NCBI GenBank assembly: GCA_012514535.1
Contig: JAAZAA010000284.1
Coordinates: 1 to 45,094, forward strand
Length of the DNA: 45,094 nt
From: Myxococcales bacterium
GTDB lineage: Bacteria > Myxococcota_A > Polyangia > Polyangiales > Polyangiaceae
Direction of reading: 5' to 3'
A program made the translations under genes and the position numbers. Each line of letters opens with the position of its first letter. Within the stretch, counting starts at the first letter, position 1. Shown piece by piece: positions 1 to 45,094 of this stretch. A model generated the notes under the pieces. The model did no database searches, had not been told where the DNA came from, and worked only from the letters and a program-made list of their open reading frames with translations.

Positions 1-39
1 CCCGGCGACGCCATCTGCGCCGCGCAGGACGGGCTGTGA
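1..39 (+). CDS. possible 3' end of an upstream gene (partial)
   Basis: Frame 1 is open from the first base and ends in TGA at 37-39, giving a 12-residue tail (PGDAICAAQDGL). It is followed at once by a palindrome that could be a terminator, then by a convergent gene on minus. This fits the end of a plus-strand gene lying outside the window. The stretch is too short to prove coding or suggest a function. Confidence 0.3.
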   Translation, partial: PGDAICAAQDGL

Positions 40-44
40 AAAGC

Positions 45-56
45 GACCGATCGGTC
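45..56. terminator. short palindrome between convergent ends
   Basis: GACCGATCGGTC is a perfect 12-bp palindrome (4-bp stem with GATC loop), flanked by AAAA on the left and TCTTTC on the right. It sits between a possible plus-strand gene end (39) and the minus-strand stop at 74. It may be a weak bidirectional terminator; the stem is short. Confidence 0.3.
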
Positions 57-73
57 TCTTTCCCCCGGAAACC

Positions 74-1222
74 TCAGAGCCCGTTGATCCAGCTCTCCAG
101 GAGGGTCACGAAGCTCGGATCGGCGTCCTCGGTGCCGAGGGGGGGCATCTGGTAGGTGGTGCCGCGGTTCGCGCTCGAGACGCGCAAGAACAGGGCGCTG
201 TCCTGGGGGGCGCCGGGGACGATGTGGATCGTCTTGCCGTCGGGGCTGATGTCCGACTGGCTCACGTTCTTGTTCACCGTCGTCTGGTAGAACGGCGTGT
301 CCGCGACGCCGTTCGCCTGGGCCAGACCACCCAGGGGGAGCCAGAGGCGCAGGGCGGTGCGGGCGCTCGCGCTGGCGGAGTCTTGGTGGCAGTGCCCGCA
401 GTTGGCGTGCAGGTAGCCGAGGAGCTCCTGCTCCTGCTGGGTGCCGGGGATCATCGGGACCGTCGGCGCATCGGTCAGCAGCGCCTCGCGGGTCAGCTCG
501 GTCAAGGTCAGCCCCTCTCCGCTGTGGGAGAGCTGGATCGCGCTGAAGCCCAGGACCCGCGCCGGGCTCTGCTCATGGCAGGCGCGGCAATCTTCCTCCG
601 ACGGGATGTCGTGGGGCGTGCCCGAGGCGTTCTGCACCCCGAGCGGGCGTGCCTCCGCGTCCGTCTGATCCTGGTTCCACTGGTAGGCCACCATCCACCA
701 GGTGTCGTCCGGGCGCCGCTCGAGCAAGCGCGTCTCCACGCGCACGCCGTCCCGCACGAACTCCTTCCAGAGGCGCGTCCCTGGTGGGAAGACCCAGCGG
801 TCCGGATCCGTGGTGTCGATCTGCGTGTCGGGGGGCAGGTAAATCCAACGATCCTTGCCGGCGTCGTCGGTCCACAGGGGGAAGCGGGGCACGAAGCGCT
901 CCACACCCTCCGCGAGGGTCTCGCCCATCGCGCCGTCGGCGTACAGCCCCGTCTCGGAGAGCCACTGGGGGAACGTGTCGCCCCCGCCGGTGCCCCCGGT
1001 GGCGTCGCCGCCGGTGCCCCCGGTGGCGTCGCCGCCAGTACCGGGCCCTGCGCCCCCCGTGGCGTCGGGCGTTCCTCCCGTGCCGAGATCGGCTCCTCCC
1101 GTCGCGGGAGGGGTCGATGAGGGGGGGGGATCTTCGCCCGAGCAGGCGCCCGTCAGCGCCAGGGCGCCTCCCCCGAGCAACAGGACGAGCAAGGACGTGG
1201 GACGAGGCAAACCGCGGCGCAT
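74..1222 (-). CDS. c-type cytochrome-like lipoprotein with two CxxCH motifs
   Basis: A 382-residue exported protein. It starts MRRGLPRP, followed by a hydrophobic stretch and a lipobox ending at Cys27 (LTGAC), so it is probably lipid-anchored outside the inner membrane. Residues 28-83 are a Gly/Thr/Pro-rich linker. Two heme-binding motifs are visible, CRACH (212-216) and CGHCH (275-279), and a late QMPP (Met at about 360) could supply an axial ligand. The family resembles uncharacterised secreted cytochrome-like proteins of Myxococcota and related bacteria; electron transfer is the likely role, partner unknown. The ATG at 1222 was chosen because it immediately precedes a complete lipoprotein signal; the open frame reaches 1771, but that extension lies opposite queG. 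The linker DNA contains perfect 24-bp repeats. Confidence 0.8.
   Translation of the reverse strand: MRRGLPRPTSLLVLLLGGGALALTGACSGEDPPPSSTPPATGGADLGTGGTPDATGGAGPGTGGDATGGTGGDATGGTGGGDTFPQWLSETGLYADGAMGETLAEGVERFVPRFPLWTDDAGKDRWIYLPPDTQIDTTDPDRWVFPPGTRLWKEFVRDGVRVETRLLERRPDDTWWMVAYQWNQDQTDAEARPLGVQNASGTPHDIPSEEDCRACHEQSPARVLGFSAIQLSHSGEGLTLTELTREALLTDAPTVPMIPGTQQEQELLGYLHANCGHCHQDSASASARTALRLWLPLGGLAQANGVADTPFYQTTVNKNVSQSDISPDGKTIHIVPGAPQDSALFLRVSSANRGTTYQMPPLGTEDADPSFVTLLESWINGL
987..1034. repeat. two perfect 24-bp tandem repeats in the lipoprotein linker
   Basis: The 24-bp unit at 987-1010 is repeated exactly at 1011-1034. It encodes an eight-residue Gly/Thr/Asp/Ala unit in the linker of the cytochrome-like lipoprotein. 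Because the copies are identical at DNA level, linker length could vary by slippage. Confidence 0.8.
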
Positions 1223-1253
1223 GGCGCGGAGAGCATAGCGCGCCCCGGCCGGA

Positions 1254-2825
1254 CTAGCGCAAGAGGGGGAGGCGGTGGGGACCAGGAGGTGGATCTCGGT
1301 GGGCCCCCGCGCGCCGGGCCTCCTCGCGTACCCACGGGTCGGCGTCCGCGACCGCCGCCTGCGCGAGGATACGTCGAGCGAGCTCCGTCGCAGGCACGGA
1401 TCTCGCCAGGTCCGCGGGAGGTGCGCCTGCCGGGTCCGTGAGTTTCGCAGAGGCCATCGAAGCCGCCGGAGCCCCCGGGTCCGCAGGTTGCGTCGAAGCC
1501 GCCGGGCCCTCGGAGCACACCGCTGGTGTCGCCGAGCCGATCGATGGGTCCGTGGGCTCCGTCGAGTCCGTGTGCTTTGCGACGTCGCGGGCGGCGTCCG
1601 TGGGATCGAGGTGTCTTCGCGCCCCTTCGTCAGCAGTGAAAGTATCCACCTTCGAAAGAGAGGAGAGGCGCTGGAGCAGCCGACCGAGGGCCCACGCGGC
1701 GTGACCGCGCACCAGGGCGCTGGGGTGGTCGCGGAGGGCGTTGGCCAGGGGGAGGAGGGCGCGTTCGTCACCGACGTTGCCCAGGGTCACGGCGGCGTTC
1801 CGTGCGAGGCGCGCGCGGTTCACCCTCCTGAGGGCGGTGCCCGCCACGAAGCGCCGATAGCCGGAGGACGTCAGCTCCAGGAGCTCGATCGGATCGGGGG
1901 CCTCCAGGCGCGCGTGGTGCCCGAGCGAGCTCGGCTGGAGGCGTTTGTGAGCGGAATGGTTGAAGGGGCACACGTCCTGGCAAACGTCGCAGCCGAAGAC
2001 GTGGGCCCCGATGCCCGCGCGCAGATCCTCGGGGATCACCCCGTCGTACTCGATGGTGAGATAGGAGATGCAGCGGCGCGCGTCGAGCGCGTGGGGTCCC
2101 AGGAACGCGCCCGTGGGGCACGCGTCGAGGCAAGCGGTGCAGCTGCCACAGCCGGCTCGCGGGATCTCGCGCTGGCGCTGCCCCTGGACCCGCGCTCCGG
2201 CGGCCAGGGGGACGTCCACGAGCAGCTCTCCCAGGAGAAAATAGCTGCCCACCCCGGGCACGATGGCGAGCGTGTTCTTCCCGAAGAAGCTCAGGCCCGC
2301 CCGGGCCGCCGCGTCCCGCTCCAGGAGCGGCGCGGTGTCGACGCAGACGCGGGCGCGCACCGGGGCGCCGAGCTCCTGGGCGCAGAGGTCCGCCAGCTCC
2401 AGGAGCAGGACCCGTAGGTGATGATGATAGTCGTCGCCCTGGGCGTACTTGGCGACCCTGCCGATGAGCGGGCGCGACTCGTCGCCCGCGCCGCCCACGC
2501 TCGCTGCTCGGGACCTCTGCTCGGAGCCCGGCGCGGGGGGGGGGCGGCCGTAGGGGAGGGCGACGACGAGGCCGGAGCGGCCGCCCGGCAGGAGCTCCGC
2601 GGGGAGGTGGCGCGGCCCCTCGGCGAGGTAGCCCATCTCGCCGTGGTGTCCCGCCTCCAGCCAACCGGCGAGGTGGCGGCCCCCTTCGGTGAAGGGCTCC
2701 AGGGAGAAGACGCCGGCGGCAGCGCAACCCCTCGCGAGGGCGCCTTCGAGCAAGCGCTCCGTGAGCTGCTCCGGATCGGGCGGACGTGACGCCGTGGCGG
2801 AGCGCACCGGCAGGTGGAGCCGCAC
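1254..2825 (-). CDS. queG: epoxyqueuosine reductase QueG with low-complexity C-terminal insertion
   Basis: Reduces epoxyqueuosine to queuosine in tRNA, the last step of queuosine synthesis; cobalamin- and Fe-S-dependent, cytoplasmic. From a GTG at 2825 the protein has 523 residues. Visible are HHGEMGYLA near residue 60, the VCVDTAP segment with the family's catalytic Asp (about 163), GKNT, two ferredoxin-type cysteine sets (CGSCTACLDACP about 226-237; CDVCQDVCP about 279-287) and C-terminal HEAT-like repeats (ALVRGHAAWALG, DPWVREEARRAG). Between the HEAT units lie about 90 residues of Thr/Ala/Pro/Asp-rich low complexity (about 388-478, DNA 1392-1664), which typical QueG of 350-380 residues lacks. 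The start is uncertain: the frame is open to 3032, but GC3 falls upstream of about 2880, which argues against that extension. GTGs at 2807, 2855 and 2876 are alternatives; none has a clear ribosome-binding site. Confidence 0.88.
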   Translation of the reverse strand: MRLHLPVRSATASRPPDPEQLTERLLEGALARGCAAAGVFSLEPFTEGGRHLAGWLEAGHHGEMGYLAEGPRHLPAELLPGGRSGLVVALPYGRPPPAPGSEQRSRAASVGGAGDESRPLIGRVAKYAQGDDYHHHLRVLLLELADLCAQELGAPVRARVCVDTAPLLERDAAARAGLSFFGKNTLAIVPGVGSYFLLGELLVDVPLAAGARVQGQRQREIPRAGCGSCTACLDACPTGAFLGPHALDARRCISYLTIEYDGVIPEDLRAGIGAHVFGCDVCQDVCPFNHSAHKRLQPSSLGHHARLEAPDPIELLELTSSGYRRFVAGTALRRVNRARLARNAAVTLGNVGDERALLPLANALRDHPSALVRGHAAWALGRLLQRLSSLSKVDTFTADEGARRHLDPTDAARDVAKHTDSTEPTDPSIGSATPAVCSEGPAASTQPADPGAPAASMASAKLTDPAGAPPADLARSVPATELARRILAQAAVADADPWVREEARRAGAHRDPPPGPHRLPLLR

Positions 2826-3072
2826 CCCGGCCGTGTCCGTGCTTTCTCGGCGCACGGCAGCCAGTTCTTGGGCCACGCCGAAGCTTACTGGCTCACGCGA
2901 GCCCTTCCAGGGGCCGGCCGCATCGTGTAGAGGAAACTCGCTTTCTGGAATAAGCGGCACTGGATGGCTGTATTGGGGCGTGTTTCCGAGCGGGCCCCGG
3001 AGCGGGTCCAGGGATGTCCTCGCGGGCTCCACGGGTGACCCTGGAGGAGCAGATCGGGGGCGGGAGCAGACC
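2826..3072. other. divergent intergenic region queG / ABC cassette
   Basis: About 250 bases with less biased composition than the flanking genes, particularly 2890-2990. It should hold the divergent promoters of queG and the ABC cassette. I find no convincing -10/-35 pair. Confidence 0.4.
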
Positions 3073-4101
3073 GTGATCGAAGTACAAGAGCTCTATAAGT
3101 ACTACGGAGAGAAGCGAGCGCTCGGTCCCGTCGAGGCCAGCATCGAGAAGGGGGAGGTCATCGGCCTCTTGGGCCTGAACGGCGCGGGCAAGACGACGAC
3201 GCTGCGCATCCTGGCCTGCGATCTCTTGCCGACGAGCGGGACGGTGACCGTCGGGGGCTGCGACGTCGTGAAGCAGCCCGACGAGGTGCGGGCCAAGGTG
3301 GGGTACCTGCCCGACAGGCCGCCCCTCTACGACGAAATGTCCGTCCGGGAGTTCCTCGTCTACGCGGCGCGCCTGCGCCGGGTCGCCCGCGGGGACGTGC
3401 AGCGCAAGGTGGATCGTGCCCTCGAGCAGACGGAGCTCGGGCGCGTTCGCAATCAACTCATCGCGACGCTCTCCCATGGCTACCGGCAGCGGGTCGGCAT
3501 CGCCCAGGCGATCGTCCACGAGCCGGAGCTGGTCGTCCTCGACGAGCCGATCTCCGGCCTCGACCCGGCTCAAATCGTCGAGATGCGACGCCTCGTGCGG
3601 AGCCTGCGCGGTGAGCGCACCGTGGTCGTGTCGAGCCACATCCTCGGGGAGATCAGCGAGACCTGCGATCGCATCCTGGTCATCCGCGACGGGCGGATCG
3701 TCGCCGCGGGCACCGAGAGTGAGCTGGTGGCCCGGGAGCAGGGCCAGCGGGTGGACGTGCTCGTGCGCGGGGCGGACGCCCAGGAGCGAGCGAGCGCGCT
3801 CATCGCGGAGGTCGATCCCGAGGCGAAGATCGAGCCGCTGCCGAGCGCAGAGCCCGAGGTGGTGGCCTTCCGGGTCGTGACGAGCGGAGATCGCAGGGCG
3901 GAGCTGAGTCGGGCCCTCGTCGGCGCGGGCCTCGACCTCGTGGGACTGAGCCGGTCCGCGCGGGACCTCGAGAGCGTGTTCCTCGAGCTCTCCACGGACC
4001 TGGAGCGGGCCGGGGGTGACCCGGACGAACGCGACGACGCCGAGGGCGCGGCCCCTGCGCCCGGCGAACGGAGCGAGGTCGCGGTGCAGGAGGAAACATG
4101 A
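3073..4101 (+). CDS. ABC transporter ATP-binding protein, GldA-like
   Basis: A 342-residue cytoplasmic ATPase energising the ABC-2 permease encoded next. Walker A lies at about 34-42 (GLNGAGKTT), signature LSHGYRQR at about 133-140, Walker B LVVLDEP at about 153-159 and the H-loop His at about 189. The tail after residue 230 is a regulatory-type extension ending in acidic low complexity. GTG at 3073 was chosen because it opens directly into the conserved VIEVQELYKYYG start; the frame is open back to 2689 but that extension lies opposite queG. The closest family is the GldA/NatA-type drug or gliding-associated group; the substrate cannot be read from sequence. The stop overlaps the permease ATG (ATGA). 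Confidence 0.9.
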   Translation: MIEVQELYKYYGEKRALGPVEASIEKGEVIGLLGLNGAGKTTTLRILACDLLPTSGTVTVGGCDVVKQPDEVRAKVGYLPDRPPLYDEMSVREFLVYAARLRRVARGDVQRKVDRALEQTELGRVRNQLIATLSHGYRQRVGIAQAIVHEPELVVLDEPISGLDPAQIVEMRRLVRSLRGERTVVVSSHILGEISETCDRILVIRDGRIVAAGTESELVAREQGQRVDVLVRGADAQERASALIAEVDPEAKIEPLPSAEPEVVAFRVVTSGDRRAELSRALVGAGLDLVGLSRSARDLESVFLELSTDLERAGGDPDERDDAEGAAPAPGERSEVAVQEET

Positions 4102-4820
4102 GCACGGCATTGCTGATCGCCAGGCGCGAAGGCTACGGGTACGTGCGCTCCCCGCTGGGGGCCGCGATCGTGGCCGCGGTGCTGCTGGTCAACGGTCTTT
4201 GGTTCTATTGGAACGGCCTCACGGAGCGGCGCCTGTCCGCCGAGGTCCTCCAGGAGTTTTTCTACGGAGCGAGCGGCACGACCATGGTGGCCGCGTTGCT
4301 GCTGTCGATGCGCCTCATCGCCGAGGAGCGGCAGACGGGGACCCAGGTTCTGTTGAACACGGCGCCCGTCGGTGACGGCGCGGTCGTCTTCGGCAAGTTC
4401 CTCTCGGCCTTCGGGGTCATCGCGTTGATGACCGTCCTCACGCTCTACATGCCGGCCCTCATCTTCGTGAACGGCAAGGTGAGCATCGGCCACGTCGCGG
4501 TCGGGTACCTGGGGCTCCTGCTGCTCGGGGCCGCGTCCACGGCGATCGGGCTCTTCGCCTCCGCCTTGGCTCGCTCGCAGGTGATGGCGGTCCTCCTCGG
4601 CGCCGCCATCCTGGCGCCGCTGCTGCTCCTGTGGATGGTGGCGCGGGCGGTCGATCCCCCCTTCAACACCTTCCTCGCTGCGTTGGCCCTGCACCACGAG
4701 AACTTCCGCCCGTTCATGATGGGTACCCTCGAGCTGGGCAGCGTCGCGTACTACCTCGTAGTGACGTTCTTCTTCCTGTTGGCGGCCACGAAGGTCCTGG
4801 AAGCGAGGCGATGGCGATGA
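4098..4820 (+). CDS. ABC-2 type permease, GldF-like
   Basis: A 240-residue inner-membrane protein with about six hydrophobic segments: about 19-37, 56-75, 99-120, 132-153, 158-178 and 215-232. The length and the RLIAEERQTGT loop after TM2 match ABC-2/GldF permeases that pair with a GldA-type ATPase. ATG at 4098 overlaps the ATPase stop by four bases, implying coupled translation. Its 3' end overlaps the start of the GldG-like gene. It probably forms the membrane channel of the cassette; substrate unknown. Confidence 0.85.
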   Translation: MSTALLIARREGYGYVRSPLGAAIVAAVLLVNGLWFYWNGLTERRLSAEVLQEFFYGASGTTMVAALLLSMRLIAEERQTGTQVLLNTAPVGDGAVVFGKFLSAFGVIALMTVLTLYMPALIFVNGKVSIGHVAVGYLGLLLLGAASTAIGLFASALARSQVMAVLLGAAILAPLLLLWMVARAVDPPFNTFLAALALHHENFRPFMMGTLELGSVAYYLVVTFFFLLAATKVLEARRWR

Positions 4821-6805
4821 GCGAGCACGACACAACGACACCTCGACCGGCGAGCCCCCGGGCGCGTCACACGGGCGAGACCGGCGCGCCGGGCTGGGTG
4901 GTCCCCGTGTACGTCGCGGGCTTCGTCCTCGTGTACCTGGGCCAGCGCGCCCTCACCGCCCTCGAGTCGGTGTCCTCCTTTCTGACCTGGCTCGGGGTGG
5001 CCCTGGCCGTCGCGGCGACCTTGGTGCGGCTCCATCCCCGGTACCGGGGGCGCGGATCACAGCGGTCCATCGAGCTCACGATGCTCTTGCTCTCCGTGGG
5101 CGGGCTGCTCGCCCTCGGTCTCTACGGGATCACGACGGAGGCGGGGCAGGCGAAGGTCGGCCTCGAGAGCGAACGGGCCCTGGGAGCGCTCACGGTCGCC
5201 TGGATCGCGCTCTTGCTGCTCAGCCTGACCCCGCTGGTCTTCGCGGAGATCGCCCGCGTCCCCATGCGCCGCGCCGAGCGCCCCGAAGGACGTCGGGTGC
5301 TCGCCGCGGCGGTGAGCGGCGGTGTGTTGGCGGCCGCGGCGGTGTACGGGTCGCTGATCGTCTTCGCCGCCGACGGCGTCGATCTGCAGGTCGACTACTC
5401 CTACTTCAAGACGAGCCGCCCCAGCGAGTCCACGCGCAAGGTCGCGGCCAGCCTCGAGGAGGACGTGCAGGTGACCGCCTTCTTCCCGGACGTGAACGAG
5501 GTCCGCAACGAGGTGTCGAGTTACCTCGCGGAGCTGTCTCGTGGCGTGCCGAAGCTCAAGGTGGCGACGCTCGATCGGCTGTTGGAGCCCCAGAAGGCCA
5601 AGGACCTGCGCGCCACGCAGGACGGCGTGATCGTGGTCTCCAAAGGGACGACCCATCGGTCGCTCCACGTGGGCACGGACATGAAGACCGCCCGCCCCAA
5701 GCTCAAGACCCTGGACCGGGATTTCCAGGACCTGCTCCTGCAGGTGGCCCGGACGCGACGCACCGCGTACCTGACCGTGGGTCACGGCGAGCTGAACGAG
5801 GCCAAGGGCGCGGCCGCCAACGAGGGCCGCGACGCCCAAGGGATCCGGCAGCTGCTGCAGCGGCAGAACTACTCGGTGAAGGACCTGGGCCTGAACCAGG
5901 GCCTCGGGCGGGAGGTTCCCGAGGACGCCGCCCTCGTGATGGTGCTCGGACCGACGCGTCCCTTCGCGCCCGAGGAGATCGCCTCCCTCGAGAAGTACGC
6001 GCAGCGCGGCGGCAAGCTGTTCATCGCGCTGGATCCCGACCTGCCCGGCGACGAGGGCCAGATCGACTCCGCGGCCTCCGCGCAGTCGCTGGCGGCGCTG
6101 GCGGGCGTGGTGGGGCTCGAGTTCACCCCGACGGTGCTCGCGAACGAGCGGCACCACGTGCGTCGGCGCTTCAACGACTCCGATCGGGTGATGCTGGTCA
6201 CCTCCAGCTTCAGCTCCCACGCGACGGTGTCCACCCTCAGCCGGGGCGCGCCGCGCTCGGCGGTGGTCTTCTCCGGAAGCGGTAGCTTGGAGAAGCAGGG
6301 CACCGCCCCTGCGGAGCTGAAGGTCGACTTCGCCGTCCGGGCGCCGACGGGCACCTTCGGTGACGTCGACGGAGATTTCGCCAAGGGCGCGGACGAGACG
6401 AGCAAGACCTACAACCTGGCCGCGGCCGTGTCGCGCAAGGTGAAGTCGGAGGCCGGCGAGGGGACGAGCGAGGAGTCCGGATCGGACGAGATGCGAGCCT
6501 TCGTCCTGGCGGACGTCGACGCCATCAGCGATTTGTTCTTGGTGAAGGCGCCGAACAACCCGCTGCTGTTCCTGGATCCCGTCCGCTGGCTCGGGGGCGA
6601 GGAGAGCTTCGCGGGGGAGGTGAACGTCGAGGAGGACGTGCGCATCGAGCACACCAAGCAAGGCGATCAGCTGTGGTTCTACGGCACCATCTTCGGCGCA
6701 CCGGCGCTCGTCCTCGGCGTGGGGCTCGTCCTGAGTCGCTCGAGTCGACGTCGACTGGGCGGCGCCTCCGGTGAGGGTGGTTCGTCTTCGGGAGGAAAGG
6801 CATGA
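4817..6805 (+). CDS. GldG-family ABC-associated membrane protein
   Basis: A 662-residue protein. The first 200 residues carry about five hydrophobic segments. A large extracytoplasmic domain follows, of the GldG/IFT52-like 'ABC-type uncharacterized transport system' kind, with features such as VTAFFPDVNEV, TVGHGELNEA and VLGPTRPFAPEEI. A last membrane helix near 635-655 is followed by an Arg-rich tail. ATG at 4817 has GAGG eight bases upstream; ATG at 4811 is an alternative. It overlaps the permease gene and ends in ATGA with the next gene. In Bacteroidota GldG partners GldA/GldF in gliding; in other phyla the same trio occurs without gliding, so the role here is an unspecified envelope transport complex. 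Confidence 0.83.
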   Translation: MSEHDTTTPRPASPRARHTGETGAPGWVVPVYVAGFVLVYLGQRALTALESVSSFLTWLGVALAVAATLVRLHPRYRGRGSQRSIELTMLLLSVGGLLALGLYGITTEAGQAKVGLESERALGALTVAWIALLLLSLTPLVFAEIARVPMRRAERPEGRRVLAAAVSGGVLAAAAVYGSLIVFAADGVDLQVDYSYFKTSRPSESTRKVAASLEEDVQVTAFFPDVNEVRNEVSSYLAELSRGVPKLKVATLDRLLEPQKAKDLRATQDGVIVVSKGTTHRSLHVGTDMKTARPKLKTLDRDFQDLLLQVARTRRTAYLTVGHGELNEAKGAAANEGRDAQGIRQLLQRQNYSVKDLGLNQGLGREVPEDAALVMVLGPTRPFAPEEIASLEKYAQRGGKLFIALDPDLPGDEGQIDSAASAQSLAALAGVVGLEFTPTVLANERHHVRRRFNDSDRVMLVTSSFSSHATVSTLSRGAPRSAVVFSGSGSLEKQGTAPAELKVDFAVRAPTGTFGDVDGDFAKGADETSKTYNLAAAVSRKVKSEAGEGTSEESGSDEMRAFVLADVDAISDLFLVKAPNNPLLFLDPVRWLGGEESFAGEVNVEEDVRIEHTKQGDQLWFYGTIFGAPALVLGVGLVLSRSSRRRLGGASGEGGSSSGGKA

Positions 6806-7860
6806 AACTCCAACAGAGCCTCTGGGTGCATGGCCTCGCTCTGGTCCTCGCGAGCGGGCTCGCGTGGAAGACGTGGACGGACGAAGAGACGTCCCCCACG
6901 CTGACCCGGGATCGGGTCCAGGTGTGGCCCGCGAACGTCGACCAGCTCGAGTCGATGCGCTTCGAGTCCGAGAAGCGCACGGTGGACGTGCTGGTCCACA
7001 AGGACGAACACGGTCGCTGGTACGAGGTGCGCGTCGATCGGGAGCTCCCCAGCAGCACGCCCCACGGCCACGCTCATGGCGGCGGTGGCGCTGCCCCCCA
7101 GGCGCCCGCTCCCGAACGCAAGAAGCAGACGTTCGTCTCCGTCACGGAGGCGGAGAAGCTCGCCGAGAGCCTCGCGCCCCTGCTCGCGCTCCGCGCCGTC
7201 GGTCGTGTCGAGGGTGAGCGAGAGAAGGAGTTCGGCTTCGACCAGAACGCGGGCAGCGTGGTCGTCCGTGTCGCGGGCAAGCAGCACACCTTGGTGCTCG
7301 GCGGGCCGACGCCCGGCGGGACGGACCGCTACGCGCGGGTGCAGGAGACCGGCGAGGTCTTCGCGGTGCCCGGGGATCTGGTGCGTCGCTTCGAGCAAGC
7401 GGAGAACCGGCTCTTCGAGCGCCAGCTGCAGAACTTCGGCGATCAGGAGCCGAACCGGGTGCGCATCAGCTACGGAGACCGCAGCCGCGAGCTCGTGGCC
7501 GTCGAGGGCAAGCTCGGCGGGTGGGCTGCGCCCGACACGCCTGCGGAGCAGGACGAGACCGCGTCGAACTGGTTGGGGAAGCTCGGCCGGCTCCGGGTGA
7601 GCTCCTATCTCGAAGAGCCCAAGGCCGTGGAAGGCAAGAGCCCGGTGCTGACGGTGGAGTACTTCCACGACAAGAAGCCCCTCGGCACCGTCGAGCTCTT
7701 CGAGAGCCCGACCGCGGAGGGGACGCTCGACACGCCCGCGTCGAGCTCGGCCGCCAGCCATCCCCAGTACGTCGCTCGGTCCCGGCACGTGCGTTGGCCG
7801 GTGGAGGTCGGCACGGCGGCGGCGGAGCTGGTCCAGGATCTGGGCTCGCTCTTCGAGTGA
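6802..7860 (+). CDS. DUF4340 domain protein of the ABC cassette
   Basis: A 352-residue protein with one N-terminal signal-anchor (about 7-24) and an extracytoplasmic region. The sequence fits the DUF4340 family, which often lies downstream of GldG-like genes. A Gly/His/Ala-rich linker (HGHAHGGGG, about 90) interrupts the N-terminal part. The order ABC ATPase, permease, GldG-like, DUF4340 is a recurrent cassette, and ATGA coupling to the upstream gene supports one complex. No catalytic motif is visible. A strong hairpin follows 66 bases downstream. Confidence 0.75.
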   Translation: MKLQQSLWVHGLALVLASGLAWKTWTDEETSPTLTRDRVQVWPANVDQLESMRFESEKRTVDVLVHKDEHGRWYEVRVDRELPSSTPHGHAHGGGGAAPQAPAPERKKQTFVSVTEAEKLAESLAPLLALRAVGRVEGEREKEFGFDQNAGSVVVRVAGKQHTLVLGGPTPGGTDRYARVQETGEVFAVPGDLVRRFEQAENRLFERQLQNFGDQEPNRVRISYGDRSRELVAVEGKLGGWAAPDTPAEQDETASNWLGKLGRLRVSSYLEEPKAVEGKSPVLTVEYFHDKKPLGTVELFESPTAEGTLDTPASSSAASHPQYVARSRHVRWPVEVGTAAAELVQDLGSLFE

Positions 7861-7926
7861 GCGGGCTCCTTCGCGTGAGCGACCCGTCAGGCGGTGCCCC
7901 GAGCGATGTTCTGGCGATGAAATGAC

Positions 7927-7962
7927 GACGGCCAGCCCCGGAGCTTCCGGAGGCTGGCCGTC
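7927..7962. terminator. strong bidirectional terminator-like hairpin
   Basis: Arms 7927-7937 (GACGGCCAGCC) and 7952-7962 (GGCTGGCCGTC) pair perfectly over 11 bp. An inner CCGGA/TCCGG stem closes on a GCT loop, giving 16 bp with one bulged A. It lies between convergent gene ends (7860 plus, 7981 minus). There is no long T run on plus; the minus side reads GTCATTTCATC. Confidence 0.7.
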
Positions 7963-7980
7963 GAGCGTCGGCTCGTCGAT

Positions 7981-8295
7981 TCAGTCGCCGGTGATCTCGG
8001 CTTCCAGTCGGTCGAGCTCCGCCTCGAGGTTGTCGGGAGACAGGGTCCGCGCGGCCTCCTCTTCGAGATCCTCCGGCAGAGGCACGCCGCTGAGCTTCGT
8101 CTGCGGCTGCTCCGGCGCCAGCTCCGCGCGGGGCGCGTCCGTGGTGCGCTGCGCGGGGCGATCCGAAGGCGCCGCGCTCACGGGCGGCGCCGGCTCGCTC
8201 GAGGTGTCGTCCTTCTTGTCGCAGGCGGCGCCGAGAGCGAGGGTGAGGGCGCCTGCCACGAGCAACCGTGGCAACGAGGTCGTGGTGGGAAGCAT
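7981..8295 (-). CDS. small lipoprotein, unknown function
   Basis: A 104-residue protein with signal MLPTTTSLPRLLVAGALTLA and a lipobox ending at about Cys24 (GAACDKK). The rest is Pro/Ala-rich, then an acidic helix of repeated Leu/Glu near the C-terminus. ATG at 8295 was chosen because it directly precedes the signal and has GAAAGGAAA upstream; the longer frame to 8490 lies inside the neighbouring gene. It shares one base with the stop of the upstream coiled-coil gene (TGATG), so the two are cotranscribed. No known family is recognised. Confidence 0.65.
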   Translation of the reverse strand: MLPTTTSLPRLLVAGALTLALGAACDKKDDTSSEPAPPVSAAPSDRPAQRTTDAPRAELAPEQPQTKLSGVPLPEDLEEEAARTLSPDNLEAELDRLEAEITGD

Positions 8296-9269
8296 CACTC
8301 GTTTCCTTTCTTCGCGGCCGGGGCGGGCGGCGTCTTGGCCTTCGTGCCGGACCCCTGGGTGAGCTCGGCGAGGCGAGCTTCGTGCCGTTCGTTCTCTTTC
8401 TGGAGGAGCTCTCGACCCTTCTTGACAAGGCGGGTCCGGCGGCTGGCCTCCGCGATCTGGATCAGGCGCTCGAGGCGAGCGACGCGCCACGCGTGCCGGA
8501 GCAGCTCACTCTGCAGCGCAGCGTCCGAGAGCTTGTCTCCATGAGCCTTCTCGAGCTGGGTGAGGCGCTCCTTGCGGCGCTCCTCGCGGTTGGCGCGGGC
8601 CTGCTCGAGGGCCTTCTCCAGCTTCTCGTCCCGCTCTGCGATCCGCTTGGGGGACAGGCGCGGACGCGGCCCCTTGCGGTGCGCGTCGAGGAGCTGCTTG
8701 CGCGCCTCTTCGACGGCCTGCGCCCGCGCGGCGGGATCGCTGCCATCGGCGGAGTCCTCGCGGGCCGCGCGGAGCGCCTCTCGGTAGGCTTCGCGAGCTT
8801 TCGCGCGGGCCTCCCGCGCCGCCGCTCTCTCCTTGTGGGCGGCCTTGTTGGAAGGCTTCTTGGCGCCCTTGGCGTCACCCTTCGCCGGTCGCGCGCCCTC
8901 CTCGGCCCGAGCCGAGTCTTTCTTCGCGGGCGCTGGCTTCTCGCCCGGAGTCGGACGGGCGCTCCCGGGTTGGCCGGGGAGTGCTTCCTTCTTCTGCGCG
9001 GGGGTGGACAGCGCCTTTCCCGGCCCGGGGCGATCCAGACGCGCGGCGGGGTTCGGGGTCCCCTTCGCCGCGGGCTGTGCGGCGCCCGGGGCGGCGCCCT
9101 TCGCGTCGTTCGGGGCGGCGCTCTGGGCGACACCGCTGGCGGCCCAGAGGAGCACGCTCACGCAGCCGAGGGCGGCCTGGCGTCGCGCTCCGCGCGTCCA
9201 CCGGAGGACTCCTGGCGACGTGGCTCCGTGTCTCGGGCGGTGCACGTTCTCTCGATGTTCGTCGTTCAT
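8295..9269 (-). CDS. exported Ala/Lys/Arg-rich coiled-coil protein, unknown
   Basis: A 324-residue protein. About 28 residues in comes a hydrophobic signal (LGCVSVLLWAASGVAQSA), then a long Ala/Pro/Lys-rich disordered stretch (about 55-135), then a highly charged helical region (about 135-300) with heptad-like Glu/Arg/Leu spacing, likely a coiled coil. ATG at 9269 was chosen because AGGAGGAA lies about nine bases upstream; the frame is open to 9485 and ATG at 9437 is an alternative. It is coupled to the small lipoprotein downstream. Function unknown; a periplasmic structural or scaffold role is a guess. Confidence 0.65.
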   Translation of the reverse strand: MNDEHRENVHRPRHGATSPGVLRWTRGARRQAALGCVSVLLWAASGVAQSAAPNDAKGAAPGAAQPAAKGTPNPAARLDRPGPGKALSTPAQKKEALPGQPGSARPTPGEKPAPAKKDSARAEEGARPAKGDAKGAKKPSNKAAHKERAAAREARAKAREAYREALRAAREDSADGSDPAARAQAVEEARKQLLDAHRKGPRPRLSPKRIAERDEKLEKALEQARANREERRKERLTQLEKAHGDKLSDAALQSELLRHAWRVARLERLIQIAEASRRTRLVKKGRELLQKENERHEARLAELTQGSGTKAKTPPAPAAKKGNE

Positions 9270-9514
9270 GGCGATGTTCTTCCTCCTCGCATCCGCGCCG
9301 TCGGCCGTGCCTCCCTCGAGGGAGCTCCGGGGACCTGGAGCCGAGGCGGCGCTCGAGCGGTGCGGCTCCGGCGGCGTACGGTAGTCCCGCGGAACCGCGG
9401 ACACCATGGATCCATCACGCTTCGGAAGGTCGGACATCGGAACACCCCTGCACACTCGGTGAACCTTGGTTACGGCCGGGCCCACTGGTATGAAACCTCA
9501 TCGAGAGGACGCTG

Positions 9515-11035
9515 GTGACACCGAACGTTTCGGACGGAGCGACACCGTGGCTGGTGGCTGCGAGCGCCGGGGTGGCGGCCCTGGGGGTGGCGGCGAGCTG
9601 GTTCGGGGCTCAGGCCGGAGCGGAGGTCATCCCGGTGCCGTGGAGCGACCTCTGGGATCAGGCCTTCGGCCCTCCCCAGTGGCGGGTGTTGGGCTACGCG
9701 TCGACGACCTTGGGGGCGGTGGCGCTGCTCCTCGGGCTCGTGACCGTCGTGAAGGGCCGGCGGGCGGAGAGCAAGCGGAGGCGCTTCGACTTCGCGGGGC
9801 TGGCGGACGGCAGCATGCGCGAGGCGCTCCTGGAGGTGCAGGCGCGGCTCGAGCAGTGCCTGGATCAGCGGGAACCGGATCTGGTCGTGGCCTTCGACGA
9901 GCTCATCCGCGGCGCCCTCAAGGTGGAGGCCAGCGATCTGCACCTGAGCCCTCAAGGGGGCGACCTGTTGGTGACGTACCGCGTCCACGGCACCCTCTAC
10001 GACGTCTGCCTCGTGCCCGAACACGCCGGCCGCAGGCTCGCGACGCGCATCAAGGTCCTGGCGCGCCTCGACCCCTACGCGCGCCGTCCGCAGGACGGAC
10101 GGCTGCAGCGGGAGGTCAGCGGATCGCTCGTGGAGGCCCGGGTGTCGACGCTGCCAGCCGAGGGCGGTCAGCGCATCGTGCTCCGCCTGGTGCGGGGGTC
10201 GCGGGCGGTGCCGGAGCTCGGCGCCCTGGGCTTCGAGCCGCACATCGTGGCGGCGCTGGAGGAGCTCCTCTCCAAGCCCCAGGGGCTGCTGCTCGTCACG
10301 GGACCGGTCGGCTCCGGCAAGACGACCACCCTCTACTCGGCCCTCCAGCACATCTCCCAGAGCCGGGGGCGCACCACGTCGCTGGTCACGCTGGAGGATC
10401 CCATCGAGCTCCAGCTGCCCTTCGCGACGCAGACCCAAATCAACGCGCAGGTGGGCATGAGCTTCGCGCAGACGCTGCGGAGCGTGCTCCGGCAGGATCC
10501 CAACGTGCTCATGCTCGGCGAGATCCGCGATCCCGAGACGGCCGAGATCGCCGCGCAGGCCGGCCTCACGGGGCACCTGCTCCTCACCACCGTGCACGCG
10601 AACACCGCGGTGGGGACCTTCGCGCGCATCACCGAGATGGGCGTCGAGCCCTTCATCCTCGCGAGCGCGGCCATCGGCGCTCTGTCGCAGCGCCTCGTGC
10701 GCACCCTGTGCACCAACTGTCGCAAGGTGGCGCCGCCCGACGTCTTCATCGTGGAGCGGCTGCGTCGCCTCGGGGTGGAGCACCTCCACGGTGAGTACTT
10801 CGAGCCGGTGGGCTGCGAGTTCTGCGAAGGGCAGGGCTTCACGGGGAGAACCCCCATCGCGGAGCTGCTCGTCGTGACCCCCGAGATCCGGCAGGGCATC
10901 CATGAGCGCCTCCCCGGAGAGCAGCTCCACGAGCTCGCCGTGTCGCGGGGGATGGCTCCGCTGGTGCGCAGCGGGCTCGCCTGTGCGCAGCGGGGGATCA
11001 CGTCGCTCTCCGAGGTCGTGCGGGTGGTCGGGTGA
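9515..11035 (+). CDS. GspE/PilB-family secretion ATPase with N-terminal membrane segments
   Basis: A 506-residue type II secretion/type IV pilus assembly ATPase. Walker A GPVGSGKTT (263-271), Asp box TLEDPIE (292-298), Walker B LMLGEIRDPET (332-342), His box GHLLLTTVHAN (353-363) and a C-terminal zinc tetracysteine (C399xxC402, C434xxC437) are all intact, so it should be active. The usual N-terminal GspE/MshE domain is missing. Instead two hydrophobic segments (about 11-30 and 56-80) and an Arg-rich KGRRAESKRRRF stretch precede the ATPase region, suggesting membrane anchoring. GTG at 9515 has GAGAGG six bases upstream. It overlaps the next gene by GTGA. No pilin, GspF or secretin genes are nearby, so the machine it drives is unknown. 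Confidence 0.88.
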   Translation: MTPNVSDGATPWLVAASAGVAALGVAASWFGAQAGAEVIPVPWSDLWDQAFGPPQWRVLGYASTTLGAVALLLGLVTVVKGRRAESKRRRFDFAGLADGSMREALLEVQARLEQCLDQREPDLVVAFDELIRGALKVEASDLHLSPQGGDLLVTYRVHGTLYDVCLVPEHAGRRLATRIKVLARLDPYARRPQDGRLQREVSGSLVEARVSTLPAEGGQRIVLRLVRGSRAVPELGALGFEPHIVAALEELLSKPQGLLLVTGPVGSGKTTTLYSALQHISQSRGRTTSLVTLEDPIELQLPFATQTQINAQVGMSFAQTLRSVLRQDPNVLMLGEIRDPETAEIAAQAGLTGHLLLTTVHANTAVGTFARITEMGVEPFILASAAIGALSQRLVRTLCTNCRKVAPPDVFIVERLRRLGVEHLHGEYFEPVGCEFCEGQGFTGRTPIAELLVVTPEIRQGIHERLPGEQLHELAVSRGMAPLVRSGLACAQRGITSLSEVVRVVG

Positions 11036-11646
11036 AGCTCGAGGTGTTGCGCCGGGCCACGGTGTGGTGCTCGCGCGCCGCGGCGCTGGGGTTGCTCGTC
11101 GGCTCGGTGCGGTTCGGCTGGGTCGCGACCCACTGGGCCGAGCAGCGCTACGACACGAGGGAATCCGCGCCTCCGGAGTCTCCGGAGCGCCGTCGCCGCG
11201 CAGCGAACGAGGCGCCCCCCGGATCTCCCTCCGCGCCGCCTGCGTCCGGGGCGGGCCCCTCCGCACCGGCCACGGCCGGTCCCGACTCTGCGCAAACTGC
11301 CGCGCCGCCGCAGGCCCCCCCTGTCCCCCCACCACCGGCGCGAGACGCCCCCTACGAGGTGCGGACGCTCTGGGTCGATCTGGGGCCGCCTCGTTCGGAG
11401 GTGTTCGTGAGCGGCGTCCTCGTCGGACGGACGCCCTACGCCGGAACCTGGAGCTGCCGCAGGGGCGACGAGGTGGTCATCCACGTGCTGCCCCCGGGGC
11501 GAGGTGGGGTCCCTCTCGAGTCGAGGGCGGCTTGTCGTGACTCCATGCGCGCGGTGGCAGGGCGCACCCTCGGCGCGGAGGAGGTCGCCGAGCTGCTCGC
11601 GGATCCGACCCTGCCCACCTCGGTGAAGGACGCCCTCAGGCGCTGA
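11032..11646 (+). CDS. PEGA-like membrane-anchored protein
   Basis: A 204-residue protein, start GTG at 11032 overlapping the ATPase stop (GTGA). It has a hydrophobic anchor near 10-32, a long Pro/Ala-rich spacer (about 40-105), and a beta-rich segment resembling a PEGA domain (VWVDLGPP-type start, SGVLVGRTPYAGTW, about 113-160). A C-terminal segment, GRTLGAEEVAELLADPTLP, may be helical. Translational coupling suggests it works with the ATPase, perhaps presenting a domain outside the membrane. The PEGA call is by pattern only. Its last 11 bases overlap the convergent gene. Confidence 0.55.
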   Translation: MKLEVLRRATVWCSRAAALGLLVGSVRFGWVATHWAEQRYDTRESAPPESPERRRRAANEAPPGSPSAPPASGAGPSAPATAGPDSAQTAAPPQAPPVPPPPARDAPYEVRTLWVDLGPPRSEVFVSGVLVGRTPYAGTWSCRRGDEVVIHVLPPGRGGVPLESRAACRDSMRAVAGRTLGAEEVAELLADPTLPTSVKDALRR

Positions 11647-12628
11647 CGCGGGGCGGCTCGGCGACGCCCAGCGCCTGGGCAGCGCGAGCGGCGGCAGGTT
11701 GGGCGAGGGGGACGCTCAGGATTTCTCGCTCCGTCACCACGACCAGAAAGCCTGCGTCCCCGTCGGGGGTGAGGGGTGCGGCGCGGACCACCTCGTCCAG
11801 GGGCACCTCCCGGCGCCAGAGGCGCGCTCCGAGACGGCGCCGCTCGATGGTCAGGTTCTCGCCGACCTCCACGACAGTTCGATCGGTGGCCACGAGGGCC
11901 GCAGTGAGCACGACGAACGCCACGGAGGCGAGGGCCAAGGCGACGCTCAGGGGCGCGACCGGCACCTCGCTGCGCACCAGGAAGATCGCCCAGATGACGC
12001 TCACCGTGACCGCGATCCCGGAGAGCAAGCGGCTCACCCTCTGGTGCTGCGCGTAAGGTGAGCTGACGATGTGCGTGTCGTCCCGCGGGGGCACGCGACG
12101 GAGGCGCGGGGTAACCGCCGACACGGTGCCGCCGGGGGTGATGCGCTCGTCGAGCCAGTCGCGCACTCGCGGCTTCCCGGGCTCCCAGGCGATCCGAACC
12201 GGGAGCGCGCCATCGAGCTTCCGCGCCCAGCTCAACAGCTCCGCGGGATCCGCCGACTCGTACAGCTCGTGGCGCTGCCCCGCCGCGGCCACCGCCTCCG
12301 CCGTGTAGGAGGCCCGCGGGTGGCGCCCTCGTTCTCCGCCTGCGGCCACGAGCTCCACCGTCTCGACCCCCTGGATCGGGCGCCGCTGGAGCGTCGAGAG
12401 GATCGTCGGCCCCTCGGCCTGCACGCGAATCCGTCCCCGGCGAGACCGGCCCGTGACCACGAGGTAGGCCGCGCAGCTCCCCAAGAGCAACGCGACGGCC
12501 CATGTCACGGCGGTTCGTTCACCTAGCCAGCTCAGGGTCGACAAGAGGCCCAGGCCGATCCCGACCAGGAGCCGTGGCCGGGTCCGTCGCCGTCCGTCGA
12601 ACTCGATTCCCTCGGGTGCCGCACCCAT
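11636..12628 (-). CDS. four-helix membrane protein, unknown
   Basis: A 330-residue protein with two N-terminal membrane helices (about 20-38, 43-60), a soluble domain (about 65-195) and a second helix pair (about 203-246), followed by a beta-rich tail with VVEVGENLTIERRRLG and REILSVPL, which recalls a PH-like fold. The ATG at 12628 is the only good start at this end. The gene is convergent with and overlaps the PEGA-like gene by 11 bases. No family is recognised with confidence. Confidence 0.65.
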   Translation of the reverse strand: MGAAPEGIEFDGRRRTRPRLLVGIGLGLLSTLSWLGERTAVTWAVALLLGSCAAYLVVTGRSRRGRIRVQAEGPTILSTLQRRPIQGVETVELVAAGGERGRHPRASYTAEAVAAAGQRHELYESADPAELLSWARKLDGALPVRIAWEPGKPRVRDWLDERITPGGTVSAVTPRLRRVPPRDDTHIVSSPYAQHQRVSRLLSGIAVTVSVIWAIFLVRSEVPVAPLSVALALASVAFVVLTAALVATDRTVVEVGENLTIERRRLGARLWRREVPLDEVVRAAPLTPDGDAGFLVVVTEREILSVPLAQPAAARAAQALGVAEPPRVSA

Positions 12629-12776
12629 CGTGTCGGCGGCCTACCCCATTCCGCGGCGCTTCGGTACTTCCATCGAAGCCACCTCGATCCTTCAAGGTCG
12701 AAGGGCCGAATTTCAGGCCTGCAAGCCAAGACCTCGAGGGTGTGCTTCAAGTGACTAGTATCATTGGTCCGACCGG

Positions 12777-12793
12777 TTGGCCCACCGATTGCT
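12777..12793 (+). promoter_or_regulatory. sigma-54-like -24/-12 promoter
   Basis: TTGGCCCACCGATTGCT matches the RpoN consensus (YTGGCACGRNNNTTGCW) at 11 of 14 fixed positions, with GG and GC separated by exactly ten bases. The predicted start is near 12804, which is the first base of the hairpin described next. An enhancer-binding-protein site was not identified. Confidence 0.45.
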
Positions 12794-12803
12794 ATAGGGC
12801 CGG

Positions 12804-12861
12804 GCAGCAGCAGGCTGTGGCGCTCCCCCCCCCTCCGCCCGGTCTGCTGCTACTTTTTTTT
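12804..12861 (+). terminator. intrinsic-terminator-like hairpin with T8
   Basis: GCAGCAGCAG (12804-12813) pairs with CTGCTGCTAC (12844-12853) with one mismatch. The stem continues through a GC-rich inner part (12814-12822 with 12836-12843, including two G-U pairs and one bulge) and closes on a C-rich loop. It is followed by eight T residues (12854-12861), a rare run in this DNA. No plus-strand gene lies directly upstream, so it could end a short RNA or attenuate the L,D-transpeptidase leader. Confidence 0.6.
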
Positions 12862-12961
12862 GTTCTCCGCCCTTCGGGCCCCCTCTGCGGAACGCCTCCG
12901 GAAAGCGTTATCCAGGGGAAAAAACTAGACGCGCTCCGCTAGCGCATGGAATGGGGGGACT

Positions 12962-14680
12962 ATGGCCATGTGCGGATCCGAAGCTCAGTGGTCACCCCGG
13001 CTGGGCCGTGGGGGCCCCCGTCCCGACCCTCAGACTGGAAAGTTCGAGTCAAGGTCCCGGCTTCTCGGCCGGACAGGTGGAGCGGCCCTGCTCATCGCCG
13101 CCCTCGGTGCCTGTGAGCGCTCCCCGAGCGAGGGCGGGACCGAGGTCCCGGAGGCGGAGCAGCAGCCCACGGACGGGGCCGTCGGGCTCGCTCGCGCCAC
13201 GCCAGCTCCGGGATCGGTCGAGGAGGGCGAGCGCCGCGCAGGGCCGCCGGAGCCTCGGCACGTCCGCCTGGACGGTTCGTCGGAACCCCTGGCCGTCAAC
13301 CACGTGAGCACGGGGCCCCGGGTGTACGCCAAGAACCTCCGGGTCTGGGTCCACGAACGGCCGGACGGCAGCTCACGACGCCTGGGCTACCTGAGGGTGG
13401 GGGCGTCGTCACCGACCAGTGAGAGCGCCGCCGGGTTCGCGGGGTGCCAGGGGGGCTGGTATCCGGTGGAGCCAGCGGGGTACGTCTGCGTGGGGCGGCA
13501 AGCGACCCTCGACGGGACGGATCCCGTCGTGCGGGCCATGGAGACCTTCCGGCCGCGGCCGGAGGAGAAGCTCCCGTATCTGTACGGAACCGTCCGCAAC
13601 CCCGGTCCGGTCTTCCAGCGTCTGCCAGGCATCGAGGAGCTCCGGGAGGCGGAGCCCGACGTGGACCGACGCATGCTCGAGTGGCTCGACGCGGGGGGCG
13701 AGATCGGCGCCAGCTACGCCCAGGACGTGTGGACCTGGGGCGAACCCCCGGAGGATCCCCGGGGCGCCTGGACCGCGAAGCTGACCCGAGGTGTGCCCGA
13801 TTTCCTGCAGAACCACGGCATGGTGCCCAACCCGCACCTCAGCCCACGCCCGCCCACGCTCGTGCTCGATCGGATGCGCCCGAAGGTCGGCTACGCGATC
13901 CTCGACACGTTCCTCCACGAAGGGCGGCGGTATGGCCTCACCACGCACGCCGAGCTGGTGCCGACGGATCGCCTGCGCCCCATCCGAGGCTCGGATTTCC
14001 GTGGGGTGCGCATCGGCGAGGACGTCGAGTTCCCGTTCGCTTTCGTGCGGCACCCCGAAGCGAAGTTCGTCGACGCCTCCGGCGCCGACGCGGGCGCGGC
14101 GACGTACCGCGACGTGCTCCGCCTCACGGGCAAGCAGAAGTTCTTCGGCAAGGTCCTGCACTACGAGGTGAAGGACGGGCGCTACATCAGCGATCGTCAC
14201 GCGTCGCGGCTCGATCCCGCCAAGAAGATGCCCGGCTGGGCCAACGCGGGAGAGAAGTGGATCGACATCAACATCACGAAGCAGACGTTGATGCTCTACG
14301 AGGGGACCACGCCGGTGTACGCGACGCTCGTCTCCACCGGGGAGGCGGGCTTGGCCTCCGCCGAGACCACGACGGCCACGCGGCGGGGCATTTTCCGCAT
14401 TCATACCAAACACATCACGGCCACGATGGCCTCCAACGAGTCCGGCGAAGAGTTCGAGCTGCGGGACGTCCCCTACGTGCAGTATTTCGAGTCCGAAGGC
14501 TACGCCCTGCACGGCGCCTACTGGCACGACCGCTTCGGCATGCCCAAGAGCCGCGGCTGCATCAACCTCTCACCCGAGGACGCGCGGCGCGTCTTCCACT
14601 GGACCGACCCGCAGGTCCCGACGGGATGGCACGGCGCGCTGCTGCCGCTGCGCGGCACCGTGGTCTTCATCCACCCTTGA
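12962..14680 (+). CDS. lipoprotein L,D-transpeptidase (YkuD family)
   Basis: A 572-residue envelope enzyme expected to form 3-3 peptidoglycan cross-links or attach proteins to peptidoglycan. A hydrophobic signal and lipobox end at Cys51 (LLIAALGAC) after an unusually long 35-residue N-region. An SH3-like segment (RVYAKNLRVWVHERPDG, about 119-150) follows a disordered linker. The YkuD domain lies in the last 160 residues, with His517 (LHGAYWHD) and the SRGCINLS motif carrying catalytic Cys533. ATG at 12962 is preceded by a GGGGGGA stretch; ATG at 12968 is equally possible. It is preceded by the promoter/hairpin unit and may be regulated through it. Confidence 0.87.
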   Translation: MAMCGSEAQWSPRLGRGGPRPDPQTGKFESRSRLLGRTGGAALLIAALGACERSPSEGGTEVPEAEQQPTDGAVGLARATPAPGSVEEGERRAGPPEPRHVRLDGSSEPLAVNHVSTGPRVYAKNLRVWVHERPDGSSRRLGYLRVGASSPTSESAAGFAGCQGGWYPVEPAGYVCVGRQATLDGTDPVVRAMETFRPRPEEKLPYLYGTVRNPGPVFQRLPGIEELREAEPDVDRRMLEWLDAGGEIGASYAQDVWTWGEPPEDPRGAWTAKLTRGVPDFLQNHGMVPNPHLSPRPPTLVLDRMRPKVGYAILDTFLHEGRRYGLTTHAELVPTDRLRPIRGSDFRGVRIGEDVEFPFAFVRHPEAKFVDASGADAGAATYRDVLRLTGKQKFFGKVLHYEVKDGRYISDRHASRLDPAKKMPGWANAGEKWIDINITKQTLMLYEGTTPVYATLVSTGEAGLASAETTTATRRGIFRIHTKHITATMASNESGEEFELRDVPYVQYFESEGYALHGAYWHDRFGMPKSRGCINLSPEDARRVFHWTDPQVPTGWHGALLPLRGTVVFIHP

Positions 14681-14687
14681 CGCCCTC

Positions 14688-14709
14688 CTGGCGCGCTCGG
14701 AGGCGCCAG
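14688..14709. terminator. hairpin between convergent genes
   Basis: CTGGCGC (14688-14694) and GCGCCAG (14703-14709) form a perfect 7-bp stem with an eight-base loop, eight bases after the L,D-transpeptidase stop and 39 before the minus-strand stop. No T tail, so this is a weak candidate. Confidence 0.35.
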
Positions 14710-14747
14710 CGCACCCCGGCGAGCGACCGCAGGCTGGCGCCGCGCTC

Positions 14748-15371
14748 TCAGCCCGCGGCGCCGCCGAGGCCGCCGGCCCCACCCGAGGGAGGAGCGCCCC
14801 CGCCGCCAGCGCCTCCCATGCCTGGCTCCTGGCTGGGGCAGGTGGCCGCCTCGAGGGTGAAGGTCGTCTCCGCCCGGACGGGGACGCGCTCACCGCTGGC
14901 CTCGTCCCGCACGGTGAACACCTCGCCGGTCCTGCCCTGGCGGAGCTCGGCGGTGAGGCGATAGGTCTCGTTCAGATCGAGCTCTGCCGTCGGCACGGGC
15001 ACGTCCACGGTCGCCGCGGAGCCCGTCGCCAGCTCGACCCCGTCCGCATCGAGCACGCGCGCGAAGACGAAGCCGCAGTTCGTGCTGGTCCCGCAGGTGC
15101 CCGGCGGGCGCAGCTCCCAGTCGTCCAGGCGTGAGGGGACGTCTCCGGAGGCCACGCGCACGACGAGGCGCCCGTCACAGGGCGCGGGCAGCGTGCCGCC
15201 CGGAGGGTGGCTCACCAGGCGCGTCCCGTCGTTCGCGAAGAGCTCCACGATGTCCAGCTCGGGGGGATTGGTCGTGTCGGTGGGCCCGTCCTCGTCGGAG
15301 CAGGCCGCCAGGGCGCAGGCCACCACCAAGGTCCACAGGGAGATGGCTGACAGGCGTCGTCGGAGGCTCAT
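14748..15371 (-). CDS. lipoprotein with glycine-rich tail, unknown
   Basis: A 207-residue protein with signal and lipobox ending at Cys24 (ACALAAC). The body is beta-rich and could be an Ig-like extracellular domain (DDWELRPPGTCG, ELDLNETYRLTAELR), with a few cysteines that could form disulfides. The last 25 residues are almost pure Gly/Ala/Pro. ATG at 15371 gives a compact signal peptide; the frame continues to 15410. It lies downstream of another lipoprotein and the kinase in the same orientation, so a shared transcript is likely. No known family. Confidence 0.62.
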   Translation of the reverse strand: MSLRRRLSAISLWTLVVACALAACSDEDGPTDTTNPPELDIVELFANDGTRLVSHPPGGTLPAPCDGRLVVRVASGDVPSRLDDWELRPPGTCGTSTNCGFVFARVLDADGVELATGSAATVDVPVPTAELDLNETYRLTAELRQGRTGEVFTVRDEASGERVPVRAETTFTLEAATCPSQEPGMGGAGGGGAPPSGGAGGLGGAAG

Positions 15372-15416
15372 GGGTGTGCCTGTCGTCCGTCGGAGAGGGG
15401 AGGCTGTCAAGGCACC

Positions 15417-16007
15417 TCACTCTGCGCCCGGCGGCGCCGGCAGGGCCGAGTACCGACAGAGCTTCGCTTCGAAGCGGCCCGTGAGGCGCGTGGCCGCCGT
15501 GGCGTCCTCGGAGACCCCTTGGAACGACAGGAGGCCCGTCACCCGCCCGTGGATCTTCGGCTCGAGTTCGGCGATGCGGATGGCGCCGCCCGGCGCCAGG
15601 GGGAACCCGCGCCCGGGGATGCGGACGAAGGGCAGGGCGTAGGGGGCGGCGGGGTTGCGCGGCGCTTCCCGGATCGCGTCGAGCCCTGTCCACGGATAGT
15701 CCCCCAGGGCGATGCGTTTGCCCTCGGGGACGAGCACGGACACGGTGACGACGACCTCGCCCTCGGGGGGCGGGACGAACACGTCACAGGAGATTGGGTA
15801 GGAGGCGATGGTGATCCGGAGCTCGTCTGCTTGACCGGCGAGCTCCCAGTACTCGGCCAGCGCCGTGTGGGCCTCGAAGCGGGTCGTCTCCCCGCCGACC
15901 GTCAGCTCCAGCGCAGGCTTCGGCTCCGCCTGGCACCCGAGGGTCACCAGGACGCAGGCCCACGGGAGGAGGGAACGAAGGGCGGCCGCGATCACGGGGC
16001 CACCCAT
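15417..16007 (-). CDS. lipoprotein, unknown
   Basis: A 196-residue protein with signal MGGPVIAAALRSLLPWACVL and a lipobox ending at Cys25 (VTLGC). The mature part looks beta-rich with a conserved-looking ISCDVFVPPPEGEVVVTVSV segment. ATG at 16007 is the only clear start. It is 74 bases downstream of the kinase stop and 45 bases upstream of the next lipoprotein gene, all on minus. Function not recognised. Confidence 0.62.
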   Translation of the reverse strand: MGGPVIAAALRSLLPWACVLVTLGCQAEPKPALELTVGGETTRFEAHTALAEYWELAGQADELRITIASYPISCDVFVPPPEGEVVVTVSVLVPEGKRIALGDYPWTGLDAIREAPRNPAAPYALPFVRIPGRGFPLAPGGAIRIAELEPKIHGRVTGLLSFQGVSEDATAATRLTGRFEAKLCRYSALPAPPGAE

Positions 16008-16081
16008 GCGCCGCGGGGGAGGTCACGTCAAGCGCTCCGTGCTCCGACGTCGATGGGTGACGTCGCGGCGGCGCAGCGCTC

Positions 16082-19000
16082 TCAGCCGGTCGCTGCCCGC
16101 CGCGCGCCCCGGAGCGGCCACGCCGCGTGGGCCACGTGGGGCATTTCTTCTCGGAAAAACGCCCGCAGCTTCGACGCCGTGGGGCGCAAGGCGGGCTCGC
16201 GACGCAGGCACGCCCCGAGCATCCGGGCGACCCGGCTGGCGATGGGCTCGCTCTCGAGCTGCGCGAGTTTGGGGGGCCACCCGTCGTGGGTCAGATGGGC
16301 GGAGACGATGGCGAGCTCGTCGGGGGCGTCGAAGAGCAGCTCGCCCGTCAACATCTCGAAGGCGAGGCACGCGAACGCGTAGACGTCTGCGGCCGGCGGG
16401 GTGGCGGAGGAGCCTTCTGGGGGCACGCCGAGCACCTCCGGGGAGGTGTACTCGAGGGTCCCGCAGCCGGGGCGGAGGTGGCGCCCGCTCAAGCCGAAAT
16501 CCACGAGCACGGGGGTGATGCCGTCCCGCAGGATGACGTTGGAGGGCTTCAGATCCAGGTGACCGACGCCGACCGCGTGCATCGCCTCGAGCCCCGCGAG
16601 GATCCCGTCCAGGTAGAGGAACGCGCGCTCCATCGTGAGGGTGTTCGAGCGCAAGATGCGATCCAGGGACGCGCCCGCGATGAGCTCCATCACGAGGATC
16701 GGCTTGGGGCGCGCGGCGAGGTCGAAGGTGACGAAGCGCGCCAGGTTCTCGTGGGCGGGCAGCGACAGCAGCGCGCCGGCCTCGTCGCGGAACATCTGGA
16801 GGAACTCCTGCTCCGAGAGGCTGCGGGCCGTCGTCGGATCGTACTCGGGCACCTTGAGGGCGAAGCTCTCGGCCTGCGGGTCGTGGCGCTCCTCCTGGCG
16901 GCGCGCCAAGAAGACCGTGCTGACGCCGCCGGCCCCCAGCGGGCGCACCACGTAGAAGGAGCCGATGGTCCGTCGTGGTAGCAGCCACGCGGGGAGGGCC
17001 GCCTTGCGGCGCTCGAGGGGCAGAGCGTGGACGTCGCTGCCGGCGTTGATGGGGAGCGAGAGCGGCCCGTCCAGCACCAGCTTGACGATCTGTCCGAGGA
17101 ACTCGGGGAGGGGATCCACCAGCGCCTGCACGGAGGAGGTCCACTGGTCGCCGTTCGGGGGCACCTCGCCGCGCACCGCCCGCTCCATGAGGGCGGAGAC
17201 GGGGACCGCGTCCGTGACCACGGCGATGTCGTCGAGCTCCATCGAGCCATCGAGCACCCGGCGCCGCGCGCTGCGCGTCAAGGCGACGAAGTCTTCGATC
17301 GTCCCCTCGAGCTCGTCGATGAGGGTCCGCCCCGTGTGGCCCGGCTCCACGAGCTCCACCTGGCCCCGCGCGGAGGCGACGCCCTCGAGCGCCCGCGCCA
17401 GCCGAAACACGACCCGCTGCAGCGCCTCGCTGCGGTATCCGCCGCCCCCGCCCAGTCCTTGGCTGAGCTGCATGACCCGGTGAGCCGCTCGCAGCGCGCC
17501 ACCGCTCGGGCTCAGGGACTGGCCGCCCTCCACCTCCAGGGCGTCGTCGGGCCCGAGCAGGCGAGCGAGGGCGCCGATGGGCCCCGACACGGACGGGTTC
17601 GTGCAGGCTTCGGCGATGGTGGCCACGGACGTGGCGTCGGCGATGCTGCTGGCGAGGACGAGGACGAGGTCGCTCGCCTGGGCCGCGCCTTCGCGCACCG
17701 CGGCGTCGAAGGAGCGCGCCAGCGTGGCGCAGAGCACCCGATGCACCGCCGGGTGGGGGGCGCTCGCCAGGCGCTCCAGCAAGGTGGCGATGACCTGGCG
17801 GAGGCGCGCCACCAGGCGTCGCTGCTCCGAATCCTGCGCCGCGGACTCGGCGTCGACCATGTGCAGCAGGACACGGAGCTTGCGCTGGTCCACCGGGATG
17901 CGCCCCGGGCTCTCGTCGCGGAGCCGAACACCGTCGAGCACCCACCGGCTCAGGCGGCTGTACAGGTACTCCATCTGCGGCACGCTCGCGTCGGATTCAC
18001 CGGGGCGGCGGCCGAGGAGGAGCAGGTTGACGAGGGTGGGACGCTCGACGGCCCCCAGATCGATGTCGTGGAGCGCGGCGAGGGCCTGGGGGAGGGACTC
18101 GGCGTCGCCGGGATCGTGGGTCTCGATGAATCCGGCGATTTGGTGGGCCTCCGCGAGGGCGGCGGAGGCGAGCTCCAGCGCCCGCTTGGCGCCGTCCGTC
18201 TCGAAGGCGAGCAGCGCCGTGCGCACCTGGAAGGAGACGCTGTTCGGATCTTCGCCGCCCGGGCGAAGCTGCCGGAGCGCCCGGGCGGTCAGCGCTCGGT
18301 GCAGGGCCGACTCTCCTTTGACGCGCTCGGCGAGGGCGTCCCGCAGAACCGCCGCGGCGGCCACGCCGAACCCTGCGTGCTGCACCTCCGTCATCAGGCG
18401 CGCGACGGCCTCAGCGACGTCGGCGCGGCGGGTCATGGCGAGGCGATCGAGGAGCTCCTCCGCTCGGTCGGGCTCGGACTCCACGACGCGGGCGAGCCCC
18501 ATGACCATCGTGGCGCTCAGGCCCGGATCTCGCACCGCGAGCTCGCTCTCCAGCACCGCACGGCAGGAGCGCAGCGTCTCCTCGTCGTTGTCGATCAAGG
18601 AGGCCACCAGGGACACCACGCCGCGTCGCCACTCGGTCGCGGAGAGGGACGGGTCCAGGGACGCGATCACCTCTTCCTTCGCCAGGGGATGGACCGAGGC
18701 GAGCAACCCGCGGGCGACCGCCGCGTGCCGCCAGACGAGGGGCTCCCGATCCATGAGCAGACGCTGGAACGTCGGGCGCAGGTCGTCTCCTCGGAGGACG
18801 TTCACCGGGCGGGTGTCGCCGAGCTGGTGGCGGACCACGGCCTCCCGCGCGGCGTGTTCGAGGAGCTGTGCGGCGAGGCGACGGGCGGGGAGCGCTTGCG
18901 TGGAGGGCTGGGTCAACCACTGGTCCCGGAGCTCGGCGCGCGTGGTGAGCGTGAGCGCGAGGGGAGCGGTGTTCGCCGTCGTCCCCACGGGGAGGTCGAA

Positions 19001-19423
19001 GCAGAGGGCGACCCGCGCCCGCATCGTCGGCGACTCCAGCGGTGACGCCGTGCCCAGCGCCATCCGGGACGCGCAGGTCACGAACGCCGTCGCCGTCCCC
19101 TCGTACAAGCGCGAGAAGACCCGTCGGCGCAGGTCGCGCTTCGTTTGCCCCGCGGGAAGACACGAGCTCAGCTCGTAGAGGGCTACTGCCGCGGAACCTG
19201 GCGCGATCCACTCCAGATCGTCCGCGAGCCCCGTCTCGATCGCCACGTGGGCCGCCCGCTCGAGCACCTGCTCGTCGAGCCCGTCGAGGGGCGGCGGCCC
19301 GAGGTTGCCCGCACTCTGGGCCAGGGCCGCGATGGCCTGCCGCCAGGTCGCCTGGCGTGAGCTCGCGGTCTCCAGGCGAGCGAGCTGGACGAGCGCCTCG
19401 GCCGGGTTGGGACGATTCCGCAT
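16082..19423 (-). CDS. large HEAT-like repeat protein with C-terminal Ser/Thr kinase domain
   Basis: A 1,113-residue protein. Residues 1 to about 800 are Ala/Leu/Arg-rich helical repeats of HEAT/ARM type, with no membrane segment seen. The kinase domain spans about 819-1095: Gly loop GAGGVSTVF, Lys857 (FALKVPE), catalytic HLDLKPSN with Asp957, DFG at Asp975 (VDFGLSG), SPE in place of APE, and DVYAFACLAFEMLTGE. All catalytic residues are present, but HLD replaces HRD, making it a non-RD kinase that may not need activation-loop phosphorylation. ATG at 19423 has GGAGGGAG upstream; the frame is open to 20476 but that part lies opposite hemH. Lipoprotein genes follow. Likely a cytoplasmic scaffold kinase; substrates unknown. 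Confidence 0.85.
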   Translation of the reverse strand: MRNRPNPAEALVQLARLETASSRQATWRQAIAALAQSAGNLGPPPLDGLDEQVLERAAHVAIETGLADDLEWIAPGSAAVALYELSSCLPAGQTKRDLRRRVFSRLYEGTATAFVTCASRMALGTASPLESPTMRARVALCFDLPVGTTANTAPLALTLTTRAELRDQWLTQPSTQALPARRLAAQLLEHAAREAVVRHQLGDTRPVNVLRGDDLRPTFQRLLMDREPLVWRHAAVARGLLASVHPLAKEEVIASLDPSLSATEWRRGVVSLVASLIDNDEETLRSCRAVLESELAVRDPGLSATMVMGLARVVESEPDRAEELLDRLAMTRRADVAEAVARLMTEVQHAGFGVAAAAVLRDALAERVKGESALHRALTARALRQLRPGGEDPNSVSFQVRTALLAFETDGAKRALELASAALAEAHQIAGFIETHDPGDAESLPQALAALHDIDLGAVERPTLVNLLLLGRRPGESDASVPQMEYLYSRLSRWVLDGVRLRDESPGRIPVDQRKLRVLLHMVDAESAAQDSEQRRLVARLRQVIATLLERLASAPHPAVHRVLCATLARSFDAAVREGAAQASDLVLVLASSIADATSVATIAEACTNPSVSGPIGALARLLGPDDALEVEGGQSLSPSGGALRAAHRVMQLSQGLGGGGGYRSEALQRVVFRLARALEGVASARGQVELVEPGHTGRTLIDELEGTIEDFVALTRSARRRVLDGSMELDDIAVVTDAVPVSALMERAVRGEVPPNGDQWTSSVQALVDPLPEFLGQIVKLVLDGPLSLPINAGSDVHALPLERRKAALPAWLLPRRTIGSFYVVRPLGAGGVSTVFLARRQEERHDPQAESFALKVPEYDPTTARSLSEQEFLQMFRDEAGALLSLPAHENLARFVTFDLAARPKPILVMELIAGASLDRILRSNTLTMERAFLYLDGILAGLEAMHAVGVGHLDLKPSNVILRDGITPVLVDFGLSGRHLRPGCGTLEYTSPEVLGVPPEGSSATPPAADVYAFACLAFEMLTGELLFDAPDELAIVSAHLTHDGWPPKLAQLESEPIASRVARMLGACLRREPALRPTASKLRAFFREEMPHVAHAAWPLRGARRAATG

Positions 19424-19461
19424 GGGGATCTCCCTCCAGTTTAAGGCCCGAGAGCGAAAAG

Positions 19462-19478
19462 CCCTAGAATTTCTAGGG
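19462..19478. promoter_or_regulatory. palindrome CCCTAGA-N3-TCTAGGG upstream of kinase gene
   Basis: Perfect 7-bp inverted repeat with an ATT spacer, centred about 47 bases upstream of the kinase start codon. It is AT-richer than its surroundings and sits where a repressor would act. Which protein binds is unknown. Confidence 0.4.
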
Positions 19479-19657
19479 TCTCGCCTCCGTTTGGGCGCAC
19501 GATGTGAGCGCGCGTCGCTGCCGATGGCGCCCGGAGCGCTGCTCGGCGGCGGGGAGCCGTGATGGGGAGTAGCGAAGGGCGCAGTGCGGCGAGGAGCGCC
19601 GGGATCCTCGGTTCGGCGACGAGGCGCCGGGCGCCCGTACGGAGGGCGCGGCGCGAC

Positions 19658-19706
19658 GACGGAGCGTGCCGCTGCCGACGGAGCGTGCCGCTGCCGACGG
19701 AGCGTG
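19658..19706. repeat. 19-bp tandem repeat, about 2.6 copies
   Basis: The unit GACGGAGCGTGCCGCTGCC occurs perfectly at 19658-19676 and 19677-19695, with a partial third copy at 19696-19706. It lies 33 bases upstream of the hemH start and could hold repeated binding sites or be a slippage product. Confidence 0.75.
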
Positions 19707-19738
19707 GTGTCGAGACGGTGTTCGGCTATAGGGGGTCC

Positions 19739-20638
19739 ATGTCGCAGCGTCCCTCCCACCCCCGCTCCGCGGTGCTCCTGCTGGCCCACGGGACGGTCCA
19801 GCACGTCGACGAGCTGCCGGAGTTCGTGCGGGTGATACGGCGGGGGGTGCCCGCGCCGGACGGGCTCCTGGAGGAGCTCCGGGAGCGATACGAGCACATC
19901 GGGGGCTCGCCGCTCCTGGACATCACCCGCGCCCAGGGGCGCGCCCTCCAGGAGGCCCTCGGCTTGCCGTGCCACGTCGCCATGCGCCTGTGGCACCCGC
20001 TCCTCGAGGACATCGCCCCGGATCTCGCCGGGGTCGAGCGGCTCTGCGTGATCCCCCTGGCGCCGTTCAGCGTGCACGTCTATCGGGCCGCCGCCGAAGC
20101 ATCCTTCGAGCGCTTCCCGGCTCCGCCGGAGCGCCTCTACGCGGGGCCCTGGGGAGAGGAGCCCGCCCTCGTCGCCGCCCACGTGCGGGCCATCCAGGCC
20201 GCCGTTCCCTCCCTCGAGGGCCACGAGATCGTCCTCACGGCGCACAGCCTGCCGCTCGCTGCCCTGCGCCAGGGAGATCCGTACTGCGTCCAGTTCGAGG
20301 CCTGCGCTCGCGCCGTGGAGCGTGCCCTCGGCAGGCGTTGTCACATCGTGTACCAGAGCCAGGGGGTCGGGGGAGGGGACTGGCTCGGCCCCGGCATCGA
20401 GGAGACCCTCGTCAGCTTGGCGGAGGTCGGGGCGGAGCGCGTCGTCGTCGCCCCGATCGGTTTCCTCGCGGACCACGTGGAGACCCTTTACGACCTGGAT
20501 GTGGCCGCGGCGGAGCAGGCGCGCTGTCTGGGGCTCGAGCTCGTGCGGGTCCCCGCCCTCAACACCGCCCCCGCGCTCATCGACGCCCTCGGCGCGATCG
20601 CGCGGCGCACCCTGGGCCTCGCCGATCCGGGTCCCTGA
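19739..20638 (+). CDS. hemH: ferrochelatase HemH
   Basis: Inserts ferrous iron into a porphyrin or coproporphyrin in heme synthesis. The 299-residue protein shows the family signature LTAHSLP with His169 and the later conserved Glu248 (ADHVETLYDLD), near the usual 310-350 length. ATG at 19739 has AGGGGG just upstream; the frame is open to 19559 but that region contains the repeat. The start of the protein (SAVLLLAHGTVQHVDELPEF) fits the family N-terminus. It opens a plus-strand run that continues with a lipoprotein and Fe-S trafficking genes. A CbiX/SirB chelatase is a less likely reading because the two-lobe ferrochelatase layout is present. Confidence 0.85.
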   Translation: MSQRPSHPRSAVLLLAHGTVQHVDELPEFVRVIRRGVPAPDGLLEELRERYEHIGGSPLLDITRAQGRALQEALGLPCHVAMRLWHPLLEDIAPDLAGVERLCVIPLAPFSVHVYRAAAEASFERFPAPPERLYAGPWGEEPALVAAHVRAIQAAVPSLEGHEIVLTAHSLPLAALRQGDPYCVQFEACARAVERALGRRCHIVYQSQGVGGGDWLGPGIEETLVSLAEVGAERVVVAPIGFLADHVETLYDLDVAAAEQARCLGLELVRVPALNTAPALIDALGAIARRTLGLADPGP

Positions 20639-20825
20639 GCAGGGCCGCCGCGGCCCCGTCGTCCCCGTGGCCCGCTCCCTCGCGGAGTACTCTCACGGAA
20701 CCCCCGTCGCCCCGTGAGCCTCTCGCGGGAGCCGGTCGCCCCACGACCCAAACCGACCGAAAGAGCGGCCCCAGGGGGCTGCGCCTACGTGCGAGGTGGC
20801 CGTCTGGTGTAAGGTCGGACGAAGC

Positions 20826-21887
20826 ATGTGGACGTTTCGCTGGCGGCGCTGGATTCTCTCGTGGGTTGCCCTGAGCGCGCTTTGCAGCCTCACGGTCTCC
20901 TGCGCCTGCGCGCGGGGTCCGGTCAACGCGAGCCCGGGACTGCGCTGGTGGCTCTTTTCCACCTTCGGGGCCAACAAGATGTGCCCGGAGATCCTGAAGA
21001 CGGGGGTGCCCCTGAAGCTCGACGGGCAGCCGAACACGATCGGGCGCTTCTTCCCCGACCAGTGTCACCACCAGGTGAACGATCAGGCGCAGACGGTGGC
21101 GCTCCACTTCGGGGGGACGGGATACGCCTGGACGCCCGTCGCCGGGCGCGTCGGCTTCCGAGCCACCGCGGCCGTGGAATACCGCATGGACTTCTACCTC
21201 GCGGAGGAGGGCATCTACGTCTGGGGCAAGCCCCACCGCATCCTCGCCGCACCCGAGTTCCAGATCGACGCCGTCGAGTACAAGGTGGTCGACTGGGCCT
21301 CCCGCACCCCCGTGGGATACATGGCGCAGACCTTCGGGGGGCAGATCATGGCGAGCCACCTCTCGAGCGGGTTCACGGTGGTCCGGACCGACTCGGGCGA
21401 TGAGTTCGCCCTCGGGCACCTGCGACCGCCCGCACGTCCCCCCAAGCCCTTCGACCTGCCCAAGGGGCGGCGCATCGTCTACGCGAACGAGAGCATCGAG
21501 GTGCGGGCGGAGCAGGTGGACTTCCTCGGCCCCTTCGAGGTGGCGGAGGAGGAGCAGGCCCTCTTCTTCCGCTTCCGTCTGACGGGACCCGCCGCCGAAG
21601 CCCTCCTCTGGCACAAGTCCGTCGCCGACATGTGGCGGCGCAACCTGCAGGTGGGTGCTCCCCTGGGCCCGCCGCCGCAGCCTGCCCTCGTGGGGATCCC
21701 GCTTCAGCCAGGGGTGCCGCAGCAGCGCAAGGTGCCCCTGCCGCCCGGGCAGTACTACCTCGTGATCGACAACAGCAGCCGCGTCGGGCAGGTGAACCCG
21801 CCCTGGAACCCCTTGAACATGGTGGGAGCCAGCGCCGCCGTCCTCGCCTACACCGCCGAGCTCGGCGACGTGGACGACGATTTCTGA
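20826..21887 (+). CDS. lipoprotein, unknown
   Basis: A 353-residue exported protein. The signal peptide is Trp/Arg-rich (MWTFRWRRWILSWVAL), with a lipobox ending at about Cys26 (LTVSC). The mature part has GANKMCPEIL and FFPDQCHHQV segments with cysteines and histidines, a beta-rich middle, a Pro/Gln-rich stretch (about 275-305) and a conserved-looking PPGQYYLVIDNSSRVGQVNPPWNP near the end. ATG at 20826 was chosen over the upstream GTG at 20796 because it directly precedes the signal. Function unknown; hemH lies upstream and bolA downstream. Confidence 0.68.
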   Translation: MWTFRWRRWILSWVALSALCSLTVSCACARGPVNASPGLRWWLFSTFGANKMCPEILKTGVPLKLDGQPNTIGRFFPDQCHHQVNDQAQTVALHFGGTGYAWTPVAGRVGFRATAAVEYRMDFYLAEEGIYVWGKPHRILAAPEFQIDAVEYKVVDWASRTPVGYMAQTFGGQIMASHLSSGFTVVRTDSGDEFALGHLRPPARPPKPFDLPKGRRIVYANESIEVRAEQVDFLGPFEVAEEEQALFFRFRLTGPAAEALLWHKSVADMWRRNLQVGAPLGPPPQPALVGIPLQPGVPQQRKVPLPPGQYYLVIDNSSRVGQVNPPWNPLNMVGASAAVLAYTAELGDVDDDF

Positions 21888-21997
21888 CGCAGACGCCGCC
21901 GGGGCGGACCTCGCTCCGCGGCGCGCGCGCCTGGAGGAACGGCAGCAGGGGGAGCGGAGCGTTGACAGGACCCCACCCGTGGGCCAGAGATCCCGCC

Positions 21998-22255
21998 GTG
22001 ATTGAACCCCAGGAAGTGGAGAAGCTGCTGGTGGCCGCGTTCCCGGACGCCCGCATCCAGCTCGAGGATTTGACGGGCACCAAGGACCACTACCAGGCGG
22101 TCATCGTGAGCTCGTCTTTCGCGGGCAAGACCCCCGTGGAGCAGCACCAGCTGGTGTATCGAGCTCTCGGCAGCGCCATGGCGGGGCCGATCCACGCCCT
22201 CGCCCTCAAGACGTACACCCCCGAGAGCTGGGCCCGCCTGCAAGAGCAGAAATGA
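21998..22255 (+). CDS. BolA/IbaG family protein
   Basis: An 85-residue protein of BolA fold that works with monothiol glutaredoxins in Fe-S cluster transfer and iron sensing. Visible family features are DHYQAVI, the invariant-type His in VEQHQLVYRALG and HALALKTYTPESW near the end. Length matches IbaG/BolA1-type proteins of 75-90 residues. GTG at 21998 gives the family start; the TTG at 21962 would add 12 residues. The CGFS glutaredoxin gene follows 130 bases downstream, the classic partner, which supports a Fe-S role. Confidence 0.85.
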   Translation: MIEPQEVEKLLVAAFPDARIQLEDLTGTKDHYQAVIVSSSFAGKTPVEQHQLVYRALGSAMAGPIHALALKTYTPESWARLQEQK

Positions 22256-22385
22256 CCGCGCCGCCCGCGCCTCGACGGCTCGGGGCGCCCCTGCGGGGAG
22301 CGGCTCCGGGCTCGAGGAGGCGGCGACGCTCAGGACAGGAAATGACCGTCAGCGCGGTCGAAGACACGACAAGGACGCCAGACAC

Positions 22386-22703
22386 ATGGACGAAGCACTT
22401 TCCCAGCGTATCCAGGGCCTGATCGAGGGGCACCGGGTGGTCTTGTTCATGAAGGGGAACAAGATGTTTCCCCAGTGCGGCTTCTCCGCGCAGGTGCTCG
22501 GCATCCTGAAGGAGGTCGGGGTCGATTTCGAAGCCCACAACATCCTGGCCGATCCCGAGCTCCGCCAGGGGTTGAAGGAGTACTCCAACTGGCCGACGTT
22601 CCCCCAGCTGTACGTGAAGGGGAAGCTGGTCGGCGGCTGCGACATCGTGACGCAGCTGTACGAGAGCGGCGATCTCGTGCCGCTGCTGCAGCAGGACGCT
22701 TGA
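22386..22703 (+). CDS. grxD: monothiol glutaredoxin, CGFS type (Grx4)
   Basis: A 105-residue protein that binds a [2Fe-2S] cluster with glutathione and passes it to acceptors, often as a complex with BolA. The active motif is FPQCGFS (Cys about 32), with WPTFPQLY and KLVGGCDI glutathione-binding segments, all typical of Grx4/Grx5. ATG at 22386 gives the full family length. It lies 130 bases after bolA on the same strand and is closed by two hairpins against the convergent efflux operon. Confidence 0.93.
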   Translation: MDEALSQRIQGLIEGHRVVLFMKGNKMFPQCGFSAQVLGILKEVGVDFEAHNILADPELRQGLKEYSNWPTFPQLYVKGKLVGGCDIVTQLYESGDLVPLLQQDA

Positions 22704-22706
22704 CGT

Positions 22707-22746
22707 CGGGCGATCGCCCGCTCCCCGGGGACACGCCTCGGGGAGC
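22707..22746. terminator. paired hairpins between convergent operons
   Basis: CGGGCGATCGCCCG (22707-22720) is a perfect 14-bp palindrome. GCTCCCCG (22720-22727) pairs perfectly with CGGGGAGC (22739-22746) across an 11-base loop. They lie between the grxD stop (22703) and the TolC-like stop (22762). No T tail is present, but the position supports bidirectional termination. Confidence 0.55.
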
Positions 22747-22761
22747 TGCGCTTCGAGCGCC

Positions 22762-24390
22762 TCAGTCCCCGACGCGCCCCTCGGGGACCCGATCCCGTCC
22801 CAGGGCGTAACGGAGCCGAACCCGCGACGTGCGCGCGTCGATGTGCGCGTTGATGAGGGCGAGGCGGGCGCGGGTGAGCGCCACCTCCGCGTCGTTCACG
22901 TCCACGAGAGTCCCCTGACCGATCCGGAAGAGCTCGCGGCGTCCGCGATAGCTCTCGTAGGCTGCCGCCAGAGCTTCCTGCGCCGCGTCGAGGGTGGCGT
23001 CCGCTTCGGACACCCCTTGGGCCGCCTGGGTGACCTCCAGCCGCAGGCCCTCGATGAGAGCTCGGCGCTGGGCGCGGAGCTCGGCCATCCGCGCCTCTTG
23101 CTGGCTGGCCACGGCGTTCGCGCCGCCGATGGCCGTCGGGCGCCACGTGAGCATGACGCTCACGTCCCAGACCCCGTCGAAGCGGTTCTGCTGGGGAAAG
23201 ATCCGCGGGTTGGGGTTCGCGTAGATGTAGTTGCCCACGACGTCGAGGCGGGGGTGAGCTTCGCTCTTGGCGAGGCTCACGAGTCCCTCGATGGATTTCT
23301 CCGACTCGCGGAGGGTCTTCAGCTCGGCTCGGTTCCGCACCGCTTCCTCGAGCAGGGCCGTCGTCTCCTTGGGCACCGAGACCGCCGGGGGCGGCGCCAG
23401 CAGATCTTCGCCCACCTTGTAGACGCGATCCGGGTCCGGCTCGTAGGTGATCGTGCGGATGCGCTCCTCGGCGATGCGGGTGAAGTGCTGGGCCTGGACC
23501 GCGAGCACCTCCGCGTTCTTCGTCTGGGCGCGGGCCCCGAGCAGATCCGCGCGGGACAGGAGCCCGGACGCGTGCAGGACCTCCGCGTCCTTCTCGCGGG
23601 CCCGCATGTTGTTCAAGGACTCCTCGGCGACGATCTGTTGCCCGATGGCGCGGACCCAGTCGTAGTAGGCGATCCGAGCGTCCGCGGCGACCTTGAGCTT
23701 CGCCGCCTCCTCGTCCCAGCGAGCGGAGGCGCTCGAGTGCTCCGCGGAGCGGATCGCCGTGGTGGTGCGGTAGACGTAGTCCGACACCGGCACGCTGAGC
23801 GTCGCCTTGAACTCGTACTGGTTGAGGAGGATCGGGAACGTGAAGGGCGGCAGGGCGATGAGCTGCTGGTTGGGCGGCAGGGGCCCAGGATCCGCCGGCG
23901 CTCCCACGAGCTGCACGCCGCCACCCGTGAACTCGGGCATCTGCACCGGGCTGATCCTGGTGTAACGCGCTGAGAGCATCAGATCCGGCCACAGCCGGGC
24001 CACCGCTTCGTCCTCCTGTCCCTTGGCTCGACGGGCCGTGGCCTGACGCTGCTCCACCATGGCGCTGTGGGCGACGGCCCGGGACGCGACCTCGTCCGCC
24101 GTGAGGCCATGGCGCAGATCCGCGTGGCGCAGGAAGAGCTCGAGCCCGGGGCCCTCGTCGAATCCACCGTCGTCTTCCCGTACTCCCTCGCCCAGGGTCG
24201 TCCCGGGCGGCGGGTGAGAGGGGACGATGGGCGGGGGGACCGGTGGCTGCCCCGGGGGCATGTCGGAGGGCGCAGCGGTCTGAGCCCCCAGCAGGCTGCT
24301 CGAGCTCAGGAGGGCGCCGACGACACCGAAGCGAAGGACGCCCAGGCGGAGGGCACCGAGCCGAAGGGCAAGAGGGGATACGAAGGACAT
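22762..24390 (-). CDS. TolC-family outer-membrane efflux protein
   Basis: A 542-residue outer-membrane channel for the RND pump encoded upstream. A signal peptide (about 1-35) ending near LLGAQTA is followed by a Pro-rich stretch (about 40-65), then two long helical repeats typical of TolC (SARYTRISPVQMPEF; LMLSARY; AEVALTRARLALINAHI near the end). Length is in the family range of 420-550, with the extra Pro-rich N-terminal part. ATG at 24390 has GAGAG upstream. It is 53 bases downstream of the permease gene and is the last gene of the operon. Confidence 0.88.
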   Translation of the reverse strand: MSFVSPLALRLGALRLGVLRFGVVGALLSSSSLLGAQTAAPSDMPPGQPPVPPPIVPSHPPPGTTLGEGVREDDGGFDEGPGLELFLRHADLRHGLTADEVASRAVAHSAMVEQRQATARRAKGQEDEAVARLWPDLMLSARYTRISPVQMPEFTGGGVQLVGAPADPGPLPPNQQLIALPPFTFPILLNQYEFKATLSVPVSDYVYRTTTAIRSAEHSSASARWDEEAAKLKVAADARIAYYDWVRAIGQQIVAEESLNNMRAREKDAEVLHASGLLSRADLLGARAQTKNAEVLAVQAQHFTRIAEERIRTITYEPDPDRVYKVGEDLLAPPPAVSVPKETTALLEEAVRNRAELKTLRESEKSIEGLVSLAKSEAHPRLDVVGNYIYANPNPRIFPQQNRFDGVWDVSVMLTWRPTAIGGANAVASQQEARMAELRAQRRALIEGLRLEVTQAAQGVSEADATLDAAQEALAAAYESYRGRRELFRIGQGTLVDVNDAEVALTRARLALINAHIDARTSRVRLRYALGRDRVPEGRVGD

Positions 24391-24443
24391 GAGACTCTCT
24401 CCAAACTACGGGCAGGGCTCCGCGGCTTCGGCGCAGGCGAGGG

Positions 24444-27400
24444 TCATTCGGCGGGATGCCCCGCGGATCGTTCGGGCAACGGCGCCTCGCTCGCACCTCC
24501 CGAGTGACCGATGAGACGCCTTCCGAGTCGCCCCAGCCGCATCTTCAGGCCTTCGATGGCCAGGTAGAAGACGGGCGCGACGATCAGCGACAGCAGCGTC
24601 GAGCTGATCACACCTCCGATCACCGCGATCGCCATGGGAGCGCGGAACTCGCTGCCTTCGGCGGTGCTGATGGCCGTGGGCAGCATGCCGAGCACCATCG
24701 CCGCGCTCGTCATCAGGATGGGCCGCAGACGCTCCGGGCCAGCTTCGAGGACGGCATCGAACGGCGTATTTCCCTGCTCGCGCACGCGCACGATCGTGCG
24801 ATCGATGAGCAAGATGGCGTTCTTGGTGACCAACCCCATCAGCAGGATCATGCCGATCATGGATCCCATCGCCATGGTGTTGTTCGTCAGGAACAATCCC
24901 AGCACCGCCCCGACCATCGCCAGCGGCAGGGTGGTCATGATCGTGACCGGGTGGATGAAGCTCTCGAACTGGGACGCGAGGATGATGTAGATGAACACGA
25001 CGCCGAGGAGCAGGGCGATGCCCATGGCCTCGTTGTTCTCGTTCATCATCCGGATCTGCCCGTCGTAGGTGATGCTCGTCCCCTTGGGCAGCTCCAGGGC
25101 CTCGATCGCCGGCTGGATGTCCTCGACGATCTCGCTCAAGGCCCGGCCCTGAGGGGAGGCCCAGACCTGCACCTGCCGGCTGCGGTTCTCCCGCTCGATC
25201 ACCTGGGGCCCTTCGCCCCGGGTGAAGGTGGCCACGTCCGCGAGCCGCACCGGGCCCGTGGGCGACGTCAGGCTCAGGTTGGCGAGGTCGCCGGGGCGCG
25301 CGCGATCGTCCTTCTGCAAGCGCACCCGGATGGGGACCTCGTCCTTGCCCTGGCGTAAACGCCCGCCTTCTTCTCCTTCGATCGCGTTGCGCACGGCGAG
25401 GGCGACCTGGGCCATGCTCAGGCCCCGGTCCGCCGCCCGCGCCCGATCGACGTCGACGCGTAGCTCCGGGCGTCCAGGGGAGTACTTCACCTGGATGTCC
25501 TCCACGCCGGGCGTCTGGCTCAGGAGATTCTGCAGGGTCGTGGCGACGGGGACGATGTCCTCGTAGCTCTCGCCGCGCACGTTGATCATGATCGGCGCCT
25601 CCGTGCCCGCTCCCTCGACGAAGGGGGGCTCGGTGACGACGATCTTCGCGTGGGGTGCGGCGGTCGCCGCGGCGGTGCGAGCGGCGTCCCGGAGGTCGCG
25701 CAGAGTGACCCCGGGGCGTTCGGTCTTGGAGGTGGTGTTCACACGCCAGAGCGCCTTGTTCACCTCACCGTCGGCCCCGATCGTCGCGAAGATGGTCTCG
25801 ATGTTCTCGTTCTGGAGGAGCAGGCGCTCGGCGACCTCCGAGATGCGCGCGGTCTCCTCGAGGGCGGTGCCCGCGGGCAGCTCCATCTCGACCGCGAACT
25901 GCCCGCGATCTTCCTCGCTGACGAAGTCCGCTCCGGTGAGGGAGGAGACGAACATCATCAGGACCAAGCTCCCGATGGCGGCGAGCCCGACGATCAGCTT
26001 GTGCCGGAGCGACCACTCCAGGATCGAGCGGTAGGTGCCGTCGAGGTTGTCGAAGAACCAGCGAAACGGTCGCTTGAGCCAGGCGAAGGAGTCCACGGTC
26101 GTGTGGTCGATCGGCTTGCTGAACCGCGACGAGAGCATCGGGTCGAGGGTGAACGCCACGAACAGGGACAGGACGACCGCGGTGGCCACCGTGTAGCCGA
26201 ACTGCCGGAAGAACTGGCCGACCATGCCCTCCACGAAGGCCACGGGCACGAACACTGCGACGATGGTGCCCGTCGTCGCGAGCACGCTGAGCGCGATCTC
26301 CTTCGTGCCGTCGAGGGCGGCCTGGCGCGCCGGGACCCCTCGCTCCAGGTGTTTGAAGATGTTCTCGCGCACCACGACGGCGTCGTCGATGAGGATGCCG
26401 ATCGACAGCGACAGGGCGAGCAGGGTCATCATGTTCAGCGAATAGCCGAACATGTACATGAAGAAGAACGTGCCGATGACGCTCGTCGGCAGCGCCAGCG
26501 AGCTGATCAGGGTCGAGCGCAAGTCGAGCATGAACAGCAGCACGACCAAGATCGCCATCGAGCCACCGAAGACGAGGTCGTGCTCCACCTGCTCGACGCT
26601 GTCGCGGATGAAGCGGGACTGGTCGATGATGAGGTCCGCGCCCATGCCTTCGGGGAAGAGCGGCTCGAGGCTGGCGAGCTTCTCCTTCACGGAGTCGCTC
26701 ACGGCCACCGTGTTCTGGCCGGACTGCTTGACGACCTCGAAGGTGACGGAGGGCTTGCCGTTCACCCGGGCCAGGGCGCGTTGCTCCTCGTAGCCATCCG
26801 TGACCTGGGCCACGTCGCTGAGGCGCACCGTGGCTCCCTCGGGGCTGGTGGCGACGATCACGTTGCGGATCGCCTCGACGTCCGCGAACTCGCCGACGGT
26901 CCGAACGCTGATCTCGCGCTTGCCCTCGTCGAAGCGCCCCGCGGGGACGTTGAGGTTCTCCGCGCGCAAACGCTGGACGATCGCCCCCGGGGTGAGGCCG
27001 AGCGCGTTGATCTTGTCTCGGACGAGATCGACCTGCACCTCCCGCTTGGCCCCGCCCTGGATGTTCACGGCCGCGACCCCGGCGACCTGCTCGAGCTCGG
27101 GCTTGATCACGTCCTCGAGGAACTGCCGGGCCTGGGAGAGGGACCCGGTCGTGTTCATCGTGTACGTCAGGATGGGCGCGGAGCTGACGTCGAAGCGCAG
27201 GATGCTGGGCTCCTCGACCGCGTCCGGCAGCTTGTAGCGGATCCCGGCGACGCGCTCGCGCACCTGCGTGGCGGCGTCGGAGATGTCGACCCCCAGCTTG
27301 AAGAGGACGATGGTCTGCGACACCCCCTCGCGGGAGAAGGAGCGCACCCGGTCGATGCCGTTCAAGGAGATGACGGAGTCCTCGATCGGCTTGGTGACGA

Positions 27401-27584
27401 GGTTCTCCACCTCCTGGGGACCGGCTCCCGGGTAGGGGACGCTCACCATCACGACGGGGAACGACACGTCCGGGAAGAGGTCCGTGCCGAGCCGTTTGAA
27501 CCCGAACCACCCGAGGACCACCAGCGCCACCATCAACATGACGGTGAACACCGGGCGCTTGATGGCGACTTCCGAGAGGGTCAT
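24444..27584 (-). CDS. RND efflux permease (AcrB/HAE type)
   Basis: A 1,046-residue inner-membrane proton-driven exporter, the normal length for the family. The start [22 protein letters not shown], the TM4 proton-relay pair in [12 protein letters not shown], the [12 protein letters not shown] porter segment and the conserved end of the second membrane half ([16 protein letters not shown]) are all seen. The two Asp favour the multidrug (HAE) rather than the heavy-metal branch. The gene overlaps the adaptor gene by ATGA and is followed by tolC, so a complete tripartite pump is encoded. The substrate is not predictable. Confidence 0.95.
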
Positions 27585-28816
27585 GGGGCGCTCCGGACGA
27601 CGTCGCCGCTCTTGGCTTCCGGCCAGGGTTCGGCGACCACGGCCTCCTCCACCTTCACCCCGCGGCGGACGAGCAGCGCGCCATCCTCGGCGATCTCGAA
27701 GGAGATGCGCCGACCGACGAGCTTGTCGTCCTCGACGACGAAGATCTCGTCCTGGGTCCCGGGCTTGAGCACCGTGTGGGGCAGGCGGACCACCGGCACC
27801 GGCTCCGTGCCGGTCACGCGCGCGCGGACCAGGGTGCCGGCGATGAGCCCGCTCCCGTCGGTGTTCTCGATCACCGCCTGGACGGGCACCCGCTTGGTCG
27901 ACTCGTCGAGGGCCGCGACCACCGCCGTGACCTTGCCCTGGGCCGCGGTGCGCCCACCCGCGAGGATCTCCACCTCGGCGCCGACCCGCACGAGGTCGGC
28001 GTCATTGCTGGAGACGCTCCCGACGAGCTTCAAGCGGCTCAGGTCGGCGATGTGGAACAGGGGGACCCCGGGGGACACCACCGCGCCGGTGCCCTCGGGG
28101 GCTCGGGTGACGGTGCCGTCGAAGGGAGCGACGATCGCGTGGTTCGCCAGGTTCTGCCGAGCCAGGACGAGCTGCGCGGCGGCGCCGTCCCGCTGGGCCT
28201 CGGCCAAGGAGCGCTGCTGCGTCGCCTGGACGCCGAAGCTCTCCGGCTGAACACCTTCGCGCACGACCCGCTGGGTGCGCGTCTCGGAGTCCTTCGCCAA
28301 AAAGAGCTGCGCCTCCGCGGCGCGCAGCGCGGCCTCGGCGGACTTCACCTGAGCGGCGGCCTCGCCCGCGTCGAGGCGCGCCAGGACCGCGCCCCGCTTG
28401 ATCCGATCGCCGACGGCGACCTCGAGGCGCGCCAGGCGCCCGCTCACCTTGAAGCCGAGCTCCGCCTGCTCGACGGCCTGCAACGTCCCCTCGAAGACCA
28501 CGGTCGGGAGCGCCGTCTCGGCGGTGCCGCGGACCACGGCGACGCGACGCGGCTCCGTCGCGATCTGCTTGGCTCGTGCGGCGACCGCGTCCCGAGCGAC
28601 GGCGACCTCCGCCTTCTCTTCGACGGCCTCGCTCACCCGGAGCCCGATCCAACCGAGCACGGCGACCGAGAGCAGCCCGACGACGAGCTTCCCATGGCGA
28701 AAACCTTGAGCGGTCCCCGTGGGAGCGCCTTCCTTGGCGCGGGTTGCCGACGGCGAGGCTCCGCGGGTGTCGTCCTCCGGCGGGGGGGTGGTGAGAGCGG
28801 GACCTGGCTGTGTCAT
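27581..28816 (-). CDS. RND periplasmic adaptor (HlyD/AcrA family)
   Basis: A 411-residue membrane-fusion protein linking the RND permease to the TolC channel. It has a cytoplasmic N-terminal tail of about 40 residues, one membrane anchor (LVVGLLSVAVLGWIGL), a lipoyl half-motif GFKVSGRLARLEVAVGD, an alpha-hairpin (AEAALRAAEAQLFLAKDSE), the second lipoyl half AIVAPFDGTVTR, and beta-barrel and membrane-proximal parts. It is anchored by a helix rather than a lipid. ATG at 28816 follows CGAGG and overlaps the tetR stop, placing it second in the operon. Confidence 0.93.
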   Translation of the reverse strand: MTQPGPALTTPPPEDDTRGASPSATRAKEGAPTGTAQGFRHGKLVVGLLSVAVLGWIGLRVSEAVEEKAEVAVARDAVAARAKQIATEPRRVAVVRGTAETALPTVVFEGTLQAVEQAELGFKVSGRLARLEVAVGDRIKRGAVLARLDAGEAAAQVKSAEAALRAAEAQLFLAKDSETRTQRVVREGVQPESFGVQATQQRSLAEAQRDGAAAQLVLARQNLANHAIVAPFDGTVTRAPEGTGAVVSPGVPLFHIADLSRLKLVGSVSSNDADLVRVGAEVEILAGGRTAAQGKVTAVVAALDESTKRVPVQAVIENTDGSGLIAGTLVRARVTGTEPVPVVRLPHTVLKPGTQDEIFVVEDDKLVGRRISFEIAEDGALLVRRGVKVEEAVVAEPWPEAKSGDVVRSAP

Positions 28817-29574
28817 CGGAGACCTCGTGAACGCCCCTGGAGGGGGCTGCGTAGCTGAGAAGCAAGGACGGAGACGGGATCGTCCGGGAGCGGACGAGGG
28901 GCACGGACACCCGAGGGGGGCGCAGGTTCCGCGCCGGAGGGTCGTGGTGAGGCGCTCTCCCGGAGCTGGGCGCTCGCGAGGCCGAACAGGACGAGCCTCT
29001 GTACGTCCTCGAGCAGGGGGCGGAGGTCCGGTCGGGTGCTCTGCCGGACGATGTCCCGCGCCAGGCGGTCGTAGGCTCCGGCGATGAAGCTCGCGGCCAG
29101 ATCGAAATCGAGATCCTCGCGGAAGATTCCCCGGAGCACGCCCTGCTGGAGGACGTGCCGCGACTTGGACGAGAACCGTTCGAGGAACTCGTCGACGAGG
29201 TAGCGGAAGCGAGCCCCCGAACCGCCCTCCAGCAGACGTCGGATGAGCCCTCGGTTCTGCCAGATGAACTCGAAGACGGCGACGTCCTCGCTGACCCAGC
29301 GGTCGATCAGCTCCTCCGCCGAGCAGGCGTCGTGAGCCTCGTACCGGTGGAGGCTCGCGTCCGTGAGCGCCGCGAGCCGGGCGACGAAGCCCTCCACCAG
29401 CTCACGGAAGAGCTGCGCCTTGCCGGCGAAGTGGAGGTAAAAGGCGCCCTTCGACATCCCGGCGCGCTTCGCGATCTGCTCCACCTTCGAGCCGTCGAGG
29501 CCATGCTCGACGAACTCGGCCTCGGCCGCAGCGAGGAGCTTCGTGCGCGCGAGGGGATCCGAGGGGCGAGGCAT
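28813..29574 (-). CDS. TetR-family repressor of the efflux operon
   Basis: A 253-residue DNA-binding regulator. The helix-turn-helix lies at about 25-50 (GSKVEQIAKRAGMSKGAFYLHF, trimmed as KVEQIAKRAGMSKGAFYLHF), a textbook TetR motif, followed by a ligand-binding domain with IWQNRGLIRRLLEGG. A Pro-rich tail of about 40 residues is extra. ATG at 29574 starts MPRPSDPLARTKLLAAAE; the frame continues to 29676 but that part contains the promoter and operator. The stop overlaps the adaptor start, so the repressor is the first gene of the operon it probably controls. Confidence 0.9.
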   Translation of the reverse strand: MPRPSDPLARTKLLAAAEAEFVEHGLDGSKVEQIAKRAGMSKGAFYLHFAGKAQLFRELVEGFVARLAALTDASLHRYEAHDACSAEELIDRWVSEDVAVFEFIWQNRGLIRRLLEGGSGARFRYLVDEFLERFSSKSRHVLQQGVLRGIFREDLDFDLAASFIAGAYDRLARDIVRQSTRPDLRPLLEDVQRLVLFGLASAQLRESASPRPSGAEPAPPSGVRAPRPLPDDPVSVLASQLRSPLQGRSRGLR

Positions 29575-29596
29575 GACGGCTCGAGGGCAGGGGTTG

Positions 29597-29612
29597 GTGA
29601 CCCGCGGGTCAC
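29597..29612. promoter_or_regulatory. 16-bp perfect palindrome, likely TetR operator
   Basis: GTGACCCGCGGGTCAC is a perfect palindrome centred about 31 bases upstream of the tetR ATG, just downstream of the predicted transcription start. Length and position suit a TetR operator controlling tetR and the pump genes. Confidence 0.65.
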
Positions 29613-29623
29613 TTATCCGCCGC

Positions 29624-29652
29624 CGTGTAATCACTGCGTGCGCGGGTGTCAA
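29624..29652 (-). promoter_or_regulatory. sigma-70-type promoter of the tetR-RND operon
   Basis: On minus, a perfect -35 TTGACA (29652-29647) is followed after 17 bases by TACACG (29629-29624), a partial -10. The predicted start near 29617 lies immediately upstream of the palindromic operator, so bound repressor would block the polymerase. Confidence 0.5.
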
Positions 29653-29808
29653 TCGCGGCAGGCTACAGAGGGCCACGGGAGGCGAAGGCGCGAAAGCGAC
29701 TCGGTGGGTACGCCAGCGGCGCCGAGGTGGTTTCGGCGCGCACCTCGCTCAGGTGAGGATTTCCCACCACGAGGCGGATCCCGTCGTCGGCATGCCCATG
29801 AAACGACT

Positions 29809-29832
29809 CAGGGCGCCCTCTCGGGCGCCCTG
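29809..29832 (-). terminator. hairpin downstream of tRNA-Asp
   Basis: CAGGGCGCCC and GGGCGCCCTG form a perfect 10-bp stem with a TCTC loop (29809-29818 with 29823-29832), 44 bases past the tRNA 3' end in its direction of transcription. The tail AGTCGTTTC is only weakly T-rich. Confidence 0.5.
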
Positions 29833-29875
29833 TTCGTTCCGGCGGTCGGCGTCTCAGACCGTCGGTTTTGGTTTC

Positions 29876-29952
<77 letters not shown>

Positions 29953-30302
29953 CCGACCCGAGGTCACTCCTGGCTGAGTCGGTGCCGTAGCGCCGGCTCC
30001 CTGCCAGGGGCCCGTTGGGGTGCGCGGTAAGTACCACAACCAACTCCCGGATCAAGCGAAACTTGGATTTGTTTCCGAACGCTCGCCCGAGGCGTGTAAA
30101 TTTCCTTGAAAAGTCGCGCGCTTCCAAGTGTCGGGGCCAAGCGTGTCCCTGGCTCGGGCCTGTGCCTGTTCCTATGTTGTTGGAATCCTTGAGCGGCGCC
30201 GCGGCGCCGGAAGCTGCGCTCCGGGTTGGGGCTCGAGCCGGGTTGGGGCCCGAGAGCTGGCTCCGCTCCCGAGCCACGTCGCGGAGGCCGGACGGCGGAG
30301 GC
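29953..30302. other. intergenic region tRNA-Asp / CAP lipoprotein
   Basis: 350 bases. An AT-richer segment at about 30040-30120 should contain the tRNA promoter. A perfect 16-bp GC palindrome (CGGCGCCGCGGCGCCG, 30194-30209) may terminate the CAP-domain gene. No gene is supported. Confidence 0.45.
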
Positions 30303-31493
30303 TCAGCTCCCGCCGAAGATTTGCGTGGCGATGATGACCGGGGGAGCGGTGGAGCCGTCCGTCGTCACCCCGAGGCCGATGTGGGTGAAATCCGGATCCA
30401 GCAGGTTCGCGCGGTGCCCCGGGCTCCGGAGCCACAGGGTGTGGATCTCCTCCGAGGAACGCGCACGACCGATGTTCTCGCCGTAGCGCTGATAGGGGAA
30501 CCCGGCCTTGCGCATGCGCTCGTGGGTGGAGCCTCGGGTGGGAGACTCGTGAGCGAAGAAGCCCGCGGTCGCCATGTCCGCGGTGTGGCTCGCGGCGATG
30601 CGGTCGAGGGTCGCGTCCCGCTGGAGGGGCGCCAGGCCCGCGCGCTGCCGGATCCTGTTTGCTGCCTGGAGGAACGCCTCCGCGGTGGGGGCCCAGAGGA
30701 TGCCGGACAGATCGGCGCTCTCGACCTCCGGCTCGCAGCCGACCCCGACGGGGAAGTTCGCGGCGACCTCCAGACCGAAGGGGCCCCGAGCGAGGAGCTC
30801 GATCTGGTGGGTGCCCGGCTCGAGCCCCTCGAGGGTCTGGCTCAGAGCGCCGTTGAGGCGACGGACCCGACCGTCGGGGCCCGTCATGAGCCACTCGGGT
30901 CGCGTCCAGCCGGGAGCGAGCTGAGCCCGCAGCTCCAGGGGGGCGCCCAGGGGGAGGTGCCGGGGCACGGGCTCGATGGTCACGTGGCTCGCCGCGAGGG
31001 CCACCACGGCGAGACCCGAGTCGTCCACGTAGACGCCCAGCTGGTTGTGGCGCGTGCTGCGGGGTTGCGCCAGGAGGGCCCGTCGCAGATCGTCGGACCA
31101 CGAGCTCGCCTCCAGGTTGACGAAGAGCAACATGGGGAACGGCGCCGTGATCCCGAGCCTGCGGCTCGTTCGGTCCACCTCGAGCGTCGACGGCGTCGTC
31201 CCGGCGCTGAGCCGCTCCATGGCTGCCCAGCGCGCGAGATCCGTGAGCCGCCCGTCGCCGCGGGCGTCGGGCTTGATCTCCAACACGACGCGGCGCACCT
31301 CGTCGGTGTTCTCGTGGACGTCAGTCGGCTCCGGCTCTCCCGAGCTCGCGTAGTGCGGCCGCGCGGGGGCGATGAAACGCTGGGGAGCGGATGCCTCGGA
31401 GAACCCGTGGATGCTGCAGCCGTAGACGGGGAGATAGCCGGCTGCGAGCACACCGAGCACACCGATGGCCAGACGGAGCCGTCGGAAGACCAT
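30303..31493 (-). CDS. CAP/SCP (YkwD-like) domain lipoprotein
   Basis: A 396-residue exported protein. A signal peptide ends at about Cys26 (LPVYGC), suggesting lipid attachment. The middle (about 90-265) is unassigned and includes a beta-rich segment ([22 protein letters not shown]). The CAP domain occupies about 272-396: [35 protein letters not shown] and [20 protein letters not shown] are classic. CAP proteins of this bacterial group are secreted and often poorly characterised; the conserved His/Glu pocket is present. ATG at 31493 is the only suitable start. The gene is divergent from pfkA. Confidence 0.85.
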
Positions 31494-31697
31494 GGTGGAG
31501 GGGGAAGGGAAGCGGAGACCAGGATGCCATGGTTCCCCGCGGTCGCCACGCTTGAAGGCGCCCGGATGCGAAAAGAGGTCTCACCTGCTGCGACCTGAAA
31601 CTCGGGGCAGGACGAAGGCCGAATGGCGACGTGAGCCAGACGATCGAGCCCTCCGAGGTCGCTCACATGCGCTCCCGGTGTGGTCAGCCCGAGACAG

Positions 31698-31714
31698 TTG
31701 GGCTTACTCTTGCG
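31698..31714 (+). promoter_or_regulatory. possible sigma-54-like promoter of pfkA
   Basis: TTGG at 31698-31701 and TTGC at 31710-31713 keep the exact GG-N10-GC spacing of RpoN promoters; the match is about 9 of 14 consensus positions. The predicted start near 31725 would leave a short leader that still includes the ribosome-binding site at about 31732. Chance occurrence is possible. Confidence 0.3.
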
Positions 31715-31741
31715 GAGCCACCTCGAAGCGACAGGAGAAGC

Positions 31742-32914
31742 ATGGCCTCACGTACCCATTCGATCGGGATCCTGACGGCGGGAGGAGACTGTCCGGGTCT
31801 GAACGCAGCGATCCGCGGCGTGGCCAAGGCCGCGATGCACTACGGGATCAACGTGATCGGAGTCCAGGACGGCTTCCGGGGGCTCGTCGAGAACCGCACG
31901 ATCGCGCTCGACAGCCGCATCGTCAGCGGGCTCCTCACGGAGGGGGGCACGCTGCTGGGGACCAGTCGAGACAAACCCCACAAAATGCTCATGGGCTCGC
32001 GGGTCATGGACATGACCGAAGTCGCCGTCGCGAACATGCGGCGGATGAACATCGACTGTCTCGTGTGCATCGGCGGCAACGGTACCCAGAAGAACGCGCT
32101 GCGCCTGCGCCGCGCTACCGACATCGGCGTGATGACGCTCCCCAAGACGATCGACAACGACGTGATGGGGACGGACATCACGTTCGGGTTCGACTCCGCG
32201 ATGCGCATCGCCACCGAGGCGCTCGATCGCCTCCACACGACCGCGACGAGCCACCATCGCATCATCGTGTGCGAGATCATGGGGCACGACGCCGGCTGGC
32301 TCGCGCTGGGCTCCGGCCTCGCCGGCGGCGCCGACGTCATCCTGATCCCGGAGATCCCCTACGATCTGAAGCTCGTCGCGCGGCAGCTGATCAAGCGTCG
32401 TCAAGCGGGCAAGCGCTTCTCCATCATCGCCGTGGCGGAGGGGGTTCGCTCCGTCGAGGAGGCTGCGAAGCGCGCCGCCGCGGCCGCCGAGCGGAAGCGC
32501 CAGGAGGCCAAGGACAAGGACAAGGAGGGGAAGAAGAAGTCCAAGAAGGACGAGCCGAGCGACGGCCCGCCGACGGATCCCTTCGGGGTGCACCTCGTGC
32601 AGGAGCCGGTGGCCAGCCGCATCGCCCGGCAGCTGCAGCAGCTCACGGGCATCGAGGCGCGGGTGACGTCCCTCGGCCACGTCCAGCGCGGCGGAGAGCC
32701 GACCGCTTTCGACCGGGTGCTCGCGACTCGGCTCGGCACGAGCGCCGGCAAGCTGCTGGCGGAGGGGACCTACGACGTCATGGTGGCGATGCAGGGGGAG
32801 CGAGTCGTGCCCGTGCCCCTCACGGAGATCGCAGGCACGAAGAAGCTCGTCCCTCCGGATCACCCCTGGATCGAGACGGCCCGGCTCGTGGAGACGAGCT
32901 TCGGCGACGACTGA
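31742..32914 (+). CDS. pfkA: 6-phosphofructokinase with charged insertion
   Basis: Phosphorylates fructose 6-phosphate in glycolysis. The 390-residue protein has [10 protein letters not shown] (12-21), GGNGT (111-115), the catalytic PKTIDND (134-140), MGHDAGW (180-186) and GHVQRGG (312-318). Phosphoryl donor: Gly at the GGNGT position equivalent to E. coli Gly104 favours ATP over pyrophosphate, while Lys in PKTIDND occurs both in PPi enzymes and in actinobacterial ATP enzymes, so ATP is likely but not certain. Residues about 238-283 are a Lys/Glu/Ala-rich insertion absent from standard PfkA. ATG at 31742 has AGGAGAAG immediately upstream. Confidence 0.9.
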
Positions 32915-33033
32915 GCGGCGCGTTCCTGGCGATGGTCCCGATGCGCGCGCTTCGACGGTGCGGCGTGCGTCGGCGACGCCGCGCCTCCCATGACGGCTTG
33001 ACATGGGGAGATTCGGGCGTACGCACCCCAGAG

Positions 33034-34191
33034 ATGGCTGCCTCCTTCGATGAACCCCGCGCCGCGTCGGGGTCCGCCGCCACCGAGCCCGTGTCCGAGC
33101 TCCTTTCCGGGCGCGATACGGGCTCGCTGCGCGTCACCATGGTCAAGAAACGCCTCGCCTCGGGGGAGCCCTGCGCCAAGTGCGGGCAAGCCGAGGACAT
33201 GTTGCGGCGCCGCCAGCTCTGGGAGCGGATCGACCACGTCGTGTGGGCGGACGAGAGCGACCCGAGTTCGGAGGGCATGCAGCTCGCCGAGCGGCACCAG
33301 GTGACCCTGGCGCCGTTCTTCCTCGTGGAGCGGGACGGCGCGGCGCCGGTGGTGCTCACCAGCGCGCTGCAGCTCGTGAAGGAGCTCTCCCGCGGGACGG
33401 TCACGGGAGGGGGGGCTCCCGCGGCTCCTCGGCAGGGCGAGCGACTCACCCGAGACGAGGTGGAGGCGGCCACGGTCGAGCTCGAGGGCGCCGAGCCACA
33501 GCAGATCCTGGACTGGGCGCTCGCGCGCCTCGGGGCGGACTGCGGCGTCGCCTTCAGCGGCGCCGAGGACGTGGTGCTGATCGACATGGCGGTGAGCCTC
33601 GGCCGTCAGTTCTCCGTGTTCTGCCTCGACACGGGGCGGCTGCACCCGGAGACCTACCGGTTCATCGATCGTGTGAGGAAACACTACGGGATCGAGATCG
33701 AGCTGGTGTCCCCCGATCCGCGGCTCCTCCAGCCGTTCGTGCGGAAGAAGGGGCTGTTCAGCTTCTACGACGACGGTCACGCCGAGTGCTGCGGCGTGCG
33801 GAAGGTGGAACCGCTGCGGCGCGCCCTCGGCGAGCTCGGCGGGTGGGCGACGGGGCAGCGGCGTGACCAGAGCCCGACGCGCACGGACGTGCCCGTGATC
33901 ACCTGGGACGTGAGCCACGTCGCTCGGGGGATGCTCAAGGTCAACCCGCTGGCGCGCTGGAGCCTGCAGCGGGTGTGGGAGTACATCCGCGAGCGGAACG
34001 TGCCCTTCAACGAGCTCCACGAGCGGGGCTATGTGTCCATCGGGTGCGAGCCCTGCACGCGGGCGATCCGTCCCGGTGAGCACGAGCGGGCGGGGCGCTG
34101 GTGGTGGGAAGAGGCCACCCAGCGCGAGTGCGGTCTGCACAAGGGCCCGGCTCCCCAGGACCCCACGGGCGGCCGTCCACGAGAGAGCTGA
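33034..34191 (+). CDS. cysH: Fe-S type APS/PAPS reductase CysH with N-terminal redox domain
   Basis: Reduces adenylyl sulfate to sulfite in assimilation. The 385-residue protein ends with a sulfonucleotide reductase domain (about 140-385): SGAEDV (175-180), CC at 252-253, CEPC at 338-341 and ECGLH with catalytic Cys366. The CC/CxxC set is the 4Fe-4S ligand pattern of APS reductases. Residues about 32-120 form a glutaredoxin/thioredoxin-like unit with Cys47xxCys50 (EPCAKC), which could act as the built-in reductant. This fused order is unlike plant APS reductases, where the redox domain is C-terminal. ATG at 33034 has only a weak AGAG upstream; the open frame to 31465 runs opposite or within pfkA and is not real. 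Confidence 0.87.
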
Positions 34192-34243
34192 TCGCGGACG
34201 TGTTGGGCCCGTGCGTTGGGCCGTTGCGTTGGAGAAGATCACC

Positions 34244-34270
34244 TACGCCGAGCGGTCGTCGCTCGGCGTA
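34244..34270. terminator. strong bidirectional hairpin cysH / hydrolase
   Basis: TACGCCGAGCG (34244-34254) pairs perfectly with CGCTCGGCGTA (34260-34270) over 11 bp with a GTCGT loop, and GATC lies near both flanks. It falls between convergent stops at 34191 and 34274. No T run. Confidence 0.7.
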
Positions 34271-34273
34271 AGA

Positions 34274-35137
34274 TCACCCGCGAGGTGGGGACAGGTGCCC
34301 CGCGATGATGTCGAGCAGGCCCTCCGGGTTGTCCACGTGCACCCAATGTCCGGCGTTCGGCAGCTCGTGGAGCACCACGGAGGCCGCAGGGGACAGGGTA
34401 CGCACCCGGTCGCGCATGGATCCGGTCCAGCGATCGCTGCGCTCGGCGACCACCAGGTGGTGCTCCGGGACACCGCGGGCGGCGTCCAGATAGGGCCAAA
34501 GATCCTGACGAAAATAGTCGTCGAGGAGATCGTCGATCGCCGGGAGCTCGAACCGCCAGGCGAACCGATCGCCTCTGCGCTCCAGGTTGGTGACGAGCCA
34601 CTGCGCCAGACCCGACGAGAGCCCGCGCTCCTCCAGTCCTCGCACCGCCTCGTCCCGGGTGCCGAAGGGACCGGGCAGGACGCGCAGGGTCGACACCACG
34701 CGCAGGACCTCATGATCCGGGGACGGGGCCTGGGGTCCCGGGTTCGAGTCCAGTGCCCAGAGCTGCTGCAGGCTGGCTCGGGCCGCCTCCACGTCTTCCC
34801 GCGCCAGGGTCTCGTCGCCGCCGGCGAGCGCGCGGCCGTAGGCGAGGGCCACCTTGCCCCCAAAGGAGTGACCGATCACGGCTTCGGGAGCGGTGCGGAG
34901 CTCTCGGGAGAGATCGAGCAGATCCCCGACGCAGGCCTCGAGGGTGTTGGGCGGGGGCGCGCCCTGGGAGTGTCCGTGGTGGCGCAGATCCACGAGCACG
35001 AAGCGCCACTCGGGGCGCCGCGCCGTCAAGCGCTTCACGAAGCTCCGGAAGTTGTGGCCCGCGCCGAGCACACCGTGCAGGACGTAGGCGGTGGCGCGCG
35101 CGGTCGGCTCCCCGACGATCAGATGTGCGGGGATCAT
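34274..35137 (-). CDS. alpha/beta hydrolase
   Basis: A 287-residue enzyme of alpha/beta hydrolase fold. Oxyanion region YVLHGVLGAGHNF, nucleophile elbow GHSFGG and a late His in NAGHWVHVDNPEGL complete the triad. It resembles YbfF-type esterases or acyl-CoA hydrolases. ATG at 35137 overlaps the ridA stop (ATGA), so it is translated with ridA. The frame is open far upstream, but that part lies opposite other genes. The substrate is unknown. Confidence 0.87.
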   Translation of the reverse strand: MIPAHLIVGEPTARATAYVLHGVLGAGHNFRSFVKRLTARRPEWRFVLVDLRHHGHSQGAPPPNTLEACVGDLLDLSRELRTAPEAVIGHSFGGKVALAYGRALAGGDETLAREDVEAARASLQQLWALDSNPGPQAPSPDHEVLRVVSTLRVLPGPFGTRDEAVRGLEERGLSSGLAQWLVTNLERRGDRFAWRFELPAIDDLLDDYFRQDLWPYLDAARGVPEHHLVVAERSDRWTGSMRDRVRTLSPAASVVLHELPNAGHWVHVDNPEGLLDIIAGHLSPPRG

Positions 35138-35604
35138 CGCTCGGTGACCTCGACGACGGCGTCGACCTCCACGGCCGCGCCCAGGGGCAGCTGCGCAACC
35201 CCGAACGCGCTGCGTGCGTGCTGCCCCGCTTCCCCGAGCACCGCGACGAGCAGCTCGGAGGCCCCGTTGATGACCAAATGCTGGTCGGTGAAGTCCGGAG
35301 CGGTGTTCACGTAGCCGCCCAGGCGGAGGACGCGGTGGATCCGCGTGAGCGCGCCGAGCTCCTGCCGCAGCACGCGCAACAGGTTCGCCGCGCAGAGCCG
35401 CGCCGCCTCCTTGCCTTCCTCGAGGGAGAGCTCGCCGCCGACCTTGCCGCGCCAGCGCAGCTGACCTGGTCCATCGAAGGGCAGGGCGCCGGATACATAA
35501 GCGGTGGTGCCGTGTAGGACCAACGGCCGATACAGCGCGGCCGTCTGAGGGACGCGGTCGAGGGGAAAGCCGAGCTCTTCGAGTGTGCGTTCGCGGTGGT
35601 CCAT
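35134..35604 (-). CDS. RidA/YjgF family protein
   Basis: A 156-residue protein of the RidA superfamily, which hydrolyses reactive enamine/imine intermediates. Visible are the family start segment PLVLHGTTAYVSGALPF, NLLRVLRQELGAL, VLRLGGYVNTAPDF and an acidic/hydrophobic C-terminus GAAVEVDAVVEV. Length of about 150 matches the YjgH/Rid-related subgroup rather than 125-residue RidA. The residue equivalent to the catalytic Arg near 105 of RidA is not clearly present, so activity is uncertain. It is coupled to the hydrolase downstream. Confidence 0.87.
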   Translation of the reverse strand: MDHRERTLEELGFPLDRVPQTAALYRPLVLHGTTAYVSGALPFDGPGQLRWRGKVGGELSLEEGKEAARLCAANLLRVLRQELGALTRIHRVLRLGGYVNTAPDFTDQHLVINGASELLVAVLGEAGQHARSAFGVAQLPLGAAVEVDAVVEVTER

Positions 35605-35692
35605 GGTCCCTGAGGAAACGTTTACCCAACGCTCGGACGTGGGTCCACAGAGGATGGTCCAACCCCGCTCGGGTCAGGTAAGCTCTGCGGCG

Positions 35693-36109
35693 ATGGAGCC
35701 CAGCGGTAGCGCCACGGATCAACTCTTTGCGCGTCTCGAGCGGCTGAAGGAGCGCTGGCCCAAGAAGGGCTGGAGCTGGGATTACCGCGTGAACTGCGTC
35801 GCGTCCTCCTTCCACGTGGACCTCACCCAGGAGGCGCACCAGGCTCTCGTGGCGGTCCTCCCCGAAGTTTACGATTACAAGACGCTCTCCAAGGCGAACC
35901 AGCACGTGCGCCAGGTCGCGGAGAACGTGGGAGGGGTGCGCTCCGACCAGCTCATCTACACCCTGTCCACCCAGGGGCGGCTCGTGCCCTACGCGCTGTG
36001 GTGGCCGTGGGGGGACGAGATCACCATCTCTCTCCGCCTGGGCCTGGCCGGCTACGTCGGCGAAGCGGATCACCAGCGCCTGCAGTTGCAGTTCAACGCG
36101 TTGGCCTGA
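35693..36109 (+). CDS. conserved-looking hypothetical protein
   Basis: A 138-residue soluble protein with no signal or membrane segment. It begins MEPSGSATDQLFARLERLKERWP and has Trp/Tyr-rich elements (WPKKGWSWDYRVN, PYALWWPWGDEITISLRL). ATG at 35693 was chosen because the longer frame (to 35585) overlaps the ridA start. GC3 is high and the length ends neatly at TGA, so I think it is real. No family is recognised. Confidence 0.6.
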   Translation: MEPSGSATDQLFARLERLKERWPKKGWSWDYRVNCVASSFHVDLTQEAHQALVAVLPEVYDYKTLSKANQHVRQVAENVGGVRSDQLIYTLSTQGRLVPYALWWPWGDEITISLRLGLAGYVGEADHQRLQLQFNALA

Positions 36110-36175
36110 GCCGCCGTCTCCGGCCAACGCGCCCGAAACCGCCCTCTCGGAAGCTCGCGCTCACTGCGGGGTGAC

Positions 36176-36196
36176 TTCGAAGGGCCTTCCCTCGAA
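36176..36196. terminator. hairpin between convergent genes
   Basis: TTCGA-A-GGG pairs with CCC-TCGAA (8 bp, one bulge, CCTT loop) between the 36109 and 36226 convergent stops. No T tail. Confidence 0.4.
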
Positions 36197-36225
36197 CCAT
36201 CGCCGGGCCGGACATCGGCTCGGCC

Positions 36226-37743
<1,518 letters not shown>

Positions 37744-37828
37744 CCTTTCAGTTTAGCGCGGGCGAGGCAGCGGGGAAACCGCAGGTCCGCCGTTGGTTCG
37801 CGGCGGGGGCCCGGGATACTTTCCGGGC

Positions 37829-38644
37829 GTGACCGGTGACGGCTGGGCTTTGATCACGGGAGCGGCTCGCGGCATCGGGCGCGCCTGCGCGGAGCAGCTG
37901 GCCGGGCGTGGGAACCGCCTGGTGCTCTGCGACATCGATCGGGGCGCCGTGGACGCGCTCGGGGCAGAGCTGCGCGCCAGGGGCGCCGAGGTGCTCACCT
38001 ACGCGGTGGACGTGGGCGATCGAGGGGCGATGACCGAGTGCGCCGCCTGGGTGCACGAGCGCACGGAGGGCGTCGAGCTCTTGGTGAACAACGCCGGCGT
38101 GCTGGTGCTCGGTGGTCTCGACGAGACCTCTTGGGAGGACTGGGAGCGCGTGCTGCGGGTCAACCTGTGGGGGGTGATCCATGGGTGTCAGCTCTTCGTC
38201 CCCGCGATGCGTCGCCGCGGCCGCGGACACGTCGTCAACATCGCCTCTGCGGCCGGGGTCGTCGGCTTCTCGCCGCTCCTGGCCTACGGCACCACGAAGT
38301 TCGCCGTCGTCGGGTTGTCCCAGGCGCTCCGGGCGGAGCTGGCGCCGAGCGGGGTCGGAGTGTCGGTGGTGTGCCCCGGGCTCGTGAACACGGGGATCGC
38401 CGACCAGCCGCGCTTCGACCCCGCGACCCGCGCGCGCATCGGGGCGCTCTTGCAGTCCCGTGGGGTGCCGCCGGACGTGGTGGCCGCGGCGGTGCTCCGG
38501 GCCGTCGAGCGCAACCTCGCCGTCGTGCCTGTGGGTGGACAAGCCCGGGCTCTCCAGTGGGCGAGCCGGGTGGCGCCTTCCCTGGCGGCGAAGGTGGTTC
38601 ACCGGATGGCCTCGGGGCGCTCTCGCCGCGAACCCGTGGGCTGA
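37829..38644 (+). CDS. short-chain dehydrogenase/reductase
   Basis: A 271-residue NAD(P)-dependent oxidoreductase. Cofactor loop TGAARGIG, LVNNAGV, catalytic Ser in NIASAAG, and YGTTK (Tyr-x3-Lys) are all present; CPGLVNTGI follows. The length and C-terminal tail (ARALQWASRVAPSL) are like classical SDRs of lipid or ketone metabolism. GTG at 37829 starts VTGDGWALITGA; the frame opens at 37793. Substrate unknown. A 13-base repeat overlaps its stop codon. Confidence 0.9.
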   Translation: MTGDGWALITGAARGIGRACAEQLAGRGNRLVLCDIDRGAVDALGAELRARGAEVLTYAVDVGDRGAMTECAAWVHERTEGVELLVNNAGVLVLGGLDETSWEDWERVLRVNLWGVIHGCQLFVPAMRRRGRGHVVNIASAAGVVGFSPLLAYGTTKFAVVGLSQALRAELAPSGVGVSVVCPGLVNTGIADQPRFDPATRARIGALLQSRGVPPDVVAAAVLRAVERNLAVVPVGGQARALQWASRVAPSLAAKVVHRMASGRSRREPVG

Positions 38645-38681
38645 ACCACAGGGCGGCCCCGTCACCGGCCCGTGGGCTGAA
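38633..38681. repeat. 13-bp direct repeat at the SDR 3' end
   Basis: CCCGTGGGCTGAA occurs at 38633-38645 (containing the SDR stop) and again at 38669-38681. The second copy is noncoding and just before the convergent hydrolase stop. Confidence 0.6.
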
Positions 38682-38695
38682 GGCCACGCGGGCGG

Positions 38696-39604
38696 CTATC
38701 GCGCCGCGGGACCTCGAGCCGCGAGATCCGAGGTCGGGGGGCGGTCGTTCGCCGAGTCTCCGGCGAAGAGCCAGGCGAACACGTCGCCGAGGATCCGCGG
38801 CGCCTCGGGACCGTACGCGCCGTGGCCGACGCCCGGGAGGAGGAAGAAACGCGCGCGGAGGCCCGCCTCCTCGAGGGCGAGGGCGCCCGCTCGCATGTGG
38901 TCGGTGTTCTCCAGCTCTCCACCGAGGATCGCCACGCTCCGGACCCGCTCGAGGCGTTCGGGGCTCGCGGCGGTGGGCGGGCCCCCCAGGACGAGGTGGG
39001 GGTAGCGGTCGGGGAAGGCCTCGGCGAGGCGTTCGGCGCGGTGCGCGCCCTGGGAGTAGCCGATGGCGACGAGCCGTGAGCGATCGAGGAGCCCGCCGCG
39101 CTGCTCCGCGACCACCTCGAGGGCGCGATCGATGCGTCGCTGGATCGCGTTCACGTCCGTCGGCCACTTGTTCCCCGGGCGATCGCCGCAGGGCACGTCG
39201 GCGCGGAGCACGATCAGCGTCCCGTAGCGAATCGCCACGCGAGACCAGTCCGCCATCGCCTCCGGGTTGCCGCACATCCCGTGGAGGTAGACGAGAGCGC
39301 GGCGCACCTCCGCCCCGCCGTGGACCACGCGCACCGCGCTGTCTCCGGGGACGGCCACATCCATCGCCACTCCGACGAGCACTCCGTCCGGGAGCCGCGG
39401 CGGAGGCTCCGCGGGCGCCGGGGCGGCCTCTGGAGGCGCGGAGGGGGCGTGCGCCGGGGCGTCCGGAGGCGCGGCGGTTTCTCTCGCCGCTCTCGACGCG
39501 TCGTCCGCCACGGCGGGCTCCCTGGCCGAGGGGCTCTCTTGGTGCCCCCGGGTGGTGCAGCATCCCAGCGCCACGAGCAGCGCCAGCAGCGCGGCGCGTC
39601 TCAT
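38696..39604 (-). CDS. exported lipoprotein alpha/beta hydrolase
   Basis: A 302-residue protein with a signal ending at a lipobox Cys15/16 (LVALGCC), a long Ala/Pro linker (about 25-75) and an esterase-like domain: LVYLHGMCGNPE, the nucleophile motif GYSQGA, and GVGHGAYG with the likely catalytic His. This is a PlaC/PHB-depolymerase-like fold, probably anchored at the envelope. ATG at 39604 overlaps the stop of the Dph6-like gene (ATGA). Substrate unknown. Confidence 0.8.
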   Translation of the reverse strand: MRRAALLALLVALGCCTTRGHQESPSAREPAVADDASRAARETAAPPDAPAHAPSAPPEAAPAPAEPPPRLPDGVLVGVAMDVAVPGDSAVRVVHGGAEVRRALVYLHGMCGNPEAMADWSRVAIRYGTLIVLRADVPCGDRPGNKWPTDVNAIQRRIDRALEVVAEQRGGLLDRSRLVAIGYSQGAHRAERLAEAFPDRYPHLVLGGPPTAASPERLERVRSVAILGGELENTDHMRAGALALEEAGLRARFFLLPGVGHGAYGPEAPRILGDVFAWLFAGDSANDRPPTSDLAARGPAAR

Positions 39605-40314
39605 GGCGACGTTCCCGGAGCGTCGGCGCTTTCGCCCCGGCTCACGGCGGACACGTCGACGTCACAGAACACGAAGCCATCCCGCTCCACCGTTGGACCC
39701 ACGGTGACGGCGAGGGGGCGAGCCAGCATCGGGCCCGCGCTCACGAACGTATGGAACTCGCCGTTCTCACCGCAGGGGTCCACGTCGTTCGGGAGATCCT
39801 GCAAGAACGCCGCGTCGAAGGCGCGCCCCGCGAAGCTGGCAGGCAGGCGCCGCGGATCGACGCAGGTCGTGTGAGCGACGACCCCGGCCCGCACCATCGT
39901 GTGCGCGAGCTCCTCCGTCGGGATCTGCCAGAGGGGAAACAGGGGCTCGACGCCCGTGCCGGCGAGGCGCGACTCGCGGTACGCCCGGACATCCTCGAGG
40001 AACAGATCCCCGAAGGCCATCTGGGTCACCCCGGCGTCACGGGCGCGCGCCAGCAGCTGCCTCATGGCGGCCTCGTACTCTTCGTTGCTGCAGGGGGAGG
40101 GGATCGGCACGAGCCAGAGGGGGAGCTCCGCCGCCTCTGCCTGAGCCTCGAGCAGCGTGCGGCGCACCGCATGCATGGCGACGCGGTCGTGCACCTGATT
40201 TACGGTCGTCACCAAGCCGACGAGCTCGACGTCTCCCCGCTGACGGAGGACGTGCAGCGCCCAGGCGCAGTCCTTCCCGCTGCTCCAGCTCAGCAAAGTC
40301 TTGGGACGCGCCAT
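39601..40314 (-). CDS. Dph6-like ATP pyrophosphatase
   Basis: A 237-residue PP-loop ATPase. The N-terminus LLSWSSGKDCAWAL is the PP-loop (SSGKDC for SGGKDS), with MAFGDLFLEDVRAYRE and PLWQIPTEELAHTMV as in MJ0570-type diphthine-ammonia ligase relatives. Diphthamide does not occur in bacteria, so the amide or nucleotide substrate is different and unknown. ATG at 40314 is ten bases after the stop of the DUF4920 gene; the 3' end overlaps the hydrolase. Confidence 0.85.
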   Translation of the reverse strand: MARPKTLLSWSSGKDCAWALHVLRQRGDVELVGLVTTVNQVHDRVAMHAVRRTLLEAQAEAAELPLWLVPIPSPCSNEEYEAAMRQLLARARDAGVTQMAFGDLFLEDVRAYRESRLAGTGVEPLFPLWQIPTEELAHTMVRAGVVAHTTCVDPRRLPASFAGRAFDAAFLQDLPNDVDPCGENGEFHTFVSAGPMLARPLAVTVGPTVERDGFVFCDVDVSAVSRGESADAPGTSP

Positions 40315-40324
40315 GCGGTTCCTT

Positions 40325-40924
40325 TCAGCTGCGGCGCAGTTCGACGCCAGTGGCCACGACGCGCAGCTCCGTCGCGGTGCCGTCGCTCTTCTTGTTCTCG
40401 AAGGTCGCGCCCTCGCCCTCCAGGTGCTCCACGTGATGGCTCCCGACCTCCGTCACCTGGACGACCCCCTGGACGCGCGCCGTCGCCCCCGCCGAGTCCG
40501 TCGGCACGAAGAAACCGTAGTCCTTGAAGGTGACGCGGCACCCCGGGGCGTCGGGCGCGGCGCTCGTGGCGAGCTCGAGCCAACACCCCTTGGCGGAGCA
40601 GGCGCGCCGCACCAAGCCCTCCACCAGCACCGTCTGCCCCTCGTGAGCGCCCGGTGACCGCAGCAGCTCCGCGAGATCGATCGCCTCGCGGAGCTCGAGG
40701 GGCTCCCCGTAGGTGCGTGGGTCGCTCCCCTCCGGGGCAGCGCCCTTCGGATCCGCGGCGGCCGCCTCCTGGGCGCTCGCCTCGGGAGTGGGCTGGGCGC
40801 TCTGCTGGGCGCTCTGCTGCGCCGTGGGTTCGGTCGACTTCGACTGACAACCGAAGAGCGAGCCGGCGAGCACCACGACGCAGGCTTGGCGAAGCGAGCG
40901 GCGAGAGACCGTGAGGCGAATCAT
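40325..40924 (-). CDS. DUF4920 lipoprotein
   Basis: A 199-residue protein with a signal (LRQACVVVLAGSLFGC) and lipobox at about Cys26, then a Gln/Ala/Ser linker with repeated AQQSAQ. The DUF4920 part (about 70-199) shows GQTVLVEGLVRRAC, KGCWLELA, FKDYGFFVPTD and VQGVVQVTEV. It is an OB-like fold of unknown function, usually in cell envelopes. ATG at 40924 is the clear start. It is the first gene of the minus-strand trio with the Dph6-like and hydrolase genes. Confidence 0.8.
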   Translation of the reverse strand: MIRLTVSRRSLRQACVVVLAGSLFGCQSKSTEPTAQQSAQQSAQPTPEASAQEAAAADPKGAAPEGSDPRTYGEPLELREAIDLAELLRSPGAHEGQTVLVEGLVRRACSAKGCWLELATSAAPDAPGCRVTFKDYGFFVPTDSAGATARVQGVVQVTEVGSHHVEHLEGEGATFENKKSDGTATELRVVATGVELRRS

Positions 40925-40972
40925 CGGGCGGCAGTATAGCCAGCGGGTCGCTCGAATCGACCCGCCGCGCCC

Positions 40973-42445
40973 TCAGAAGTCGTCGAAGTCGGCGAAGGAA
41001 TCCTCGTCGTCCGTCTTCTCCGTTTCACCCGACGATCCGGACGTCGAGACGCTCACGGACGTCGAACCGTCCCCCGGCCAGGTGAAGCCCAACGCTCCCC
41101 ACGCGGAGACGTATCGGTCCGTCGCGCCGCCCGCGACGCGATCGGGCTCCGCGGACGCCGCGGGGCTGAAGTCGAGGCCGTACTGGAGCACATCCACGCC
41201 GACGAGGAGCTCGAGGGTGTCCGTGAGCTTCCAGCCGACCTCGCCGCCGACGTTCACGGCGGCGCCGCTCGTGTTCGGGAACCAGTCCGCCGACGCGACG
41301 TCGCCGTAGCCGAGCAGCATGCGGTACTTGGCGTGGGCTCCGAGCCGGATGTCGTCGAACAGGAAGCGGACGTCCGCCCCGAAATCCAGGAACCGGTAGG
41401 TCACGTCGGGGAACACGTCGCGGCCGCCGTTCGCGGCGGCGTCTCCGTCGATGCTGAAGGAGTGGCTCCCGAAGTGTCCGAACAGTCCGATCTCGTGCGT
41501 GGCCACCGGGATGCGGATCTTCGGTCCGACGTACATGAGGGAGTGGGACTGCTTCAGCATCCTGTTGCGGAACTCGACGTCCGTGGCCACCCCGAGTTCG
41601 TAACCGCCGCTGATGCCCACGTTGGCGGGGAACCCGCCTTGGAAATGGGCCAGCGGGTACCAATCCACTCGCCCGAACACCATCGGAGCCGCCGCCAGGT
41701 TGTACGTCAGCATCTGCGGGAAGTCCTGGCCGGGGAACACCTCGCGCAGCGGGTCCGTGTACCGGAAGGAGCGCGCGTAGAGCCGCATGCCGAAGCGGGC
41801 ATACAACGGTGAGGGGCGCGCCGCGGAGTCGTTCGTCGTGGCGACCTCGTCGCGCCCCGTCGGCTCGTCTTCTTCGAGCTCTTCGTCCTCCTCGGGCTCG
41901 GACTCCGGCTCCGGATCGGCGAGACGGGCCTGTTCGATCGCGTCCATGTACTGGGAAGCGTTCCCGAGCGCCGCGCGGTACTTGTTCCAGGCGCCTGCGG
42001 TGACCGTGACCTGCTCGATCAGTGCACCGTCCTCGCCGTTGTGGATGTAGATCTCGGCGACCCAACCCACCTTGGGCTTCAGGTTGCTCGTGCCGAGCAC
42101 CACCGCGTCGGCCTGGAGCTGCGCGGCGTGAGCGGCGATCTCCGACTCGCTCGCGCCGTGCTCGATGGCGGCCGCGTCACCGCCGCTCAACACCTCGAGG
42201 GACGACTGCTCCTCGAGACCTTCGACGAGCCAGCCACGGGCGCTCTCGGTCTTCGAACCCGTCAGCGAGCCGACGGCGACGCGCTTGATGCCGGAGCGTT
42301 CGTCCTGGGCCGACGCGACGTCGGTGTACAGGAGCGGTGGTGCCACGGCGGTGGCCAGCACCAGCGCCGTGAGCACGGAACGCAAGCGCCCCCTCACGAC
42401 GGGCTTGGCCACGGGGCGAGTCGACTGGAGGGGAGACATCGTCAT
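40973..42445 (-). CDS. outer-membrane-type protein with acidic linker, unknown
   Basis: A 490-residue exported protein. The signal peptide ends near VASAQDE. Residues about 50-165 form an alpha/beta domain like penicillin-binding activator or CsgG-type N-domains (VAVGSLTGSKTESARGW, AVVLGTSNLKP). An acidic linker of repeated Glu/Asp (about 176-196) is followed by alternating hydrophobic strands (about 210-465) that look like a beta-barrel, and a Ser/Asp-rich end (DSFADFDDF). ATG at 42445 has GGGAG upstream; ATG 42439 is an alternative. It overlaps the upstream lipoprotein gene by ATGA, so the two act together. Confidence 0.65.
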   Translation of the reverse strand: MTMSPLQSTRPVAKPVVRGRLRSVLTALVLATAVAPPLLYTDVASAQDERSGIKRVAVGSLTGSKTESARGWLVEGLEEQSSLEVLSGGDAAAIEHGASESEIAAHAAQLQADAVVLGTSNLKPKVGWVAEIYIHNGEDGALIEQVTVTAGAWNKYRAALGNASQYMDAIEQARLADPEPESEPEEDEELEEDEPTGRDEVATTNDSAARPSPLYARFGMRLYARSFRYTDPLREVFPGQDFPQMLTYNLAAAPMVFGRVDWYPLAHFQGGFPANVGISGGYELGVATDVEFRNRMLKQSHSLMYVGPKIRIPVATHEIGLFGHFGSHSFSIDGDAAANGGRDVFPDVTYRFLDFGADVRFLFDDIRLGAHAKYRMLLGYGDVASADWFPNTSGAAVNVGGEVGWKLTDTLELLVGVDVLQYGLDFSPAASAEPDRVAGGATDRYVSAWGALGFTWPGDGSTSVSVSTSGSSGETEKTDDEDSFADFDDF

Positions 42446-42957
42446 GGCTCGCTCCCCTGGCCCCCGGGGCCGGTGTCGTTCCCAGAGGCCTTCGCCTCGA
42501 CGATGCGGTGAATCCATTTGCGCACGCAATCGATCTCGTCCTTGCTGAAGCTGGGGGTCGGCGGAAAGGGCATGCGGTCACCGCACGCGTGGGTGCCGGT
42601 CAGCTTGGTGAGCATCAGGCTCCTCTCGATGTCCTCGGGGTCGACGAGGAGCTCCGGGGCGTCCGTGGGGCACGCGTCGGCGCCGCCGCGCACGTTCGCG
42701 TAGCTCGCCGGAACGCCGATGAGGCGATCTTCCACGCCGGGTGCCAGCAGCTCCACGGTCCCCGAGGGGTCGTCGCCCGAATGACAGATCCCCCCCGAGC
42801 ACTGCTGAAAGAGGGGTAAGGCGTCGCACTCGTCGTCGCCCAAAAAATCTCCGGGGCGATCGAGCTCCCCGCCCATCGGGCAACCAGAGAGCGCCAGCGG
42901 CGACATCATCGCCAACGCGGCGCCGACGGCGAGGGGAGGTTGGGTGAAATATCTCAT
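42442..42957 (-). CDS. lipoprotein with CX4CH motif, cytochrome-like
   Basis: A 171-residue protein with signal and lipobox at Cys26 (LALSGC). QQCSGGICHSG gives CX4CH, a rare heme-attachment spacing known from tetraheme cytochrome c3. The later MPFPPTPSFSKDEIDCVRKWI matches the end of small secreted cytochrome-like proteins of Myxococcota. If heme is attached it would be a one-heme electron carrier. ATG at 42957 is the only start; its stop overlaps the outer-membrane-type gene. Confidence 0.65.
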   Translation of the reverse strand: MRYFTQPPLAVGAALAMMSPLALSGCPMGGELDRPGDFLGDDECDALPLFQQCSGGICHSGDDPSGTVELLAPGVEDRLIGVPASYANVRGGADACPTDAPELLVDPEDIERSLMLTKLTGTHACGDRMPFPPTPSFSKDEIDCVRKWIHRIVEAKASGNDTGPGGQGSEP

Positions 42958-43310
42958 GAGGGCTGGATCCGGAGCGTGGCTCGTGGGGCGAGACGTCCAG
43001 GCTCTATTTCACGTTCGCTGTACCCCCTTAGTCGAAGTCGACGCTGGGCCGCCATATGAAACCTCGAGAAGTGTGGGATACCAGGCGACCGCGCCTACGG
43101 CGACGGTGGAGGACTCGCGTGCAAGTGAAGTCGATTTGTGAGGAGCGCGTGAACCGGGCTAGCTTCGTCGCAGCAGGGGAGTGGAAAGATCCATATCCGA
43201 GAGAGGGGCGGCCCAGGCCCCGGGCTTCGATCGTTTCCCGCCTTAGTGGGCCGATCGACGGTTTTTCGGGTCAGATTTCTTTTGGTTAGGGGTCACTTTC
43301 CGGAATCGAC
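42958..43310. other. intergenic region upstream of the thioesterase
   Basis: 353 bases, less GC-rich than the genes (runs such as GGTTTTTCGGGTCAGATTTCTTTTGGTTAG at 43259-43289). It separates divergent starts and should hold both promoters. I find no convincing promoter pair and no gene; short open frames here have poor codon use. Confidence 0.45.
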
Positions 43311-43751
43311 ATGCATCACTTCGACAAACGGGACCTCAGAGGCCGCACGGCGGGCTACTTCCATCACGCCCTCTCGGTGCGCTTCCAGGACGTGGACGCG
43401 GCGGGGATCGTGTTCTTCGCGCGGGTCCTGGACTACGTCCACGATGCCTACGTGGCGCTGCTGGCGGAGCTCGGCTCGGACCTCCCGTCCGTGCTGCGGG
43501 AGCGTCGCTGGGCCGCGCCCCTGCGACACGTGGAGGTCGACTACTTCGAGCCCCTGCGGTTCGGTGACCGTATCACGGTGACCGCCGTGGCCGCGCACGT
43601 CGCCGAGACGGAGATCGTCCTGGGCTGGCAGATCTTGCGTCGCGACGGAGTGGCGGCGGTGGCGCAGACGGTGCACGTCTTCGTCGACGCTCGGAGCTTC
43701 GAACGCTGCGCCGTCCCGGAGCCCTTCGCGCCCCTGCGCGCCTGGGCCTGA
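43311..43751 (+). CDS. menI: acyl-CoA thioesterase, probable DHNA-CoA hydrolase (MenI type)
   Basis: A 146-residue hotdog-fold thioesterase of the 4-hydroxybenzoyl-CoA family. The N-terminal signature VRFQDVDAAGIVFFARVLDY closely resembles cyanobacterial Slr0204-type 1,4-dihydroxy-2-naphthoyl-CoA hydrolases, which release DHNA in menaquinone or phylloquinone synthesis. The catalytic acidic residue and His pattern of the HDAY segment are present. ATG at 43311 follows GGAATCG, a weak ribosome site. The adjacent convergent gene encodes MenE of the same pathway, which supports the assignment. Confidence 0.75.
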   Translation: MHHFDKRDLRGRTAGYFHHALSVRFQDVDAAGIVFFARVLDYVHDAYVALLAELGSDLPSVLRERRWAAPLRHVEVDYFEPLRFGDRITVTAVAAHVAETEIVLGWQILRRDGVAAVAQTVHVFVDARSFERCAVPEPFAPLRAWA

Positions 43752-43812
43752 CGGTTCCGGCGAGGCCGTCCAGGGGCGCCAGTCCAAGGGCGGCGCCTCG
43801 TGGGTCGAGGCG

Positions 43813-45094
43813 TCAGCGCGCGGGGGCGGCTGGCTCGACGAGCGTCGCCGCGAGCGTCGCCGCTGCGCGTCGATCGATCTTGCCCGAAGGCAGGAGCGGG
43901 AGCGCGCCGACGGAGCGCAAGGCGCGGGGGCGTCGATGCCCTCCGAGGTGCGCGCGGGTCCAGGCGTCGATCTCCTCGAGGGTGGTGCCGTCGCGGAGGA
44001 CCAGGAGAGCCACGACGCGCTGCCCCCAGACCTCGTCCGGCACCCCCACGACGCAAGCTTCGCTCACTCCTCCGTGGGCGAGGAGCTGTGCCTCCACGCC
44101 CTCCGGCGCGACGTTCTCGCCCCCGGAGACGAGCACGTTGTCGCAGCGTCCGAAGACGTAAAGGTGGTTCCCGACGAGCTCGCCCAGGTCGCTCGTCGCC
44201 AGCCACTCTCCCGGCGAGAGGGGAGCGTCGACGTAGCCGCTGCACGCGGGCTCGCCCCGGAGGTGAATGCGCCCGGCCCCGTCGATGCGCACGTCCCAGG
44301 GCGGCAGGACGTCGCCCACGTACCCGTCGCGACGGCTCGTCACCGGGGCGCCCGGGGGTTCGGTGGCCACCTGGGAGCACGCCTCGGTCAGCCCATAGGT
44401 GCGGAGCGCCGGGACCCGTCGCCGCCGCGCTCGCTCGATCAGCTCGGGGGCGGCGCTGGCGCCTCCCACCAACACCGCGCGCACGGTCGGCGGGAGGGTG
44501 GCGCTCGGATCCTCCAGCCAGCGGGCGAGCTGCGTCGGCACCAGAGACAACAACGTGACGCCCTGCCGAGCGAGGGTCGCGCCATCGATCCGCGGGGAAC
44601 CCAGGACCACGGTGCGCCGCGCGATCAGGCAGCGAGTGAGGACGCTCAGTCCGCCCACGTGGGCGAAGGGCAGAGCCAACAGCCAGCGGTCGTCCTCCCG
44701 CCACCCGAGGTGCTGGGCGCTCGCGTCGGCGGAGGCGAGGAAAGCGCGCCGGCTGAGGCGCACGGCCCGCGGCGTCCCGGTGGAGCCGGAGGTCAGGAGC
44801 CAGGCGAGATCCACCTCGGGGTCGGGCTCCTCGAGGTGCGCAGGGACGTCCCCGTCGAGATCGAGGGGAGCCTCCGTGATCCACGACTCGAACCGGGCGA
44901 GCTCTCGCTCGTCGACGTGGAGGGCCGGCCGGAGCGTGGTCGTGATCCGGCGTCGCTCCTCGTCGCTCGCGCGGGGGTGCAGCGGGAGCACCGTCCAGCC
45001 GAGCTCGACGCAGGCGTACAGGAGCAGGAGGGGACCGAGGCGCGGTTCGGCGACGAAGCTCACGGGGCGCGCCGTGGAACCGCTGACGGGCGCG
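43813..45094 (-). CDS. menE: o-succinylbenzoate-CoA ligase MenE, 5' end cut off
   Basis: Activates o-succinylbenzoate with CoA in menaquinone synthesis. AMP-binding signature LLTSGSTGTPRAVRLS, RTYGLTEACSQV, SDLGELVG, the GGENVAPEGVEAQL hinge and the C-terminal catalytic Lys in PSGKIDRRA are all present. The frame remains open through the window edge, and about 40 N-terminal residues typical of the family are missing, so the true start lies beyond 45094; the GTG at 45063 is probably internal. It is convergent with the MenI-type thioesterase. Confidence 0.85.
   Translation of the reverse strand, partial: APVSGSTARPVSFVAEPRLGPLLLLYACVELGWTVLPLHPRASDEERRRITTTLRPALHVDERELARFESWITEAPLDLDGDVPAHLEEPDPEVDLAWLLTSGSTGTPRAVRLSRRAFLASADASAQHLGWREDDRWLLALPFAHVGGLSVLTRCLIARRTVVLGSPRIDGATLARQGVTLLSLVPTQLARWLEDPSATLPPTVRAVLVGGASAAPELIERARRRRVPALRTYGLTEACSQVATEPPGAPVTSRRDGYVGDVLPPWDVRIDGAGRIHLRGEPACSGYVDAPLSPGEWLATSDLGELVGNHLYVFGRCDNVLVSGGENVAPEGVEAQLLAHGGVSEACVVGVPDEVWGQRVVALLVLRDGTTLEEIDAWTRAHLGGHRRPRALRSVGALPLLPSGKIDRRAAATLAATLVEPAAPAR

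Follow-up and report, generated by a model that had tools for sequence, protein, structure and literature searches.

A predicted soluble non-RD Ser/Thr kinase of the Polyangiales with a predicted alpha-solenoid in front of its catalytic domain

How might a bacterial Ser/Thr kinase be controlled whose catalytic domain is preceded by a long helical scaffold and has leucine in place of the arginine of its HRD motif? This question is raised by a gene in the window, that is, the whole stretch of 45,094 nucleotides analysed here, which comes from a 5.77 Mb assembly of 442 contigs that is 98.8% complete and in which the N-terminal part of the kinase has a single match. The locus has the following features, all on the minus strand:

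16082..19423, minus strand: whole kinase gene, 1113 amino acids, ATG at 19423 and stop ending at 16082; predicted alpha-solenoid plus C-terminal Hanks kinase
19431..19437, minus strand: Shine-Dalgarno-like GGAGGGA, 7 bases 5' of the ATG (direct reading)
16991..19423, minus strand: predicted alpha-solenoid at the N-terminus, residues 1-811, modelled with good confidence as far as about residue 790 (AlphaFold2)
18704..18751, minus strand: solenoid motif DREPLVWRHAAVARGL, residues 225-240 (orthologue alignment)
18611..18634, minus strand: EWRRGVVS, another conserved motif of the solenoid, residues 264-271 (orthologue alignment)
16166..16951, minus strand: protein kinase domain, residues 825-1086 (Pfam PF00069, E 5e-31; PknB fold match)
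16553..16561, minus strand: catalytic motif reading HLD instead of HRD, residues 955-957 (29/29 orthologues)
16436..16501, minus strand: DFG-to-PE activation segment of 22 residues, residues 975-996 (22 residues in 29/29)
16115..16120, minus strand: C-terminal Trp-Pro, residues 1102-1103 (29/29 orthologues)
15417..16007, minus strand: downstream putative lipoprotein, 196 amino acids, no Pfam match
14748..15410, minus strand: a further putative lipoprotein, with a LAAC lipobox as judged by eye, no Pfam match

An earlier note on this DNA had described an intact kinase domain in which HRD is replaced by HLD, in a protein lacking a membrane helix, and these points held up. Pfam assigns residues 825-1086 to PF00069 with 108.5 bits against a curated cut-off of 31.7, and the genome-wide list of Pkinase matches puts the domain at the same position. 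The orthologues of the kinase can be aligned end to end at full length, and in an alignment of 29 of them (two cut at contig ends) the five core catalytic residues K857, E881, D957, N962 and D975 are invariant, as are the DFG motif and two glycines of the glycine-rich loop. The HxD motif reads HLD in every one of the 29, that is, leucine replaces arginine before the catalytic aspartate, and by this motif the enzyme would be classed as a non-RD kinase. A single orthologue (L058) reads HLDLTPSN and has no catalytic-loop lysine. No membrane helix is evident from a 19-residue hydropathy scan and the AlphaFold2 helices, the top window (residues 586-604) reaching only 1.83 and spanning two solenoid helices. 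Judged by its sequence, the protein would be soluble and probably active as a Ser/Thr kinase.

Between DFG and PE, both included, all 29 orthologues have exactly 22 residues, which follow the pattern DFGL[SA]GRx[LIV]R[PH]GC[GAT]T, with R981, R984, C987 and T989 invariant and Y992 likewise. Upstream of GT/AT, no Ser or Thr of the loop is conserved across the 29 orthologues. S979 of the window protein is a possible loop acceptor, which counts against a reading in which control is independent of the loop; the position is occupied by alanine in 19 of the orthologues. Behind the kinase domain follows a short C-terminal tail with a Trp-Pro that is invariant in 29/29. The closest solved structures are PknB and StkP by sequence (among the best 60 of 1346 matches) and PknB/PknA by fold. 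The phylogeny of the kinase domain that the earlier note had proposed as a check was run as a quick tree of 95 domains, in which the 10 sampled orthologues form a single clade (SH-aLRT 100); the stem leading to it is long, at 1.76 changes per column.

To place these traits we used the kinases of the same genome, where Pkinase matches number 89, a few of these being split; 54 distinct motif-bearing frames were collected from 71 loci, a sample that covers about two thirds of the kinome and leaves aside, among others, kinases whose motifs are odd. Fifty of the 54 frames carry HRD and three HGD, and the only HLD is that of the window kinase. Its activation segment of 22 residues is also the shortest among the 49 that were measurable, the next having 26 and the median being 31. 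The earlier note had regarded the domain order as reversed relative to the usual bacterial Hanks kinase; the kinase domain is indeed C-terminal here, but this is not unique, since 10 of the 54 frames have at most 200 residues past the HxD motif. More than 700 residues precede the motif in two of the 54, the window kinase and one other, where frames begin at the first start codon and lengths are upper bounds.

What is the part in front of the kinase? An AlphaFold2 model of residues 1-811, built from 27 aligned sequences, has a mean pLDDT of 87.8 and a pTM of 0.87 and consists of 42 helices of at least 4 residues without any strand of 3 residues or more. The earlier claim of about 800 residues of helical repeats is therefore upheld as regards the helices, which the model extends to about residue 790, but no repeat was found by sequence. 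Pfam gave no match to residues 1-811 of the window protein at E 0.05, and none to a HEAT/ARM or other repeat profile; across the solenoids of 27 orthologues it returned two weak matches, each in a single member, including one to LRV_2 in 1/27. Since Pfam thus finds nothing usable in the protein or its orthologues, 'HEAT-like' is not demonstrable by sequence. A profile search of solved-structure sequences with the solenoid returned nothing usable (best E 0.08), and profile-profile comparison of 120-residue segments gave internal repeats a probability of 38% at best (segments starting at 1 and 481). If such repeats are real, they lie beyond the sequence methods used here.

Foldseek neighbours of the solenoid model are karyopherins, FANCI/FANCD2, SF3b and similar proteins, all weak, with a best E of 1.4e-3 and none below 0.001. 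In VIA-align the top neighbour is SCC2 (Z 9.6, rmsd 6.2, 245 residues aligned), and the others include importin alpha, CAND1, Kap121 and the PP2A scaffold, at scores that, according to the program's own warning, are common among helical repeats. The neighbours are thus mostly HEAT/ARM-type proteins with weak scores, and the model supports a HEAT/ARM-like alpha-solenoid as the probable type of fold; because the scores lie within the common helical-repeat range, it is not assigned to any named repeat family. Mean conservation is higher in the kinase part (0.69) than in the solenoid (0.52). Within the solenoid, L229, V230, W231, A235, R238 and G239 are invariant in the 29 orthologues, and residues 226-240 reach a mean identity of 0.90, compared to 0.88 for the catalytic loop (952-966) and 0.91 for the activation segment. 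Hence, this patch is conserved as strongly as the catalytic loop. The full-length model has a pTM of 0.69, that is, the relative placement of the two parts is uncertain, and any coupling between solenoid and kinase is for this reason invisible in it.

The N-terminal part of the protein also served as a probe for its distribution. It matches in 53 of 59 relatives' genomes at E ≤ 0.001, the own genome included, a count that takes in weak or fragmentary rows, among them those of genomes G024 and G042; G024 gave no match in either of two larger surveys, of 132 genomes of the order and 317 of the class. In the survey of the order, all genomes being at least 90% complete, the part is present in 114/132, several of these matches being pieces at contig ends; absences comprise all 10 genomes of one family (f6) and 8 genomes of the window's own family. 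The class as a whole gave matches in 182/317 genomes, including 26 that do not belong to the order (16 in family f15 and 10 in f20, the latter counted by N-terminal match). Six f15 copies were compared, and all are HLD kinases with the short loop and the Trp-Pro (6/6), in which AAE or ANE replaces the APE of the other members. When 282 genomes were drawn evenly from the phylum, all 35 matches fell within the order, from which we had first read an order-specific family; this reading was dropped because the denser sampling of the class revealed the copies in f15 and f20.

A scan of GTDB representatives with two peptide patterns confirmed 141 loci. The titles available for 80 of these name Polyangiaceae, Sorangium, Polyangium, Minicystis (which is placed in Polyangiales, Polyangia, Myxococcota), Labilithrix, Sandaracinus, and bins labelled Myxococcales or Deltaproteobacteria. 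No member of the family was seen outside the class, either in the even but thin draw of 282 genomes or among the titles of these 80 of the 141 loci. For comparison, the non-kinase parts of two further kinases of the own genome were searched as controls in the 59 genomes: that of L203 (HGD) matches in 39/59, in families f1 and f8 only and at E values up to 1e-30, and that of L209 in 8/59, namely its own genome and seven weak or partial matches. The window kinase is kept more widely than both controls, which are only two and of which L203 is well kept within the family. As far as these searches go, the scaffold-kinase architecture appears to be kept across much of the Polyangiales.

A group of four sister kinases (L272-L275), each of about 700 residues and from three genomes in all, bears on the role of the front. 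Their similarity to the family begins at residue ~500-586 and runs almost to the C-terminus, and they carry at the N-terminus a Pfam TerB domain, above the cut-off in 4/4 (E 3.8e-7 to 2.5e-8), in place of residues 1 to ~500-585 of the solenoid. The C-terminal part of the solenoid, HLD and the short loop are retained in 4/4 and the Trp-Pro tail in 3/4. The constant unit thus comprises the kinase, the linker and the final portion of the solenoid, with a front that varies, and because the TerB sisters keep this rear but swap the front, the latter is exchangeable. A constant rear and a varying front in turn support the front as an input module. The evidence for exchange is limited to the TerB sisters of three genomes. 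Small TerB-like proteins close to that domain occur in many members of the order, mainly in the window's own family, and one is encoded in the own genome.

Taken together, these data point to a soluble kinase in which the N-terminal solenoid would serve as an input or docking module and which would not need phosphorylation of its activation loop, a reading for which we see about an even chance. The arginine that normally senses phosphorylation of the activation loop is absent, and the loop itself is short and does not vary in length, so the kinase may be held in a near-active shape. The solenoid would then control the kinase through the binding of a partner or ligand rather than through loop phosphorylation. 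We infer control by the scaffold because the HRD arginine is missing, the loop is short and fixed, and no phospho-acceptor is conserved before GT/AT. The conserved LVWRH/EWRR patch is a candidate for the binding site used by the solenoid, and the conserved linker, the C-terminal part of the solenoid and the Trp-Pro tail would couple scaffold to kinase. Against a loop-independent reading weighs the plant kinase EFR, likewise non-RD, which is described in part of PMC8463890 as controlled by loop phosphorylation.

The same residues can be read differently. If the protein were a conventional autophosphorylating kinase that had lost the HRD arginine, its loop would still activate and its solenoid merely localise it; the proximity of the domain to PknB, StkP and PknA and the invariance of T989 and Y992 would suit this, yet the lack of a conserved Ser/Thr before GT/AT and the 22-residue segment in all 29 orthologues make it unlikely. 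Loss of the catalytic-loop lysine in L058 would fit a pseudokinase-like signalling hub, in which the scaffold is essential and catalysis dispensable. We consider such a hub improbable, however, as none of the five core catalytic residues varies among the 29 orthologues and the kinase is conserved above the solenoid (mean 0.69 vs 0.52). A kinase of an anti-phage defence system similar to MADS mad6 or PD-T4-6 is suggested by PADLOC (mad6, E 5.5e-39; PD-T4-6, E 1.2e-36), but these matches cover essentially the kinase domain (residues 800-1104), the NCBIfam model MAD6 (NF047741) gives 98 bits against a cut-off of 460, and presence in 114/132 genomes of the order is unlike a patchy defence gene; we regard this as highly improbable.

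The neighbouring genes bear on another alternative, in which the kinase and the two lipoproteins encoded downstream work together in signalling at the envelope. As the earlier note had observed, both follow on the same strand, and they are adjacent here; but among 76 distinct kinase loci, window counted, a relative of the first (15417-16007) occurs in 12 and of the second (14748-15410) in 3, and the hinted link is unsupported beyond close relatives. In 64/76 loci the first lipoprotein was not found, some of these being cut short downstream, and the next gene elsewhere, judged by eye, is alpha/beta-hydrolase-like, a CxxC protein or something else, or there is none on the same strand. We therefore give a partnership with the lipoproteins little credence. 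Such counts are lower bounds, because contig ends cut many loci. Apart from frames overlapping the kinase, no cluster of open reading frames was present in more than 19/76 loci. The divergent upstream gene encodes ferrochelatase (12/76, window counted); the gene at 20796-21887 occurs in 11/76 and the L,D-transpeptidase-like gene at 12962-14680 in 16/76 (window counted in both), and all three neighbours are found nearly exclusively among closer relatives. A palindrome upstream of the kinase gene (19462-19478) was considered as an operator and rejected, as it recurs in 0/11 orthologue upstream regions; its 13-base core is found at only three among 296 loci, all copies of the window.

How does this protein relate to known kinases? 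PknB consists of a kinase domain followed by a membrane helix and PASTA domains and has an HRD motif. With such PASTA-type Hanks kinases the window kinase shares the catalytic fold, and they are its best solved-structure matches (best 60 of 1346), but it differs from the PASTA-kinase family (NF033483) in reaching 90.4 bits against a cut-off of 450 and in having no membrane-like stretch. In PI3K-related kinases such as mTOR and ATM, a long N-terminal HEAT scaffold precedes a C-terminal kinase. Here the resemblance is one of layout: their kinase is PI3K-like and that of the window PF00069, hence it is not a member. In VIA-align the solenoid scores against a chain of mTOR complex 1 (Z 7.8, rmsd 32.9, 343 aligned) and an ATM chain (Z 7.4, rmsd 8.1, 234 aligned) no better than against many unrelated helical repeats, with which both tie. 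PknG is soluble and non-RD, with the order rubredoxin, kinase, TPR, that is, with the solenoid after the kinase. It resembles the window kinase as a bacterial kinase with an alpha-solenoid and is set apart by this order; the mycobacterial protein is tabulated as a HEAT-type solenoid protein in part of PMC3837014. PknG is absent from the best 60 of the 1346 solved-structure matches. Repeat domains such as TPR and WD40 are common on bacterial Ser/Thr kinases, including those of planctomycetes, according to parts of PMC11032199 and PMC2877116; the kinases covered by that part of PMC11032199 have their repeats C-terminally, in contrast to the N-terminal solenoid here, and the word 'HEAT' is absent from the main text of PMC2877116. 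The TerB-HLD kinases of the same clade are also close; they are alike in the rear part and differ in the first ~500-585 residues.

The earlier note had counted many characterised homologues of the same architecture as evidence against its proposal. Homologues are many, but a keyword search found none that is characterised; likewise, no description of the scaffold kinase was found by keyword in the open-access literature, although the myxobacterial kinome of Perez et al. 2008 (PNAS) may list it. The protein is thus a variant of the bacterial Hanks kinases for which no description was found. Few myxobacterial kinases have a known role. A kinase retained with its architecture through most of the order is a good entry point to these kinomes, because such retention means that it probably does something basic. 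Myxobacterial kinomes include some of the largest in bacteria and show poor synteny, as stated in part of PMC2887360. The scaffold kinase also offers a bacterial case in which to test if control of a non-RD kinase can come from the scaffold alone, and its interest rests mainly on its conservation and on the testable loop-independent control. A further-reaching idea, which we regard as doubtful, is that of a convergent bacterial counterpart of the PI3K-related scaffold-kinase design: it would be a near-core regulator of the Polyangiales that also occurs in two other families of the class, its large solenoid sensing partners and switching a Hanks kinase that gave up loop phosphorylation, and a TerB stress-type domain being able to take the place of the solenoid.

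Lastly, the kinase profile was searched in 28 genomes, of which 16 belong to the order but lack a match to the N-terminal part and 12 represent other parts of the class. Matches at E ≤ 1e-25 reached 116 bits at most, and 30 loci yielded 31 motif frames: 27 HRD, 2 HCD and 2 HLD. The two HLD kinases, of genomes G187 and G013, have activation segments of 35 residues and are placed elsewhere in the kinase tree; HLD alone therefore does not define the scaffold-kinase family, nor does it by itself force a short loop. In genome G135 we found a short open frame in which residues 801-874 are joined directly to 1043-1104, without the catalytic loop, a relic that points either to a deletion by which the gene was lost or to an error of assembly.

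Within the HLD clade, that is, the kinase and its orthologues with the HLD motif and a short activation segment, four kinases from other loci carry a TerB domain:

L272, 2667-4745: TerB-domain kinase
L273, 2017-4200: TerB-domain kinase
L274, 1625-3670: TerB-domain kinase
L275, 2524-4629: TerB-domain kinase

Comparison of these four proteins with the window kinase indicates that most of the solenoid and TerB have apparently been exchanged for one another. Two incomplete frames related to the kinase gene were also observed. A kinase-gene relic (L271:7643-8077, G135:C117) consists of an N-lobe piece followed by a C-terminal piece in the same frame, the catalytic loop being missing. At L276:2314-4431 (G043:C354), solenoid residues 1 to ~708 occur as a second copy in a frame without kinase, which reaches the end of the available stretch and is thus possibly cut. 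In f6, a family of the same order, the kinases L241 and L246 have HRD replaced by HCD and form a single, well-supported pair in the kinase-domain tree.

The region upstream of the kinase in the window contains a palindrome and two gene sets:

19462-19478: palindrome CCCTAGAAATTCTAGGG, perfect in both arms (8+1+8), in the interval that separates the kinase gene from the divergently oriented ferrochelatase
19559-22703, forward: ferrochelatase, unknown gene, BolA and glutaredoxin, consecutive; a heme/iron-sulfur set
22762-28816, reverse: RND efflux set of outer-membrane channel, AcrB-type pump and HlyD-type adaptor

With up to two mismatches allowed, the 15-base core of the palindrome has one match in the window as compared to 0.02 expected, and a search upstream of 11 orthologues did not find the palindrome. 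Several orthologues, e.g. L012, L014 and L018, display by eye a candidate TAnnnT-like -10 element 10-20 bases 5' of the start codon, a position that would resemble leaderless transcripts.
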